Positions 1 to 64,000 of a stretch of 64,000 bases of DNA are shown one piece after another; within the stretch, counting starts at the first letter, position 1; each line of letters starts with the position of its first letter. Under the pieces are notes generated by a model. The model did no database searches. It was not told the origin of the DNA and worked only from the letters and a program-made list of their open reading frames with translations. Location of the stretch: NCBI RefSeq assembly GCF_900635775.1, contig NZ_LR134167.1, positions 336,001-400,000 on the forward strand, in the 5' to 3' direction. The stretch comes from Avibacterium volantium. Lineage in GTDB: Bacteria; Pseudomonadota; Gammaproteobacteria; Enterobacterales; Pasteurellaceae. The translations under genes and the position numbers were made by a program.

Positions 1-1
1 G

Positions 2-1576
2 AGTGATAAGGAAGCCACCAATACCTTCGGGGTGTTAGAGTTAGCCAAACGTGGATTTGTTGTACTCGCCATCGATCATTTTGGACACGGTTATTCCACC
101 AAATTACCCGCTGCCAACAAAACCATCAGCGGGGCGAATAACGGCTATCAATATTTGAAAACCTTACCCTTTGTTGATAAAGATCGACTTGGTATTTTTG
201 GACATTCGACAGGCGCATTAAATGCGATTCGTGTCGCAAAATTAAACCCTGATCATAAAGCCGTAAACGGGTTAAGTAGTAATGGCGGCGATTCAGAGTT
301 ACATAATTATTTGCTTACACAAGGTTTATATGAAGAAATTGGTGGCTACCGTGAGAAAACATTTCCCGTCAAAGATCTTGTCAATCACCCCGCACGTTTA
401 AAAGCCTTTTCTTTGCCTGAAAATGCAACCTTGCAATGGGATCAGACTTATGGTTCTTTTGATAAAGGAACTGCAAGACGTGCTGCATTGGTTGATGGCA
501 CGCATCTTGGTGTAATGATTGCTGAACAAAGTAATAAAGAAGCAATCCTATGGTTTAACCAAGCCTTACAAAATGGGGTAAAAGATCAAGATTGGGTTGA
601 TCCTGATGATCAAACCTATTGGTACAAAGAGTTCTCAGGCTTGATCGCATTGTTTAGTGCCATTCTTTCTGCGCTATTTTTAATAAATGGATTATTAAAA
701 CGTCCGTATTTTTCTGCAATCACTCAGCAAATTTCTGAGAAAACTACGCTATCTACTAGAAAATGGTGGATCTTTGCTGGCATTAATATTGTACTCACAA
801 TGTTACTTTATCCTATTTTTACTCAATGGGGCGGTGCCAATGAACCTATTGCTGCAACACTTGAGTTTATGCCCCTTGAAATGGGAAATGGTATTATTAG
901 CTGGCTTTTAGTCAGTGCGGTAATAAATTTGCTCTTTTTTGTATTATGGAAAAAAGCTAATCCAATCGTTTCATTACAAGAATTTGGCGTGCTTAATCAC
1001 GCAAGTATCGGTTTGAAATCATTGGTGCTACGCTCGTTATTGTTAAGCACCATTGCCGTAGGTTACCTTTATATTTTAACTTGCCTTGTACACACTTGGT
1101 TAGGCGTAGAATTGCGTTTTCTATGGCCACTTTTAAAACCACTCACCCTTGAAAGAGCGGAACTATTTATCGTTTATTGGTTACCAATTTTGCTCTTTTT
1201 CTTTGCTTTCAATGGATTAATCATTGGCGTGCAAATGAAACAACCATTACAGAAAACATTTTCTGCCACATTAATGCGTTGGTCGATAAAAACCGTTATT
1301 TTTGCCGTCAGCGGTCTATTTATTTTATGGTTATTCCACTTCATTCCTGATTTTATGCAAATTGGACCGGGCTTTGACTTGGTTGGCTTACCGCAATTTG
1401 GTGGACGTTGGATGATGATGCTCGCCGTAATCATTCCACAATTTATTGTATTCATTATTATCAACCATTGGTGTTATCTCAAAACAGGGTACATTTATCT
1501 TGGCGTGTTCTTTACTTCAATGCTAATGGCGTGGATTTTAGTTGGCGGACAAGTTATTGGGCGGTTTTTGGCGTAA
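2..1576 (+). CDS. Alpha/beta hydrolase with C-terminal membrane domain (5' end missing)
   Basis: The frame is open from the first bases of the window, so the gene begins upstream and the GTG at position 32 need not be its start. The N-terminal half is an alpha/beta hydrolase: a core strand followed by DHFGHG, then the nucleophile elbow GHSTG (G-x-S-x-G). The C-terminal half, from about position 640, holds several strongly hydrophobic stretches that look like six or more membrane helices. The hydrolase domain would therefore be tethered to the inner membrane. The substrate is unknown. The fusion and the Ser motif are seen directly; the membrane topology is inferred from hydrophobicity. A GC-rich hairpin follows the stop codon. 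Confidence 0.75.
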   Translation, partial: SDKEATNTFGVLELAKRGFVVLAIDHFGHGYSTKLPAANKTISGANNGYQYLKTLPFVDKDRLGIFGHSTGALNAIRVAKLNPDHKAVNGLSSNGGDSELHNYLLTQGLYEEIGGYREKTFPVKDLVNHPARLKAFSLPENATLQWDQTYGSFDKGTARRAALVDGTHLGVMIAEQSNKEAILWFNQALQNGVKDQDWVDPDDQTYWYKEFSGLIALFSAILSALFLINGLLKRPYFSAITQQISEKTTLSTRKWWIFAGINIVLTMLLYPIFTQWGGANEPIAATLEFMPLEMGNGIISWLLVSAVINLLFFVLWKKANPIVSLQEFGVLNHASIGLKSLVLRSLLLSTIAVGYLYILTCLVHTWLGVELRFLWPLLKPLTLERAELFIVYWLPILLFFFAFNGLIIGVQMKQPLQKTFSATLMRWSIKTVIFAVSGLFILWLFHFIPDFMQIGPGFDLVGLPQFGGRWMMMLAVIIPQFIVFIIINHWCYLKTGYIYLGVFFTSMLMAWILVGGQVIGRFLA

Positions 1577-1595
1577 AGATCAAGAGTAAAATACA

Positions 1596-1618
1596 AGGGG
1601 CGTATGCGACACGCCCCT
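1596..1618 (+). terminator. Hairpin after the hydrolase gene
   Basis: An 8-bp GC-rich stem (AGGGGCGT / ACGCCCCT, loop of 7) begins 20 bases after the stop codon. It lacks a downstream T-tract, so it is only a possible transcription end or mRNA-stabilising hairpin. Confidence 0.4.
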
Positions 1619-1705
1619 GAGGTTAGATTAATAATTCCGCCTTATCAAAAATCATCTATCCAAAACCTGTTTTAAAGAATAAAAGTGCTGTGTTTTCTAA
1701 TCACA

Positions 1706-2956
1706 CTATGGCAACATTGCCTCTAGCTGCCATAATTCAGGGTAGGTTTCGCGGCGTTTGATGAGGTGTGTTTGATCGCCGTCCACCATCACTTCAATGG
1801 CTCTTGGGCGGGAATTATAGGTAGAAGCCATACTGGCACCATAAGCACCAGCAGAACGCTGGGCGATGAGATCCCCTTGGGCAATTGCCAGTTCACGCTG
1901 TTTGCCTAAGAAATCAGAGGTTTCGCAAATCGGGCCGACCACATCATAAACTTTTGTTTCACGCGGTAGGCTGCGATCCACTTCGATAATCTTCATATAA
2001 GCTTGATACAACGCAGGGCGAATCATATCGTTCATTCCCGTATCTACAATGGCGAAATTACGGCTTTCATTGCTTTTTAGGTATTCTACTTTGGTGAGCA
2101 AAATCCCTGCATTGGCGGTGATCGCACGCCCTGGTTCAAGAATAATTTCCAAGTTTGGATAATCTTTTAATTTAGCTAATAACGCTTTTGCATATTCACT
2201 TGGGTGAGGGGCTTCTTCGTCTTTGTAGGTTACACCTAAGCCGCCGCCCAAGTCTAAATGTTCTAATTCAATGCCATCTTGTGCAAGCTGCTGCATTAGC
2301 ACGATCAAACGATCTGTGGCATCAAGGAACGGCTGAATTTCCGTGAGTTGTGAGCCGATATGGCAATCCATTCCGGTAATTTTAATGTGTGCTAGCTGGC
2401 TTGCGATGCGATAGACTTCGCGGGCTTCATCAACACTCACGCCGAATTTATTTTCTTTCAAGCCTGTGGAAATGTAAGGGTGGGTGTGTGCGTCCACATC
2501 GGGGTTCACGCGTAAAGAAATTGGCGCGATTTTATTTAACCGCCCTGCCACGTCATTAATGCGGTAAAGCTCCGCAAGGCTTTCTACGTTGAAACAACGA
2601 ATGCCCACGTTTAACGCACGCTCAATTTCTTGTTCCGATTTTGCTACGCCAGAAAACACCACTTTGCTCGCATCACCACCTGCCGCAAGGACGCGTTCTA
2701 ATTCTCCTTGCGACACAATATCAAAGCCCGATCCTAGCTTCGCCATAATGTTCAAAATGGCTAAGTTCGGGTTGGATTTCACCGCGAAGCAAATGAGATG
2801 CGGATGATCGCCTAAGGCGTTATCAAAAGCGTGCCAGTGGCGTTCAAAGGTCGCACGGGAATAAACATAAGCAGGCGTGCCAAACTGCGCGGCAATTTCA
2901 CGCACTGGTACTTGTTCCGCCATCAGTTGATCATCTTGATATTGAAAAAAATCCAT
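1706..2956 (-). CDS. lysA: Diaminopimelate decarboxylase
   Basis: Catalyses the last step of lysine synthesis, meso-diaminopimelate to L-lysine plus CO2, with pyridoxal phosphate. At 416 residues it has the usual family length. Visible motifs are the PLP lysine in FAVKSNPN (Lys60), HIGSQ, the glycine-rich phosphate-binding GGGLG, EPGRAI, and the C-terminal SAGAYGASM with the substrate-site Tyr. It lies 31 bases downstream of lptM on the same strand, an arrangement expected for this family, and the two are probably cotranscribed. Confidence 0.96.
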   Translation of the reverse strand: MDFFQYQDDQLMAEQVPVREIAAQFGTPAYVYSRATFERHWHAFDNALGDHPHLICFAVKSNPNLAILNIMAKLGSGFDIVSQGELERVLAAGGDASKVVFSGVAKSEQEIERALNVGIRCFNVESLAELYRINDVAGRLNKIAPISLRVNPDVDAHTHPYISTGLKENKFGVSVDEAREVYRIASQLAHIKITGMDCHIGSQLTEIQPFLDATDRLIVLMQQLAQDGIELEHLDLGGGLGVTYKDEEAPHPSEYAKALLAKLKDYPNLEIILEPGRAITANAGILLTKVEYLKSNESRNFAIVDTGMNDMIRPALYQAYMKIIEVDRSLPRETKVYDVVGPICETSDFLGKQRELAIAQGDLIAQRSAGAYGASMASTYNSRPRAIEVMVDGDQTHLIKRRETYPELWQLEAMLP

Positions 2957-2987
2957 TGGATTGTCCTTTACTTCTTATTGTTAATGC

Positions 2988-3107
2988 TTATTTTTGTTGC
3001 GCTTGTGAATTGTCTTGTTCAGGGAAATAAAGCGGGCCTTTTACCCCACAACCAGCCGCCGCAAGGGTAATCGCGCCTAAGGTGAGGATTAAAATTAGTT
3101 TTTTCAT
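2988..3107 (-). CDS. lptM: Small LPS-assembly lipoprotein LptM (YifL-like)
   Basis: A 39-residue protein that is easily missed because of its size. It has a short hydrophobic signal starting MKKLILILTL, a lipobox-like AAAGC whose Cys (residue 20) would be lipidated, and then GVKGPLYFPE, the conserved CGxKGPLY-type segment of the YifL/LptM family. In E. coli LptM helps the LptD-LptE translocon mature. It lies directly upstream of lysA and divergent from cyaY, matching the yifL/cyaY neighbourhood of enterobacteria. Confidence 0.88.
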   Translation of the reverse strand: MKKLILILTLGAITLAAAGCGVKGPLYFPEQDNSQAQQK

Positions 3108-3195
3108 CTTGTATTCTCTTGGGTTATCTTAGAAATCTTACGCATAATAACGATATTTATAGAAAGATCTATTCTTTTTTACATCATTTTGCACT

Positions 3196-3224
3196 TTGTA
3201 TAAATGGTAAAAACTCTCTATAAT
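3196..3224 (+). promoter_or_regulatory. Probable sigma-70 promoter of cyaY
   Basis: A perfect -10 TATAAT (3219-3224) lies 17 bases from a weak -35 TTGTAT (3196-3201), about 33 bases upstream of the cyaY start. Confidence 0.55.
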
Positions 3225-3256
3225 TCCGCCTTACCTATTTCGCTTATGGAAAAATT

Positions 3257-3565
3257 ATGAACGTTACAGAATTTCATCAAAATATTGAGCAAGTTTGGCT
3301 CAAAATTGAAGAACAATTAGAAGAGCAAGATTGCGATGTGGATTGCGACACGCAAGGTTCGGTGTTTACTATCACTTTCCCTGATCGCAGCCAAGTGGTG
3401 GTAAACAAGCAAGAGCCATTGCTTGAACTCTGGCTTGCCAGCAAAGCAGGCGGTTTTCACTTTGCGTTTAAAGACGGACAATGGATCGCCAATGATGGCA
3501 AATTATTCTGGCAATGCTTGGAAGAAGCCTGTCGCGTACACGGCGAGCAAGTGCATTTCGCCTAA
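3257..3565 (+). CDS. cyaY: Iron-sulfur cluster assembly frataxin CyaY
   Basis: A 102-residue bacterial frataxin, which binds iron and modulates IscS-dependent Fe-S cluster assembly in the cytoplasm. The first helix carries the family's acidic patch (EEQLEEQDCDVDCD), followed by beta strands and the conserved segments VVVNKQEPLLELWLAS and GGFHF. Full length for the family. Divergent from lptM-lysA and followed by recQ, from which it is separated by an uptake-sequence dyad. Confidence 0.95.
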   Translation: MNVTEFHQNIEQVWLKIEEQLEEQDCDVDCDTQGSVFTITFPDRSQVVVNKQEPLLELWLASKAGGFHFAFKDGQWIANDGKLFWQCLEEACRVHGEQVHFA

Positions 3566-3587
3566 TGGCTCATTTCATCAATAAACA

Positions 3588-3647
3588 AAGTGCGGTGTAT
3601 TTTTAACCAATTTTTCACAAAAAATAATGGAAAAAAACACCGCACTT
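3588..3647 (+). terminator. Uptake-sequence dyad hairpin spanning the cyaY-recQ junction
   Basis: AAGTGCGGT (3588-3596) and its complement ACCGCACTT (3639-3647) face each other; the adjoining bases also pair, with a T-run facing an A-run. Such facing uptake-sequence pairs commonly act as terminators in Pasteurellaceae. The right arm lies inside the first codons of recQ and the recQ ATG (3627) falls in the loop region, so the hairpin may also affect recQ translation. Confidence 0.55.
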
Positions 3648-5471
3648 AAGGTTTTGAACGAGGTTTTTGGTTACCAATCTTTCCGCAACGGACAAGAAGA
3701 AGTGATCAACGCCGCCCTTTCACACCAAGATAGCCTTGTGATTATGGCAACGGGAAACGGAAAATCCCTTTGCTATCAAATTCCTGCGCTTTGCTTTCCG
3801 GGGCTAACCTTAGTCATTTCACCGCTGATTTCCTTAATGAAAGATCAAGTGGATCAACTGCTTGCTAACGGTATTGAAGTGGATTATCTCAATTCCACAC
3901 AAACCTTTGAGCAGCAGCAAATTGTACAAAATAAGGCGATTTCAGGGCAGCTCAAATTGCTTTATATTTCGCCCGAAAAGGCGATGACAACCAGTTTTTT
4001 CCAATTTATTTCCCATTGCCAAGTGAGCTTCATCGCCATTGACGAAGCCCATTGTATTTCCCAATGGGGACACGATTTCCGCCCTGAATACACTCAACTT
4101 GGCGGGCTGAAACGCTGTTTTCCTAATGCCCCGATAATGGCACTCACCGCCACCGCAGACAGTGCCACAAGGCAAGATATTTTGCACCATTTGCAACTGG
4201 ATAATCCGCATATTTATATCGGCAGTTTTGATCGCCCAAATATTCGCTATACCTTGGTAGAAAAATTTAAACCAATGGAGCAGCTATGCCAATTTGTGCT
4301 AGGGCAGAAGGGCAAAAGTGGTATCGTTTATTGCAACAGTCGCAACAAGGTGGAACGCTTGGCGGAAAGTTTGCGCAAAAAAGGTGTGGCAGCGCAAGCC
4401 TATCACGCAGGAATGGAAGCCAGCCAGCGCGAGCAAGTGCAGCGTGCGTTTCAGCGTGATAATGTGCAAGTAGTGGTGGCAACCGTAGCCTTTGGAATGG
4501 GCATTAACAAATCCAACGTGCGATTTGTAGCGCATTTTGATTTGCCACGCAGTATCGAGGCCTATTACCAAGAAACAGGGCGCGCAGGGCGTGATGACTT
4601 GCCTGCTGAAGCCGTGCTGTTTTACGAGCCTGCCGATTATGCGTGGCTACAAAAAATGCTGCTGGAAAAACCAGAAAGTCCGCAGCGCCAAATTGAACAG
4701 CATAAATTAGAAGCCATCGGCGAATTTGCCGAAAGCCAAACTTGCCGCCGTTTAGTTTTGCTGAATTATTTTGGCGAACATCGCCAAGCGCCGTGCAAAA
4801 ACTGCGATATTTGCCTTGATCCGCCGAAAAAATATGACGGCTTAATTGACGCACAGAAAGTAATGTCCACCATTTATCGTGTGGGACAAATGTTCGGCGT
4901 GCATTATGTGATCGGCGTGCTGCGCGGAATGCAAAATCAAAAAATTAAAGATAACCAGCACGATCAGCTCAGCGTGTACGGCATTGGCAAAGACAAAAGC
5001 AAAGAATATTGGCAATCGGTGATCCGCCAGCTGATTCATCTTGGGTTGGTGCAACAAGTGATGAATCAATTTCATTCGGTGTTACAGCTGACGGAAAATG
5101 CGCGCCCAATTTTGCGTGGTGAACAGCCCTTAGAGCTGGCAATGCCAAGGGTTTCTTCCATTATGACCGCACAAAGCGCACAAAAAAGTGCGGTGCAAAA
5201 TTACGACAAAGATCTCTTTGCTCGCCTGCGTTTCTTACGCAAACAAATTGCCGACAAAGAAAATATCCCCCCTTATATTGTGTTCAACGATGCCACTTTG
5301 CAAGAAATGGCACAATATCAACCCACCAGCAAGCGTGAAATGCTACAAATCAATGGCGTGGGCGCAACCAAATTAGAGCGCTTCGGACAGGCATTCCTGC
5401 ATATAATCCAAGAGCATAAATCGCTCAGCGCAAAAAACAGCCAACCACTTAAATTATCTAACGAAAAATAA
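3627..5471 (+). CDS. recQ: ATP-dependent DNA helicase RecQ
   Basis: A 614-residue superfamily 2 3'-5' helicase acting in recombination and fork repair. Visible parts: Walker A ATGNGKS (residues 41-47), Walker B DEAH within AIDEAHCISQWGHDFRPEY, motif VI QETGRAGRD, the zinc site (Cys-rich stretch CRR...CKNCDIC), the winged-helix region, and a C-terminal HRDC domain with INGVG. Length and order match family RecQ. No strong Shine-Dalgarno is seen before the ATG, which sits in a potential hairpin loop. One uptake sequence lies inside the gene (5186-5194). Confidence 0.96.
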   Translation: MEKNTALKVLNEVFGYQSFRNGQEEVINAALSHQDSLVIMATGNGKSLCYQIPALCFPGLTLVISPLISLMKDQVDQLLANGIEVDYLNSTQTFEQQQIVQNKAISGQLKLLYISPEKAMTTSFFQFISHCQVSFIAIDEAHCISQWGHDFRPEYTQLGGLKRCFPNAPIMALTATADSATRQDILHHLQLDNPHIYIGSFDRPNIRYTLVEKFKPMEQLCQFVLGQKGKSGIVYCNSRNKVERLAESLRKKGVAAQAYHAGMEASQREQVQRAFQRDNVQVVVATVAFGMGINKSNVRFVAHFDLPRSIEAYYQETGRAGRDDLPAEAVLFYEPADYAWLQKMLLEKPESPQRQIEQHKLEAIGEFAESQTCRRLVLLNYFGEHRQAPCKNCDICLDPPKKYDGLIDAQKVMSTIYRVGQMFGVHYVIGVLRGMQNQKIKDNQHDQLSVYGIGKDKSKEYWQSVIRQLIHLGLVQQVMNQFHSVLQLTENARPILRGEQPLELAMPRVSSIMTAQSAQKSAVQNYDKDLFARLRFLRKQIADKENIPPYIVFNDATLQEMAQYQPTSKREMLQINGVGATKLERFGQAFLHIIQEHKSLSAKNSQPLKLSNEK

Positions 5472-5517
5472 CCGTACTTTGTTTGAAAATAGATCGATTT
5501 ATGCCGATTATTTTGGG

Positions 5518-5523
5518 TATAAT
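5518..5523 (+). promoter_or_regulatory. Candidate -10 element for the ATP-grasp/esterase pair
   Basis: A perfect TATAAT about 40 bases upstream of the ATP-grasp start codon. No good -35 is seen at the right distance, so this is a tentative promoter. Confidence 0.4.
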
Positions 5524-5562
5524 GCAATCGTTTTCGTTATTTTTTAGATTGAGGGATAGTCT

Positions 5563-6741
5563 ATGTCAAGACCATTAAACTTTGTGATGATTTCACCCCA
5601 TTTCCCAACCAATTTTGAAACCTTTGCCGTGCGTTTGCGGGAAAATGGTTTCAACACCTTAGGTATTGCCGATACGCCTTATGATCAACTAAGTGAAAAT
5701 CTGCGCAATGCGCTGACGGAGTATTATCGTGTGGATAATATGGAAGATTACGATCAGGTTTATCGTGCGCTGGGCTATTTTGTGCATAAATATGGGCGTA
5801 TTGATCGCATTGAATCACACAATGAATATTGGCTTGAGCTAGATGCGAAACTTCGCACGGATTTCAATGTATTTGGTTATAAAAATGACGATATGAAATC
5901 CATTAAAACCAAATCAAAAATGAAAGAAATTTTTCGCCAAACAGGCTTAAAAGTGGCGAAAGGACGTGTATTTGAAAGCGATGAAGATGCCAGAAAATTA
6001 GCGCACGAATTACATTATCCCGTGATTATCAAACCCAATTCTGGCGTGGGCGCGAGCGATACTTATAAGATTAAAAATGCGCAAGAATTGGAAAACTTCT
6101 TCAGCCATAAAAATCCCAACGTGGAATATATTATGGAAGAATTTATTGACGGCGATATTGTTACCTTTGACGGTTTGACCGATCGCGATGGCAATATCGT
6201 GTTTTATTCCAGCCTTGAATATTCCGAAGCGGTGCTGGATACCGTAGAAAAAGACGGCGATATGTTCTATTACGTTCCCCGTGAAATCTCGCCAAAATTA
6301 GTGGAATTGGGCAAGCAATGCGTCAATGCCTTTAATGTGAAAGAGCGGTTCTTTCATTTCGAGTTTTTCCGCGTAAAGAAAACCAACGAACTATTACCAT
6401 TAGAAGTGAATTGCCGCCCACCCGGTGGATTAACTATTGATATGTGGAATTATGCCAATGACTTTGATGTGTTTAATGAATATGCACATATCGTCAAAGA
6501 CAATCAATTCACCTCACAAATCACGCACCCTTGGAATGTGGTTTATATTTCCCGCAAAGCCAATCAGCGTTACGCTCATTCCATCGCTCAAATCTGGGAA
6601 AAATTCCCGCACAATATTATTAGCGTGCAGAAAGTGCCGGGTGTGTTTGCCAAAATTATGGGGGAAGAAGGAATATTGGCACGCACGCCAAGCCTTGAAC
6701 AAATGCGTGAAATTATTCAATTTGCTCATCAAAAACACTAG
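5563..6741 (+). CDS. ATP-grasp ligase of unknown substrate
   Basis: A 392-residue protein with an ATP-grasp fold. Seen in sequence: the ATP-binding lysine in PVIIKPNSGVGAS (Lys157), the adenine-contact stretch IMEEFIDGD (about 190-198), and the Mg-binding LPLEVNCRPPGG (Glu281, Asn283, Arg285). The family joins a carboxylate to an amine or thiol through an acyl-phosphate. The overall look is closest to carbamoyl-phosphate-synthase-like or amino-acid ligase members, but I recognise no specific product. The N-terminal 110 residues would be the pre-ATP-grasp domain. The next gene starts 8 bases after the stop, with its Shine-Dalgarno overlapping that stop, so the two are almost certainly cotranscribed. 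Confidence 0.8.
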   Translation: MSRPLNFVMISPHFPTNFETFAVRLRENGFNTLGIADTPYDQLSENLRNALTEYYRVDNMEDYDQVYRALGYFVHKYGRIDRIESHNEYWLELDAKLRTDFNVFGYKNDDMKSIKTKSKMKEIFRQTGLKVAKGRVFESDEDARKLAHELHYPVIIKPNSGVGASDTYKIKNAQELENFFSHKNPNVEYIMEEFIDGDIVTFDGLTDRDGNIVFYSSLEYSEAVLDTVEKDGDMFYYVPREISPKLVELGKQCVNAFNVKERFFHFEFFRVKKTNELLPLEVNCRPPGGLTIDMWNYANDFDVFNEYAHIVKDNQFTSQITHPWNVVYISRKANQRYAHSIAQIWEKFPHNIISVQKVPGVFAKIMGEEGILARTPSLEQMREIIQFAHQKH

Positions 6742-6749
6742 GAGGAAAA

Positions 6750-7505
6750 ATGTTTTTTGAACGCCGTCATCATTGGAGCGGAGAACTTGGCCGCGAAATG
6801 CCTTTTAATGTCTATGGCCACAGCGGCAAACCTGTGATTGTTTTTCCTTCATCAGGGGGAAATGAAAACGAATATGGCAATTTTGGAATGATTGACGCCT
6901 GCCGTTCTTTCATTGAACGCGGTTTACTCAAATTTTACACCCCTGATTCTTTTGATAAGGAATCTTGGCTCGCGGATCACAAATCAGGGCAAGATATGGC
7001 GCAGGCACACAATGCTTATGATCGCTATATTATCAATGAATTAGTGCCATTAATTCGCCACGAATCCAAATGGCAAGGTGCAATGATCGCCACAGGTTGT
7101 AGTATGGGCGCATTCCACACCATAAATTTCGCCTTACGCCACCCTGATCTTTTTGATACCGCCATCGCCTTAAGTGGCGTGTATGATGCGCGTTTCTTCA
7201 CAGGAGAATTTCACGGCAACGCGGAAGTCTATTTTAATTCCCCCATTGATTATTTATGGAATCAAAACGATCCGTGGTTTTTAGAGCGCTACCGCCAAAA
7301 CCATTACATAATCGCCGTTGGGCAAGGCGCTTGGGAAGAACAACACATCGCCGACACCGCACGCTTACAACAAGCCTTCCAAGCCAAAGATATTCCCGCT
7401 TGGTTTGACTTCTGGGGAACAGATGTGGATCACGACTGGCCTTGGTGGCGCGTACAAATGCCTTATTTCTTAGGGAAATTGGAAGAGCAAGAGTTATTAA
7501 AATAG
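6750..7505 (+). CDS. PF00756-type esterase coupled to the ATP-grasp ligase
   Basis: A 251-residue alpha/beta hydrolase of the esterase-D/Fes type. The nucleophile is in GCSMG (Ser118), and a histidine in DVDHDWPWW (about residue 229) is the likely general base. No signal peptide, so cytoplasmic. It has a strong Shine-Dalgarno (AGGAGG) overlapping the stop codon of the ATP-grasp gene. This family includes enterochelin, S-formylglutathione and acyl esterases; I cannot say which substrate is used here. Tight coupling to the ligase suggests that one makes and the other processes an ester- or amide-linked compound. Confidence 0.8.
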   Translation: MFFERRHHWSGELGREMPFNVYGHSGKPVIVFPSSGGNENEYGNFGMIDACRSFIERGLLKFYTPDSFDKESWLADHKSGQDMAQAHNAYDRYIINELVPLIRHESKWQGAMIATGCSMGAFHTINFALRHPDLFDTAIALSGVYDARFFTGEFHGNAEVYFNSPIDYLWNQNDPWFLERYRQNHYIIAVGQGAWEEQHIADTARLQQAFQAKDIPAWFDFWGTDVDHDWPWWRVQMPYFLGKLEEQELLK

Positions 7506-7506
7506 A

Positions 7507-7533
7507 AAAAGGCGGATTGATATTCCGCCTTTT
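7507..7533. terminator. Bidirectional terminator between convergent esterase genes
   Basis: Stem AAAAGGCGGA / TCCGCCTTTT with a 7-base loop, flanked by an A-run on the left and a T-run on the right. It serves the convergent genes on both sides. Confidence 0.85.
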
Positions 7534-7545
7534 CACTTGTTACAG

Positions 7546-8370
7546 CTATTTACTCAACAACGCAAAATGCAAAAACTCGACAAAATGATCTGCCCAGTGC
7601 ATTTCGTGGTGGATTTCATTTGCCATAATGCGTAAGCGGATATGATCGAGAGGATGCCCTGTGCGTAGCAAAGCCTGATAATAACGCAGGGTGCAATCAA
7701 TGTAAGCTTGGTTCATATTAGAAATAAATTGTGAATCCATTTCATCGCCTTCATTTGTACCAACTTGGATAAATACACGGCTTTGTGGCTGTAAAGGGTG
7801 GTGATGAATAAAGTGCATAAACGCAGGTTCACTAAACCAAGAAGCAAGGGAAAACACGCCCAAATGGCCAAAAATGTGCGGATACGCCGCCCCCATATAA
7901 GCGGTGATAATGCCGCCCATTGAGCTACCTGCAAGCAAGGTATTTTCTGCATTTGGCAAAGTGCGGTAGGTTTTATCGATAAATGTTTTAACCTCATTAA
8001 CCACCCATTGTGCATATTCCGCACCACGTCCGCCCACATTGCGCACGTCATCGTGGTTACCCACATCCGTCCGCCAAGGGGCATATTCGTTCAGCCGTTC
8101 TGCCCCTGCATTATCAATGCCGACAATAATGAGTTTCGGCAAATGTTGATAATGCTTAATGGTAGGAATAATTTTCCACGAATGGCCCGAATAGGATTCT
8201 TTGCTATAAAACACATTTTGCCCATCGTGCATATAAAGCACAGGGTAATGCTGCCAAGGTTCGTTGTGATAATCTTTTGGCAACAACACGCGCACACGGC
8301 GGTGATGATGGTAATAAGGCACATAAAGAAAATGCTCTTGCATTTCCAGATAATGATTAAACGCGCTCAT
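7546..8370 (-). CDS. Second PF00756-type esterase
   Basis: A 274-residue esterase-family alpha/beta hydrolase. The nucleophile elbow is AGSSMGG (Ser150); FLYVPYYHHHRRVRVLLPKDY and YMHDGQN are typical of the esterase/Fes family, and HHEMHW near the C-terminus probably supplies the catalytic His. I start it at 8370: an upstream in-frame ATG at 8415 would place the gpt terminator hairpin inside the coding region. It converges on the ATP-grasp/esterase pair, so this short interval has two paralogous-looking esterases. Its substrate is unknown. Confidence 0.78.
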   Translation of the reverse strand: MSAFNHYLEMQEHFLYVPYYHHHRRVRVLLPKDYHNEPWQHYPVLYMHDGQNVFYSKESYSGHSWKIIPTIKHYQHLPKLIIVGIDNAGAERLNEYAPWRTDVGNHDDVRNVGGRGAEYAQWVVNEVKTFIDKTYRTLPNAENTLLAGSSMGGIITAYMGAAYPHIFGHLGVFSLASWFSEPAFMHFIHHHPLQPQSRVFIQVGTNEGDEMDSQFISNMNQAYIDCTLRYYQALLRTGHPLDHIRLRIMANEIHHEMHWADHFVEFLHFALLSK

Positions 8371-8384
8371 CTTTTTACTTCTAT

Positions 8385-8410
8385 AAAAAACGCTGGCAAG
8401 CCCAGCGTTT
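8385..8410 (-). terminator. Terminator of gpt
   Basis: Stem AAACGCTGG / CCAGCGTTT with a 5-base loop and an A-run on the left, which reads as a T-tract on the minus strand. It lies just after the gpt stop and before the second esterase, which must then rely on readthrough or its own promoter. Confidence 0.8.
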
Positions 8411-8418
8411 ATCACAAA

Positions 8419-8883
8419 TTATTTTCTCGCCAATGGTGGGACGAAAGTGATACCCATATCCCAAGGCTGTTCAATCCAAGTGTTTTGTGGAATATCGATC
8501 ACATAATCGTCCACTAAATCCGCCCCAGCTGGTTTTGCGAAAACCGTTACAAAACGGGCATTTGGATAAAGTTCACGAATGGCTCGCGCCGTGTTGCCAG
8601 TATCTACTAAATCATCAACCACGATAAAGCCTTCGCCGCCGTTAGGCACTTGCGCAGCGTGTAAAACATTTAATTCGCCTTGCTGATTATGATCGTAGCT
8701 TGCGATACACACGGTTTCAACGTGGCGAATGCTCAATTCACGCGCCAATACCGCAGCAGGAAACAATCCCCCACGGCTCACTGCAATAATGCCTTTCCAT
8801 TGTGATGCTGGCAATAAACGTTCAGATAATTTGCGTGCGTGCATATGGAACATATCCCAAGTCACAACATATTTTTCACTCAT
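8419..8883 (-). CDS. gpt: Xanthine-guanine phosphoribosyltransferase
   Basis: A 154-residue purine salvage enzyme that converts guanine, xanthine or hypoxanthine plus PRPP to the nucleotide. The PRPP-binding signature is seen as [13 protein letters not shown], with [10 protein letters not shown] near the N-terminus and the C-terminal [11 protein letters not shown] typical of Gpt. Length equals that of the E. coli protein. It faces away from pepD. Confidence 0.96.
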
Positions 8884-9005
8884 AACTCACCTTAACTTAA
8901 GAAAGAGAGCGGAAACCGCCCAATAAATAAAATTGTGTTAGGATAACTTGAAACCAATTTTTATGCTATTATTTTGATGAATTTTTTTCATTTGAGGAAA
9001 AAACG

Positions 9006-10460
9006 ATGTCTGAAATCCAACAACTTCAACCTACCTTGTTGTGGAAATGGTTCGATCAAATCTGCGCCATTCCTCACCCTTCTTATCACGAAGAAGCACT
9101 GGCTAACTTCATCGTAAACTGGGCAAAAGAAAAACAATTTTTTGTCGAGCGCGATGAAGTCGGCAATATTTTAATTCGCAAGCCTGCAAGCGCAGGTATG
9201 GAAAATCGTCCTACCGTGGTGCTGCAAGCTCATCTTGATATGGTGCCACAAGCCAATGAAGACACCCAACACGATTTCCAAAAAGACCCTATTCAACCTT
9301 ATATCGAAGGCGAATGGGTCACCGCCAAAGGCACAACCCTAGGGGCGGATAACGGGATTGGCCTTGCTTCTGCCCTTGCCGCATTAGAAGAGGAAACCCT
9401 TGCTCACCCAGAGTTAGAAGTCTTGCTCACAATGACCGAAGAGCAAGGAATGGAAGGGGCGATTGGTTTGTGTCCAAACTGGTTGAAAAGCCAAATTATG
9501 ATCAACACGGATACCGAAGAAAACGGCGAAATTTATATTGGCTGTGCGGGTGGTGTGAATGCTGATCTCAGTGTTCCTGTGCAAAAAATTGCCAACCCTT
9601 ATGCGCATAGTTACGAGCTAGTATTAAAAGGCTTGCGTGGCGGGCATTCTGGCGTAGATATTCACACAGGACGCGTCAATGCTGTGAAAGCGCTAGTTCG
9701 TTTTCTTGCTCATCTCAAACAAGATCACCCACAAATTGATTTCGCCATTAGCCAAATTAAGGGCGGCTCAGTACGCAATGCCATTCCGCGTGAAGCCTTT
9801 GTAACCCTATGCTTTGATGGCGATCTCGCTCCATTACAAAGTGCGGTGGAAAATTTTGAAGTTTTATTAAAAACCGAATTAGCCATTGCCGAACCCAATC
9901 TGAGCTTGTTCTTACAACCTGTTGAAAAACCAGCACATATTTTTGATAGCCATTCACAAAATAACATCATTAACCTATTTAATGTCTTACCAAACGGCGT
10001 AATTCGTTACAGTGATGCGGTAGAAAATGTAGTGGAAACCTCACTCAGTTTAGGTGTGCTAAAAACCTCAGACAATCAAGTGAACGCCACAATTTTAATT
10101 CGTTCACTGATTGAAAGCGGCAAATATTATGTGCAAGAAATGTTGAAATCTTTGACCGCACTTTGTGGCGCAAGCGTCAATTTCGCTGGCAATTACCCAG
10201 GTTGGGAACCGCACCCAGACAGCAAAATCTTAGCCTTAACCAGCCAAATTTACGCGGAGATTTTAGGCCATCAACCTGAAATAAAAGTGATTCACGCAGG
10301 GTTAGAATGTGGCTTGCTGAAAAAAATCTACCCTAATTTAGACGTAGTTTCTATCGGCCCAACTATTATCAATGCTCATTCCCCTGATGAAAAAGTGCAT
10401 ATCCCCGCCGTACAAACCTACTGGCAATTACTCACCAGAATTTTGGCTGAAGTGAAGTAA
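9006..10460 (+). CDS. pepD: Aminoacyl-histidine dipeptidase (peptidase D)
   Basis: A 484-residue cytosolic zinc metallopeptidase of family M20 that cleaves Xaa-His dipeptides such as carnosine. Metal-site motifs are visible in order: [19 protein letters not shown], the catalytic glutamates in [10 protein letters not shown], the TDTEE ligand segment, RGGHSGVDI of the dimerisation region, and HAGLECGL near the C-terminus. A Shine-Dalgarno-like GAGGAAAAAACG precedes the ATG. Two uptake sequences lie inside the gene. Confidence 0.96.
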
Positions 10461-10473
10461 TTCATTAAAATAT

Positions 10474-10511
10474 AAGTGCGGTGGAAAATTTCGAGATTTT
10501 TTACCGCACTT
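10474..10511. terminator. Uptake-sequence dyad terminator after pepD
   Basis: AAGTGCGGT (10474-10482) and ACCGCACTT (10503-10511) form the stem, extended by pairing AAAAT/ATTTT and followed by a T-run. It sits between convergent pepD and the transporter gene. Confidence 0.85.
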
Positions 10512-10523
10512 TTTATTTAAAAG

Positions 10524-11873
10524 CTAAGCTACATCTTTTGATTTTCTAGTTTGATATACAACTAAAATTGAGAAAATAATTGCGGCAACAACGGAGAGTA
10601 AATCAGCACCTACCCAGAAATAAGCAAGGGAATCAAAATCATAAATTTTATTACCTGCAGTATCAATCACGGTGGTTTTATCAATCATAAAGCCAGTTAA
10701 GAATTCCCCCGCTGCTGCACCGGCATAACCAAATACGCCCATCATTCCTAATGCAATGCCTGAAGCAGATTTATGAGAAATATCGGTGGCTAATAAACCG
10801 CCCAAGAAACAAAGTTGAATACCTAAGGTGATACCGAATACAGAAAGTGCAATAATCGCAAACCAAGTATTCCCTGCTGGAGCAAATAAAAATGCGGCGA
10901 GAGAAAGGGCATTTAGTAGGCTTACCACAACCGTCATAATATTACGTTTTCCTTGTAAGAAACGATCTGACAACCAACCTGAAATAATTGTCCCTAAAAT
11001 CCCAACAATACTGTTTACGCTAATGATAGAGGCAGCTTCCAGTGTAGTATAGCCTTTTCCATTTTCAAGGAAAAATACGCCCCAACTATTTACGCCATAA
11101 CGTCCAATGTACATACAACAAGAAGCTACTGCAAGCACCCAAATAGCTGGGTTTTTAATCACATCCCATTGATGTTTTAAAACCTCTTTGTTGTCGAGTT
11201 CCTCTGTTTGTTTATTCATTGTAATAATCGGCTTAAATCCACAAGCGGCAGGGGAGTCCTTCATAAACATCATCGCAACAAGAACACCGAGTAATCCCAT
11301 TATTCCCGCAAAGCTAAAACCAAATCGCCAGCCAAATGTGGTAATAATCGCTGCGGTAACAATAAAGGTTATCCCTTCACCTACATTATGAGCAACTGAC
11401 CAAAATCCATAGTAAGAACCTCGTTCTTTATCATCATACCAACGTGAAAGTGCTACTACACAAGGACCTACACCCATTGATTGTACCCAACCGTTAAATC
11501 CCCAAATGATAGTAAGAAAAATAGCACTAGTCGTCATTCCCATGGCAAAATTACATAATGCGGAGAAAAATAATCCTACCGAAAGGTAACGTACAATATT
11601 TGAGTGATCTGCCACTGCACTATTAACAAATTTACCAACCGCATAGGTAATAAAAATAGCGGAGCCTATCACCCCAAGTTCTGTTGGCGTCAAAATATTA
11701 TTATTGACTAAGGCAGGCTTAGCGACATTAAAAGATAAACGACAAACATAATAAATAGCGTAAGCAAAAGAGAATGCCCAAAAACTTTTCATTCTTGTGC
11801 TTTTAAACATTGCCTCGGTGTAATCTTTAAGTGGAATAGCTGGGCTTGCTTTGAAAAAATTTAAAATAGACAT
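10524..11873 (-). CDS. Organophosphate:phosphate antiporter (MFS, UhpT/GlpT family)
   Basis: A 449-residue major facilitator protein with about 12 hydrophobic segments. Both arginines that bind the phosphate group in GlpT/UhpT appear conserved: one in YYVCRLSFNVAKPAL (Arg45) and one in YIGRYGVNSWGVFFLE in the second half. The family exchanges internal phosphate for an external phosphorylated metabolite (sugar phosphate, glycerol-3-phosphate or phosphoglycerate); the substrate here cannot be read from sequence. The gene lies 12 bases downstream of a phosphatase gene on the same strand and no uhpABC-type regulator is adjacent, so import followed by dephosphorylation is a reasonable inference. 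Confidence 0.85.
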   Translation of the reverse strand: MSILNFFKASPAIPLKDYTEAMFKSTRMKSFWAFSFAYAIYYVCRLSFNVAKPALVNNNILTPTELGVIGSAIFITYAVGKFVNSAVADHSNIVRYLSVGLFFSALCNFAMGMTTSAIFLTIIWGFNGWVQSMGVGPCVVALSRWYDDKERGSYYGFWSVAHNVGEGITFIVTAAIITTFGWRFGFSFAGIMGLLGVLVAMMFMKDSPAACGFKPIITMNKQTEELDNKEVLKHQWDVIKNPAIWVLAVASCCMYIGRYGVNSWGVFFLENGKGYTTLEAASIISVNSIVGILGTIISGWLSDRFLQGKRNIMTVVVSLLNALSLAAFLFAPAGNTWFAIIALSVFGITLGIQLCFLGGLLATDISHKSASGIALGMMGVFGYAGAAAGEFLTGFMIDKTTVIDTAGNKIYDFDSLAYFWVGADLLSVVAAIIFSILVVYQTRKSKDVA

Positions 11874-11885
11874 TGTATTTTCCTC

Positions 11886-12680
11886 CTATAAAGTTAAGGA
11901 TCGAATAGCTTCAAGCTGATTAAATATGCCTTGACTGCTAGCAAGAATATAATTTCCTTTTAATAATCCATCATTTGCTAAAAAGTCATTGGTTTGTCCA
12001 CCAGCCTCTTGAACTAATAAAATACCGGCAAGGCAATCCCACGCATTGATATGCGGTTCAAAATATCCAATTAATCTGCCTGCCGCGACATAAGCCAAGG
12101 TTAATGCCCCTGAACCATTACGGACAAACATTCCCCCTTCTTTTAATACTTGATCAATAACTGGCACAAATGTACTTGGTGGAACACGATGAGACATTCC
12201 CAATCCAACTAATCCCTCTTGCAAAGAAGTCGCTTTTGATGCAGATAAAGGAGCTTTATTAACAAACGCACCTTCACCTTTAATCGTATGAAAAAGCTCT
12301 TTATGCAATGGATCGTAAATCAGCCCAATAACAATTTCCTGTTTGTAAAGCACGGCAATAGAAATACACCAAGCCTGTAGGCCATATAAAAAAGGACTTG
12401 TGCCATCAATGGGATCAACCACCCAGCAAAAGTCCTTATCAAGCCCATCGGCACCTGATTCTTCACCTAAGAAGCCATCATCAGGAAAGTGGGCTTTTAA
12501 TGCAGTTTTAATCTCTTTTTCAACATTTTGATCAGCGATGCTTACTAAATCTTGTGCTTCTCCCTTTTTATGCTGAATATTAAGTTTGTCTCTATTTAAG
12601 TAAAATGAGAGTGCTATTTCCCCCACATTCTTAATGAGATCTTTTGCAAAAACATAACGTTGCTGTATATGGCTATTCAT
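11886..12680 (-). CDS. Inositol-monophosphatase family phosphatase
   Basis: A 264-residue member of the Mg-dependent IMPase/FBPase/CysQ superfamily. Metal-site motifs: GEESGADG (Glu-Glu), DPIDGTSPF, and NAWDCLAGILLVQEAGG near the C-terminus. The usual DPIDGTTNF is DPIDGTSPF here, so it is probably not a plain SuhB. It is the first gene of a two-gene unit with the organophosphate antiporter (12-base gap), suggesting that it acts on the imported phosphate ester. Alternatives are CysQ-like or other sugar-phosphate phosphatases. Confidence 0.82.
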   Translation of the reverse strand: MNSHIQQRYVFAKDLIKNVGEIALSFYLNRDKLNIQHKKGEAQDLVSIADQNVEKEIKTALKAHFPDDGFLGEESGADGLDKDFCWVVDPIDGTSPFLYGLQAWCISIAVLYKQEIVIGLIYDPLHKELFHTIKGEGAFVNKAPLSASKATSLQEGLVGLGMSHRVPPSTFVPVIDQVLKEGGMFVRNGSGALTLAYVAAGRLIGYFEPHINAWDCLAGILLVQEAGGQTNDFLANDGLLKGNYILASSQGIFNQLEAIRSLTL

Positions 12681-12718
12681 ACGTCCCCCTTTTGTTTCAA
12701 ATCCAACAAAATTAGAAC

Positions 12719-12734
12719 ATATATTCCAATATAT
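12719..12734. promoter_or_regulatory. Palindrome upstream of the phosphatase-antiporter unit
   Basis: ATATATTCCAATATAT is a perfect 7-2-7 inverted repeat 39-54 bases upstream of the phosphatase start codon. It could be an operator; no regulator is identifiable nearby, and AT-rich palindromes arise easily. Confidence 0.3.
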
Positions 12735-12805
12735 ACAAACATCAAAATTTTTGTTTTGAGAGATGTTTCACAAAATATTTTTAGGTGAATTTTGACCAGG
12801 AAAAG

Positions 12806-12830
12806 AAAAACCACCCGAAGGGTGGTTTTT
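12806..12830 (-). terminator. Terminator of the atp operon
   Basis: Stem AAAAACCACCC / GGGTGGTTTTT with a 3-base loop, reading as a CTTCGG-capped hairpin followed by T residues on the minus strand, 27 bases after the atpC stop. Confidence 0.9.
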
Positions 12831-12856
12831 AAATGCAGTAAAAAAGTGCGGTAAAA

Positions 12857-13285
12857 TTAGCGTTTGTTTTTGACTAATTTTTCTGTCAGTTCGTAAGCGC
12901 GTAGTTTAGCAAGCTCTTTAGAGAGTTTCGCGGCGAGCATTTCGTAGTTGGCGTCTTTGACGTTGGCTACGATATTTTGTTCTGCCTGGCGTTTCGCTTC
13001 TAAAATGCGATCACCATCAAGCTCTTTACCACGGATTGCGACATCCGCTAGGACGGTAACGACATTGGGTTGAACTTCTAAAAAGCCACCTGAAACGTAG
13101 ATAACTTCTTCATTGCCATTTTCTAAGGTCAATTTGACGATACCCGGTTTGATTGCCGTTAATAAGGGGGTGTGGCCCGGTAAGATACCAAGCTCCCCTT
13201 CAATCCCTGTGGCTTGAATGCTTTTTACTTGACCAGTAAAAATGCTTTCTTCTGCACTTACAACCGTTAAATTTAATGTTGCCAT
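12857..13285 (-). CDS. atpC: ATP synthase epsilon subunit
   Basis: A 142-residue F1 central-stalk subunit that couples rotation and inhibits ATP hydrolysis. It has the N-terminal beta sandwich ([35 protein letters not shown]) and a C-terminal helical hairpin. It is the last gene of the atp operon and follows atpD after 39 bases. Confidence 0.96.
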
Positions 13286-13324
13286 TGTGATTCTCCTTCA
13301 AGTGTTTAATCAGGCTTGAAGTGA

Positions 13325-14710
<1,386 letters not shown>

Positions 14711-14714
14711 TTAC

Positions 14715-15584
14715 TTAAATTGCCGCTGCACCAGCAACAATTTCATTTAATTCATTTGTAATACTTGTTTGGCGAGCTTTGTTGTAAACTAATTGCAAGT
14801 CTTTAATTAAGTTTCCTGCATTATCAGTTGCCGCTTTCATCGCCACCATTCGTGCCGCTTGCTCAGAAGCCAAATTTTCAACTACCGCTTGATACACTTG
14901 AGATTCTAAATAACGAACCAATAAACTATCTAACAACACTTTTGGATCAGGTTCGTAGATATAGTCCCAAGATTGTGCGCTTTCACCTAAATCATCATTG
15001 TCTAATTCAGGTAAAGGAACAAGTTTTTCTAAAGTAGGTTTTTGCGACATTGTGTTGATGAACTTATTGTAAGCAATGTAGATCGCATCTAATTTGCCTT
15101 CTCTATAAGCATCAAACATTTCATTTGCCGTACCAATTAATTCTTCAACAGAAGGCGTATCGCCCATTCCTGAATTTTGTGTGGCAATATTCAAGCCAAG
15201 AGATTGGAAAAACCCGATACCTTTTGCACCGATTAAACCCAGTGAAACTTCCACTTGTTTTTCTTTCCAACCTTTGATTTCTTGAAGTGCGGTCTTAAAT
15301 AAGTTGATATTTAAACCGCCACATAATCCACGATCTGTTGAAACAAGTAGGATACCTACTTTTTTCACTTCTCGTTCCACTAAAAACGGATGTTTATAAC
15401 CAATACTGGCTTTTGACACGTGGCTAATCACGCGGCGTATGGCTTGAGCATACGGGCGTGAAGATGACATACGATCCTGCGTTTTACGCATTTTCGATGC
15501 TGCAACCATTTCCATTGCCTTAGTAATTTTTTGTGTACTTTGAACACTGGAAATTTTGGTTCTTATCTCTTTTGCACCTGCCAT
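14715..15584 (-). CDS. atpG: ATP synthase gamma subunit
   Basis: A 289-residue F1 rotor shaft. N-terminal helix [30 protein letters not shown] and C-terminal helix with [15 protein letters not shown] pair as the coiled coil inside the alpha3-beta3 ring. [11 protein letters not shown] is the family signature. Located between atpA and atpD as in E. coli. Confidence 0.97.
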
Positions 15585-15606
15585 TGATGTTCTCCGTTAA
15601 TGTGAA

Positions 15607-17148
15607 TTACCAAGCACTGTTTGCTTTGAAATTGTCTAAAATCGCTTGCAATGTTGCTTTGATTTCATCATTGTAATCGCCAGTTTTGGTTAATCCGTCC
15701 ATAAAATCAGCATAGTTATGTGCTGCATATTCTAAAAGGGCAGATTCAAAAGAAGCGATACGATCTAATTCAACATCTTCTAAATAACCAAACTCAACCG
15801 CAAATAATACTAAGGCTTGCTGTGCAACGCTTAACGGAGAATATTGTTTTTGTTTCAATAATTCTGTTACTTTCTGACCGTGAGAAAGTTGTTTGCGTGT
15901 TGCATCATCAAGATCTGAAGCAAATTGTGCGAATGCTGCTAATTCACGATATTGCGCAAGTGCGGTACGAATACCACCCGCTAATTTTTTGATGACTTTA
16001 GTTTGTGCTGCACCACCCACACGAGATACCGAAATACCTGGGTTTACCGCAGGACGAATACCTGAGTTAAATAGGTTAGATTCTAAGAAAATCTGACCAT
16101 CGGTAATGGAAATTACGTTGGTTGGTACGAAAGCCGATACGTCACCTGCTTGGGTTTCAATAATTGGTAATGCAGTTAAAGAACCTGTTTTACCTGTTAC
16201 TTTGCCTTGTGTGAAACGTTCAACATATTCTGCATTAACACGAGAAGCACGCTCAAGTAAGCGAGAGTGTAAATAGAATACATCACCAGGGAAAGCTTCA
16301 CGACCTGGTGGACGGCGTAATAACAATGAAATTTGACGATAAGCAACCGCTTGTTTAGATAAATCATCATAAACGATGAGTGCATCTTCACCGCGATCAC
16401 GGAAATATTCACCCATTGTACAACCTGCATAAGGCGCTAAATATTGTAACGCAGCAGATTCTGATGCAGATGCCACAACCACGATAGTATTTTGTAATGC
16501 GCCGTGTTCTTCTAATTTACGCACTACGTTAGCAATAGTTGATGCTTTTTGACCGATCGCTACATAGATACATTTAATGCCAGAATCTTTTTGGTTGATG
16601 ATGGCATCGATAGCTAATGCGGTTTTACCTGTTTGACGGTCACCGATAATTAACTCACGTTGACCACGACCGATTGGCACCATTGAGTCCACCGCTTTAT
16701 AACCAGTTTGAACAGGCTGATCAACAGATTTACGATCGATAACCCCTGGTGCGATAACTTCAACAGGCGCATAACCATCGTTTTCAATTTCGCCTTTACC
16801 ATCAATTGGCTGACCAAGGGTATTCACCACACGACCTAATAAACCACGGCCTACTGGCACTTCAAGAATACGTCCTGTACATTGAACTTCCATACCTTCA
16901 GAAAGATCAGTATAAGGCCCCATTACAACCGCACCTACCGAATCACGCTCTAGGTTCAGTGCCATTGCATAACGATTGTCGGGTAATGCAATCATTTCCC
17001 CTTGCATTACATCACTTAAACCGTGGATACGAATAACCCCATCGCTCACAGAAACAATGGTTCCTGTGTTGCGTGGTTCGCTCACCACGTTAAATTCGGC
17101 AATGCGTTTTTTAATTAATTCACTAATTTCAGTCGAATTTAGTTGCAT
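15607..17148 (-). CDS. atpA: ATP synthase alpha subunit
   Basis: A 513-residue non-catalytic nucleotide-binding F1 subunit. It has Walker A GDRQTGKT and the arginine-finger region [36 protein letters not shown]. Length equals that of E. coli AtpA. One uptake sequence lies inside it. Confidence 0.98.
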
Positions 17149-17160
17149 CTTTTATTCCTC

Positions 17161-17709
17161 TTATAATTGCAACTCATTTGCAAGACGAGCCAGTTGCCCA
17201 CGGCTACTTCCGTCAATGACAAAATCATCTGTACGAATAATAACACCAGCAATCAGTGCATTATCTACGCTGCAATTTAATTTAACTTTACGAGCAAGTT
17301 TCTTTTCCATTGCGGCTGCAATTTTAGCTTGTTGCTCTGCACTTAATGGTTGAGCTGAGATGACTTCCACATCTGCAATCGCTTGGTGTTCACTCACATA
17401 ATGTTGGAACAATGCAAATACCGCTGGAAGTACAGTTAAACGCTTATTTTCAGCCATTAACCGAATCAAATTTTGCCCATATTGATCAAGTTGGTCGCCA
17501 CAAATTGAAATCACCGTATCAGCAACTTTGCTGGCAGATAAATCACCTGTTAGGAAACCTTGCATCTCTTTATTTTCAACAACTTGAGAAGCAAAATTTA
17601 GCATTTCTGCCCATTTTTCCACCGCACTTTTGTTTTGTGCTTGTTGCTCGATAGAAAAATCAAATGCTGCTTTTGCATAAGGGCGAGCTATGGTAGTTAA
17701 TTCTGACAT
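17161..17709 (-). CDS. atpH: ATP synthase delta subunit
   Basis: A peripheral-stalk subunit joining F1 to the b dimer; 182 residues from [20 protein letters not shown] prefer this ATG at 17709 over an upstream in-frame ATG (17736) because the family begins at this sequence, the longer version would overlap atpF, and a GAAGG-type ribosome site lies just upstream. The C-terminal [21 protein letters not shown] is the family signature. Confidence 0.94.
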
Positions 17710-17722
17710 AAGCCCAACCTTC

Positions 17723-18193
17723 TTATAGTTCTGCAACTAATTTTTCAATAATGTCATTGTTTGCCGCTTCATCAACCGTGCGACCCACAATTTTCTCAGC
17801 ACCTGCAACCGCTAAAGAGGCTACTTTCGCTCGTAATTCTTCTTGAACACGTTTACGCTCTGTTTCAATCTCAGCGTGGCCTTGTTCAATAATTCTTGCT
17901 TTTAATGCTTCCGCTTCAGCTTTCACTTCTTCTAGGATTTCGTTGCGACGTTTATTCGCTAAATCCACAATTTCTTGTGCTTGAAGTTTCGCTTGATTAA
18001 TTTCTTGCTCCACCAATGTTTTGGTTTCTGCTTGCTCTTTTCGTGCGACTTCTGCTGCAGCTAAAGCATTAGCAATTGAGCTTTGACGCTCTTCAATTGC
18101 TTTAATAATTGGTGGCCAAACATATTTCATACAAAACCACACAAATAGTGCGAATGCAATAAGCTGACCAATTAATGTTGCATTTAAGTTCAC
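17723..18193 (-). CDS. atpF: ATP synthase b subunit
   Basis: A 156-residue protein with one N-terminal membrane helix (about residues 4-26, [19 protein letters not shown]) followed by a long charged coiled coil forming the peripheral stalk. Length equals that of E. coli AtpF. Confidence 0.97.
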
Positions 18194-18266
18194 AACGCCC
18201 TCCTCAATAATGTCATCAATGTTACCCGTTTAGGGTAAAGCTTGGTTGTACAAACAACGCTGACAA

Positions 18267-18569
<303 letters not shown>

Positions 18570-18597
18570 TTAATAAAAATCGTTAAATAATCTGTGT

Positions 18598-19792
<1,195 letters not shown>

Positions 19793-19920
19793 TTGCCACT
19801 TTTAAAATACTAACTCGAAAGAGTGAAATTTATTATACGCCAGTTTTGTCAGTATTCAACTTATAAAACCTGCTAGAAAGCATTCATTTTATTATATTTT
19901 TGTTAAATTCTCAAAAAATT

Positions 19921-20556
19921 TTAACCTTTATTTAACAAAACAAGGTTTCTTTCGCCAATTAATTCTGGAACTGTTAAGTTAATCACATTTTTTATCACAA
20001 AATCGGCTGATAATTGTTCCACTTCGTCTTGATGATATTGTCCTTTTAGGGCATAAAAGATGCCATTTTCATCAACCAAGTGCTGGCACCAGTCGGTCAT
20101 ATCTTTTAATGACGCAAAAGCGCGACTTAATACACCATCAAATAACACTTCAGGCTGATAATCTTCAACTCGACTTAATACTGGAATCACGTTGGTAATG
20201 CCAAGCTCACGCAAGGCATTACGGATAAAGCTAATGCGTTTACCTAAACTATCTAACAACACAAAGGTTTTATCTGGATTAATAATGGCTAAAGGCAAGC
20301 CAGGTAAGCCTGGCCCTGTTCCCACATCAATGAAACGATCACCTTGTAAGTAAGGGCTGACAACAAGGCTATCCATAATATGTTTCACTAGCATTTCTTG
20401 CGGATCACGCACAGAAGTGAGGTTGTAAGCCTTGTTCCATTTATCCAACAACACCACAAGCTTAACGAGCTGATCTTTTTGCTGATCGCTCACAGAAAGT
20501 GCGGTGCTTTTTAATAGAAAATTTAATTTTTCTTTGAGTTGTTCGATGTTAGCCAT
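19921..20556 (-). CDS. rsmG: 16S rRNA (guanine527-N7)-methyltransferase
   Basis: A 211-residue SAM-dependent methyltransferase that modifies G527 of 16S rRNA. The SAM-binding motif is [15 protein letters not shown], followed by [12 protein letters not shown]. Its ATG overlaps the mnmG stop by one base (TAATG), so the pair is translationally coupled, as in the classic gidA-gidB arrangement. Confidence 0.96.
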
Positions 20557-22445
20557 TATTCACCACGCTTTAACATACCTTGTTTTTTCAGATTCACCAA
20601 TAAAATGGAAATGGCCGCAGGTGTTACGCCAGAAATACGGCTCGCTTGCCCAATTGAGGTTGGGCGATGTTGCATTAATTTCGACCGCACTTCATTAGAT
20701 AACCCAGATACTGCATCATAATCAAAATTATCGGGAATTTCTGTATTCTCATAACGTTTTTGGCGTGCGATTTCTTCTTGTTGATGCTCAATATAACCTT
20801 GATATTTAATCGCAATTTCCACTTGTTCTGCTGCTTCTTTATCTTCAATTGCAGGCGCAAATGGGGTTAATTGAGTAAGAGATTGATAATTCACTTCTGG
20901 ACGGCGTAATAAATCTTCGCCACTTGCCTCACGAGTTAATGGGCTATTTAGCAATTCATTAGCTTCAGCCAAATATTCAGAACGTGGATGCAACCAAATG
21001 CTACGCAAACGCTGGCGCTCTAATTCAATATTTTCCATTTTTTGATTAAAACGCGCCCAGCGTTTTTCATCAATTAAGCCAAGTTTATGTGCTGTTGGGG
21101 TTAAACGAATATCCGCATTATCTTCACGCAGCAATAAACGGTATTCCGCTCGAGAGGTAAACACACGATAAGGTTCTTTGGTGCCTAAGGTACAAAGATC
21201 GTCCACCAACACGCCAATATAAGCTTGATCACGATGCGGATACCAACTGTCTTTGTCTTGCACATAAAGCCCGGCATTAATTCCTGCCAATAATCCTTGC
21301 GCTGCGGCTTCTTCATAACCTGTCGTACCGTTAATTTGGCCTGCAAAGAATAAACCTTTAATCGCTTTGGTTTCTAAGGTAGGTTTTAAATCACGGGGAT
21401 CAAAATAATCATACTCAATGGCATAACCTGGTTTGATAATGCGTGCATTTTCCAATCCTTTCATTGAATTAACAATGCCCATTTGCACATCAAATGGCAA
21501 ACTCGTAGAAATACCGTTTGGATAAACTTCATTGGACGTTAAACCTTCAGGCTCAAGATAAATTTGGTGCGAATTACGTTCAGCAAAACGCATTACTTTA
21601 TCTTCAATGGAAGGACAATAACGCGGCCCAATTCCTTCAATCACACCGGCATACATCGGGCTACGATCCAAATTATTACGGATCAATTCGTGGGTTTGCT
21701 CGTTGGTATGGGTGATATAGCAAGGAATTTGGCGTGGGTGTTGATCCACCGATCCCATAAAAGAAAAAACCGGTAATTTTGCATCGCCGTGTTGTTTTGC
21801 TAGCACATCAAAATTAATGGTTCTTGCATCAATACGCGGTGGGGTGCCTGTTTTTAAACGATCCACGCGCAAATTCAGATCGCGCAGACGATGAGCTAGA
21901 CTCACTGAGGCAGGATCACCAGCACGCCCACCTGCATAATTTTCCATACCAATATGGATCTTACCCGATAAAAATGTCCCAGTGGTTAAGATCACCGATT
22001 TAGATCTAAACTTTAATCCCATTTTGGTTTCTACACCCGCAACGCGATCTTGTTCGATCAAAATATCTGTTACTTCTTGTTGGAAAATATCTAAATCCGG
22101 TTGATTTTCTAACGCGATCCTTACCGCTTGGCGGTATAACACGCGATCTGCTTGCGCACGCGTAGCGCGTACAGCAGGGCCTTTACTGCTATTTAAAGTA
22201 CGAAACTGAATACCTGCTTGATCCGCTGCAGTAGCCATTAAACCACCCATAGCATCAATTTCTTTAACTAAATGCCCTTTACCAATGCCACCAATGGCTG
22301 GGTTGCAAGACATTTGCCCTAATGTATCCACATTGTGCGTTAATAATAATGTTTTTAATCCCATTCGTGCTGGCGCAAGAGCCGCTTCTGTGCCCGCGTG
22401 TCCACCACCAATCACAATCACATCATAACTTTCTGTATAAAACAT
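20556..22445 (-). CDS. mnmG: tRNA wobble-uridine modification enzyme MnmG (GidA)
   Basis: A 629-residue FAD protein that, with MnmE, installs the carboxymethylaminomethyl group at U34 of certain tRNAs. The FAD motif is [10 protein letters not shown]; the signatures [11 protein letters not shown] and [22 protein letters not shown] are present. It abuts oriC, the expected place for gidA. Confidence 0.98.
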
Positions 22446-22600
22446 AATAACCTTAATTGCGTGATAAATTTGATCTTCATAAAAGTAACAGCGTATTCTA
22501 CATCAAATTGATCGTTGCTTAAATCGAAGATTGAAGATCCGGTGAATTTTGTTCGCTCGATCAAAGGATCAAAAAGAAGATCCTTGCCTTATTAATATAA

Positions 22601-22633
22601 GATCTCTTTTTATATATAAAGATCTTATTATGA
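22601..22633 (+). other. oriC DNA-unwinding element, 13-mer-like repeats
   Basis: Two GATC-led AT-rich 13-mers, GATCTCTTTTTAT (22601-22613) and GATCTTATTATGA (22621-22633), spaced 20 bases apart, resemble the E. coli L/M/R repeats. They lie on the mnmG side of the first DnaA box, as in E. coli. Confidence 0.75.
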
Positions 22634-22656
22634 TAATTATTAGGATCGCTGATCCT

Positions 22657-22665
22657 TGTGTATAA
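22657..22665 (-). other. DnaA box (R1-equivalent)
   Basis: TGTGTATAA on the plus strand, i.e. TTATACACA on the minus strand, matching TTATNCACA. It directly follows the unwinding element, in the position and orientation of E. coli R1. Confidence 0.82.
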
Positions 22666-22763
22666 GGCAAATTTTCGTTTAAAAATAAAGGAGTTAGATC
22701 CTTTTTTAGGTTGTTTAGATCACCCATTGATCTAGCTGTATATGTTGTGAGTAAAAGTGAAAG

Positions 22764-22772
22764 TTATCCACA
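22764..22772 (+). other. DnaA box, consensus
   Basis: A perfect TTATCCACA, the strongest DnaA-binding sequence, within the mnmG-mioC interval. Confidence 0.88.
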
Positions 22773-22835
22773 ATAAAGTTTTTTTTTATTTTTATTTACA
22801 GAATAAATACAATATTTAGACAGGTTTTGACTAAG

Positions 22836-22844
22836 TTATCCACA
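22836..22844 (+). other. DnaA box, consensus (R4-equivalent)
   Basis: A second perfect TTATCCACA, 72 bases from the previous one, near mioC. Its context AGTTATCCACAG matches E. coli R4. Confidence 0.88.
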
Positions 22845-22912
22845 GGGTAGTTTGTAAGGGATCATAAAAAGCGAGAATGGCGATCTGATGAGATGATCAT
22901 CAGATCTGAAGA

Positions 22913-23356
22913 TTAAAGATGAGATAAAAAAGTTGGGATCCAATTTTCGGCATACTGTTCTTGATCGTCCACTGCAAGGACATCAATTTTTAAAGGATCG
23001 CAAATTTGCACCGCACTTTGTTGGGTTAAACATTCTTGTACAATGTTCACCGCATTGCAGAAGGTATCATAATCGGAATTTCCTAACCCGATCACCGCAA
23101 ATCGCAAATGGGATAAATCTGGTTTTTGTGCGCTAATTTCATCAAACAACGGTTTAAGATTATCAGGTAATTCGCCAGCACCGTGGGTGGAAGTGACAAT
23201 CAACCAAAGATTTTCATCAGCCACTTCAGCAAAATCAGGCCCGTGCAACAGTGCGGTGGAAATTTGCTGAGTTTCTAGCACTTGCTGTAAATGTTCAGCC
23301 ACATATTCTGCACCGCCGAGAGTACTGCCAGTTATTAAACATACTTTTTTAGTCAT
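22913..23356 (-). CDS. mioC: Flavodoxin-like protein MioC
   Basis: A 147-residue FMN flavodoxin. The phosphate loop is TGSTLGGAEYVAE, followed by STHGAGELPDN and FAVIGLGNSDYDTFCNA. In E. coli MioC takes part in biotin synthase electron supply, and its transcription runs into oriC. Here too it is transcribed toward oriC. One uptake sequence lies inside the gene. Confidence 0.95.
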   Translation of the reverse strand: MTKKVCLITGSTLGGAEYVAEHLQQVLETQQISTALLHGPDFAEVADENLWLIVTSTHGAGELPDNLKPLFDEISAQKPDLSHLRFAVIGLGNSDYDTFCNAVNIVQECLTQQSAVQICDPLKIDVLAVDDQEQYAENWIPTFLSHL

Positions 23357-23365
23357 TTTTACTCC

Positions 23366-23399
23366 TAAAAAATAAGGCTTAGATAATCACCTAAGCCTT
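23366..23399 (-). terminator. Terminator of zapB
   Basis: Stem AAGGCTTAG / CTAAGCCTT with an 8-base loop and an A-run on the left (a T-tract on the minus strand), between zapB and mioC. Confidence 0.75.
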
Positions 23400-23416
23400 T
23401 ATTTTTATTCTGAAAA

Positions 23417-23635
23417 TTAAACGTTATCAATACGACCTAACAAAGAGCGTAAACGTTCTTGCCAGTTTTGATGTTCGCTCTTAAGCTGTTCATTCTCATT
23501 GCGTAATGATTCATTTTGTTGTTGCGCTTGGCTATTTTTTTCTTTTAATTCTTCAACTTCTAATTGAAGTAATTCAATGGTTTCAACCGCTTGTTTAATT
23601 TTTGCTTCAAGTTGGTCTAAAATTTCTAACGACAT
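23417..23635 (-). CDS. zapB: Cell-division coiled-coil protein ZapB
   Basis: A 72-residue protein, almost entirely coiled coil ([20 protein letters not shown] and a heptad-patterned Glu/Gln/Asn-rich body). ZapB binds ZapA at the Z-ring and helps link it to the chromosome terminus through MatP. Size and N-terminus match the family. Confidence 0.93.
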
Positions 23636-23790
23636 AGTGGATTCCTTTTAAAAAATGGTTAATGAACATAGATGTGTGCTTATTCTACCTGAGTTTATTG
23701 ATTTCGCAAAAAATTTTATCTTTTTATAACGCAATCGTTTGCGAAAGTGATAGAATACGCCGATTTTTAAACAACCAAAGGATCAAAAAA

Positions 23791-24804
23791 ATGAATAGAG
23801 CATTAGCCATTGAATTTTCTCGAGTTACTGAAGCCGCGGCACTTGCTGGTTTTGCTTGGTTGGGGCGTGGAGATAAAAATGCTGCCGATGATGCGGCGGT
23901 GCAAGCGATGCGATTGATGTTAAATCAAATTGAAATGCGTGGCGAAGTGGTGATTGGTGAAGGCGAAATTGATGAAGCGCCAATGCTCTATATAGGTGAA
24001 AAAATTGGTACAGGGGCTGGCGAAGAAGTGTCTATTGCCGTTGATCCCATTGAAGGCACAAGAATGACCGCAATGGGGCAGCCGAATGCTCTTTCCGTGT
24101 TAGCTGCAGGGGGAAAAGACACCTTTTTACGCGCGCCTGATATGTATATGGAAAAATTGGTGGTTGGCCCTGAAGCCAAAGGAATGATTGACCTAAACTT
24201 ACCCTTGGAACAAAACTTGCGCCGTGTGGCATCAAAAATGGGGAAATTGCTTTCTCAATTAACAGTGATCACCTTAGATAAACCACGCCACGCGGAAGTG
24301 ATCAAAAAAATGCAGCAGCTAGGCGTGAAAGTCTTAGCCATTCCCGATGGCGATGTGGCCGCATCAATTTTATGTTGTTTGCCTGATGGCGGCGCAGATA
24401 TGCTCTATGGCATTGGCGGTGCGCCTGAAGGAGTGGTGGCTGCCGCAGCGATTCGTGCTTTAGGAGGCGAAATGCAGGCGCGTTTAATTCCACGTCATCA
24501 AGTTAAAGGCAGCTCGCCAGAAAATCAATCTATTGCCGCTGATGAAATTCGCCGTTGCCAAGAAATGGGCATTGAAGTGAACCAAGTGCTGAAATTAGAA
24601 GATTTAGTGCGTGATGACAATCTTGTTTTCTCCGCCACAGGAATCACTAATGGCGATTTACTTAAAGGTATTCACCGCCGTGGCAATCTCGCTACCACAG
24701 AAACCTTGCTCATTCGCGGCCGTTCACGCACCATTCGCCGTATTCAATCGGTGCATTATTTAGACAGAAAAGACACCGCACTTTACCGTTTAATTGATGC
24801 CTAA
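23791..24804 (+). CDS. glpX: Fructose-1,6-bisphosphatase, class II
   Basis: A 337-residue gluconeogenic phosphatase of the lithium-sensitive IMPase-like superfamily. Motifs: GEGEIDEAPML and AVDPIEGT form the metal site. I start at the ATG at 23791 (MNRALAIEFSRVTEAA), which matches the family N-terminus and has AAAGGA upstream; an open frame continues further 5' but looks like non-coding leader. It diverges from zapB. Confidence 0.95.
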   Translation: MNRALAIEFSRVTEAAALAGFAWLGRGDKNAADDAAVQAMRLMLNQIEMRGEVVIGEGEIDEAPMLYIGEKIGTGAGEEVSIAVDPIEGTRMTAMGQPNALSVLAAGGKDTFLRAPDMYMEKLVVGPEAKGMIDLNLPLEQNLRRVASKMGKLLSQLTVITLDKPRHAEVIKKMQQLGVKVLAIPDGDVAASILCCLPDGGADMLYGIGGAPEGVVAAAAIRALGGEMQARLIPRHQVKGSSPENQSIAADEIRRCQEMGIEVNQVLKLEDLVRDDNLVFSATGITNGDLLKGIHRRGNLATTETLLIRGRSRTIRRIQSVHYLDRKDTALYRLIDA

Positions 24805-24826
24805 CGGAATTTTTAGTTGTTTTATG

Positions 24827-24862
24827 CCCATCTAGGCGGAAATTTCCGCCTAATGGGTTTTT
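24827..24862 (+). terminator. Terminator of glpX
   Basis: Stem AGGCGGAAA / TTTCCGCCT, extended by CCCA/TGGG across short bulges, followed by a T-run. Confidence 0.85.
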
Positions 24863-24959
24863 AACGCCAATTACCGCAGATCAAAGTGCGGTGCTTTTTT
24901 TCATTATTTTTCAATTTGTTATTTCTCTTCCCATCGCCTATTTGAGATTTTTGCGAAAT

Positions 24960-24988
24960 TAGCCAAAAGCGCAAAAATTTGCTATAAT
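24960..24988 (+). promoter_or_regulatory. Probable promoter of gyrB
   Basis: A perfect -10 TATAAT (24983-24988) lies 17 bases from TAGCCA (24960-24965, 4 of 6 matches), about 37 bases upstream of the gyrB ATG. Confidence 0.55.
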
Positions 24989-25010
24989 CCGCCCAATTTT
25001 TTATCAATAA

Positions 25011-27458
<2,448 letters not shown>

Positions 27459-27461
27459 TTA

Positions 27462-28172
27462 GGGGCTGTAGTAGATTAGCAACAATGCTATACTACAAAA
27501 ATGAAGATAACATATTGTAAATTAAAGAAATCTATACAGAAAAAACTGCTTGAGTTTTTTGTCGCAGAAGTTACTGCAAGAACGGCAGCAAATTTGCTAG
27601 ATATTCAACCGAATACAGCCGCTTTGTTCTACCATAAAATCAGGCTTGTGATTGGCTATCATTTATCCCTTGAAGTTAACGAGATTTTTGAGGGGGAAAT
27701 TGAACTAGACGAAAGCTATTTTGGTGGTCATCGAAAGGGAAAACGAGGACGAGGAGCGGCTGGAAAAGTTGCTGTTTTTGGGTGACTAAAACGACAAGGA
27801 AAGGTATTTACTGTTGTGGTTGAAAACACCAAGAGTGAAACATTACTCCCTGTTAAAAGAAAAATCAAGCCTGATAGCTGGGTTTATACGGACACTTATC
27901 GCAGTTATGATGCGCTTGATGTGAGTGAATTTCACCACGAACGAATCAATCATTCCGAGCTATTTGCGGTGAAACAAAATCATATTAATGGCATTGAAAA
28001 TTTTTGGAATCAGGCGAAGCGGATACTGCGAAAATATAATGGAATTAACCGAAAAAAACTTTCCCTTATTCTTGAAGGAATGTGAATTTCGGTTTAACTT
28101 TGGGACACCAAAAGAGCAGTTAAAAATATTGCGAAAATGGTGTGAAATTTAGGGCTAATCTACTACAGCCCC
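27462..28172 (+). mobile_element. IS1016-like insertion sequence (IS1595 family), copy 1
   Basis: A 711-base element with perfect 19-base terminal inverted repeats GGGGCTGTAGTAGATTAGC at 27462-27480 and 28154-28172. It is flanked by an 8-base direct repeat TTTAATTA (27454-27461 and 28173-28180), the target-site size of the IS1595 family. The left duplication contains the gyrB stop codon. The transposase is disrupted. It is nearly identical to copy 2 at 48434-49147, which lies in the opposite orientation; the one difference visible in the translations is a missing codon (3 bases). Confidence 0.94.
27501..28152 (+). pseudogene. IS1016-like transposase, interrupted by a stop codon and a frameshift
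   Basis: The N-terminal part (94 codons, MKITYCKLKKSIQKK) ends at an in-frame TGA at 27783. The same frame resumes immediately (LKRQGKVFTVV) and runs to a run of seven A residues near 28050; there the frame must change for the normal C-terminus (FPLFLKECEFRFNFG to LRKWCEI, stop at 28150-28152) to be read. The catalytic-core parts ELDESYFGG, VYTDTYRSY and HINGIENFWNQAKR are intact. One codon (Ile in LLPVIKRK of copy 2) is missing. Confidence 0.88.
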
Positions 28173-28192
28173 TTTAATTATCTTCAATGAAG

Positions 28193-28226
28193 AAAAGCCA
28201 CTTACAAAATGTCAGTGGCTTTTTTA
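28193..28226 (+). terminator. Likely original gyrB terminator, displaced by the IS
   Basis: Stem AAAAGCCACT / AGTGGCTTTT followed by TTTATT, on the far side of the inserted element. Without the IS and one target duplication it would lie about 15 bases after the gyrB duplication site. Confidence 0.75.
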
Positions 28227-28241
28227 TTGGGGGAAAGGGAT

Positions 28242-28268
28242 AAATGGGCAAAATATAATTGCCCATTT
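28242..28268 (-). terminator. Hairpin after the cytochrome c peroxidase gene
   Basis: Stem AAATGGGCAA / TTGCCCATTT directly after the ccp stop codon. The minus-strand T-tract is weak. Confidence 0.5.
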
Positions 28269-28278
28269 TTGTATTTTA

Positions 28279-29712
28279 CTAGTTAGCTGAAGGTTGTTCT
28301 TTCATATTATCGTTTGTTAATGGTTTGCCTTGGTATTCTCCCGTTAGGCTATATAAGAAATCAACAATATCGCTAACTTGTTCTTTTGATAGACTTACGC
28401 CACTTTGATATTTCAACATCATTTCCACCGCTTGGGTTAAATCTTGTGCATTTGCATCGTGGAAATATGGGGCGGTAAGTGCAACATTACGCAATGTTGG
28501 CACTTTAAAACGATGTTTATCATAAGGATTTTTCGTTTGTGCAAAGCGACCATCATCAGCTTCGGTTAATGGCTTATTGCGATCAGCAAAATAATCTGCT
28601 TTCAAACCCATTAATTCATAAGATTGACCACCTAAATTAACACCAGTATGGCAAGTATCACATTTATATTGGTGGAATAACGCATAACCATTTTTCTGTG
28701 CTGCAGTTAAGGCATTTTCATCACCTTGCAAATAGCGATCGAAAGGACTATTTGGGGTAATTAAGGTTTTCTCAAATTCAGCAATGGCATCCGTAATAGT
28801 TTTTTCATTAAAACCTTCTGGATAGATTTTTTCAAAGGCTTGTTTAAGTGATTCATCTTTATTGAGATTATCAACAATTTGTTGCCAATTTTCTGCTCCC
28901 ATTTCTACAGGATTCAACGGTGGCCCACCGGCTTGTTCTGCTAGGTTGGCAGCACGACCGTCCCAGAATTGAGCAAAGTTGAAAGCAGCGTTATAGACAG
29001 TCGGCGCATTAATGCCTCCTTTCAGCCCTTTAATTCCAGTAGAAGTGGCAAGATTATCCACACCACCTGTATTTAAACCGTGGCAGCTGGCACAAGAAAT
29101 AGTACCATCGCCTGATAATGCAGTGCTGTGATAAAGCGTGTTACCTAAATCAACCTTGGCAGGATTAACGGGTAAACTTTGTGGCACAGGTTGTACAAAA
29201 CGTTCAGCCGATGTGCCAGAGGTGTTTGCAGGAAGTTGGTATTCTTGGCGAACTTTATGAATCCAATCAAGCAAGGTTGCTTTCTCTTGATCGTTTAAAC
29301 CTGATCCCCAATGCACCATTTTGAAAGAATGAATAGGCATTTCGTTATTTTGAATAACACTTTCAAGTTTCGCTAAATCTGCTGTGGAAATGCGTTGCGG
29401 TTGGTTGAGATAATCCGTGATATTATCCAGCAAAAAATGAGCTTGTCCTTGCTGAATATCTTTTTCCATTAAACTGCTAGCGATAGGCAATTTGGCATAA
29501 AATGGCATATTCGCATTGTTACTATGGCAATATTGACAGCCATTATTATATAGCACGGTTTCAACGGCACGTTGCTGCGGATCAGTAATTTGGCTTTCTT
29601 GCAAACGGCGTTGTGTTTCTTGTTTATCAAAGTGGTGGATATATGCCACCGTCCCTAGGTAAGCGGCGACACTTGCGCCAATAAATGTAAATAACCACGA
29701 TTGAGGTTTCAT
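28279..29712 (-). CDS. ccp: Tri-haem cytochrome c peroxidase (YhjA type)
   Basis: A 477-residue periplasm-facing protein with an N-terminal membrane anchor (about residues 5-27) and three CxxCH haem-attachment motifs: CQYCH (59-63), CASCH in the middle, and CDTCH about residue 357. Ordinary bacterial CcpA has two haems; the additional N-terminal one is the mark of the E. coli YhjA group, which takes electrons from quinol and reduces H2O2 under low oxygen. A perfect FNR box lies upstream, in agreement. The gene converges with gyrB across the IS insertion. Confidence 0.92.
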   Translation of the reverse strand: MKPQSWLFTFIGASVAAYLGTVAYIHHFDKQETQRRLQESQITDPQQRAVETVLYNNGCQYCHSNNANMPFYAKLPIASSLMEKDIQQGQAHFLLDNITDYLNQPQRISTADLAKLESVIQNNEMPIHSFKMVHWGSGLNDQEKATLLDWIHKVRQEYQLPANTSGTSAERFVQPVPQSLPVNPAKVDLGNTLYHSTALSGDGTISCASCHGLNTGGVDNLATSTGIKGLKGGINAPTVYNAAFNFAQFWDGRAANLAEQAGGPPLNPVEMGAENWQQIVDNLNKDESLKQAFEKIYPEGFNEKTITDAIAEFEKTLITPNSPFDRYLQGDENALTAAQKNGYALFHQYKCDTCHTGVNLGGQSYELMGLKADYFADRNKPLTEADDGRFAQTKNPYDKHRFKVPTLRNVALTAPYFHDANAQDLTQAVEMMLKYQSGVSLSKEQVSDIVDFLYSLTGEYQGKPLTNDNMKEQPSAN

Positions 29713-29784
29713 AAGATTCTCCTTTATAGAATAGTAAGTTAGGAAACATCTCGCACAGTATTAACAATTATTAAGAAAGGAATG

Positions 29785-29798
29785 TTGATAGAAATCAA
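29785..29798 (-). promoter_or_regulatory. FNR box of the cytochrome c peroxidase gene
   Basis: TTGATAGAAATCAA is a perfect TTGAT-N4-ATCAA. A TAATAC -10-like element at 29758-29763 (minus strand) puts the box centre about 40 bases from the inferred start site, the classical activating position. Anaerobic induction by FNR is inferred. Confidence 0.82.
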
Positions 29799-29960
29799 AA
29801 AATTTCATTGGCAAATTCTATAGATTTAATAGGTATAATTTTTGTATGGTTATTTATCCCTTTTTTATGTATGGATTTTAACCTTAAAAAGTCAAGAAAA
29901 AAGCACCGCACTTGGGTTAGGAATAGCAGCTCATTTAGCAGAAGATCAATAATATTAATA

Positions 29961-29990
29961 AAAAAAACAGCCACTCACAGGTGGCTGTTT
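29961..29990 (-). terminator. Terminator of the metP-metS unit
   Basis: Stem AAACAGCCAC / GTGGCTGTTT with a 6-base loop, preceded by an A-run that is a T-tract on the minus strand. Confidence 0.82.
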
Positions 29991-30025
29991 GATTTTATAA
30001 AGTGCGGTGCTTTTTCCGCGAGTTT

Positions 30026-30121
30026 TTATTTATCTTTTGGCAGATTTTTGATGGAGAAAAGTAATCCGCCCCAAATAATAATCAAGGCAACGGCCATCAT
30101 AATAATTGCACTAGTACTCAT
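30026..30121 (-). CDS. metS: MetS-like small subunit of a methionine/alanine importer
   Basis: A 31-residue protein, MSTSAIIMMAVALIIIW then GGLLFSIKNLPKDK, with a single membrane helix and a short charged tail. It fits the small subunit of MetPS-type transporters, found next to an SNF-family permease. Its ATG starts one base after the permease stop codon, so it is translated from the same message. The assignment rests on size, topology and position. Confidence 0.8.
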   Translation of the reverse strand: MSTSAIIMMAVALIIIWGGLLFSIKNLPKDK

Positions 30122-30122
30122 T

Positions 30123-31643
30123 TTATTGTTCCTCTTTTGCCTGTTCTTCTGGGTTAAATAACTCTTCGTGTTTCCATTTTAAGCGAGAGATTAGGAAGCT
30201 AATCACCACAAGGCTTGCCGCCATTCCCCACCCAAAGGTATTAACGAACCAAGATGGATAGCCCTCATAACCTTCAGTGAACACTTTCGCCCCTTCACTT
30301 AATAACATAAATGCAAGGATACCTGTGGTTAAAACGGTACATAAACGCCATAAAAAGCCAACTTTGAAAGAAGAGGTTTCGTTTAAATGTTTGCCAAGTA
30401 AGCCTAATTTTTCGTTGGTAACGATAGCCACCAAGGAAACAAACGCCACCGCCACAATACCAAAATAGTTGACGAATTTATCTAATACATCAAGCATTGG
30501 TAAGCCTGTAGTTGTACCGAATAATACGGTTGAAATTAACATCATTGGCACACCAACAAGGAATGTGGCTTTAGCACGGCGAACGCGTAATTTATCTTGA
30601 ATTGCCGAAATAATTACTTCGATTACAGAGATAAATGAAGTCAAAGCAGCGAAAGTTAATGAAGCAAAGAACAACACACCAAGCACTTTACCAAATGGTG
30701 CAGCGTTAATAATCGTTGGGAACGCAAAGAATGCCAAGCCGATTCCGCCTTTTGCTACCTCGCCCACTTCTTGCCCTGACGCTGTCGCCATAAAGCCAAG
30801 AGCAGCAAACACCCCGATACCAGCTAATAATTCAAAACTACTATTGGCAAAGCCCACAACTAAGCCGTTACCAGTTAAATCAGATTCTTTTTTCAAGTAA
30901 GAGGCGTAAGTCACCATAATCCCGAAACCGATAGAAAGGGAGAAGAAAATCTGCCCATAAGCGGCAATCCACACACTCGGATCAGAGAGTTTTGACCAGT
31001 TTGGCGTAAATAAAGCATCTAACCCTTTCGCTGCCCCCGGTAAGAATAATGATGAGGCTACCAACACCACAAACATCACTAAAAGCACAGGCATTAACAC
31101 AGTGGATAACTTCGCAATCCCTTTTTGCACGCCTAACGCCAACACACCAAGTGCCACAAGCCATACGGCAATTAACGGGCCAACCACCATACCAACAAAT
31201 TCAAAACTTACACCCTGAGCAATATCACCCATTTGCAAGAAATCGTGTAAGAAGAAATCAATTGGCTTATCACCCCAAGCGGTATTAAGAGAGAAATAGG
31301 TATAGCTCGCCGCCCAACCTAGCACAACCGCATAGTAAATCCCGATGATCACATTCACCATTACTTGCCACCAACCGAAAGTTTCAAAATGGCGGCTGAA
31401 ACGGCGATAAGACAACGGCGCACCCCCACGGTGACGATGCCCAATGGCATAATCTAAGAATAAAAATGGAATTCCTGCGGTTAAAAGCGCAATAAGATAA
31501 GGAATAATGAATGCACCACCACCGTTTTCATAAGTGGTATAAGGAAAACGCCAAATGTTTCCCAAACCCACAGCAGATCCGATGGCGGCAAAAATAAATG
31601 CACGACTGCCCGAGAAGGTTTCGCGTTTTGATGACTGTGTCAT
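30123..31643 (-). CDS. Sodium-dependent amino-acid transporter, SNF (LeuT-fold) family
   Basis: A 506-residue permease with about 12 hydrophobic segments. The Na+/substrate site signature [24 protein letters not shown] opens the protein, as in LeuT, TnaT and MetP. With a MetS-like small subunit directly downstream, a methionine/alanine importer is the best guess; the substrate itself cannot be read from sequence. Confidence 0.88.
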
Positions 31644-32062
31644 ATTTTCACCTATTTAAACGTTAAAGAAATGTTAAGGTTAGGAAATATAACGGAATAT
31701 AATTTTTAGTCAATAGTTAAAAATGCTATAAATGGTCCTATTTTATTATATTTTGGCAATTTTTATAGTTTTAAATTTTGCAAAGATTTTTATTTTTAGA
31801 TTAATATTCTAAAAATGAGTTCCTCATAAGTAATCGTGCTAAAAAGCCTATCTTCTCCCCACATAAAAAACTAGCTTAAAAAAATGCAAAAAATTTTGTA
31901 AAAAATGGCCGCACTTTTGATTTTTACTTCAAAAGTGAGCCGATAAAAATGTAAATTAATGATGATTTGTTCATAAAAAATCTGCACCTTAATTGCTGGT
32001 TTTTACGTCCAAGTTTAGGGTGCAGATTAAAGCATAATATATTTTTTTACTATTAAATATAT
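31644..32062. other. AT-rich intergenic region between lsrG and the SNF transporter
   Basis: 419 bases, very AT-rich. It would hold the promoter of the transporter (right-to-left) and the end of the lsr transcript. Two hairpins are visible: CACTTTTGA / TCAAAAGTG (31912-31937), which includes a degenerate uptake sequence, and the one at 31981-32026. I see no gene. Confidence 0.6.
31981..32026 (-). terminator. Hairpin after lsrG
   Basis: TCTGCACC at the left pairs with GGTGCAGA at the right, with further imperfect pairing in a longer arm. It lies 37 bases after the lsrG stop and is a plausible operon end, without a strong T-tract. Confidence 0.45.
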
Positions 32063-32362
32063 TTATGAAATTTCAGGGCTAACCCAGTCAAATAGTTTTT
32101 TGCTTCTAGGGCAAGTCATAAGATTTTCTAGTTCTTTCACACAATGCTGATAGTGTGGCGTTTTTCTATGCTCATTTAGAGCTTCTTCACTCGCGTAAAC
32201 TTCATAAGCATAAAAACGTGTTTTGATTTCAGGATCGCGTAAAACATCGAAGCGAATATTCCCTTTTTCAGCACTTGTGCAAGCCTGATGATGTTTAAAA
32301 AGGGTTAAGAATTCCTCTTCTTTTCCTTCTTTCACATTAATTTCAACTAACATTGTAAGCAT
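32063..32362 (-). CDS. lsrG: AI-2 processing enzyme LsrG
   Basis: A 99-residue ABM-type ferredoxin-like protein. LsrG isomerises phospho-AI-2 (P-DPD) on the degradation route that LsrF completes. Conserved features: MLVEINVKEGKEEEFL, the EKGNIRFDVLRDP stretch, and YEVYASEEALNEHRKTPHY. It ends the lsrACDBFG operon. Confidence 0.93.
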   Translation of the reverse strand: MLTMLVEINVKEGKEEEFLTLFKHHQACTSAEKGNIRFDVLRDPEIKTRFYAYEVYASEEALNEHRKTPHYQHCVKELENLMTCPRSKKLFDWVSPEIS

Positions 32363-32386
32363 AATTGCTCCTTAATGAATTTGTGG

Positions 32387-33265
32387 TTAACTATTTTTTT
32401 CGTGAAGATAGAGTTGATAAGCTTTTTCCGAATTTTCACCGCCATGAACAACGGCATTCACGGCTTTTAACATCGCAATAGGTGAATCTGATTGGAAAAT
32501 ATTTCTTCCCATATCTACCCCTAAAGCGCCTTGATCTATAGCTTGATAGCACATTTCTAATGCATCGCGTTCTGGGAGCTTTTTCCCGCCAGCAATAACA
32601 ATGGGAACAGGGCATCCAGCTGTAACACGCTCAAAGCCTTTATCAACATAATAGGTTTTGATTATATTTGCGCCCATTTCTGCAGCAATACGCGTAGAAA
32701 GTGAAAAATAGCGTTGATCTCTAGCCATATCTTTACCAACACCAGTTACAGCAATAATTGGCATTCCATAGCGATAACCTTGATCAACCAATTTGATAAT
32801 ATTTTTAATTGATTGATGTTCGTATTCTGAGCCAATGTAAACTTGCGCAGCCATAGCTGATACGTTTAGTCTTAATGCATCTTCAATATCAACTGCAACG
32901 GCTTCATTCGATAATTCAGTTAGAATTGAATTTGCTCCTGATGCACGTAATGCAATAGACTTATTAGTATCTGGAGGAACAACGCTACGTAAGATCCCTC
33001 TTGTACACATTAAAACATCAGTATATTCAAATAATGGTGCAATATTGAGATCTATGCGCTCTAATCCTGTTGTTGGGCCTTGAAAGTAACCGTGATCAAA
33101 AGCTAACATAATTGTTTTACCTGTTTTAGGATTAAATATGTTAGCCAGTCTAGATTGCATTCCCCAGTCTAAAGCCGCACATCCTTTTAAATAAAATGCC
33201 TTATGTGTTTGGGGCTTATCTAATCCGAAGTCTTTTCCATCTTTGATATCATCTAAATCTGCCAT
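32387..33265 (-). CDS. lsrF: AI-2 thiolase LsrF
   Basis: A 292-residue class I aldolase-fold enzyme that transfers an acetyl group from 3-hydroxy-5-phosphonooxypentane-2,4-dione to Co[11 protein letters not shown], the Schiff-base lysine region [15 protein letters not shown], and [16 protein letters not shown] are visible. The gene follows lsrB after 19 bases. Confidence 0.95.
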
Positions 33266-33284
33266 TTTATTCTCCTACCTGATT

Positions 33285-34298
33285 TTAAAAATTATAGTTG
33301 TCAATATTATCTTTGGTAAAAACAACACGTTCAGGAAGGAGTACAATTCCATTTCCTTTCGCTTCATATTGATAACCTTGAACACTATTTGGTGATACTT
33401 CAACTTCACCAATATCAGGAACTTTAACTTTATCTCCTACGTTTAGTGTTCGACCTTTTAAAAGTTCATTTGTTACAGCAATAGAAATTTCACCCTGTTT
33501 TACTACATCCCATAGACCAAATTGTTTTACTGTGCCGCGTTTTACATAAGGTCGCATGACATTTGGCGTACTAAAACCAACAATCGTAATTTTGTCATTT
33601 TTTAAGTTTTCTGCAGCTTGGGCGGCGGCAGGTAAGGCATTTGCATCAGGCGCAATAATAATATCTAAGTCTGGATAGGCCTTGATAATACCTTCTGCTG
33701 TTTGCAAAGATTTAATTGCATCATTGTAACCAAACTGAGTTGTTACAATTTCCCACTCTGGATGTTCTTTACTGATTTTGGCTTTAGCAGCGTTCACCCA
33801 TTGGTTTTGATCTGTTACTGTTGGACTAGAATAGAAAAAGGCAACTTTAGCTTTAGGTTTAGTGACTTGATTAGCGGCCATTTCAACTAGCATTGAACCA
33901 AGTTGTTCAGGTGTGCCTTGGTTGATATAGTAGCTTCGACATTCAGGTTTTACATCAGAGTCCCACGTAAGAATTTTTACACCTCTTTTCATTGCACGTT
34001 GTAATGTAGAACAAAGTCCTTCAGGGGAAACCGCAGAAACGACAATTGCGTTATAGCCTTGATTCACAAAGTTATTAATTAATTGTACTTGGTTTGAAAC
34101 GCTTGGTTCTGTTGGGCCATCGTAGGTAACATTTACACCCAGTTTTTTACCCATTTCAGTCGCACCTTGGCCGCCACTTGTAAAAAAGCCAACTCCAACG
34201 AGTTTAGGAATGAATGCGATTCTATCGGCAGCTTGTACAAAAGTTGCGGTTAAACCTAACATAATAGCAAGTGCGGTTGTTTTTAATTTCATTTTCAT
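33285..34298 (-). CDS. lsrB: AI-2 periplasmic binding protein LsrB
   Basis: A 337-residue type I periplasmic binding protein with a signal peptide ([20 protein letters not shown], cleavage after about residue 23). It binds AI-2 for uptake by LsrACD. The fold is that of the ribose-binding family; the AI-2 role is supported by its place between lsrD and lsrF. One uptake sequence lies in the signal-peptide coding part. Confidence 0.94.
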
Positions 34299-34391
34299 AG
34301 TGAGTCTCCTATTTTATAGTTGAACATTAATGAGATACTGCATAAATAAAAGTTAAAGATTAATTATAAAAGTCCTCCTTTATTTATTTTT

Positions 34392-35381
34392 TTAAATAAA
34401 AACATTCTTCTTAAGCCAATTCATAATAAAACTTCGATATATGCTGAATGATTTTCCAATTAGTACGATAATTAATAATGCTCCTGATAAAGCACTAGAA
34501 ATTTCATTAGAGACACCAACCATTTGTAAGCCCTGCTGTAGATAACCAATTAATAGTGCCGCGATGGCTGTGCCAAGAACAGAACCCGCTCCACCATAGA
34601 TATTTGCACCGCCTAATACAACAGCTGTAAGGACAGGCATTAATAATGAACTACCTAAGTCAGAACGAGCTGATCCAAAATAGGATACTAGTAATATTCC
34701 AACAAATGCTGCAACGGCACCTAATAAACCGTAAATAATAAATAAGGTTTGTTTGATAGGTACGGCATTATAAATAGAAGTGCGTTCATTTTGGCCAATT
34801 AAAAATATACTTCTGCCAATGACTGTTTTATGCATTAATAACCAGAATATTATAGCTATAATAATGAAGTAAATAATTGAAGTTGGAATGTTGAAAATAC
34901 TTTGATTAGCGAAGTTTAATAAACTATCTGGAAAACCACCGATACCTTCATAACCAGTAGCGCCAGCAAATCCAGATAGTAATAAAGCTCCACCACCGTA
35001 AAGATACATTGTTCCTAGTGTAATGACGAGAGGATTAACTTTGGTGTACAAAATAAGACTTGCATTAAATAACCCACATAAAATTCCAATGATAAAAGTA
35101 AGAAAAATAGCAATGCTTAGAGGATAACCTAATTGAAATAAGACACCTAAAGATATAGCACAAAGACCGACAGTAGAACCAAAAGAAATATCCATACCAC
35201 CACTAACAATAATCAGTGTCAGTGGTAATGCCAACATTCCAATATAAATAAAATCACTTGTGCTATATAACAAAATATTGATATCTAGCATTCTAGGGTT
35301 AAATAAACCAAATCCAATTATTTCTAAAATAACAAGAAAGAATAATGTTATTTCCCAGCTATATTTCTTTATCTGTAACAT
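34392..35381 (-). CDS. lsrD: AI-2 ABC transporter permease LsrD
   Basis: A 329-residue permease of the ribose/branched-chain type with about ten hydrophobic segments. SGGMDISFGSTVGLCAIS is the typical family motif. It pairs with LsrC as the membrane channel for AI-2. It starts 15 bases after lsrC; a 93-base gap separates it from lsrB. Confidence 0.93.
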   Translation of the reverse strand: MLQIKKYSWEITLFFLVILEIIGFGLFNPRMLDINILLYSTSDFIYIGMLALPLTLIIVSGGMDISFGSTVGLCAISLGVLFQLGYPLSIAIFLTFIIGILCGLFNASLILYTKVNPLVITLGTMYLYGGGALLLSGFAGATGYEGIGGFPDSLLNFANQSIFNIPTSIIYFIIIAIIFWLLMHKTVIGRSIFLIGQNERTSIYNAVPIKQTLFIIYGLLGAVAAFVGILLVSYFGSARSDLGSSLLMPVLTAVVLGGANIYGGAGSVLGTAIAALLIGYLQQGLQMVGVSNEISSALSGALLIIVLIGKSFSIYRSFIMNWLKKNVFI

Positions 35382-35395
35382 AATTTCTCCTTAAT

Positions 35396-36376
35396 TTATT
35401 TAGTGTTAAGGAATCTGGAGTAACGTTGTAGTTTTAAGTTTTCACTAATCATTACTCTTATTCTTCCATCAAAAATTAATACACATAGTAAAACGAGTCC
35501 TGCAATAAAATTATTCCAATAAGCAGGAACTTTAAGTAAAACCAAGATCGTATCAATTTGTATCAGGAAGTAAGCGCCTAATACGGCACCGAGAATATTT
35601 CCTGCTCCACCAAGCAAACTAATTCCACCTAATACACAAGCAGCAATAGCTTTCATTTCTAAACCACTGCCAGTTGAGTTCGGAACAAAACCAATTTGTG
35701 AAGTGAATACTATTCCAGCGATGGCCGCCATTAATCCATTAATTGTAAATGCAAGGATTCGAATCTGATTTGTTTTCACACCAAGTTGTAATGCACCTTG
35801 TAGATTATCGCCTACGGCATAGAAATTGCGTCCATTTTGAGTACGAGTAAGAATGAAGTAAGAAATTAAAATAAGTATTAGTGTCATCCATCCAATGGGA
35901 GAGATAGATAACAAGTTAGGGGATGCAAGTAATTTTAAATCTTGTGGTAATCCTTCGATCCATTTACCACCAGTGATTAATAGCATTATTCCTTTGTACA
36001 AACCTAATGTACCTAGTGTGGCAACAATAGCAGGTATCTTTAATAAAGTAACAAGTATTCCATTAAATATTCCCGCTGCGATTCCACATAATAAAGTCAT
36101 AAAAAATGCAGTAACCAGATTAAATTCAGCGTTAAGAAGACTACCCATAATTACAGCACATAGCCCCATTATTGAACCGATGGAAACATCAATGTTACGC
36201 GTTAAAATAACGAACGTTGTACCTAGTGCTAATAGGATAACAATGAGAGATGAATTAAAAATCATTGTTATTGTTTGCAAATGAAATCCATTACCTTCAA
36301 ATCCAAGTAATAGAAAAAGAAATAAAATAGCAATTAGAATGGTTATTTCTCTATTGTTTTGAATGAATTTCCACAT
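35396..36376 (-). CDS. lsrC: AI-2 ABC transporter permease LsrC
   Basis: A 326-residue permease. I start at the ATG at 36376 ([17 protein letters not shown]), which follows a GGAGA ribosome site; an upstream in-frame ATG (36415) would run into lsrA. Motifs include [18 protein letters not shown] and [15 protein letters not shown]. Forms the channel with LsrD. Confidence 0.92.
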
Positions 36377-36398
36377 AATTTGGTGTCTCCTTTGAAAT

Positions 36399-37907
36399 TT
36401 ATCCGCCAAATGCAAATTGCATAATCTTATCGCTATTTATTTGATCACCTTGCAAACTACAGTTAATTTCTCCATCATGCATAACAAGAACACGATCAGA
36501 CATTTTCTCGATTTCTTCTAAGTCAGAAGAAATGAAAAGCACGGCAACATTTTGTTTAGCGACTGATTTGATAAGTTGATAGATATCAGCTCTTGCACCG
36601 ACATCAACACCGCGAGTAGGTTCATCAACGATCAGTAAACGTGGATTGGCTTCTAAACATTTAGCAATTAAGACTTTTTGCTGATTTCCACCAGATAGGG
36701 TGCGAATAGGTTGTTGTGGCATTGCATATTTTATACCCATCGCTCTTTTATAACGTTCTAAAGTAGCATTTTCTCTATTTTCATCTAGCCAGAATCCTTG
36801 ATTGTAATAAGTGAGCGCACAGACATTCCAAGTAAGTGCCGCATCTAAATATAATCCTGAAGATTGCCGGTCTTCGGGAAGATAAACAATACCTTTTTGT
36901 AAACGCTGTTTTAATGAGAGAGAAGTAATATTTTCATTTTTAAATAAAATTTCACCGCACTTTGCTTTTCTTAAACCATATAAGGTTTCTGCAAGTTCTG
37001 TTCTACCAGCTCCTACAACACCAGCTAATCCAAGTATTTCACCAGGATAAAGATCAAAGGTGATATTTTTAAAACCTTCACCAGTTAAATGATTTACTTC
37101 AAGGATAGGAGAGTTAGTATCTTTAGTACGTAGATGACCAGGTAATTCTAACCAAAGTTTTTGTGTTTCATTAAGCTGAGCATTTTTCAAGCTAGGCTTA
37201 ATTGCGTTGATAATTTTTTCTTGAGTTAGGTCATTGGTTTTCCCTGTTAAAGCGATATATCCATCTCGCATAATACTAATGCGATGAGAGATCTGACATA
37301 CTTCATTTAATTTATGGGAAATAAAAATGATACCTACACCTTTATCTAATAATGAATTAATTTTATTAAATAGATTTTCAGTTTCAGCAGGTGTTAAAGA
37401 AGCTGTGGGCTCATCAAGAATAAGCAAACTTGCGTTACGCATTAGTCCGCGCATAATTTCCACAAGTTGTTGATCTGCAACTTCTAAAGATCCTGCTTGC
37501 ATATCAAGAGACAAATGAGAGTTTAGCTCTTTCAGCAATTCATTTAGTTTTTCTTCATTTTCTTTATGACGGGGTAAACTAAAAAGGATATTTTCTTTTA
37601 CGGTTAAATTTGGAAAGAGCAGAGGTTCTTGTGGAACAAGATAGATTCCAAGACGATGTGCTTTCTGTGGGGAAAGTCTAGTCTGAATTTCACCACCAAT
37701 TTTTATTGTGCCACTATCAGCAGATTGGATACCAGCGATAATTTTCATTAATGTTGATTTTCCAGCGCCATTCCCACCTAATAGTGAGTGAATTTCACCA
37801 GCATATACAGAAAAATCTATATCTTTAAGAACTTCTACGCCTGAAAAGGATTTGCTGATATTATGTACATCTAATAAACATTTTTTCATTGAAGATTCAT
37901 TATGCAT
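36399..37907 (-). CDS. lsrA: AI-2 ABC transporter ATPase LsrA
   Basis: A 502-residue double-domain ABC ATPase of the sugar-importer type. The first domain has Walker [10 protein letters not shown] and Walker [12 protein letters not shown]; the second has [18 protein letters not shown] and [12 protein letters not shown]. The second Walker A is degenerate, as usual in this family. First gene of lsrACDBFG, divergent from lsrRK across two CRP sites. One uptake sequence is inside. Confidence 0.95.
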
Positions 37908-37990
37908 AAGATGTTACCTTTAATGGTTGAACAAATGTGAAGTCTGAAATTCAATTTATCATAATGTTAGTTCCAAACATAAAATAAATC

Positions 37991-38006
37991 TGTGATCAAG
38001 ATCTCA
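37991..38006. promoter_or_regulatory. CRP site in the lsrA-lsrR intergenic region (lsrA-proximal)
   Basis: TGTGA-N6-TCTCA, 9 of 10 matches to TGTGA-N6-TCACA. It lies 84-99 bases from the lsrA start and is one of two sites in this divergent control region. Confidence 0.7.
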
Positions 38007-38049
38007 TATTCAGATTATTTACCCTATAAATGGAAGTTTTTATCTGAAA

Positions 38050-38065
38050 AGTGATCTGTGTCACA
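38050..38065. promoter_or_regulatory. CRP site in the lsrA-lsrR intergenic region (lsrR-proximal)
   Basis: AGTGA-TCTGTG-TCACA, 9 of 10 consensus matches, 72-87 bases upstream of the lsrR start. cAMP-CRP activation of lsr is known in E. coli and its relatives. Confidence 0.78.
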
Positions 38066-38136
38066 GTATTTGAAAAAATTGAAGATGAACAATTGATATT
38101 TTTATGATTCATATGAATAATATTTGTGAGTAGAAA

Positions 38137-39102
38137 ATGAATGAAAAAAGACAAGAAATGAACGCATTATCTCATTCAATGACAGAAGAAGAGCTTTTAG
38201 CTCGTATTGCTTGGTTTTATTACCACGATAATTTAACACAAGGTGAAATTGGAGAAAGACTAGGATTGCCTAGGCTAAAAGTTTCTCGGCTGTTAGAGAG
38301 AGGGCGTCAGCATGGAATTATTAAAGTTCAGATTAACTCTCGGTTTACGGGGTGCTTAGAATTAGAACAGGCCTTACAGCAACGTTTTGATTTGAAATAT
38401 ATTCGAATTTTACCAGAGCTAGAACAACATGATCTGAATGAGCGCTTAGGAATTGGGGCTGCGCAATTATTAATGTCCTTACTCAAGCCTAATCAACTTT
38501 TATCCATTGGGTTTGGGGAAACCATTATGCAGACTATTAAATATAGCAATGATTTTATTACTCAGAATCAAATTAAACTGATTACCTTATCTGGTGGGGT
38601 TGGTCCCTATATGAAAGGTATTGGCCAATTGGATGGCTCTTGTTCTGTGAGTATTATCCCAGCGCCGTTAAGGGCTTCATCAATAGAAGCAGCTAAATTA
38701 TTTAAAAAAGAAGCTTGCGTTAGGGATATTATGCTTGCAGCTTGTAGTGCTGATGTCGCAATCGTTGGTATTGGAGCAACGCGGCAGCGAGGACAGGCAA
38801 CATTATTGCGTTCAGGTTATATAACAGAAGAGAAGCAGCAAACAATTAGAGCAAAAGGTGCTGTAGGAGATATTCTTGGTTATTTTATGCAAAAAGATGG
38901 CACATTACAGCCTGATATGCCATTGCATGAAGAGTTAATCAGTGTTTCTTTAGATAACTTGCAAAAAATTCCTAATGTAATTGGTATTGCAGGTGGAGAA
39001 AATAAGGTCGAAGCTATCCTAAGTGCATTATATGGGAAGCATATCAATTCATTAGTAACAGAAGAAAAAACGGCTCGTATGATCCTTGCACACCTTGTCT
39101 AG
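38137..39102 (+). CDS. lsrR: lsr operon repressor LsrR
   Basis: A 321-residue SorC/DeoR-type regulator. A helix-turn-helix ([25 protein letters not shown], cited in two parts: [12 protein letters not shown] and [10 protein letters not shown]) opens the protein, followed by a sugar-phosphate-binding domain that senses phospho-AI-2. A second ATG seven codons in (38158) is an alternative start; ribosome sites are weak for both. It is followed by lsrK. Confidence 0.93.
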
Positions 39103-39159
39103 ATGTTATAAGTGCGGTTGGTTTTTTTAGCGTTTTTTCAAGATTATTCAGGAGGGAAC

Positions 39160-40737
39160 ATGGAAAAGAAATCAGCCTATTTAATGGCATTAGATGCAGG
39201 AACAGGGAGTATTAGAGCGGTTATTTTTGATTTAGAAGGAAATCAAATTGGTGCAGCACAATACGAATGGAGTCATTTAAGCGATCCAAATATCCCAGGA
39301 GCAATGGAGTTTGATTTAGAACATAATTGGGATTTAGCTTGTAAAAGTATTTCGACAGTATTAGATAAAACGAAAATAAGTCCCGATCAGATTTTAGCAA
39401 TTTCGACCTGTTCAATGCGTGAAGGTATTGTCTTATACGATGAAAAACAGCAACCAATTTGGGCTTGTGGTAATGTTGATGCTAGAGCAACCCAAGAGGT
39501 GAATGAATTAAAAGAGCTTTATAATCATACATTTGAAGAAACACTTTATCATATTTCAGGCCAAACTTTGGCATTAAGTGCTGTACCAAGATTATTATGG
39601 CTCGCCCATCACCGTAGTGATATTTATCGAAAAACCAAAGCGATAACCATGATTAGCGATTGGCTCGGATTTATGCTAAGTGGGCAGCTTGCGGTAGAAC
39701 CTTCTAATGCGGGAACTACGGGGATGTTGGATTTGCATACTCGCCAATGGTCTCCAATGCTGTTAGATATGGCGGGATTAAACTCTACTATTTTGCCTCC
39801 AGTTAAGGAAACAGGTGAAGTCTTAGGGCAGGTTACAAAGCAAGCAGCGGAAATAACAGGATTGAAAGAGGGAACACCAGTCATTGTAGGTGGCGGAGAT
39901 GTTCAGCTGGGGTGTTTAGGGTTAGGTATTACAGAGCCTTCACAGGCGGCGATTATTGGGGGGACTTTTTGGCAACAAGTGGTAAATCTGCCAGCCCCAC
40001 AGACAGATCCTGAAATGAATATTCGTATAAATCCTTATGTCATTTCTCCCTTAGTTCAAGCTGAATCTATTAGTTTTTTCACTGGATTAACGATGCGTTG
40101 GTTTAGAGATGTTTTTTGTGAAGAAGAAAAACATTTAGCTGAAAAACTTGGCGTTGATGCTTATAGCTTACTCGAACAAATGGCCGAAAAGGTACCAGCT
40201 GGAGCAAATGATGTTATACCTATTTTTTCTGATGCGATGCATTTTAAATCTTGGTATCACGCAGCACCATCATTTATTAATCTTTCGATTGATCCAGAAA
40301 AATGCAATAAACCTGTTTTATTTAGAGCATTAGAAGAAAACGCAGCAGTAGTCTCTTCTTATAATTTAGATCAGGTAGAAAAATTTTCTAAAGTTAAACT
40401 AAAAGAAATTGTTTTTGCTGGTGGCGGAGCTAAAGGAAAATTATGGAGTCAAATCCTTGCTGATGTTACAGGACTGATTGTAAATATTCCTGTAGTAAAA
40501 GAGGCAACTGCATTAGGTTGTGCGATTGCAGCAGGTGTTGGCGTTGGGGTTTATTCTTCTTTGGCCGAAGCAGGAAAAAAACTTGTCAGATTTGAACGAA
40601 AACATATACCAAACCCTAAAAATTATGAGCTTTATCAGCAGCACAAACAACAATGGGCTGAAGTTTATCAGAAACAATTACAACTTGTAGATGAAGGATT
40701 AACCACATCATTGTGGAAAGCACCAGGTGTAAAATAA
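39160..40737 (+). CDS. lsrK: AI-2 kinase LsrK
   Basis: A 525-residue FGGY-family kinase that phosphorylates imported AI-2, producing the LsrR inducer. I start at 39160 ([20 protein letters not shown]), which has a strong AGGAGG seven bases upstream; the open frame extends back 16 more codons over the uptake sequence. DAGTGS is the phosphate-binding motif, and [19 protein letters not shown] is the FGGY signature region. Cotranscribed with lsrR. Confidence 0.95.
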
Positions 40738-40751
40738 TCATTCAGCCCAAT

Positions 40752-40781
40752 AAAAAACCTAGCCATCAAGCTAGGTTTTTT
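40752..40781. terminator. Bidirectional terminator between lsrK and aroE
   Basis: Perfect 12-base stem AAAAAACCTAGC / GCTAGGTTTTTT with a 6-base loop; symmetric, so it can end both convergent genes. Confidence 0.92.
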
Positions 40782-40798
40782 ATTGAAATGAAATCAGA

Positions 40799-41611
<813 letters not shown>

Positions 41612-41614
41612 TTA

Positions 41615-42178
41615 TTAACCTTGACGGAAAAGCTGTTGTGTAAAAAGATCCCGTATTTCAGAGGGATTATTCGCCGCACCCACCGCCATTTCTAACACGG
41701 GGAAGTCTTGCCCAAACTGGGCTTTCACCTCGCAAGCGGTACGACAAGGGGGCAAGCCGGTTAAATTCGCACTGGTTGAAGTGAGCGGAAAACCTGCTTG
41801 CTCACATAATATTTTTACCGCAGGGTGATCGGAAATCCGCACCGCAATGGTGGGAAATTGCCCCTTGAGAAAATCGGGGGTATGACGATGAGCTGGCACA
41901 ACCCAAGTGGTGGGGCGATCATAACGTGCCGTGAGCCGCTGCCAATGGGTTTCGCTAAATTCCCGATCATCAATAAAAGGCAATAGAAAATCCAAGATCG
42001 GAGCGATTAAAATCAAGCCTTTGTGCATCGGGCGTTGTTTTAAATCGAGCAATTTCCGCACCGCACTTTCACTTTGCGGATTACAGCCCAAACCAAACAC
42101 CGCTTCAGTGGGATAGGCGATGACCTCATTTTGTTTTAATTGCTCAACCAGTTGAGCCACATTCTGTTGGTTATTCAT
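41615..42178 (-). CDS. tsaC: Threonylcarbamoyl-AMP synthase TsaC
   Basis: A YrdC-family protein of 187 residues from [17 protein letters not shown]. It makes threonylcarbamoyl-AMP for the t6A37 modification of t[27 protein letters not shown] and [12 protein letters not shown] are family signatures. I start at 42178, where the ATG overlaps the yrdD stop (ATGAATAA), rather than at an upstream ATG inside yrdD. Confidence 0.93.
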
Positions 42179-42734
42179 TGTCTGTTTCAAATTGATGACG
42201 GCACGCTTTGTTGGCACACAACCAAGTGCGATGCAAAGTGCGGTCGGTTTTTTCTTCTTTTTTTAGTGTGCTAATGGGGTAAGCACATTGAGGACAAGGT
42301 TCGGCATAGGGCTGGCTGGCAAGGGTAAATTTGCATTTCGGAAATTGATCGCAGCCGTAAAACACCTTGCCTTGTCGCCCACGACGCGGCACAAGATGAC
42401 CTTTGCCACAAGCAGGGCAAGGCAAATGCGCTTGTTCGGGTTCAAGTTGTTCGTGAACGATATAATCACAGTGCGGATAATCGCTGCATCCGATGAACAT
42501 ACCAAATTGCCCTTGTTTTAATTGCAAAAAATGACCGCACTTTGGACAATGTTGATCTAAGTCTTTCAATATTTTGCTTTCGTGAGCGGGTTGTAATGGC
42601 TTGATAAAATCGCATTGCGGATAGGCACTGCAGCCTAAAAATAAGCCTTTTTTGCCCTTTTTAATTTGTAGCAACGCGCCACATTGTGGGCAATGTTCTT
42701 CGTGCTTGGAGGCTTGGAATAGGCTTTTACTCAT
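42171..42734 (-). CDS. yrdD: Topoisomerase-type zinc-ribbon protein YrdD
   Basis: 187 residues from [19 protein letters not shown], with repeated topoisomerase IA C-terminal type zinc ribbons, each CPxCG followed by GxFxGCSxYPxC (HCPQCG, HCPKCG, PCPACG), plus a last pair [14 protein letters not shown]. Likely a nucleic-acid-binding protein; its function is unknown. Start chosen at 42734 because it overlaps the maf stop (ATGAGTAA) and fits the family length (E. coli about 180). Confidence 0.88.
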
Positions 42735-43350
42735 TGCATTGCTCACTTGAACTGAATAAATCAACCCCAACTTGACGCAGCAACTCCGCCGTTTCAAACA
42801 CAGGCAAGCCCATCACACCGCTGGAACTGCCTTCAATATGAGAAATAAAGATTCCGCCCATACCTTGAATGCCATAAGCGCCCGCTTTATCCATTGGTTC
42901 GCCGGTGCGGATATACGCGGAAATTTCTTGTTCTGTCAAAGGCTTAAAGGTAACTTGGCTGGTTTGCACAAGGCTATGTTTTTGATCGGGCAAGCTGACA
43001 CACACGGCGGTTAGCACTTGGTGCGTTCTGCCGGAAAGCAAGCGTAGCATTTGCGCGGCTTGATCGTGATTTTGTGGTTTGCCTAAAATTTGCCCATCGC
43101 ACACCACGCTAGTGTCTGCGGACAAAATGGGTAAGTGCGGTGCAAAATTGGCCAGTTTTTCAAGCTGTTGGCGGGCGGCGTGATTTTTCTCTTGCGCCAT
43201 TCTGCGTACATAGTCCACAGGCTGCTCATCAGCTTTCGGGGTTTCATCAATATCCGCATTGAAGATTTCCACCTTCAACCCCAACTGTTGTAACAGCTGT
43301 AAACGGCGTGGGCTTTGCGAAGCAAGATAAAGTTGTGGTTGTGTTGTCAT
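42727..43350 (-). CDS. Maf-family nucleoside triphosphate pyrophosphatase
   Basis: A 207-residue house-cleaning pyrophosphatase. The Maf signature LASQSPRRLQLLQQLG opens the protein; ILSADTSVVCDGQILGKP and the KAGAYGIQGMGG segment are as in the dTTP/UTP pyrophosphatase (YhdE) group. Its stop overlaps the yrdD start by eight bases. Confidence 0.93.
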   Translation of the reverse strand: MTTQPQLYLASQSPRRLQLLQQLGLKVEIFNADIDETPKADEQPVDYVRRMAQEKNHAARQQLEKLANFAPHLPILSADTSVVCDGQILGKPQNHDQAAQMLRLLSGRTHQVLTAVCVSLPDQKHSLVQTSQVTFKPLTEQEISAYIRTGEPMDKAGAYGIQGMGGIFISHIEGSSSGVMGLPVFETAELLRQVGVDLFSSSEQCNE

Positions 43351-43505
43351 TTTTTCCGCTGATTAAACCAAAATTGCATTATACTTTATTATAGTTCCGC
43401 AAAGATTTCATCTGAAAAATCCACCGCACTTTGAGCCACTGCACTTTGGAACGAGAAAATTTAGCGGAAAGTGCGGGGTAAATTTTGTTAATTTTAAGGA
43501 AAACA

Positions 43506-45125
43506 ATGATCGAACTTACTCAATCTCAATGGCTAGGCGTTGCCGTCTTGTTGCTTATTTTCTGCCTTGTGCTGTTTTTTATTAGCACCAAACATCAGCG
43601 TGATAAACAAGAATTAGCACAGGATTTGAATAAAAACATCAATGATTTCAATCAGCTACTCGAAAAATATGAAACCCTCTCACAGCTTAAAAATCAGCTT
43701 GAGCAAGATAAAGTGAAAGCGGAAACTAACGCGGAGGGGTTGCAGGTTCGGCTTGGGGAGCGTGATGAAAAAATCACCTATTTGCAACAAGAATTGGACG
43801 AAGAGCAGGCGCGCCATAATGATGCCGCCTCGCAAGTTTCCACAATGAAAGAGCGTTTTGGTATTGCCACCGCCCAAGTACATAGCTTGCAAACCCAGCT
43901 CAACCGCAACCGCGAAGAACTCAGCCAAAAACAGCAAGAATGTGTAAATTTAAGCGAAAAATCCACCGCACTTTTGCAGCAACTCACCGAGTTAAAAACG
44001 AGTCTTGGCGAGAAAGAAAAGCATTTTGCCCAGCAACAAGAAGATTTTGTTAGAACGAAACAACAGCTTAGCGTTGAATTTCAAAATTTGGCAAATCGCA
44101 TTTTGGAAGAAAAGAGCCAGAAATTTGATCAAACCAATCAAGCCAGCCTTGATGCCTTGTTAAAGCCATTCCGCGAGCAAATCGAAGGCTTCCAAAAACG
44201 GGTGAATGAAATTCATTCGGAATCCTTAAAAGGCAACGCTAGCCTTGAAAGTGAAATCAAAAAAGTGCTAGATGTGGGGCTTGCGATGTCGCAAGAAGCG
44301 AATAATCTCACTTCTGCCTTAAAAGGGGAAAAGAAAACTCTCGGCAACTGGGGCGAAATTCAGCTTGAGCGTGCCTTGCAGTTAGCAGGCTTGGTGGAAA
44401 ACGATCATTATAAAGCGCAAGATCATTTCCGTAATGCGGAGGGCAAATCCAATTATCCAGATTTTGTGGTGTATTTGCCTGATAATAAACATTTGATTAT
44501 TGACAGCAAAATGTCTTTAGTCGCCTATGAAAATGCGGTGAGTGCCGACAATGAGCAAGCGCAGCAACAATTTTTGCGTGAGCATCACAAGGCGATTAAA
44601 AATCATATTGATGAGCTTTCGCGCAAGGATTACAGCAATTTAATTGGTGTGCATAGCCCAAATTTTGTACTGATGTTCATTGCCGTTGAACCTGCTTATA
44701 TCGAGGCGATGAAGCAGGACAGCAATTTGTTTAATTATGCCTATGAAAAGAACGTCATTTTAGTGTCGCACACCACTTTAATGCCGATTTTACGCACTGT
44801 GGCGAACCTATGGCGCATTGAGCGAGGTAATGCAGAGGCGCGTGAAATTAGCGGTAAGGCAGGGGATATTTATAACCAAATGTGCTTGGTGGCGGAGCGG
44901 TTGGCGAAACTGGGTAACAGTTTGGCAACCGTGAGCGGGCATTATAATCACGCGGTTACCGCCTTTGCTGGGCAACAAGGCTTAGCAGGAAAAATTGAAC
45001 GGTTTAAAGATTTTTCTGCCAAAGCTAACAAAGTGATGCCACAGGTGGAATTGCTGCATAATGACCTTGATTTAGCCAAATTAAGCGCCATTTCAGCAGA
45101 ACAAATTGAACAGGAAAAGCATTGA
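43506..45125 (+). CDS. rmuC: DNA recombination protein RmuC
   Basis: 539 residues from MIELTQSQWLGVAVLL, chosen because AAGGA precedes this ATG; the frame extends seven codons further. It has an N-terminal membrane helix, a long coiled coil (about residues 30-200, Gln/Glu-rich), then the nuclease-like RmuC domain with GNWGEIQLERALQLAGL and LIIDSKMSLVAYENAV. RmuC limits rearrangements at inverted repeats; the biochemical activity is not settled. Confidence 0.94.
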   Translation: MIELTQSQWLGVAVLLLIFCLVLFFISTKHQRDKQELAQDLNKNINDFNQLLEKYETLSQLKNQLEQDKVKAETNAEGLQVRLGERDEKITYLQQELDEEQARHNDAASQVSTMKERFGIATAQVHSLQTQLNRNREELSQKQQECVNLSEKSTALLQQLTELKTSLGEKEKHFAQQQEDFVRTKQQLSVEFQNLANRILEEKSQKFDQTNQASLDALLKPFREQIEGFQKRVNEIHSESLKGNASLESEIKKVLDVGLAMSQEANNLTSALKGEKKTLGNWGEIQLERALQLAGLVENDHYKAQDHFRNAEGKSNYPDFVVYLPDNKHLIIDSKMSLVAYENAVSADNEQAQQQFLREHHKAIKNHIDELSRKDYSNLIGVHSPNFVLMFIAVEPAYIEAMKQDSNLFNYAYEKNVILVSHTTLMPILRTVANLWRIERGNAEAREISGKAGDIYNQMCLVAERLAKLGNSLATVSGHYNHAVTAFAGQQGLAGKIERFKDFSAKANKVMPQVELLHNDLDLAKLSAISAEQIEQEKH

Positions 45126-45204
45126 TATTTTGCCGAAAAACAGGTAACTTCAGCGCCCATTAATAAAAAGAGAACAACATTAGGAATAGAAAAATAGGAT
45201 ATTT

Positions 45205-45741
45205 ATGCAACATTCGTCTTCAACTAAATACAAAACCCCCACATTATTTAGCCAGATTATTTTCGCCAGCCGTTGGCTGCAACTGCCGATTTATCTTGGC
45301 TTAATCGTGGTGCAAGGCATTTACGCCTACAAATTTATGAAATCCCTATGGGAACTTATCACCAACCTGCAAGAACTGGATTCCAACGCCATTATGCTTT
45401 CCGTGCTAAATTTGATTGATGTGGTGATGATCGCCAATTTGTTGGTTATGGTGATTGTGGGCGGTTACGAGATTTTCGTTTCCAAGCTGCATACCGAGGG
45501 CCACCCAGATGAACCTGAATGGTTAAGCCACGTTAATGCTTCCGTGTTGAAAGTGAAACTTTCTATGTCGATCATCAGTATTTCGTCTATCCATATGCTA
45601 CAAACTTTCGTCAATGCAGCAAATATGCCAGAAAAAACGATGATGTGGCAATTATTGCTTCATTTAGGCTTTTTGGTTTCCGCCATCGCAATGGCTTATA
45701 CGGATAAAATCTTGTATAGCACCAGCCATAAAAATCATTAA
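45205..45741 (+). CDS. yqhA: YqhA-family inner membrane protein (UPF0114)
   Basis: A 178-residue protein with four hydrophobic helices. The family features [41 protein letters not shown] and the [14 protein letters not shown] stretch match YqhA. Its function is unknown. It is preceded by AGGATATTT as the ribosome site and converges on mutS. Confidence 0.9.
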
Positions 45742-45748
45742 TTTTTCC

Positions 45749-45775
45749 ACCGCTCTTTATAAAAGAGCGGTTTTT
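45749..45775. terminator. Terminator between yqhA and mutS
   Basis: Stem ACCGCTCTTT / AAAGAGCGGT with a 3-base loop and a T-run after it; it serves the convergent genes. Confidence 0.85.
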
Positions 45776-48367
45776 CTATCCGCGTTGCATTTTCTTTAAT
45801 TGATATAAATAAGAAAGCGCTTGTTTCGGGCTCATTTCATCAGGATCAAAGTTTTCAATCATCTGCCAAAGCGCATCTTTCTGCTCATTTTCTTCCATTA
45901 ACAACAGCTCTCCTTGTCCTTGCTGTTGCATTGCATCTACATTTAACTGATTGTTTTGTTGGGAGAATTTTTCTAACTGCGCCAGTTTTTGTTTGGCGAG
46001 TTTAATCACCGATTGCGGAACGCCTGCCAATGCCGCCACCGCCAAACCGTAACTTTTACTTGCCGCGCCTTCTTGCACCGCGTGCATAAAGGCGATGGTG
46101 TCGTTATGCTCCACCGCATCTAAATGCACGTTGGCAATGCCTTTTAACTGCTCAGGCAAAACGGTCAGCTCAAAATAATGCGTAGCAAATAAGGTCAGCG
46201 ATCGTACTTTTTGCGCAAGCCATTCTGCACAAGCCCAAGCAAGGGAAAGTCCGTCATAGGTGGACGTGCCGCGCCCAATTTCATCAATAAGCACTAAGCT
46301 GTTTGCGCTGGCTTGATGCAAAATATTCGCCATTTCCGTCATTTCGACCATAAAGGTTGAGCGCCCTGAAGCCAGATCATCTGATGCGCCAATACGCGTG
46401 AAAATGCGATCGATCGGGCCGAGCATAGCTCTTTCTGCTGGCACAAAAGATCCCATATAGGCCATTAGCGTGATCAATGCAGTTTGACGCATATAGGTGC
46501 TTTTTCCCCCCATATTCGGGCCAGTTATGATCAATAAATGACGATCTGCACTCAGTTTGACTGGGTTGGCAATAAACGGATTTTTGGACACTTGTTCCAC
46601 CACAGGGTGGCGACCATTTTGAATATCCACGCCAATTTCATCGCTAAAGGTTGGCGCAACATAGTTCAGGGTTTCTGCCCGTTCCGCTAAGTTGGTTAGC
46701 ACATCTAATTCTGCCAAAGCAAGGCTTGCCAGCTGTAATGCACCTAAGTGCGGTAATAATTCATCGAAAATTTCTTCATAAAGTTGCTTTTCCAGCGTAA
46801 GCGCCGCGCCTTTGGCTTTCAGCACTTTATCTTCATAGGTTTTTAATTCAGGAATAATGTAACGTTCCGCATTTTTGAGCGTTTGACGACGAACATAGTG
46901 AATAGGCGCTTTATGTACTTGCCCTTGGGGAATTTGAATATAATAGCCGTGTACCGCATTAAAACCAATTTTTAGGGTGTCAATGCCGGTGCTTTGTCGC
47001 TCCCGTTGTTCCAAATCCTCCAAATAACGGGTTGCGCCATCAGACAGCGAACGCCATTCATCAAGCTCGGCGTTAAAGCCTTCCGCAATCACGCCGCCAT
47101 CACGAATCAATAAAGGCGGATTTTCAATAATCGCGCGTTCTAATAGATCTAATTGCGCTGAAAAATCGGCAATTTGTTGAGAAAATGCAGCAAATTGCGG
47201 ACAATGTTGTTGATTAAGATAATCTTGAATCGCAGGAATTTGCGCGAGCGCGGTGCGTAAACGGGTGAGATCCCGTGGACGCGCTGAACGCAATGCCACG
47301 CGCGCTAAAATCCGTTCCATATCCCCCACTTGTTGCAAGTGCGGTTGAAATTCTGCCACTAAATCCTGTTGCAAAATTTGACTGATGGTTTGTTGGCGTA
47401 AGGTTAATTTTTCACGATCGCGAATCGGTTGGTGAATCCAACGTTTCAGCAAACGACTCCCCATTGGGGTAACACATTTGTCTAGCACGGAAGCAAGGGT
47501 ATGCTCTGTGCCACCTGTTAAATTTTGGGTGAGTTCTAAATTCCGTCTTGTGGCGGCATCTAATTGAATATTCTCATTATTTTGTACCAAACTGATGCTT
47601 TGAATATGGGGCAACGCGGTGCGCTGAGTTTCCTTGGCATATTGTAACAAACATCCCGCAGCGCAAAGCCCAAGGGGGGATTTTTCTACCCCAAAGGCGC
47701 GTAAATCTTGCGTACCAAATTGACGATTAAGCTGCTCAATGGCAGTTTTTAATTCAAATTCCCAAATGGGACGGCGGCGTAATCCCTTTGCATTTTCAAT
47801 TAAATAACGATCTTCAAAATCTTCACAATAAAGTAATTCCACAGGCTGAATGCGCTGTAATTCCGCTTGCAAACTCTCTTTGCTAGCAGGCTCACTCAAC
47901 TGAAAACGCCCCGATGCCATATCCAAAGTTGCCAAGCCAAATTTGTCTTTTTCCTGATAAACCGCAGCAATCAAATTATCCTGACGTTCAGGCAACAAGG
48001 CTTCATCACTGATTGTTCCGGGGGTAACAATGCGCACAATTTGGCGTTCCACCGGCCCTTTTGCCGTGGCAGGATCGCCCACTTGCTCGCAAATCGCCAC
48101 ACTTTCGCCAAGCTGAACTAATTTCGCTAAATAGCCCTCCACCGCGTGATAGGGCACACCCGCCATAGGAATAGGCTGCCCTGCCGACTGCCCACGTTTG
48201 GTCAAGGAAATATCCAACAATGCCGCCGCTTTTTTTGCATCATCATAAAATAATTCATAAAAATCCCCCATTCGATAAAACAGCAAAATCTCAGGATTTT
48301 CTGCTTTCAATCGAAGGTACTGCTGCATCATTGGGGTGTGTTGGCTATTTTTATCGTCTAAGTTCAT
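45776..48367 (-). CDS. mutS: DNA mismatch repair protein MutS
   Basis: 863 residues. The mismatch-binding Phe-x-Glu is in [13 protein letters not shown] near the N-terminus; the ATPase has Walker [28 protein letters not shown] and the helix-turn-helix end with the C-terminal dimer segment. The gene is intact. An IS1016-like element sits 66 bases upstream of its start codon and may have altered its promoter. Two uptake sequences are inside. Confidence 0.97.
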
Positions 48368-48433
48368 TGTACTACCTAAACAGTTTTTTTGATTTATAGT
48401 GTTTCATTAGGAAATAATTTTAGCTTAAAAATA

Positions 48434-49147
48434 GGGGCTGTAGTAGATTAGCCCTAAATTTCACACCATTTTCGCAATATTTTTAACTGCTCTTTTGGTG
48501 TCCCAAAGTTAAACCGAAATTCACATTCCTTCAAGAATAAGGGAAAGTTTTTTTCGGTTAATTCCATTATATTTTCGCAGTATCCGCTTCGCCTGATTCC
48601 AAAAATTTTCAATGCCATTAATATGATTTTGTTTCACCGCAAATAGCTCGGAATGATTGATTCGTTCGTGGTGAAATTCACTCACATCAAGCGCATCATA
48701 ACTGCGATAAGTGTCCGTATAAACCCAGCTATCAGGCTTGATTTTTCTTTTAATAACAGGGAGTAATGTTTCACTCTTGGTGTTTTCAACCACAACAGTA
48801 AATACCTTTCCTTGTCGTTTTAGTCACCCAAAAACAGCAACTTTTCCAGCCGCTCCTCGTCCTCGTTTTCCCTTTCGATGACCACCAAAATAGCTTTCGT
48901 CTAGTTCAATTTCCCCCTCAAAAATCTCGTTAACTTCAAGGGATAAATGATAGCCAATCACAAGCCTGATTTTATGGTAGAACAAAGCGGCTGTATTCGG
49001 TTGAATATCTAGCAAATTTGCTGCCGTTCTTGCAGTAACTTCTGCGACAAAAAACTCAAGCAGTTTTTTCTGTATAGATTTCTTTAATTTACAATATGTT
49101 ATCTTCATTTTTGTAGTATAGCATTGTTGCTAATCTACTACAGCCCC
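48434..49147 (-). mobile_element. IS1016-like insertion sequence (IS1595 family), copy 2
   Basis: A 714-base element with the same 19-base terminal inverted repeats as copy 1, flanked by an 8-base duplication TAAAAATA (48426-48433 and 49148-49155). It is in inverted orientation to copy 1 and carries the same internal TGA and the same seven-A frameshift site. It is three bases longer because it keeps a codon that copy 1 has lost. Confidence 0.94.
48454..49108 (-). pseudogene. IS1016-like transposase, interrupted by a stop codon and a frameshift
   Basis: Same structure as copy 1: an N-terminal 94-codon frame ending in TGA, an in-frame continuation, then a frame change at a run of seven A residues (minus strand) before the normal C-terminus. 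Compared with copy 1 it has an extra Ile codon in LLPVIKRKIKPD. The visible DDE-type motifs (ELDESYFGG, YTDTYRSY, GIENFWNQ) are intact. Confidence 0.88.
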
Positions 49148-49265
49148 TAAAAATATGGTGTTATTTATATTTATTTTAGGTTGTATTTAATAAAAAAGCT
49201 ATTGATGGTTGTAATGAAAGCGGTGGGAGATGTATAGAATATTCTTGATATAACTCAAGTTAGGC

Positions 49266-49298
49266 GAAAATAATGGGGTATTGAACAACCCCATTATT
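49266..49298 (-). terminator. Terminator of the porin-autotransporter-chondroitinase block
   Basis: Stem AATAATGGGGT / ACCCCATTATT with an 8-base loop and an A-run on the left (a T-tract on the minus strand), just after the lyase stop. Confidence 0.8.
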
Positions 49299-49313
49299 TA
49301 TTTCTGGGTATTT

Positions 49314-52300
49314 TTATTTATATAATAAAATCTCTTCAGGAATACCAAAGAAACTGCTGAATACCAGTTCTGTCGTTGAACCTGAAGCTTTCACTTTTAC
49401 TTTAGGATTAGCTTGTTTAACTTTCCAAACGCCATTAAGCGTTACTTTCACTGCCAATGGTTTTGGACGTTTTTCATTAACGATATTTAAGTTAGTGGTA
49501 ACGCCACTTACCACGAGTGCATCACCATCTTGCTTAGTCATCACAATAGCTGGCATATTCGCTGATTTCACTAAATCATCTTCAATATTGCCTGATTTAT
49601 AGAACGCATAACCATTTACCTGTGAGAGTCTATCTTTGACGATATGTGCATTACTTTGTGCAGAAAACTCATAAGGTTTATTACCGCTCTTAAGTTGCGA
49701 TGCAAGATTTTGCATTTTGCTTGGTGTTGCATCAAGAATCACTAAGTATTCGTAGCCTGCATTATTTCCTTGTTGACTGTGATCTAACCACGCAGAACTA
49801 AATACACCTTGTGTTTCTTTACGCGCCATTCCAACATAACGCTTATCTGGCTCACCTTGAATGGATTTTTGTTTCTGTTTTACCACATAGCCTTGTGGTG
49901 CATTCGTGATTAAATAACCATTGCCATCACCATCAATGAGCCAATCTCCCGTTTTAAAGCTTAATGGGCTTGAACTACTTACTGTTTTGCCGTTAAGTAA
50001 TGCATTGCCACTACTATCACTTGATAACTGGAATAACGTGGTTTCTACGTCTTTGTTATTATTACTGCTACGAATATCTGTACCGACCATAATTAAATGA
50101 TCATCGGCAGCAAGAACGGTTTTCTTCGCAGTAAATTTTGAATCAAAGTTCGTCATTCCAGAAGGTGACAATAAAAGCGATGCCATCATTCCGTATTTCT
50201 GTTGTAAAGAAGATGTTCCATTATAAGGCGTTTCTCCTCGCAACATTAAGGTATGCGTAACTGGGCTATTAAGCTTATCAAAAGGTAGGTGGATCGCGGT
50301 TATCCCTGGTAAACGGTTCCAATCCCACCCTGCTTCCACAAAACCTTGTTCACTTGGTTTTTTATGCGAAAGAATTTGCGCAGAGCCATTACTTTGATAA
50401 CGTCCATAACGGTTTTCTTCAAAATAAATTTCTGATGACCATACATTGCTGTTATAAGTCTTCAACGTAACCATTTTGTCATTAAAACGGTGAATACCAA
50501 ATGCCCCACCATTAAATGCCCAGAAACCTTGTGGCAATTTCGCAGGTGCAATTTCTTGCTTAAATATTGCCGCACTTTGTTTCGCTGTTTTACCTGCAAG
50601 AGTCAAGTAAATACCTGCTAATTCTGTATCTACCTTACCTTTATTGGCTAATGCTAACCAGCGGTATGAGTCTGCAATAGAATTTAGAGATTCGGTGGCA
50701 AATGGGTGACGTCCACTAATGCTAATCCCTGTATTTGGGTTACTATAAATCCAAGCTGAAACGAGGGCTTTTTTCAGATTATGATAAGCCTCATCTTTTA
50801 CAGCAAAAGCTGTACCACTGAATAAATAAGCTAATCCAGCCGTATTTGGAAATGCTGGGAAAGCATACCCTGGATAATGTCCATTATGACGCCAAGCCGT
50901 ACCATCTGCACGCAAGCCATCTTTTGAACCTGGTACATTTTGAGAAAGTGAACCACTAATATAATTTGCAAAAGAGGCAACCAAACGACCACGTTCTTTT
51001 GCATCTGTTTCTAAAAATAGTAAGGCTAAATGTTGACGAGCAAGTGTATTATAATAGTCCAAGTTAGAGCTATCAGGCGTTAATACCATATCAAAACTGT
51101 CTTTAAACTCTCTTGCATACCATAATAAAGCATCATAGATGGTTTTCTGTAAATTTGCTTGTGCCAAAACATCACGCATTAAAAATGCGGATAAATACCA
51201 CCAACGTGAGCTGTATCCCCAGTGGTGAGTGGTGATTAATCCACTTCCTTTATAGAATCCTTGATCAATCAAATGCTCAGTTAAGAGAATATACATATTC
51301 GCCAGCTGCTGACGTTCCGCATTATTGCGTGTTTTATTGTAAGCACGGCTAATGTTGTACATTAAGGTAGAATAATCTGCTAAATCAATATATTCATCGA
51401 AAAGCTTTTTATCCTCTGGCTTCATATGTCCCATTTGATAGCGATTTTTTTGCTTACCGGTAAGAACGTGTCGTCCAGTAATCACACCATCTGCACTCTT
51501 ACGAATAGTAAAACTATCAAACTTTTGTTTTAAGTCTTTAAAGTTAATGTTTTCTTTAAAACGTGGATCGGCTTCATAAAGCAAGAAGTCTTTAAAACGC
51601 GTTTCAACCGTATTTAGATCTTGCTGTAATTGCGCGGCAGAAACTTTTGGTAAAGGGCTATATTTATAGCGTACTTCCGGTTCAGTAATGCGTGTTTTAA
51701 CGTGATAATCTGACCATTGATAACGGAAATCATCGACCGACAACATAATGTGATCGATAAAAAATCGTCCTTTTTTCACCGCTCTTGGAGCCATAAAACG
51801 AATAGAATCAATCTTGCTACCAATTCCGCGAGAAATAGAAAGCGCAGGACCATCACCGCCTCCATCTTGCGTTCCACCAGAAACGCGAGAGCCTGCCATT
51901 TCACGGTATTCCATATCATTATTTAATGATACTCCCACTGCACGCCAACCTTTAAAATCTAATTTAACGCGCAAGCCTGCATCACCATTATTATAAGCTG
52001 TTACCCCTTGTCCCAAATCAACGATCAAATAATCATCAATTGGCGTTTCATTATAAATAAAAAAGGAAAATAATGGTGTAGAACCTCTTCCCCAAGCTTC
52101 TCTGGATTCTGCATCACTAGGAACATAATAATCACGATGAAAAACAATGCTACTGCCCGCAGTCCAATTCCATTCTAAAGAGGTTTTCCCTGTAATAGAA
52201 CGAAGATCAGTTAAGGAAAGCTCGCTGCCTTTACTCACGGTAAAATCTTTAAGCACCGCGCTATTTACGAAAGGCTCAATCTTAGCCTGCATAATATTGT

Positions 52301-52397
52301 TGGGATCACGCGTTTCACTTGCCAAGCTACTACCTGCCATAAAAGTGGCAGATAGGGCAAGTAATGAAACGTTAAGTTTTTTCATTTTACCTGACAT
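49314..52397 (-). CDS. Chondroitin sulfate ABC lyase (polysaccharide lyase family 8)
   Basis: A 1027-residue secreted lyase that eliminatively cleaves chondroitin and dermatan sulfate, and usually hyaluronan. It resembles Proteus vulgaris chondroitinase ABC along its whole length as far as I can recall that sequence. The catalytic residues correspond with a constant offset: His504 in TAWRHNGHYPGY, Tyr511 in the same segment, Arg563 in SGRHPF, and the Glu in WSSEIY (about 656). A signal peptide ends at SLA (about residue 26). Layout: N-terminal jelly-roll carbohydrate domain, helical catalytic domain (about 240-600), C-terminal beta domains. AAGGAG seven bases before the first ATG supports the start. 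It is 11 bases downstream of the autotransporter gene and probably cotranscribed with it. No sulfatase, glucuronyl hydrolase or sugar transporter lies nearby. Confidence 0.93.
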   Translation of the reverse strand: MSGKMKKLNVSLLALSATFMAGSSLASETRDPNNIMQAKIEPFVNSAVLKDFTVSKGSELSLTDLRSITGKTSLEWNWTAGSSIVFHRDYYVPSDAESREAWGRGSTPLFSFFIYNETPIDDYLIVDLGQGVTAYNNGDAGLRVKLDFKGWRAVGVSLNNDMEYREMAGSRVSGGTQDGGGDGPALSISRGIGSKIDSIRFMAPRAVKKGRFFIDHIMLSVDDFRYQWSDYHVKTRITEPEVRYKYSPLPKVSAAQLQQDLNTVETRFKDFLLYEADPRFKENINFKDLKQKFDSFTIRKSADGVITGRHVLTGKQKNRYQMGHMKPEDKKLFDEYIDLADYSTLMYNISRAYNKTRNNAERQQLANMYILLTEHLIDQGFYKGSGLITTHHWGYSSRWWYLSAFLMRDVLAQANLQKTIYDALLWYAREFKDSFDMVLTPDSSNLDYYNTLARQHLALLFLETDAKERGRLVASFANYISGSLSQNVPGSKDGLRADGTAWRHNGHYPGYAFPAFPNTAGLAYLFSGTAFAVKDEAYHNLKKALVSAWIYSNPNTGISISGRHPFATESLNSIADSYRWLALANKGKVDTELAGIYLTLAGKTAKQSAAIFKQEIAPAKLPQGFWAFNGGAFGIHRFNDKMVTLKTYNSNVWSSEIYFEENRYGRYQSNGSAQILSHKKPSEQGFVEAGWDWNRLPGITAIHLPFDKLNSPVTHTLMLRGETPYNGTSSLQQKYGMMASLLLSPSGMTNFDSKFTAKKTVLAADDHLIMVGTDIRSSNNNKDVETTLFQLSSDSSGNALLNGKTVSSSSPLSFKTGDWLIDGDGNGYLITNAPQGYVVKQKQKSIQGEPDKRYVGMARKETQGVFSSAWLDHSQQGNNAGYEYLVILDATPSKMQNLASQLKSGNKPYEFSAQSNAHIVKDRLSQVNGYAFYKSGNIEDDLVKSANMPAIVMTKQDGDALVVSGVTTNLNIVNEKRPKPLAVKVTLNGVWKVKQANPKVKVKASGSTTELVFSSFFGIPEEILLYK

Positions 52398-52408
52398 TGC
52401 CCGACTCC

Positions 52409-55400
52409 TTAGAATGTATTGCTTAAACCAAAACCAACCACAGTTTCTTTGTAATTGCCGAATTTGTTGTATGACAATGAACCAGATATGTTCAAGTTTT
52501 CAGTAATGTCTAAACGTGCATTTAACTTCGTTGAGAATTGGTTACCCGTGATATTGTTCACGTTGAAATCATAACCAGTTGTCGCACTATCACTTGCTAA
52601 GCGGTAACTCATTGTTGCATCAGAACCACCCATTTGTTTGTAATATTGCAAATCTAGGCTTGGTACAAATTTACCAATGGCAAGGTCAAAGCGTTTCCAT
52701 AATGAAATACCACCACCAATATGTTGGGCGCTATATTTTTGCGTGTCTGCTGATAAAGCAAATGGCGAACCCGTTTCTTCCCAACCCTCATTATTAAACC
52801 ATTGTTGTTTTAGGCTTAAGAACGGACGTAATCCCACGCCCTTAACTTCAGTATCAATACCACCAGTGAGCTGATAACCAAATTGGAAACCTGAGTAATC
52901 ACCCGTTGCGGTAGTATTACCAATTTGACGAGTGCTATCTACAGAGTAAGTTCCTCCCAGTAAGTTTGCTTCAGCGAAATAAAGATCACCTTTCCACTCA
53001 ACATAAGGCATAAAGATAAATTGGGTTACTTTTTTATCAATATCAGAACGTTCAGAAGCAAGTGAGCTACGATTCACGCCAGCAGAGAAACCGATTAATG
53101 CTTCATCATTAATCTGACGATCCATACCAAAATGAACCCCATAACGATTCAATTTATACTCACCGCTGTCTTTACCGCGTCCAAGTGAAGTGGTTGCCCA
53201 TAAATTCCAGCCATCTTCACGTTCATAGCTTGGTAACTGATGGCGATAAGCTAAGGTGCGTTGCTCAATATGGCTACGCATTTGCTCACCCCACACCCAA
53301 GCGGCAGTAATGTCTGAGGCGCTAAGGTCAGGCATCATTTGGTTTGCTAAGCGTCTTGCTTGTTCATTAGTGCGAGCGGAACGAATAATTTGCTCTGCTT
53401 CGTTATCTGAACCATTAAATTTCTCATCCAAGATGTAACTTACAAAAGGTTGTTGATCTTCTGGCAATAATGAAACAAATGCATTACGGCTTGGGTCTCT
53501 TAAGAACTCAACAGCCCCCGCTTTATAACGAACAACGTATTGATTAGCCTGTGACTCTTTTTGCAACTCACCTGCTTTTTGGTTATAAACTTGCCAGCTA
53601 TCTGGCTCAGTATAAACCTTATCTTCTTTTTGTAATAAAGAATTACCTTGATTGTCTACCAGATCAATTTCTGTTTTATCCCCAACAGTTACACCATTGC
53701 CAGTACTAAATAAAGTATAATCTTTATCTGTAATATCCTGAGTGGTTACTCCTTCGGCAAATTGCACTAATAATTTCTGATTTGCTACATTTACCGAGCC
53801 GGCTTTTAACAATGGATTTGACGTTGCTTGATCTTCCACTGCTAAAGTTAATGTACTATCAGGATTTGCTGAACTAAAGGTAGCATTGCCTAAATCCACG
53901 CCAGAATTTGCTACATCAATCACCGCATCCCCTTTATTGGTCACAGCAATATAGTTTTTGCCCTCTATTTGAGCTTGAATATCTTTTGTTAAACGTGGTA
54001 CACCACCTGATGCCGTATTATCCAAGGTCAGCTCATAGATTTCGGCTTCATAATTTAATGAATAATCCTGTGCAGATAAGGTTAATGCCCCATTTTTATG
54101 GGTAGATACGATATTTTCTGCAAGAGTAGTCTCTTTAAGATCACTCAGTGATTGTCCATCTTTATCTAAAACTTTAATAGTAGCTAATCCTACTGTTGAA
54201 TTTTCAGCATCTGCTAAATCAAGTAATTTCACTTTATCAAAGCCCTGTAAAACAGAACCTGAAGTGTTTTCATCATAGGTGTAATTACCTAATTTTAAAG
54301 TAAGTGCGGTATTTTCAATGTTTGCTTTTGCCACTGAAAGCAAAGACTCAGAGAAACTCGCTGAAGTGTTTTGATCAACACCCGCTACATTAAGCACTAA
54401 AGTATTATCCGCTCCACCTGAGTTAAAAGTCAGATTGCCCCAATCGATTTTTCCACTGTTGGCAAGGGAAATTTCTAAATCACCAGTATTGTTGATACTT
54501 TTCAAACCGTTCACTGCATTAATTTCAGAAAGTACGGTGGAATCAATTTTAGCCGTATTACCTACATCCGCAACAATATCCAGACGAGAAGCTCCATCAT
54601 AAGTATAAGTTACTTTATAGGCATTACCCTCAACTTTAGATGTTATCGTACTACCATTTTTTACAAGGGTCATATATTGATGATTATTAAATGCTGTTGA
54701 TATCTCATCAATCTCTAATGAATTACCATTTTTATCAAACAATTTCACTGCATTTTCAGCCAGTGAAACAATTTCACCAGCAAATAGCGTAAAGGTGAGT
54801 TTATCTCTACCACTTAATGCCACTGCATTGTTATGAACATCAGCATCAGCCAAATCGGTAAATTTCACTTTCACTTCTTTGTTACGCACATCTGCTTTAG
54901 CAACCGTAACCAATGGGGCGACATTGGCAGTTTCTAAATTGGTTTCAAATGAAAGTTTAGAATCTGCAAGAGAAAGGAATTCAGCGGTGTTCCAATTATC
55001 ACCTTTTTGATCAGAAACGATCACTAAATTACCGTCTAAGTTACCAATTTCATTAATGCCTGTAATGCTATGCGAACGTAAACGGCTTTCTGCATTTGCA
55101 TCTTTTATGCCTTTGTACACATAAAGTCGAACGCCAAGTTTTTCTGAATTTTGGGATCTATTTTCGATAGGACTTGTAATCGGTTGAGCGCCTGTCACAC
55201 TTTTATAGGGGTTAACCTCAATATTTCCATCAATGCTCCCTCCCGAAACTTTAATAAATAATGGTCGGTTTCTACCTAGAGTTTTCTGTTCTTTTTTAAT
55301 TTTAATAGCATTTTCACTACCAACTATCTTACTCCCCTCTAATAAATAAATACCGTGGTTATTCTTAATATCATAACCAGCATAACCATTAAATTCTCCA

Positions 55401-55801
55401 TCAAACTCCAAGCCTATTTTACCGGATATCGTAACTGGCGTTAATGAAGCAGGTTTCAACCCACCATCTTTAGCACCAATAAATAAAGCTGAGCTGAGAT
55501 TAGTTGTATCATCCAATAATAAAGCAACTCCAGAGGAAGCCGTTAAATCATTTTTTACAAAAATACTTCCCTGATTTTGTTTAGAATTATTTTTTGTGAT
55601 TTCAACAGCATTACCTGATGAAACATTAATACAATCTCCCTGCGAAAGAATAACAATATTTGCTTTCTTTCCCTGATCAAATAACTTATTCTCATACGAC
55701 TTTGTTGTATCCAAACACGCAGCCTGAGCCGCAAAGCTTGCGCTATATAACGCCATTCCAACAAAAACAGAGAGCGGTAATAATTTCAAATTTTTCATCA
55801 T
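52409..55801 (-). CDS. Autotransporter with three-fold repeated passenger
   Basis: An 1130-residue type V secreted protein. It has a signal peptide (MKNLKLLPLSVFVGMALYSA, then ASFAAQA), a passenger of about 840 residues, and a C-terminal beta-barrel (from about residue 867, NLWATTSLGRG, to the terminal GFGLSNTF with the outer-membrane-insertion Phe). The passenger shows three related modules of about 185-190 residues beginning near 247, 432 and 622; each has a GD/GN opening, an NSG/GN strand segment, an A..V.N..L stretch and a D.NG.SL-type segment. No protease triad, RGD or Cys-rich part is seen. Role unknown (adhesin or GAG binding possible). One uptake sequence (54302-54310). AGGAGAATA precedes the start. 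Confidence 0.85.
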   Translation of the reverse strand: MMKNLKLLPLSVFVGMALYSASFAAQAACLDTTKSYENKLFDQGKKANIVILSQGDCINVSSGNAVEITKNNSKQNQGSIFVKNDLTASSGVALLLDDTTNLSSALFIGAKDGGLKPASLTPVTISGKIGLEFDGEFNGYAGYDIKNNHGIYLLEGSKIVGSENAIKIKKEQKTLGRNRPLFIKVSGGSIDGNIEVNPYKSVTGAQPITSPIENRSQNSEKLGVRLYVYKGIKDANAESRLRSHSITGINEIGNLDGNLVIVSDQKGDNWNTAEFLSLADSKLSFETNLETANVAPLVTVAKADVRNKEVKVKFTDLADADVHNNAVALSGRDKLTFTLFAGEIVSLAENAVKLFDKNGNSLEIDEISTAFNNHQYMTLVKNGSTITSKVEGNAYKVTYTYDGASRLDIVADVGNTAKIDSTVLSEINAVNGLKSINNTGDLEISLANSGKIDWGNLTFNSGGADNTLVLNVAGVDQNTSASFSESLLSVAKANIENTALTLKLGNYTYDENTSGSVLQGFDKVKLLDLADAENSTVGLATIKVLDKDGQSLSDLKETTLAENIVSTHKNGALTLSAQDYSLNYEAEIYELTLDNTASGGVPRLTKDIQAQIEGKNYIAVTNKGDAVIDVANSGVDLGNATFSSANPDSTLTLAVEDQATSNPLLKAGSVNVANQKLLVQFAEGVTTQDITDKDYTLFSTGNGVTVGDKTEIDLVDNQGNSLLQKEDKVYTEPDSWQVYNQKAGELQKESQANQYVVRYKAGAVEFLRDPSRNAFVSLLPEDQQPFVSYILDEKFNGSDNEAEQIIRSARTNEQARRLANQMMPDLSASDITAAWVWGEQMRSHIEQRTLAYRHQLPSYEREDGWNLWATTSLGRGKDSGEYKLNRYGVHFGMDRQINDEALIGFSAGVNRSSLASERSDIDKKVTQFIFMPYVEWKGDLYFAEANLLGGTYSVDSTRQIGNTTATGDYSGFQFGYQLTGGIDTEVKGVGLRPFLSLKQQWFNNEGWEETGSPFALSADTQKYSAQHIGGGISLWKRFDLAIGKFVPSLDLQYYKQMGGSDATMSYRLASDSATTGYDFNVNNITGNQFSTKLNARLDITENLNISGSLSYNKFGNYKETVVGFGLSNTF

Positions 55802-55823
55802 TATTCTCCTATGGTTTCCCTAA

Positions 55824-56867
55824 TTAAAAGGTAAATCTCATTCCTAAACGTAGATAATTTTGTTTTGATGTTTCTTTATCTATGTTCAAGAATTTCACGT
55901 TTTCACGATAGTATTCCGCCATTAGTGTCACATTATTATTGATTTGATACTGAGCGCGTAACGCATAACGAGTTAGATCACGTTTTTCAGTGAAAAGACC
56001 TGTACATTTACCTTTATCTAAATTACATTCATCTTTCACTTTAATTTTGCCGAAAATAGATTTACGAATATAAGGTGAGAAGGTTAATCCAAAAGGCGTT
56101 TTATACGTCATATAGATACGCAACTGAGGATTGCTTTCTGTATTAGTCGTGTTATCCCAAACGGGTTTATCATCATCTTGACGTTTGCGTACATCGTTAT
56201 ACGCAATTTCAAAATTGAAGTTTGGCGAAACTAAATAACGTAAGCCTTGTTCAATCTCCCAACCAAATTGGGTTTTTCTGGTATGTTTTGCAACATCAGC
56301 AGAATTATTTGAACCAATGTATTGCCGATTATTTTCATATTTCACAACTTCAGGTTTAAAACGACCATTCCATACTAAGCGATCTGTAATATTATAGTTA
56401 TAGTAAAGATCCATGTTGTAATAGTCGGTTGTATGATTTGCCCCTGCTGCACTTAGCGTTTTATCTTGACGAATATTAAAAGAAGGTTGCACCCAACCAT
56501 TATTAAAACGATAACGATAACTTACCCCAAAATCTAAACGTTGATAATCACGTTTACCAGCAACTTGTTGCATTTGCGCACCGTTAGCTGCAGGATTTTT
56601 ATCTTTAACTGACTGAGTATAGCCTTTGCTTCGATTTTGACGGAAGCCTAAGTTAAACGTCCAATTAGAATTATCTGGAGAAACGGACATACCTAAACGG
56701 TAACCGTGGTAATTTCGCCCTTTCCCAGTATTTATGCCATTATCATCATAAACATCGTTATATCTTACATCTTCCCAGCTAAGGAAAGCATTAACATTGG
56801 CTGCTTGAGCTTGAAAGGCAACAAAAGAAAGTGATGATGCTAATAAAACCGGTTTTACTATTTTCAT
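55824..56867 (-). CDS. Outer-membrane porin, KdgM/OmpG-like
   Basis: 347 residues from MKIVKPVLLASSLSF, preceded by GGAG; the frame extends five codons further upstream. A signal peptide ends at about QAQAA. The rest is alternating amphipathic strands rich in Tyr, Asn and Arg, ending in YLRLGMRFTF with the C-terminal Phe of outer-membrane barrels. It resembles monomeric oligosaccharide channels such as KdgM or OmpG in pattern, but I cannot place it in a family firmly. First gene of the block, 22 bases before the autotransporter, with a candidate CRP site upstream. Likely role: passage of chondroitin oligosaccharides. Confidence 0.72.
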   Translation of the reverse strand: MKIVKPVLLASSLSFVAFQAQAANVNAFLSWEDVRYNDVYDDNGINTGKGRNYHGYRLGMSVSPDNSNWTFNLGFRQNRSKGYTQSVKDKNPAANGAQMQQVAGKRDYQRLDFGVSYRYRFNNGWVQPSFNIRQDKTLSAAGANHTTDYYNMDLYYNYNITDRLVWNGRFKPEVVKYENNRQYIGSNNSADVAKHTRKTQFGWEIEQGLRYLVSPNFNFEIAYNDVRKRQDDDKPVWDNTTNTESNPQLRIYMTYKTPFGLTFSPYIRKSIFGKIKVKDECNLDKGKCTGLFTEKRDLTRYALRAQYQINNNVTLMAEYYRENVKFLNIDKETSKQNYLRLGMRFTF

Positions 56868-56959
56868 AATAAGTATCTCCAATTGAAGTAAATTAATGAA
56901 ACGCTATTTTAATATATTCGCAAAATAAAAAAGAAATTGAAACAAGATAAGATAGATTA

Positions 56960-56975
56960 TTTGAAGTAGATCACA
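56960..56975 (-). promoter_or_regulatory. Candidate CRP site upstream of the porin-autotransporter-chondroitinase block
   Basis: TTTGA-N6-TCACA on the plus strand (TGTGA-N6-TCAAA on the minus), 9 of 10 consensus matches, 93-108 bases from the porin start. It suggests catabolite control of the block. Confidence 0.6.
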
Positions 56976-57130
56976 AAATAAAAATTAATGAAGAGAAACG
57001 ACTTCAAACAAAATGATTCTTCAATTCTGCACTTTACAAAGGGCTATAAGGACAGAGACAGTTGCTAGCTTTTCGGTAGGATATTATTTGGAACACAGTT
57101 CACAAAATAGAAAAAAGATCAAAATTTTAC

Positions 57131-57159
57131 TTGATACTGTATATCAATACAGCTATATT
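57131..57159 (+). promoter_or_regulatory. recA promoter with LexA (SOS) box
   Basis: -35 TTGATA (57131-57136), 17-base spacer, -10 TATATT (57154-57159). The spacer contains CTGT-ATATCAAT-ACAG (57137-57152), a perfect CTGT-N8-ACAG LexA site, so LexA would block RNA polymerase directly. DNA-damage induction of recA is expected. Confidence 0.9.
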
Positions 57160-57199
57160 ATGCAGCAGTTTTGATGATGAATTTATAAGGACAAGCAAA

Positions 57200-58309
57200 A
57201 TGGCTAAAGAAGATAAAGCAAAAAAAAGTGAGAAACCACAAATTACCACTCAAGAAGAAAAACAAAAAGCTCTTGCTGCGGCGTTAGGTCAAATTGAAAA
57301 ACAATTTGGTAAAGGTTCAATTATGAAATTGGGGGAAACCCAAGATTTGGACATTGAATCTATTTCCACAGGTTCACTGGGGTTAGACATTGCCTTGGGT
57401 ATCGGTGGTTTGCCAATGGGACGTATCGTAGAAATTTACGGGCCAGAATCTTCAGGGAAAACCACATTAACCCTTTCTGTTATTGCACAAGCACAAAAAT
57501 TAGGCAAAACCTGTGCCTTTATTGATGCAGAACACGCCTTAGATCCAATTTATGCGGCAAAACTTGGTGTTGATGTCAAAGAATTGCTTGTTTCTCAGCC
57601 TGACAACGGTGAAGAAGCATTAGAAATTTGTGATGCCTTAGTTCGTTCTGGCGCGATTGACGTGGTGATTGTGGACTCTGTAGCCGCCCTTACGCCAAAA
57701 GCAGAAATTGAAGGGGATATGGGTGATGCACACGTTGGTTTACAAGCGCGTTTAATGTCGCAAGCCTTGCGCAAGCTCACTGGACAAATCAAAAACTCAA
57801 ACTGCTTGGTGATTTTCATCAACCAAATTCGTATGAAAATTGGTGTGATGTTTGGTAACCCAGAGACCACCACTGGCGGTAACGCATTGAAATTCTATTC
57901 TTCAGTGCGTTTAGATATTCGCCGTGTAGGTGCAGTGAAAAACGGCGACGAAATCATTGGTAATGAAACTCGTGTGAAAGTGGTGAAAAACAAAGTTGCC
58001 CCACCATTCCGTCAAGTTGATTTCCAAATTCTTTACGGTGAAGGCATTTCACGCAATGGTGAATTAATTGAATTGGGTGTAAAACATAAACTAGTTGATA
58101 AATCAGGCGCGTGGTTCTCTTATAACGGTGAAAAAATAGGTCAAGGCAAAGCCAATGCAATGAAATGGTTAGCTGAACACCCTGAACAAGCCGAAGAATT
58201 AGAAAATAAATTACGCGAAGAGCTTTTAGCAAATCCAGACAAATCTCTCATTGCCGATATTGAAGCGGATCAAAATGAAGACATTGCAGAAATGGATTCT
58301 GAATTTTAA
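57200..58309 (+). CDS. recA: Recombinase RecA
   Basis: 369 residues from [15 protein letters not shown] choose this ATG because AAGGA lies before it and upstream codons overlap the LexA-controlled promoter. Walker [10 protein letters not shown], the L1/L2 regions and MRMKIGV-type segment ([20 protein letters not shown]) are present, with an acidic C-terminus. The N-terminus carries about 15 charged residues ahead of the usual [21 protein letters not shown] start. Central to recombination, transformation and SOS induction. recX follows. Confidence 0.97.
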
Positions 58310-58332
58310 TCCCTTTGATTAAATCATCTTCA

Positions 58333-58364
58333 AAAAAGTGCGGTAATTTTTGACCGCACTTTTT
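58333..58364 (+). terminator. Uptake-sequence dyad between recA and recX
   Basis: AAAAAGTGCGGT (58333-58344) and ACCGCACTTTTT (58353-58364) form a 12-base stem with an 8-base loop and a T-run. It probably attenuates readthrough into recX, keeping RecX low relative to RecA. Confidence 0.85.
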
Positions 58365-58395
58365 CTAACAGCAATTTAGGAATCAGTGAGAAAAA

Positions 58396-58854
58396 ATGGC
58401 ATCATTGGCATTAAATTATGTGGTGAATTTGCTCTCCCGCCGCGAATATAGTGAATATGAATTGCGTTGCAAAATGCAAGAAAAAGCCTTCACAGAAGCA
58501 GAAATTGAACAGGCTTTAGCGATTTGTCAGGAAAAAAACTGGCAAAGTGATCGCCGTTTTGCAGAAAATTATTTACATTACCGATCACAAAAAGGCTATG
58601 GTCTTAATCGAATTAAACAAGAGCTTTTTCAACTTAAAGGCATTTCTTCAGAGATCGCGGAAGACGTATTAGCGGAAATGGACATTGATTGGTTTGAGAT
58701 TGCGCATTCCGTGTTACGCAAGAAATTCCCCAATTATGCACAAGAGCAAGATTTCAAAATGAAACAAAAAATCTGGCGCTATATGCTTTCACACGGCTTT
58801 CAAAGTGAAGAATTTGCCGATTTAGTCGGTTCGGGTGAAAACGAGTTTTACTAA
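58396..58854 (+). CDS. recX: RecA regulator RecX
   Basis: A 152-residue protein made of helical repeats that binds RecA filaments and limits their activity. LLSRREYSEYELRCKM and NWQSDRRFAENYLHYRSQKGYGLNRI are family hallmarks. It lies 86 bases after recA, behind the dyad terminator. Confidence 0.94.
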   Translation: MASLALNYVVNLLSRREYSEYELRCKMQEKAFTEAEIEQALAICQEKNWQSDRRFAENYLHYRSQKGYGLNRIKQELFQLKGISSEIAEDVLAEMDIDWFEIAHSVLRKKFPNYAQEQDFKMKQKIWRYMLSHGFQSEEFADLVGSGENEFY

Positions 58855-58995
58855 GGCACAGCATTTACTGCCCTTTCTTTATCTATGCTTTCCACAAAAT
58901 ATTGACACAAATAGCCCTTTCTTCTTTGAGTGAACCCTACTCAATGATAAACTAATGCCAATTTTTGTCTTAAATAATTAATATAGGAAACAACA

Positions 58996-60711
58996 ATGCG
59001 AGCGAGTCGATATTTATTTGCTACTTTAAAAGAAACCCCGAATGATGCACAGGTGGTGAGCCATCAATTAATGTTGCGTGCTGGAATGGTGCGTCCTTTA
59101 GCGTCAGGACTTTATAACTGGTTGCCAACAGGCTTACGCGTACTTAAAAAAGTAGAAAATATTGTGCGTGAAGAAATGAATAAAAGCGGTGCGATCGAAG
59201 TAGAAATGCCCGTTGTTCAACCTGCTGAATTATGGCAAGAATCGCAACGCTGGGAGCAATATGGCCCAGAATTATTACGTTTCCAAGATCGTGGACAACG
59301 TGATTTTGTGCTTGGCCCAACACACGAAGAAGTGATCACCGATTTAGTTCGCCGTGAAGTGAGTTCTTATAAGCAACTTCCACTGAATTTATACCAAATT
59401 CAAACCAAATTCCGTGACGAAGTGCGTCCACGTTTTGGGGTAATGCGTGGTCGTGAATTTTTAATGAAAGATGCTTATTCTTTCCACACCACAAAAGAAA
59501 GCTTGCAAGAAACCTATGACATAATGTACCAAACCTACAGCAATATTTTCACCCGTCTAGGTTTAGATTTCCGTGCAGTGCAGGCGGATACCGGTTCTAT
59601 CGGTGGCAGTGCTTCACACGAATTCCAAGTGTTAGCACAAAGTGGTGAAGATGATATTGTGTTTTCCACAGAATCTGATTTTGCAGCGAATATTGAACTT
59701 GCCGAAGCAGTGGCACAAGGCGAACGTGGCACGCCAACTCAGCCAATGGAATTAGTGGATACGCCAAATGCCAAAACCATTAACGAATTGGTGGAACAAT
59801 TCAATGTGCCAGTAGAAAAAACTGTGAAAACCTTGATTGTAAAAGGCGCAAATGAAGAACAACCATTAATTGCATTAATTATTCGTGGTGATCATAATTT
59901 GAATGAAATCAAAGCGCAAAAATTAGCGCAAGTGGCTGAACCGCTTGAATTTGCTGATGAAGCGGAAATTAAAGCAAAAATTGGCGCAGGCGTTGGCTCT
60001 CTTGGCCCTGTTAATTTGCCGATCCCAGCCATTATTGATCGTAGCGTAGCATTAATGAGCGATTTTTCAGCGGGCGCAAACATTGATGGTAAACATTATT
60101 TCAATATCAACTGGGAACGTGATGTGCCAATGCCAGAAGTGGCAGATTTACGCAACGTAGTAGAAGGTGATCTAAGCCCTGATGGCAAAGGTTCATTGTT
60201 AATCAAACGTGGTATTGAAGTAGGACATATTTTCCAACTTGGCACAAAATATTCTGAAGCGATGAAAGCCACCGTACAAGGCGAAGATGGCCGCCCACAA
60301 ACAATGATTATGGGCTGTTACGGTATTGGTGTGAGCCGTGTGGTTGCCGCAGCGATTGAACAAAGCCACGATGAACGTGGAATTATCTGGCCAACCGATG
60401 CCATTGCGCCATTTACTGTAGCAATCGTGCCGATGAATATGCACAAATCTGAAAGCGTGCAAGAATTTGCCGAAAATTTATACCGCACTTTAAGCGCTGA
60501 AGGGATTGAAGTGATTTTTGATGATCGTAAAGAGCGCCCAGGGGTAATGTTTGCGGATATGGAACTCATTGGTGTGCCGCATATGTTAGTCATCGGTGAG
60601 AAAAACCTACAAAATGGCGAAATTGAATATAAAAATCGCCGAACAGGTGAAAAACAGATGATCAACAAAGATCAGTTAGTGGAATTTGTGAAGCAACAAA
60701 TTAAATACTAA
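58996..60711 (+). CDS. proS: Prolyl-tRNA synthetase
   Basis: A 571-residue class II synthetase of the bacterial type with the editing (INS) domain between motifs 2 and 3. Visible: N-terminal [20 protein letters not shown], motif 1/2 region with [16 protein letters not shown] and [21 protein letters not shown], motif 3 [13 protein letters not shown], and the anticodon-binding C-terminal domain. One uptake sequence lies inside. Confidence 0.98.
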
Positions 60712-60720
60712 ATAAAGTTG

Positions 60721-60749
60721 TTGGGCGGCAAAAGCTGCCCAATTTTTTT
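60721..60749 (+). terminator. Terminator of proS
   Basis: TTGGGC / GCCCAA arms with an inner GC pair and AAAA loop, followed by seven T residues. Confidence 0.82.
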
Positions 60750-60900
60750 ATCTAAAATTTGTGAAAAAAGCACCGCACTTACTTCTTTTGATTGTTTTTA
60801 TCCATTTTGACGAACTAAAAATGACATAGATCAGCGTTTAACAATCGATCAAGCGTATAATCGAAATGGTTTTATATTCATCAAAATTGAGGTAAAAAAA

Positions 60901-61645
60901 TGAAAAAATTCATATTTCCAAGCTTTTTAACTGTGTTGTTAGCAGGTTGTGTTCACACTCCACACGAAGCAAGCCCCCATTCCTATTGGGGATATAGTGG
61001 AGAGGGAGCTCCGCAACATTGGGGCAATTAAGTGCAGACTACCAATTATGTGAACAGGGCAAAAATCAATCGCCGGTTAATTTGACCAAAGCCGTAACCT
61101 CGCATAACAGCGTAGAATATCAATATCAGCCGAGCAACGTTAGCTTAGTCAATAATGGACATACTTTACAAGCCTCTCTACAATCAGCAAATAATCAATT
61201 AAAGATTGATGACAAAACTTTTACGTTACAGCAATTTCATTTCCATACACTAAGTGAACATCAATTCCAAGGTAAGCATTTCCCAGTAGAAATCCATTTT
61301 GTACATAAATCTGAAACCGGTGAGCTTGCTGTGCTGGCGGTAATGGTGAAAGAAGGAAAAGCAAATTCTGTGCTAGAAGAATTACTGCATAACCCTTTGA
61401 ATGTTAATGAAAAAATGGCACTGGCACAGCCATTAGACATCACAAAATTGCTGCCGCGAAGTAAAGGGCATTATCGTCTTAATGGTTCGCTCACCACGCC
61501 GCCTTGTAGCGAAGGGGTAAATTGGGTGGTTTTACAGCAACCTATCAGTGCAAGCAGTGAGCAGATTCGATCATTATCACATACATTAGGGAATAATAAT
61601 CGCCCTGTACAACCAATTAACGCTCGAATTGTCGTAAGCGAATAA
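60901..61645 (+). pseudogene. Alpha-class carbonic anhydrase lipoprotein, frameshifted
   Basis: The first frame from the ATG at 60901 encodes MKKFIFPSFLTVLLAGC (lipobox LLAGC, Cys17), then GYSGEGAPQHWGN and a stop at 61028. In the next frame the same protein continues seamlessly as GQLSADYQLCEQGKNQSPVN to the stop at 61645. One base is missing in the GGGG run at 61021 (five G would restore the frame). The remainder is intact: zinc ligands in QFHFHTLSEH and VEIHFVHK, then RLNGSLTTPPCSEGVNWVVL. An intact gene would encode a periplasmic CO2 hydratase of about 248 residues. It may be a recent pseudogene, a phase-variable allele, or a sequencing error. Confidence 0.85.
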
Positions 61646-61812
61646 ATGTAAAGAGGGCATTTTTAAGCCCTTATTTCTTATTATTTTTGATCGAAATTTT
61701 CCCATTTTTTTACCGCACTTTTTTCTTGCGCGATCTTGCCCTAAAACATAGAATAGCCCTTTAAAAAATGGCATAGCTCATTTTATAAACGATATTGAGT
61801 AGTAGATTTTCA

Positions 61813-62565
61813 ATGACAGAACAACAAACTAGCTTTGCGGATCAAAAACGCAAAACCGTTGAAACCGCTGAATTTACCGCTGACGGACGCTACAAACGTA
61901 AAGTGCGTAGTTTCGTGTTGCGTACAGGGCGATTAAGCGATTTTCAACGTAATATGATGAATGAATATTGGCCGATTTATGGCTTATCACATCAAACAGA
62001 ACCTTTTGATTTTAAAAAGATTTATGGCAACGACAAGCCCGTTATTTTAGAAATCGGTTTTGGAATGGGGAAATCCCTAGTGGAAATGGCGGAGCAAAAT
62101 CCAGATAAAAATTATCTAGGAATTGAGGTGCATACCCCCGGTGTGGGTGCGTGCATTGCTTATGCTGTGGAAAAGAAAGTAAAAAATCTACGCGTTATTT
62201 GCCACGATGCCACAGAAATTTTACGCGATTGCATTGCCGATGGCAGCCTTGCTGGCTTACAACTTTTTTTCCCCGATCCTTGGCATAAAGCGAAGCATCA
62301 TAAACGCCGCATTGTACAGCCGCATTTTGTGCAAACTGTCTGCCAAAAGCTCGCTAACCAAGGCTTTATTCATATGGCAACAGACTGGGAAAACTATGCG
62401 GAACAAATGTTAGACGTATTGCAAAATAATCCACAGTTACGCAATACTTCCGCCACAAAGGACTATATTCCACGCCCTGAAAGCCGCCCATTGACCAAGT
62501 TTGAACAGCGAGGTCATCGCTTGGGACACGGCGTATGGGATTTATATTTTATTAAAACTGAATAA
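61813..62565 (+). CDS. trmB: tRNA (guanine46-N7)-methyltransferase TrmB
   Basis: 250 residues from [17 protein letters not shown]; the frame can be read six codons further from a TTG. It methylates G46 in the variable loop of tRNAs. SAM motif [32 protein letters not shown] and [17 protein letters not shown] are TrmB signatures. yggL follows after 30 bases and is probably cotranscribed, as in E. coli. Confidence 0.95.
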
Positions 62566-62595
62566 ATATCAGCCTAGAAATACGAGGAGAAAACG

Positions 62596-62934
62596 ATGGC
62601 TATTCAACGTAACAGAAGACAACGCAAAAAAATGCACCTTGCAGAATTCCAAGAATTAGGCTTTTTAGTAAACTGGCAATTCGCAGAAAATACTCCGATT
62701 GATAAAATTGATGAAGTTGTAGATCGTTTTATCAACGAAGTCATTCGCCCAAATGGCTTAGCTTATGAAGGTAGCGGTTATTTACATTGGGAAGGTTTAG
62801 TCTGCTTAGAAGAAATCGGAAAATGTGATGAAAGCCACCGCGAGCTAGTAAAAAACTGGTTAGAAAGCAATGGATTACAACAAATTGAAATCAGCCAACT
62901 GTTTGATATTTGGTGGGAATATCCAGCGAAGTAA
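62596..62934 (+). CDS. yggL: YggL-family ribosome-associated protein (DUF469)
   Basis: 112 residues with an Arg/Lys-rich N-terminus (RNRRQRKKMHLAEFQELGF), FINEVIRPNGLAYEGSGYLHWEGLVCLEEIGKC and the C-terminal LFDIWW. E. coli YggL associates with the 50S ribosomal subunit. GAGGAGAAAACG precedes the start. Confidence 0.92.
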   Translation: MAIQRNRRQRKKMHLAEFQELGFLVNWQFAENTPIDKIDEVVDRFINEVIRPNGLAYEGSGYLHWEGLVCLEEIGKCDESHRELVKNWLESNGLQQIEISQLFDIWWEYPAK

Positions 62935-62986
62935 TAAGATTGAACAGCAATCTTATGTTTATTGGTTAGAATCTAAATTATAGAGT

Positions 62987-63025
62987 AAAAACTGTATGCG
63001 ATTTAATTTCGGATACAGTTTTTTT
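62987..63025 (+). terminator. Terminator of trmB-yggL
   Basis: Stem AAAAACTGTAT (62987-62997) / ATACAGTTTTT (63013-63023), followed by more T residues. Confidence 0.82.
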
Positions 63026-63363
63026 ATTGGGTTTTATTAAGGTTGTCCTAGATTTCTTATCAATTCTGTTACATTTTCTAAGTTGCTCATTTTTCTTGAT
63101 TAGCGAAATTCTTAACTTCATTAGTATAATTTTTCTTCTAATTATAGAGTGTAGCGTATCAGTATTGGTGCTCTTAGCTGCCACATAACAGAATATTTCA
63201 TAATACAAAGCTTTATACTGCAATCGACTCAAATATGTAAACTTTCTATAAAACTTGAAATGTATACCTAAAATTAGGTAAAAAGGATTGTTTGGTTAAA
63301 TAGTGAAAAAGAGAACTATTTTATCGTGTTTTAAGCCCTAATAGGGGAATGACATTGTAGATT

Positions 63364-63379
63364 TACGATCGCTGTCGCA
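63364..63379 (+). promoter_or_regulatory. CRP-S-like site in the sxy promoter
   Basis: TACGATC-GC-TGTCGCA has the 16-base layout of Sxy-dependent CRP sites (TGCGATC-TA-GATCGCA): 6 of 7 matches on the left half and 5 of 7 on the right, flanked by TT and AAA. A TATAAT lies at 63385-63390 and a TATTAA at 63401-63406; the latter would put the site near -41. This suggests autoregulation of sxy. Confidence 0.55.
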
Positions 63380-63476
63380 AAAATTATAATTGCTTGAAAA
63401 TATTAAGTAAAAAGAGTGATTTTATGTGATATAACTTTAAGCACTTCTAAATGAGTAAGCTAAATGGAGGAGAGCA

Positions 63477-64000
63477 ATGATGAGTATTACTAACACTCTA
63501 ACGTTTGAAATTAGAAAAGAACTAAGTGAACTTATTGGAGATGTCTCAGCAAAAGGCGTTTTTAATAGTTATGGAATTTTCCAAGAAAAATCAATGTTTG
63601 GTTTATTCCAAGATAACTATTTTTATCTAAGGGCTGTTGGGAAATTAGCACAATATTTGGAAAGCCAAGGGGCGATACCTTATATGGAACATTCTGAAAA
63701 GCCAGTTTCTTGTGGCATAAATTTTTATCTTCTTCCTGATAAGATTAGAGAGAATAAAGATTTATATAAATCCGTTGTTCTATGGTCAATTGAGCAAATA
63801 GAAGAAGATAGAAATCAGAAAGAAATGGCAAAAGTTGATTTAATTCGAGGTCGAGTAAACTTGTCTGTTAGGCACGAACGCCTTCTGAATAAAATTGGAA
63901 TTCGTTCTTTTGATGATTTTTTAAAGGCAGGAGCAGAATACTGCTATATTGCACTTAAGAAAGCAGGAGTGAGTGTTAATTTAAGCTTTTTCTGGAACTT
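63477..64000 (+). CDS. sxy: Competence regulator Sxy/TfoX (3' end outside the window)
   Basis: 174 codons are visible, open to the window edge (Haemophilus Sxy is about 217 residues). The N-terminal TfoX domain shows VFNSYGIFQEKSMFGLFQDNYFYLRA; the C-terminal helix-hairpin-helix-like domain begins VNLSVRHERLLNKIGIRSFDDFLKAGAEYCYIALKKAG, both close to the Haemophilus protein. Sxy acts with cAMP-CRP at CRP-S sites to induce the DNA uptake genes, fitting a genome rich in uptake sequences. GGAGGAGAGCA precedes two consecutive ATG codons. Confidence 0.9.
   Translation, partial: MMSITNTLTFEIRKELSELIGDVSAKGVFNSYGIFQEKSMFGLFQDNYFYLRAVGKLAQYLESQGAIPYMEHSEKPVSCGINFYLLPDKIRENKDLYKSVVLWSIEQIEEDRNQKEMAKVDLIRGRVNLSVRHERLLNKIGIRSFDDFLKAGAEYCYIALKKAGVSVNLSFFWN

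Follow-up and report, generated by a model that had tools for sequence, protein, structure and literature searches.

A three-gene cluster in Avibacterium volantium codes for a porin, an autotransporter and a lyase. It probably serves the first steps, at the outer membrane and in the periplasm, of a PTS-type pathway by which some Gram-negative bacteria use chondroitin or dermatan sulfate, sugars of connective tissue. We base this on the order of the genes, the catalytic residues of the lyase, the recurrence of the trio at eight loci, its linkage to PTS and other pathway genes in Volucribacter, Proteus and Yersinia, and the presence of most of the pathway's genes in the A. volantium genome. The CymA/OmpG fold of the porin, its pore-facing arginines and lysines, a CRP-like site in the Pasteurellaceae, and pairs of autotransporter and lyase in Photobacterium also point this way. 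Our explanation is weakened by the distance of about 1.6 Mb to the PTS locus, by a second PL8 lyase in the genome (so the trio may be redundant), by lyase contexts that have no trio, by the acidic passengers of the autotransporters, and by genome G056, which has the porin and an autotransporter nearly without a passenger and has no match to our lyase. The main features of the window, by which we mean the whole stretch of 64,000 nucleotides that was analysed, are:

56957..56978, minus strand: CRP-like site TTTTGTGATCTACTTCAAATAA, 89 bases upstream of the porin's ATG (position computed from that distance)
55824..56867, minus strand: OmpG/CymA-like outer-membrane porin, 347 amino acids with its leader (PF13505 and predicted fold)
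52409..55801, minus strand: type Va autotransporter, 1130 amino acids (PF03797 at 868-1109)
49314..52397, minus strand: PL8 chondroitin ABC lyase I-type enzyme, 1027 amino acids (Pfam and match to 1hn0)
49268..49299, minus strand: terminator-like hairpin 3' of the lyase (12 pairs, -15.8 kcal/mol, z -3.81)
48432..49149, minus strand: IS1595-family element with perfect 21-bp inverted repeats, between the lyase and mutS

The lyase is the best understood of the three proteins. Its Pfam domains (Lyase_N, Lyase_catalyt and Lyase_8) correspond to the N-terminal, catalytic and super-sandwich domains, and it matches Proteus chondroitin ABC lyase I (PDB 1hn0) with 1140 bits across residues 9-1025. H504, Y511, R563 and E656 align to positions 501, 508, 560 and 653, which we take to be the catalytic numbering of chondroitin ABC lyase I, and these residues are identical in all eight of the lyases that belong to a trio. 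Judged by eye, its leader is of the Sec type, plain and without a lipobox; there is no secretion domain. The P. mirabilis lyase with a trio matches 1hn0 with 2125 bits over 1-1020, and by this likeness in sequence the well-known chondroitin-cutting enzyme of Proteus belongs to the same kind of trio.

The AlphaFold model of the porin (mean pLDDT 87.5) has 14 strands by our count. Foldseek's best match to the model was OmpG (2iwv, TM 0.61/0.75), with CymA lower by E-value at a TM of about 0.66/0.73, so the protein is predicted to be an OmpG-like 14-strand barrel. A sequence search of the PDB gave no match at E 1. The orthologues from P. mirabilis and Y. ruckeri score above the cut-off for PF16946 (Porin_OmpG), while the window porin and the E. 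elysicola orthologue have no match to it; two homologues carry the OmpG-family name from their sources. By strand parity on the model, the predicted pore-facing positions of this one porin include 23 R+K and 13 D+E, and R57, R110, R250, R268 and R300 are invariant (26/26). Across 369 genomes of the class, a search for the porin found it in the window genome only, and such sampling easily misses rare families.

The autotransporter has a leader (by eye), a passenger, a linker helix and a beta-barrel with a terminal F, as expected for type Va, and the barrel's Foldseek matches are EstA, NalP and EspP. In the passenger, a module of ~110 amino acids occurs about three times in divergent form: in Smith-Waterman alignments of chosen segments, 0/500 shuffles were as good for A-B and for A-C, and 20/500 for B-C. 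A BLAST comparison of the passenger with itself listed no repeats. The model of the passenger is poor, with low to moderate confidence.

The genes run porin, autotransporter, lyase on the minus strand, with gaps of 22 and 11 bases. The porin begins at the ATG at 56867 (the mechanical reading frame begins at a TTG, at 56882). The reading frames, Pfam domains, gaps and catalytic tetrad bear out the three-gene locus of the preliminary description. A CRP site had also been proposed before the porin, and we found a CRP-like site there; 6/300 shuffles score equally well, and all four Pasteurellaceae triplets have such a site upstream of the porin. Outside the Pasteurellaceae it is prominent only in genome G393, and not in Y. 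ruckeri, P. mirabilis or E. elysicola. Within the family the site is kept even though the genomic place of the trio differs in every genome. A terminator had been proposed after the lyase: 0/200 shuffles are as stable as the 12-pair hairpin, but the hairpin was not among the matches of a consensus terminator scan, in which the terminator and promoter counts of the region were not above those of shuffled sequence. The window gave no matches in Rfam or tRNA scans. No SusC/SusD was found adjacent to the trio; the flanking open reading frames are the IS1595 element, mutS and recA, the last two named from sequence. The transposase frame of the element is broken by a stop codon, and its place at the edge of the trio is probably incidental.

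We had to reject the idea that this arrangement is unique to the window genome. The trio, in the same order and on one strand, recurs in 8 of the 18 ABC I-type lyase contexts that we examined, which is more than chance would lead us to expect and bears out the co-conservation on which the preliminary description had in part staked its proposal of a locus for degrading glycosaminoglycans (GAGs). It was found in two Avibacterium, Volucribacter, Pasteurella langaaensis, Proteus mirabilis, Yersinia ruckeri, Endozoicomonas and G393, whose hosts include birds, fish, people and marine invertebrates. All eight lyases that are at least 46% identical to the window lyase have the trio, and none of the ten at 39-41% do. 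These ten contexts (L029, L030 with two lyases, L031, L032 on an 8-kb contig, L033, L077, L079, L108 and L109) were each viewed within about 8-20 kb, and the OmpG-type porin was not found in them by profile. A KdgM porin occurs in one of them (L077), and the trio is thus one of several solutions; in Y. ruckeri such a porin is present alongside the trio. In two of the ten, both from Photobacterium, a short autotransporter lies directly before the lyase, without this porin.

Among 140 Pasteurellaceae genomes, four have a full-length lyase, and the same four have a full-length porin. The pairwise identities of the three proteins are correlated at 0.94-0.96 over 28 pairs, with kinship ignored. Among protein-database entries, the lengths of the longest contig match between porin and lyase in 5 cases and between porin and autotransporter in 6, which is indirect evidence at most. 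On a lyase tree of 18 rows (L032, L108 and L109 were left out) the triplet needs one change, but the support of 47/17 and 51% of bootstraps does not settle whether it had a single origin.

The preliminary description had noted the absence of a PTS, a GH88 hydrolase and sulfatases. This is true of the neighbourhood, and no GH88 or sulfatase match lies within the window, but all of these are present about 1.6 Mb away, so we reject their absence from the genome. The chromosome encodes a GH88 (at 1976367), a GalNAc-type (Aga-type) PTS, sulfatases including a Tat sulfatase, a maturase and an RpiB-type isomerase, so the PTS-type GAG set is present genome-wide, although not contiguous with the lyase. 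In profile searches, AgaF, AgaW, IIB, the anaerobic sulfatase maturase, AgaR, NagA, tagatose aldolase and KDPG aldolase were above cut-off, KdgK was slightly under, and AgaE and AgaS were below theirs. KduD/DhuD was not seen in stretches L021 and L022. In Volucribacter and P. mirabilis the trio itself adjoins PTS, GH88 and sulfatase genes, and in Y. ruckeri it adjoins PTS and sulfatase genes.

If the trio is the front end of this pathway, then the porin would admit GAG chains or oligosaccharides to the periplasm without TonB, and the Sec-exported lyase would cut them endolytically there to unsaturated disaccharides. Exported sulfatases would remove sulfate, the Aga-type PTS would take up the disaccharides, and GH88, which has no leader, would split them in the cytosol to unsaturated uronate and GalNAc phosphate. 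The uronate would pass through the RpiB-type isomerase and KDG, and the GalNAc phosphate through NagA, AgaS and tagatose aldolase. CRP probably switches the operon on when better sugars are scarce. In the available parts of these sources, loss of ptsH weakened the growth of P. mirabilis on chondroitin sulfate C (PMC13289894), and the chondroitinase of P. vulgaris is inducible and repressed by glucose (review PMC9067506).

The autotransporter's task is the weak step of this explanation. It may stay on the surface and keep GAG or proteoglycan close to the porin, and we think this possible, though somewhat short of an even chance; we rated it lower because two more very short autotransporters turned up in lyase loci. 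Alternatively, it might act on its own, as an adhesin or biofilm protein, and sit in the operon for shared regulation only. Passengers are acidic in all eight triplets and vary (the proteins have 705 to 1130 amino acids), and the window protein has repeated modules, all of which speaks for this. Nevertheless, we doubt this, because the autotransporter sits between porin and lyase in 8/8 triplets, its barrel identities track those of the lyase, and three GAG-type loci (in G056 and the two Photobacterium) have autotransporters of 397-457 amino acids, which leave scant room for an adhesin. The constant adjacency, which extends to the porin-less Photobacterium loci, would also suit a lyase that acts outside the cell, placed or held by the autotransporter, and mainly opens host matrix for spread, with nutrition secondary. 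In the parts of these papers available to us, Edwardsiella chondroitinases are treated as virulence factors (PMC8714846), and transposon mutants in a chondroitinase gene of A. paragallinarum, one of its two PL8 genes, formed less biofilm (PMC13119452). The lyase leaders of Y. ruckeri and G393 have a possible lipobox (by eye). But the window lyase has neither a lipobox nor a secretion domain, and the linkage to PTS, GH88 and sulfatase genes points to feeding, so we consider an extracellular role unlikely.

It seems less probable still that the trio reached its place by transfer or relocation and is now a relic, uncoupled from the pathway. It does lie between mutS and recA, which adjoin each other in genomes G005 and G004, with the IS1595 element at its edge, and just two of the seven Avibacterium genomes searched have the full trio; G002 has no more than a lyase remnant. 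On the other hand, all three frames are open, the catalytic residues and the CRP-like site are present, and the genome has most of the pathway genes.

A literature search found no description of a porin-autotransporter-lyase trio. PTS-type GAG loci are already known (PMC9067506 and PMC8222515, both in the parts available). The chondroitin ABC lyase operon of Proteus vulgaris and P. mirabilis contains a sulfatase, two lyases, GH88 and a PTS, and the review's available text (PMC9067506) mentions neither porin nor autotransporter for it. Its lyase is of the same type as ours (50% identity), with the same cytoplasmic pathway, and P. mirabilis H63 has the porin and autotransporter upstream, as in our locus; Proteus has everything in one region, whereas in the window genome trio and pathway are split. 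Chondroitinase ABC from Proteus is a widely used enzyme. The hyaluronan locus of Vibrio alginolyticus resembles the system described here in having PL8 lyases, GH88 and a PTS without SusC/SusD, but in the available text of that paper the words porin and autotransporter are absent, and the authors invoke a presumed TonB-dependent transporter, encoded elsewhere, for the outer-membrane step (PMC8222515).

Klebsiella CymA and E. coli OmpG have the same barrel fold as the window porin, at 10 to 14% identity in structural alignments, and belong to sugar loci, but the substrate of the window porin would be polyanionic, unlike theirs. The autotransporter is like UpaB in that UpaB has been studied with glycosaminoglycans, and we know of no lyase partner for UpaB. 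In the available text of PMC6488583, UpaB bound GAG-like molecules and did not bind chondroitin sulfates A, B or C. By analogy, the trio also resembles the SusC/SusD GAG loci of Bacteroides, with surface capture, a channel and a lyase, although those have a TonB-dependent pair where the trio has a passive-type porin and an autotransporter. We suggest, tentatively and as something we would not yet bet on, that porin and autotransporter are a TonB-independent counterpart of SusC/SusD, in which the autotransporter would capture sulfated GAG chains at the surface and pass them to a wide OmpG-like channel, with the pull of periplasmic cutting by the lyase driving import. The porin and autotransporter kept in the presumed lyase operon are a named candidate for how polyanionic chains cross the outer membrane without SusC/SusD. 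If they are such a counterpart, then they would be an unrecognised outer-membrane step of chondroitin use of the Proteus type.

The trio of porin, autotransporter and lyase had been described as a glycosaminoglycan (GAG) degradation locus; it is real, and broader than claimed: the trio occurs in eight genomes, this one included. In the window (positions 336001-400000 of a 2.23-Mb contig), it comprises three genes on one strand:

55824-56867, minus strand: porin (long ORF; PF13505 in a domain scan)
52409-55801, minus strand: autotransporter (long ORF; PF03797 in a domain scan)
49314-52397, minus strand: lyase (long ORF; three PL8 chondroitinase domains in a domain scan)

As had been claimed, the gaps are 22 bases (porin to autotransporter) and 11 bases (autotransporter to lyase). 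The lyase is indeed full-length and of the chondroitin ABC lyase type: almost its entire length matches PDB 1hn0, the chondroitin ABC lyase I of Proteus (1140 bits), with a catalytic tetrad of H504, Y511, R563, and E656. A hairpin sits 3' of the lyase and a CRP-like site (TTTTGTGATCTAC) lies 5' of the porin, in agreement with the terminator and candidate CRP site of the preliminary description.

The lyase has a match in 12 of 140 Pasteurellaceae genomes, but a full-length copy in just 4 (63-100% identity). The same four encode the full-length porin, which otherwise has a weak partial match in genome G087, and in all four the order is porin, autotransporter, lyase. So the proposed check for conserved triplets found the trio in every Pasteurellaceae genome with a full-length lyase, and also in four genomes outside the family: Yersinia ruckeri, G393, Proteus mirabilis H63, and Endozoicomonas elysicola. 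All eight trio-linked lyases are at least 46% identical to the window's, and the one from P. mirabilis closely resembles the Proteus enzyme of known structure (2125 bits over 1-1020). Across the eight trios, with some starts chosen by hand, the porin-autotransporter gap is 22-121 bases and the autotransporter-lyase gap is 5-156 bases. Ten further lyase contexts, with lyases of 38.8-41.5% identity, lack the trio; searched with profiles built from the eight trio porins and eight barrels, they yielded no such porin. In order-wide samples (394 genomes), the lyase was matched in 8, and five genomes gave a porin match, which in two of them was a weak fragment. Among the Pasteurellaceae genomes, G002 has a C-terminal lyase remnant (L026 ~9749-10000; 84 residues, 85% identity, one stop) that, judged by eye, adjoins sialic-acid genes. 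Two 4.1-Mb P. mirabilis records, NZ_OL790811.1 (45 annotated features altogether) and NZ_OL790812.1, are filed as plasmids and look like chromosomes.

The trio's location varies. It sits between mutS and recA in the window, adjoins fucose genes in Avibacterium paragallinarum (FucI confirmed), adjoins a GAG PTS operon in Volucribacter, and is at yet another place in Pasteurella langaaensis. Because mutS adjoins recA in genomes G005 and G004, where matches to the window end at 48343 and restart at 57082, either this genome acquired the block by insertion or those two lost it. An IS1595-family element separates mutS from the lyase (48432-49149); its 21-bp inverted repeats are perfect, and a stop breaks its transposase frame. 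Just 3' of the A. paragallinarum lyase (L024 10352-12092) are two short reading frames, one with an outer-membrane-barrel-like end; the longer has no Pfam match. The CRP-like site before the porin is kept in all four Pasteurellaceae trios (6, 3, 21, and 4 of 300 shuffles were as good) and is strong in G393 (5/300). It is not distinct in Y. ruckeri (125/300), P. mirabilis (295/300), or E. elysicola (228/300).

The reported absence of a PTS, GH88, and sulfatases is true only nearby: a genome-wide search found all three. There is one GH88. Near it are a GalNAc-type PTS (IIA/IIB/IIC/IID), AgaS, a sulfatase, an anaerobic sulfatase maturase, an RpiB-type isomerase, NagA, tagatose aldolase, AgaR, KdgK, KDPG aldolase, and a Tat sulfatase, although AgaE, AgaS, and KdgK score under their models' cut-offs. 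The sulfatase family has twelve matches, one with an internal stop; some are probably other members of the superfamily. Given the GalNAc-type genes, we infer that chondroitin or dermatan is favored over hyaluronan as the substrate. KduD/DhuD was not seen in the stretches that we read of this genome; it is present in the GAG loci of Volucribacter and Proteus. A second PL8 lyase (at 1198482; 31% identical) is without the trio, and its relatives were matched in 7 of 7 Avibacterium genomes. A Porin_4-type porin lies just upstream of the second PL8 lyase in P. langaaensis (L049 254-1309) and Volucribacter (L047 ~9670-10746, where the start region appears broken).

The link between autotransporters and lyases reaches wider than the porin link, because autotransporters recur in contexts without the trio. 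In both Photobacterium genomes, an autotransporter of 423 or 457 residues is directly 5' of lyase II-type and lyase I-type genes, without an OmpG-type porin (L108 6352-14049; L109 7824-15335); this is a second way in which autotransporters and chondroitin lyases are coupled. In one E. elysicola locus, an autotransporter lies near a hyaluronidase-type PL8. Genome G056, which has no match to the window lyase, encodes at L076 8723-11007 the porin and a 397-residue autotransporter whose passenger is almost missing; the GAG-type locus around them also encodes a Tat sulfatase and a pectate-lyase-like protein. These short forms, in G056 and Photobacterium, speak against a large adhesin being the essential part.

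Nor is simple charge attraction of the passenger to GAGs favored, as the passenger's pI is 4.05-5.12 in all eight trios. The window's passenger has about three divergent copies of a ~110-residue module; in the structure model of the whole autotransporter (mean pLDDT 67.6), it is chiefly the barrel that is well predicted, and the PDB matches are barrels. The autotransporter UpaB binds GAG-like molecules but, in the part of the source available, none of the chondroitin sulfates A, B, and C (PMC6488583). Ranked by E-value, the top match of the porin model (mean pLDDT 87.5) is OmpG; ranked by query TM-score, it is CymA. The porin's pore-facing positions, as assigned by strand parity and hydropathy for this porin alone, hold 23 R+K versus 13 D+E, and R57, R110, R250, R268, and R300 are invariant in 26 of 26 sequences.

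In the accessible portions of the open-licence literature on chondroitin use with porins or autotransporters, we found no paper that describes the trio. As excerpted, a review gives the P. vulgaris operon as lyases, a sulfatase, GH88, and a PTS (PMC9067506); other excerpts report that a P. mirabilis ptsH mutant has a growth defect on chondroitin sulfate C (PMC13289894), that outer-membrane import is assigned to a presumed TonB receptor located elsewhere (PMC8222515), and that two chondroitinase insertions in A. paragallinarum had reduced biofilm (PMC13119452). We read the trio as an outer-membrane module that recurs across genomes and belongs to PTS-type chondroitin utilization. Its role as the front end is well supported by context, and import through the porin is probable.
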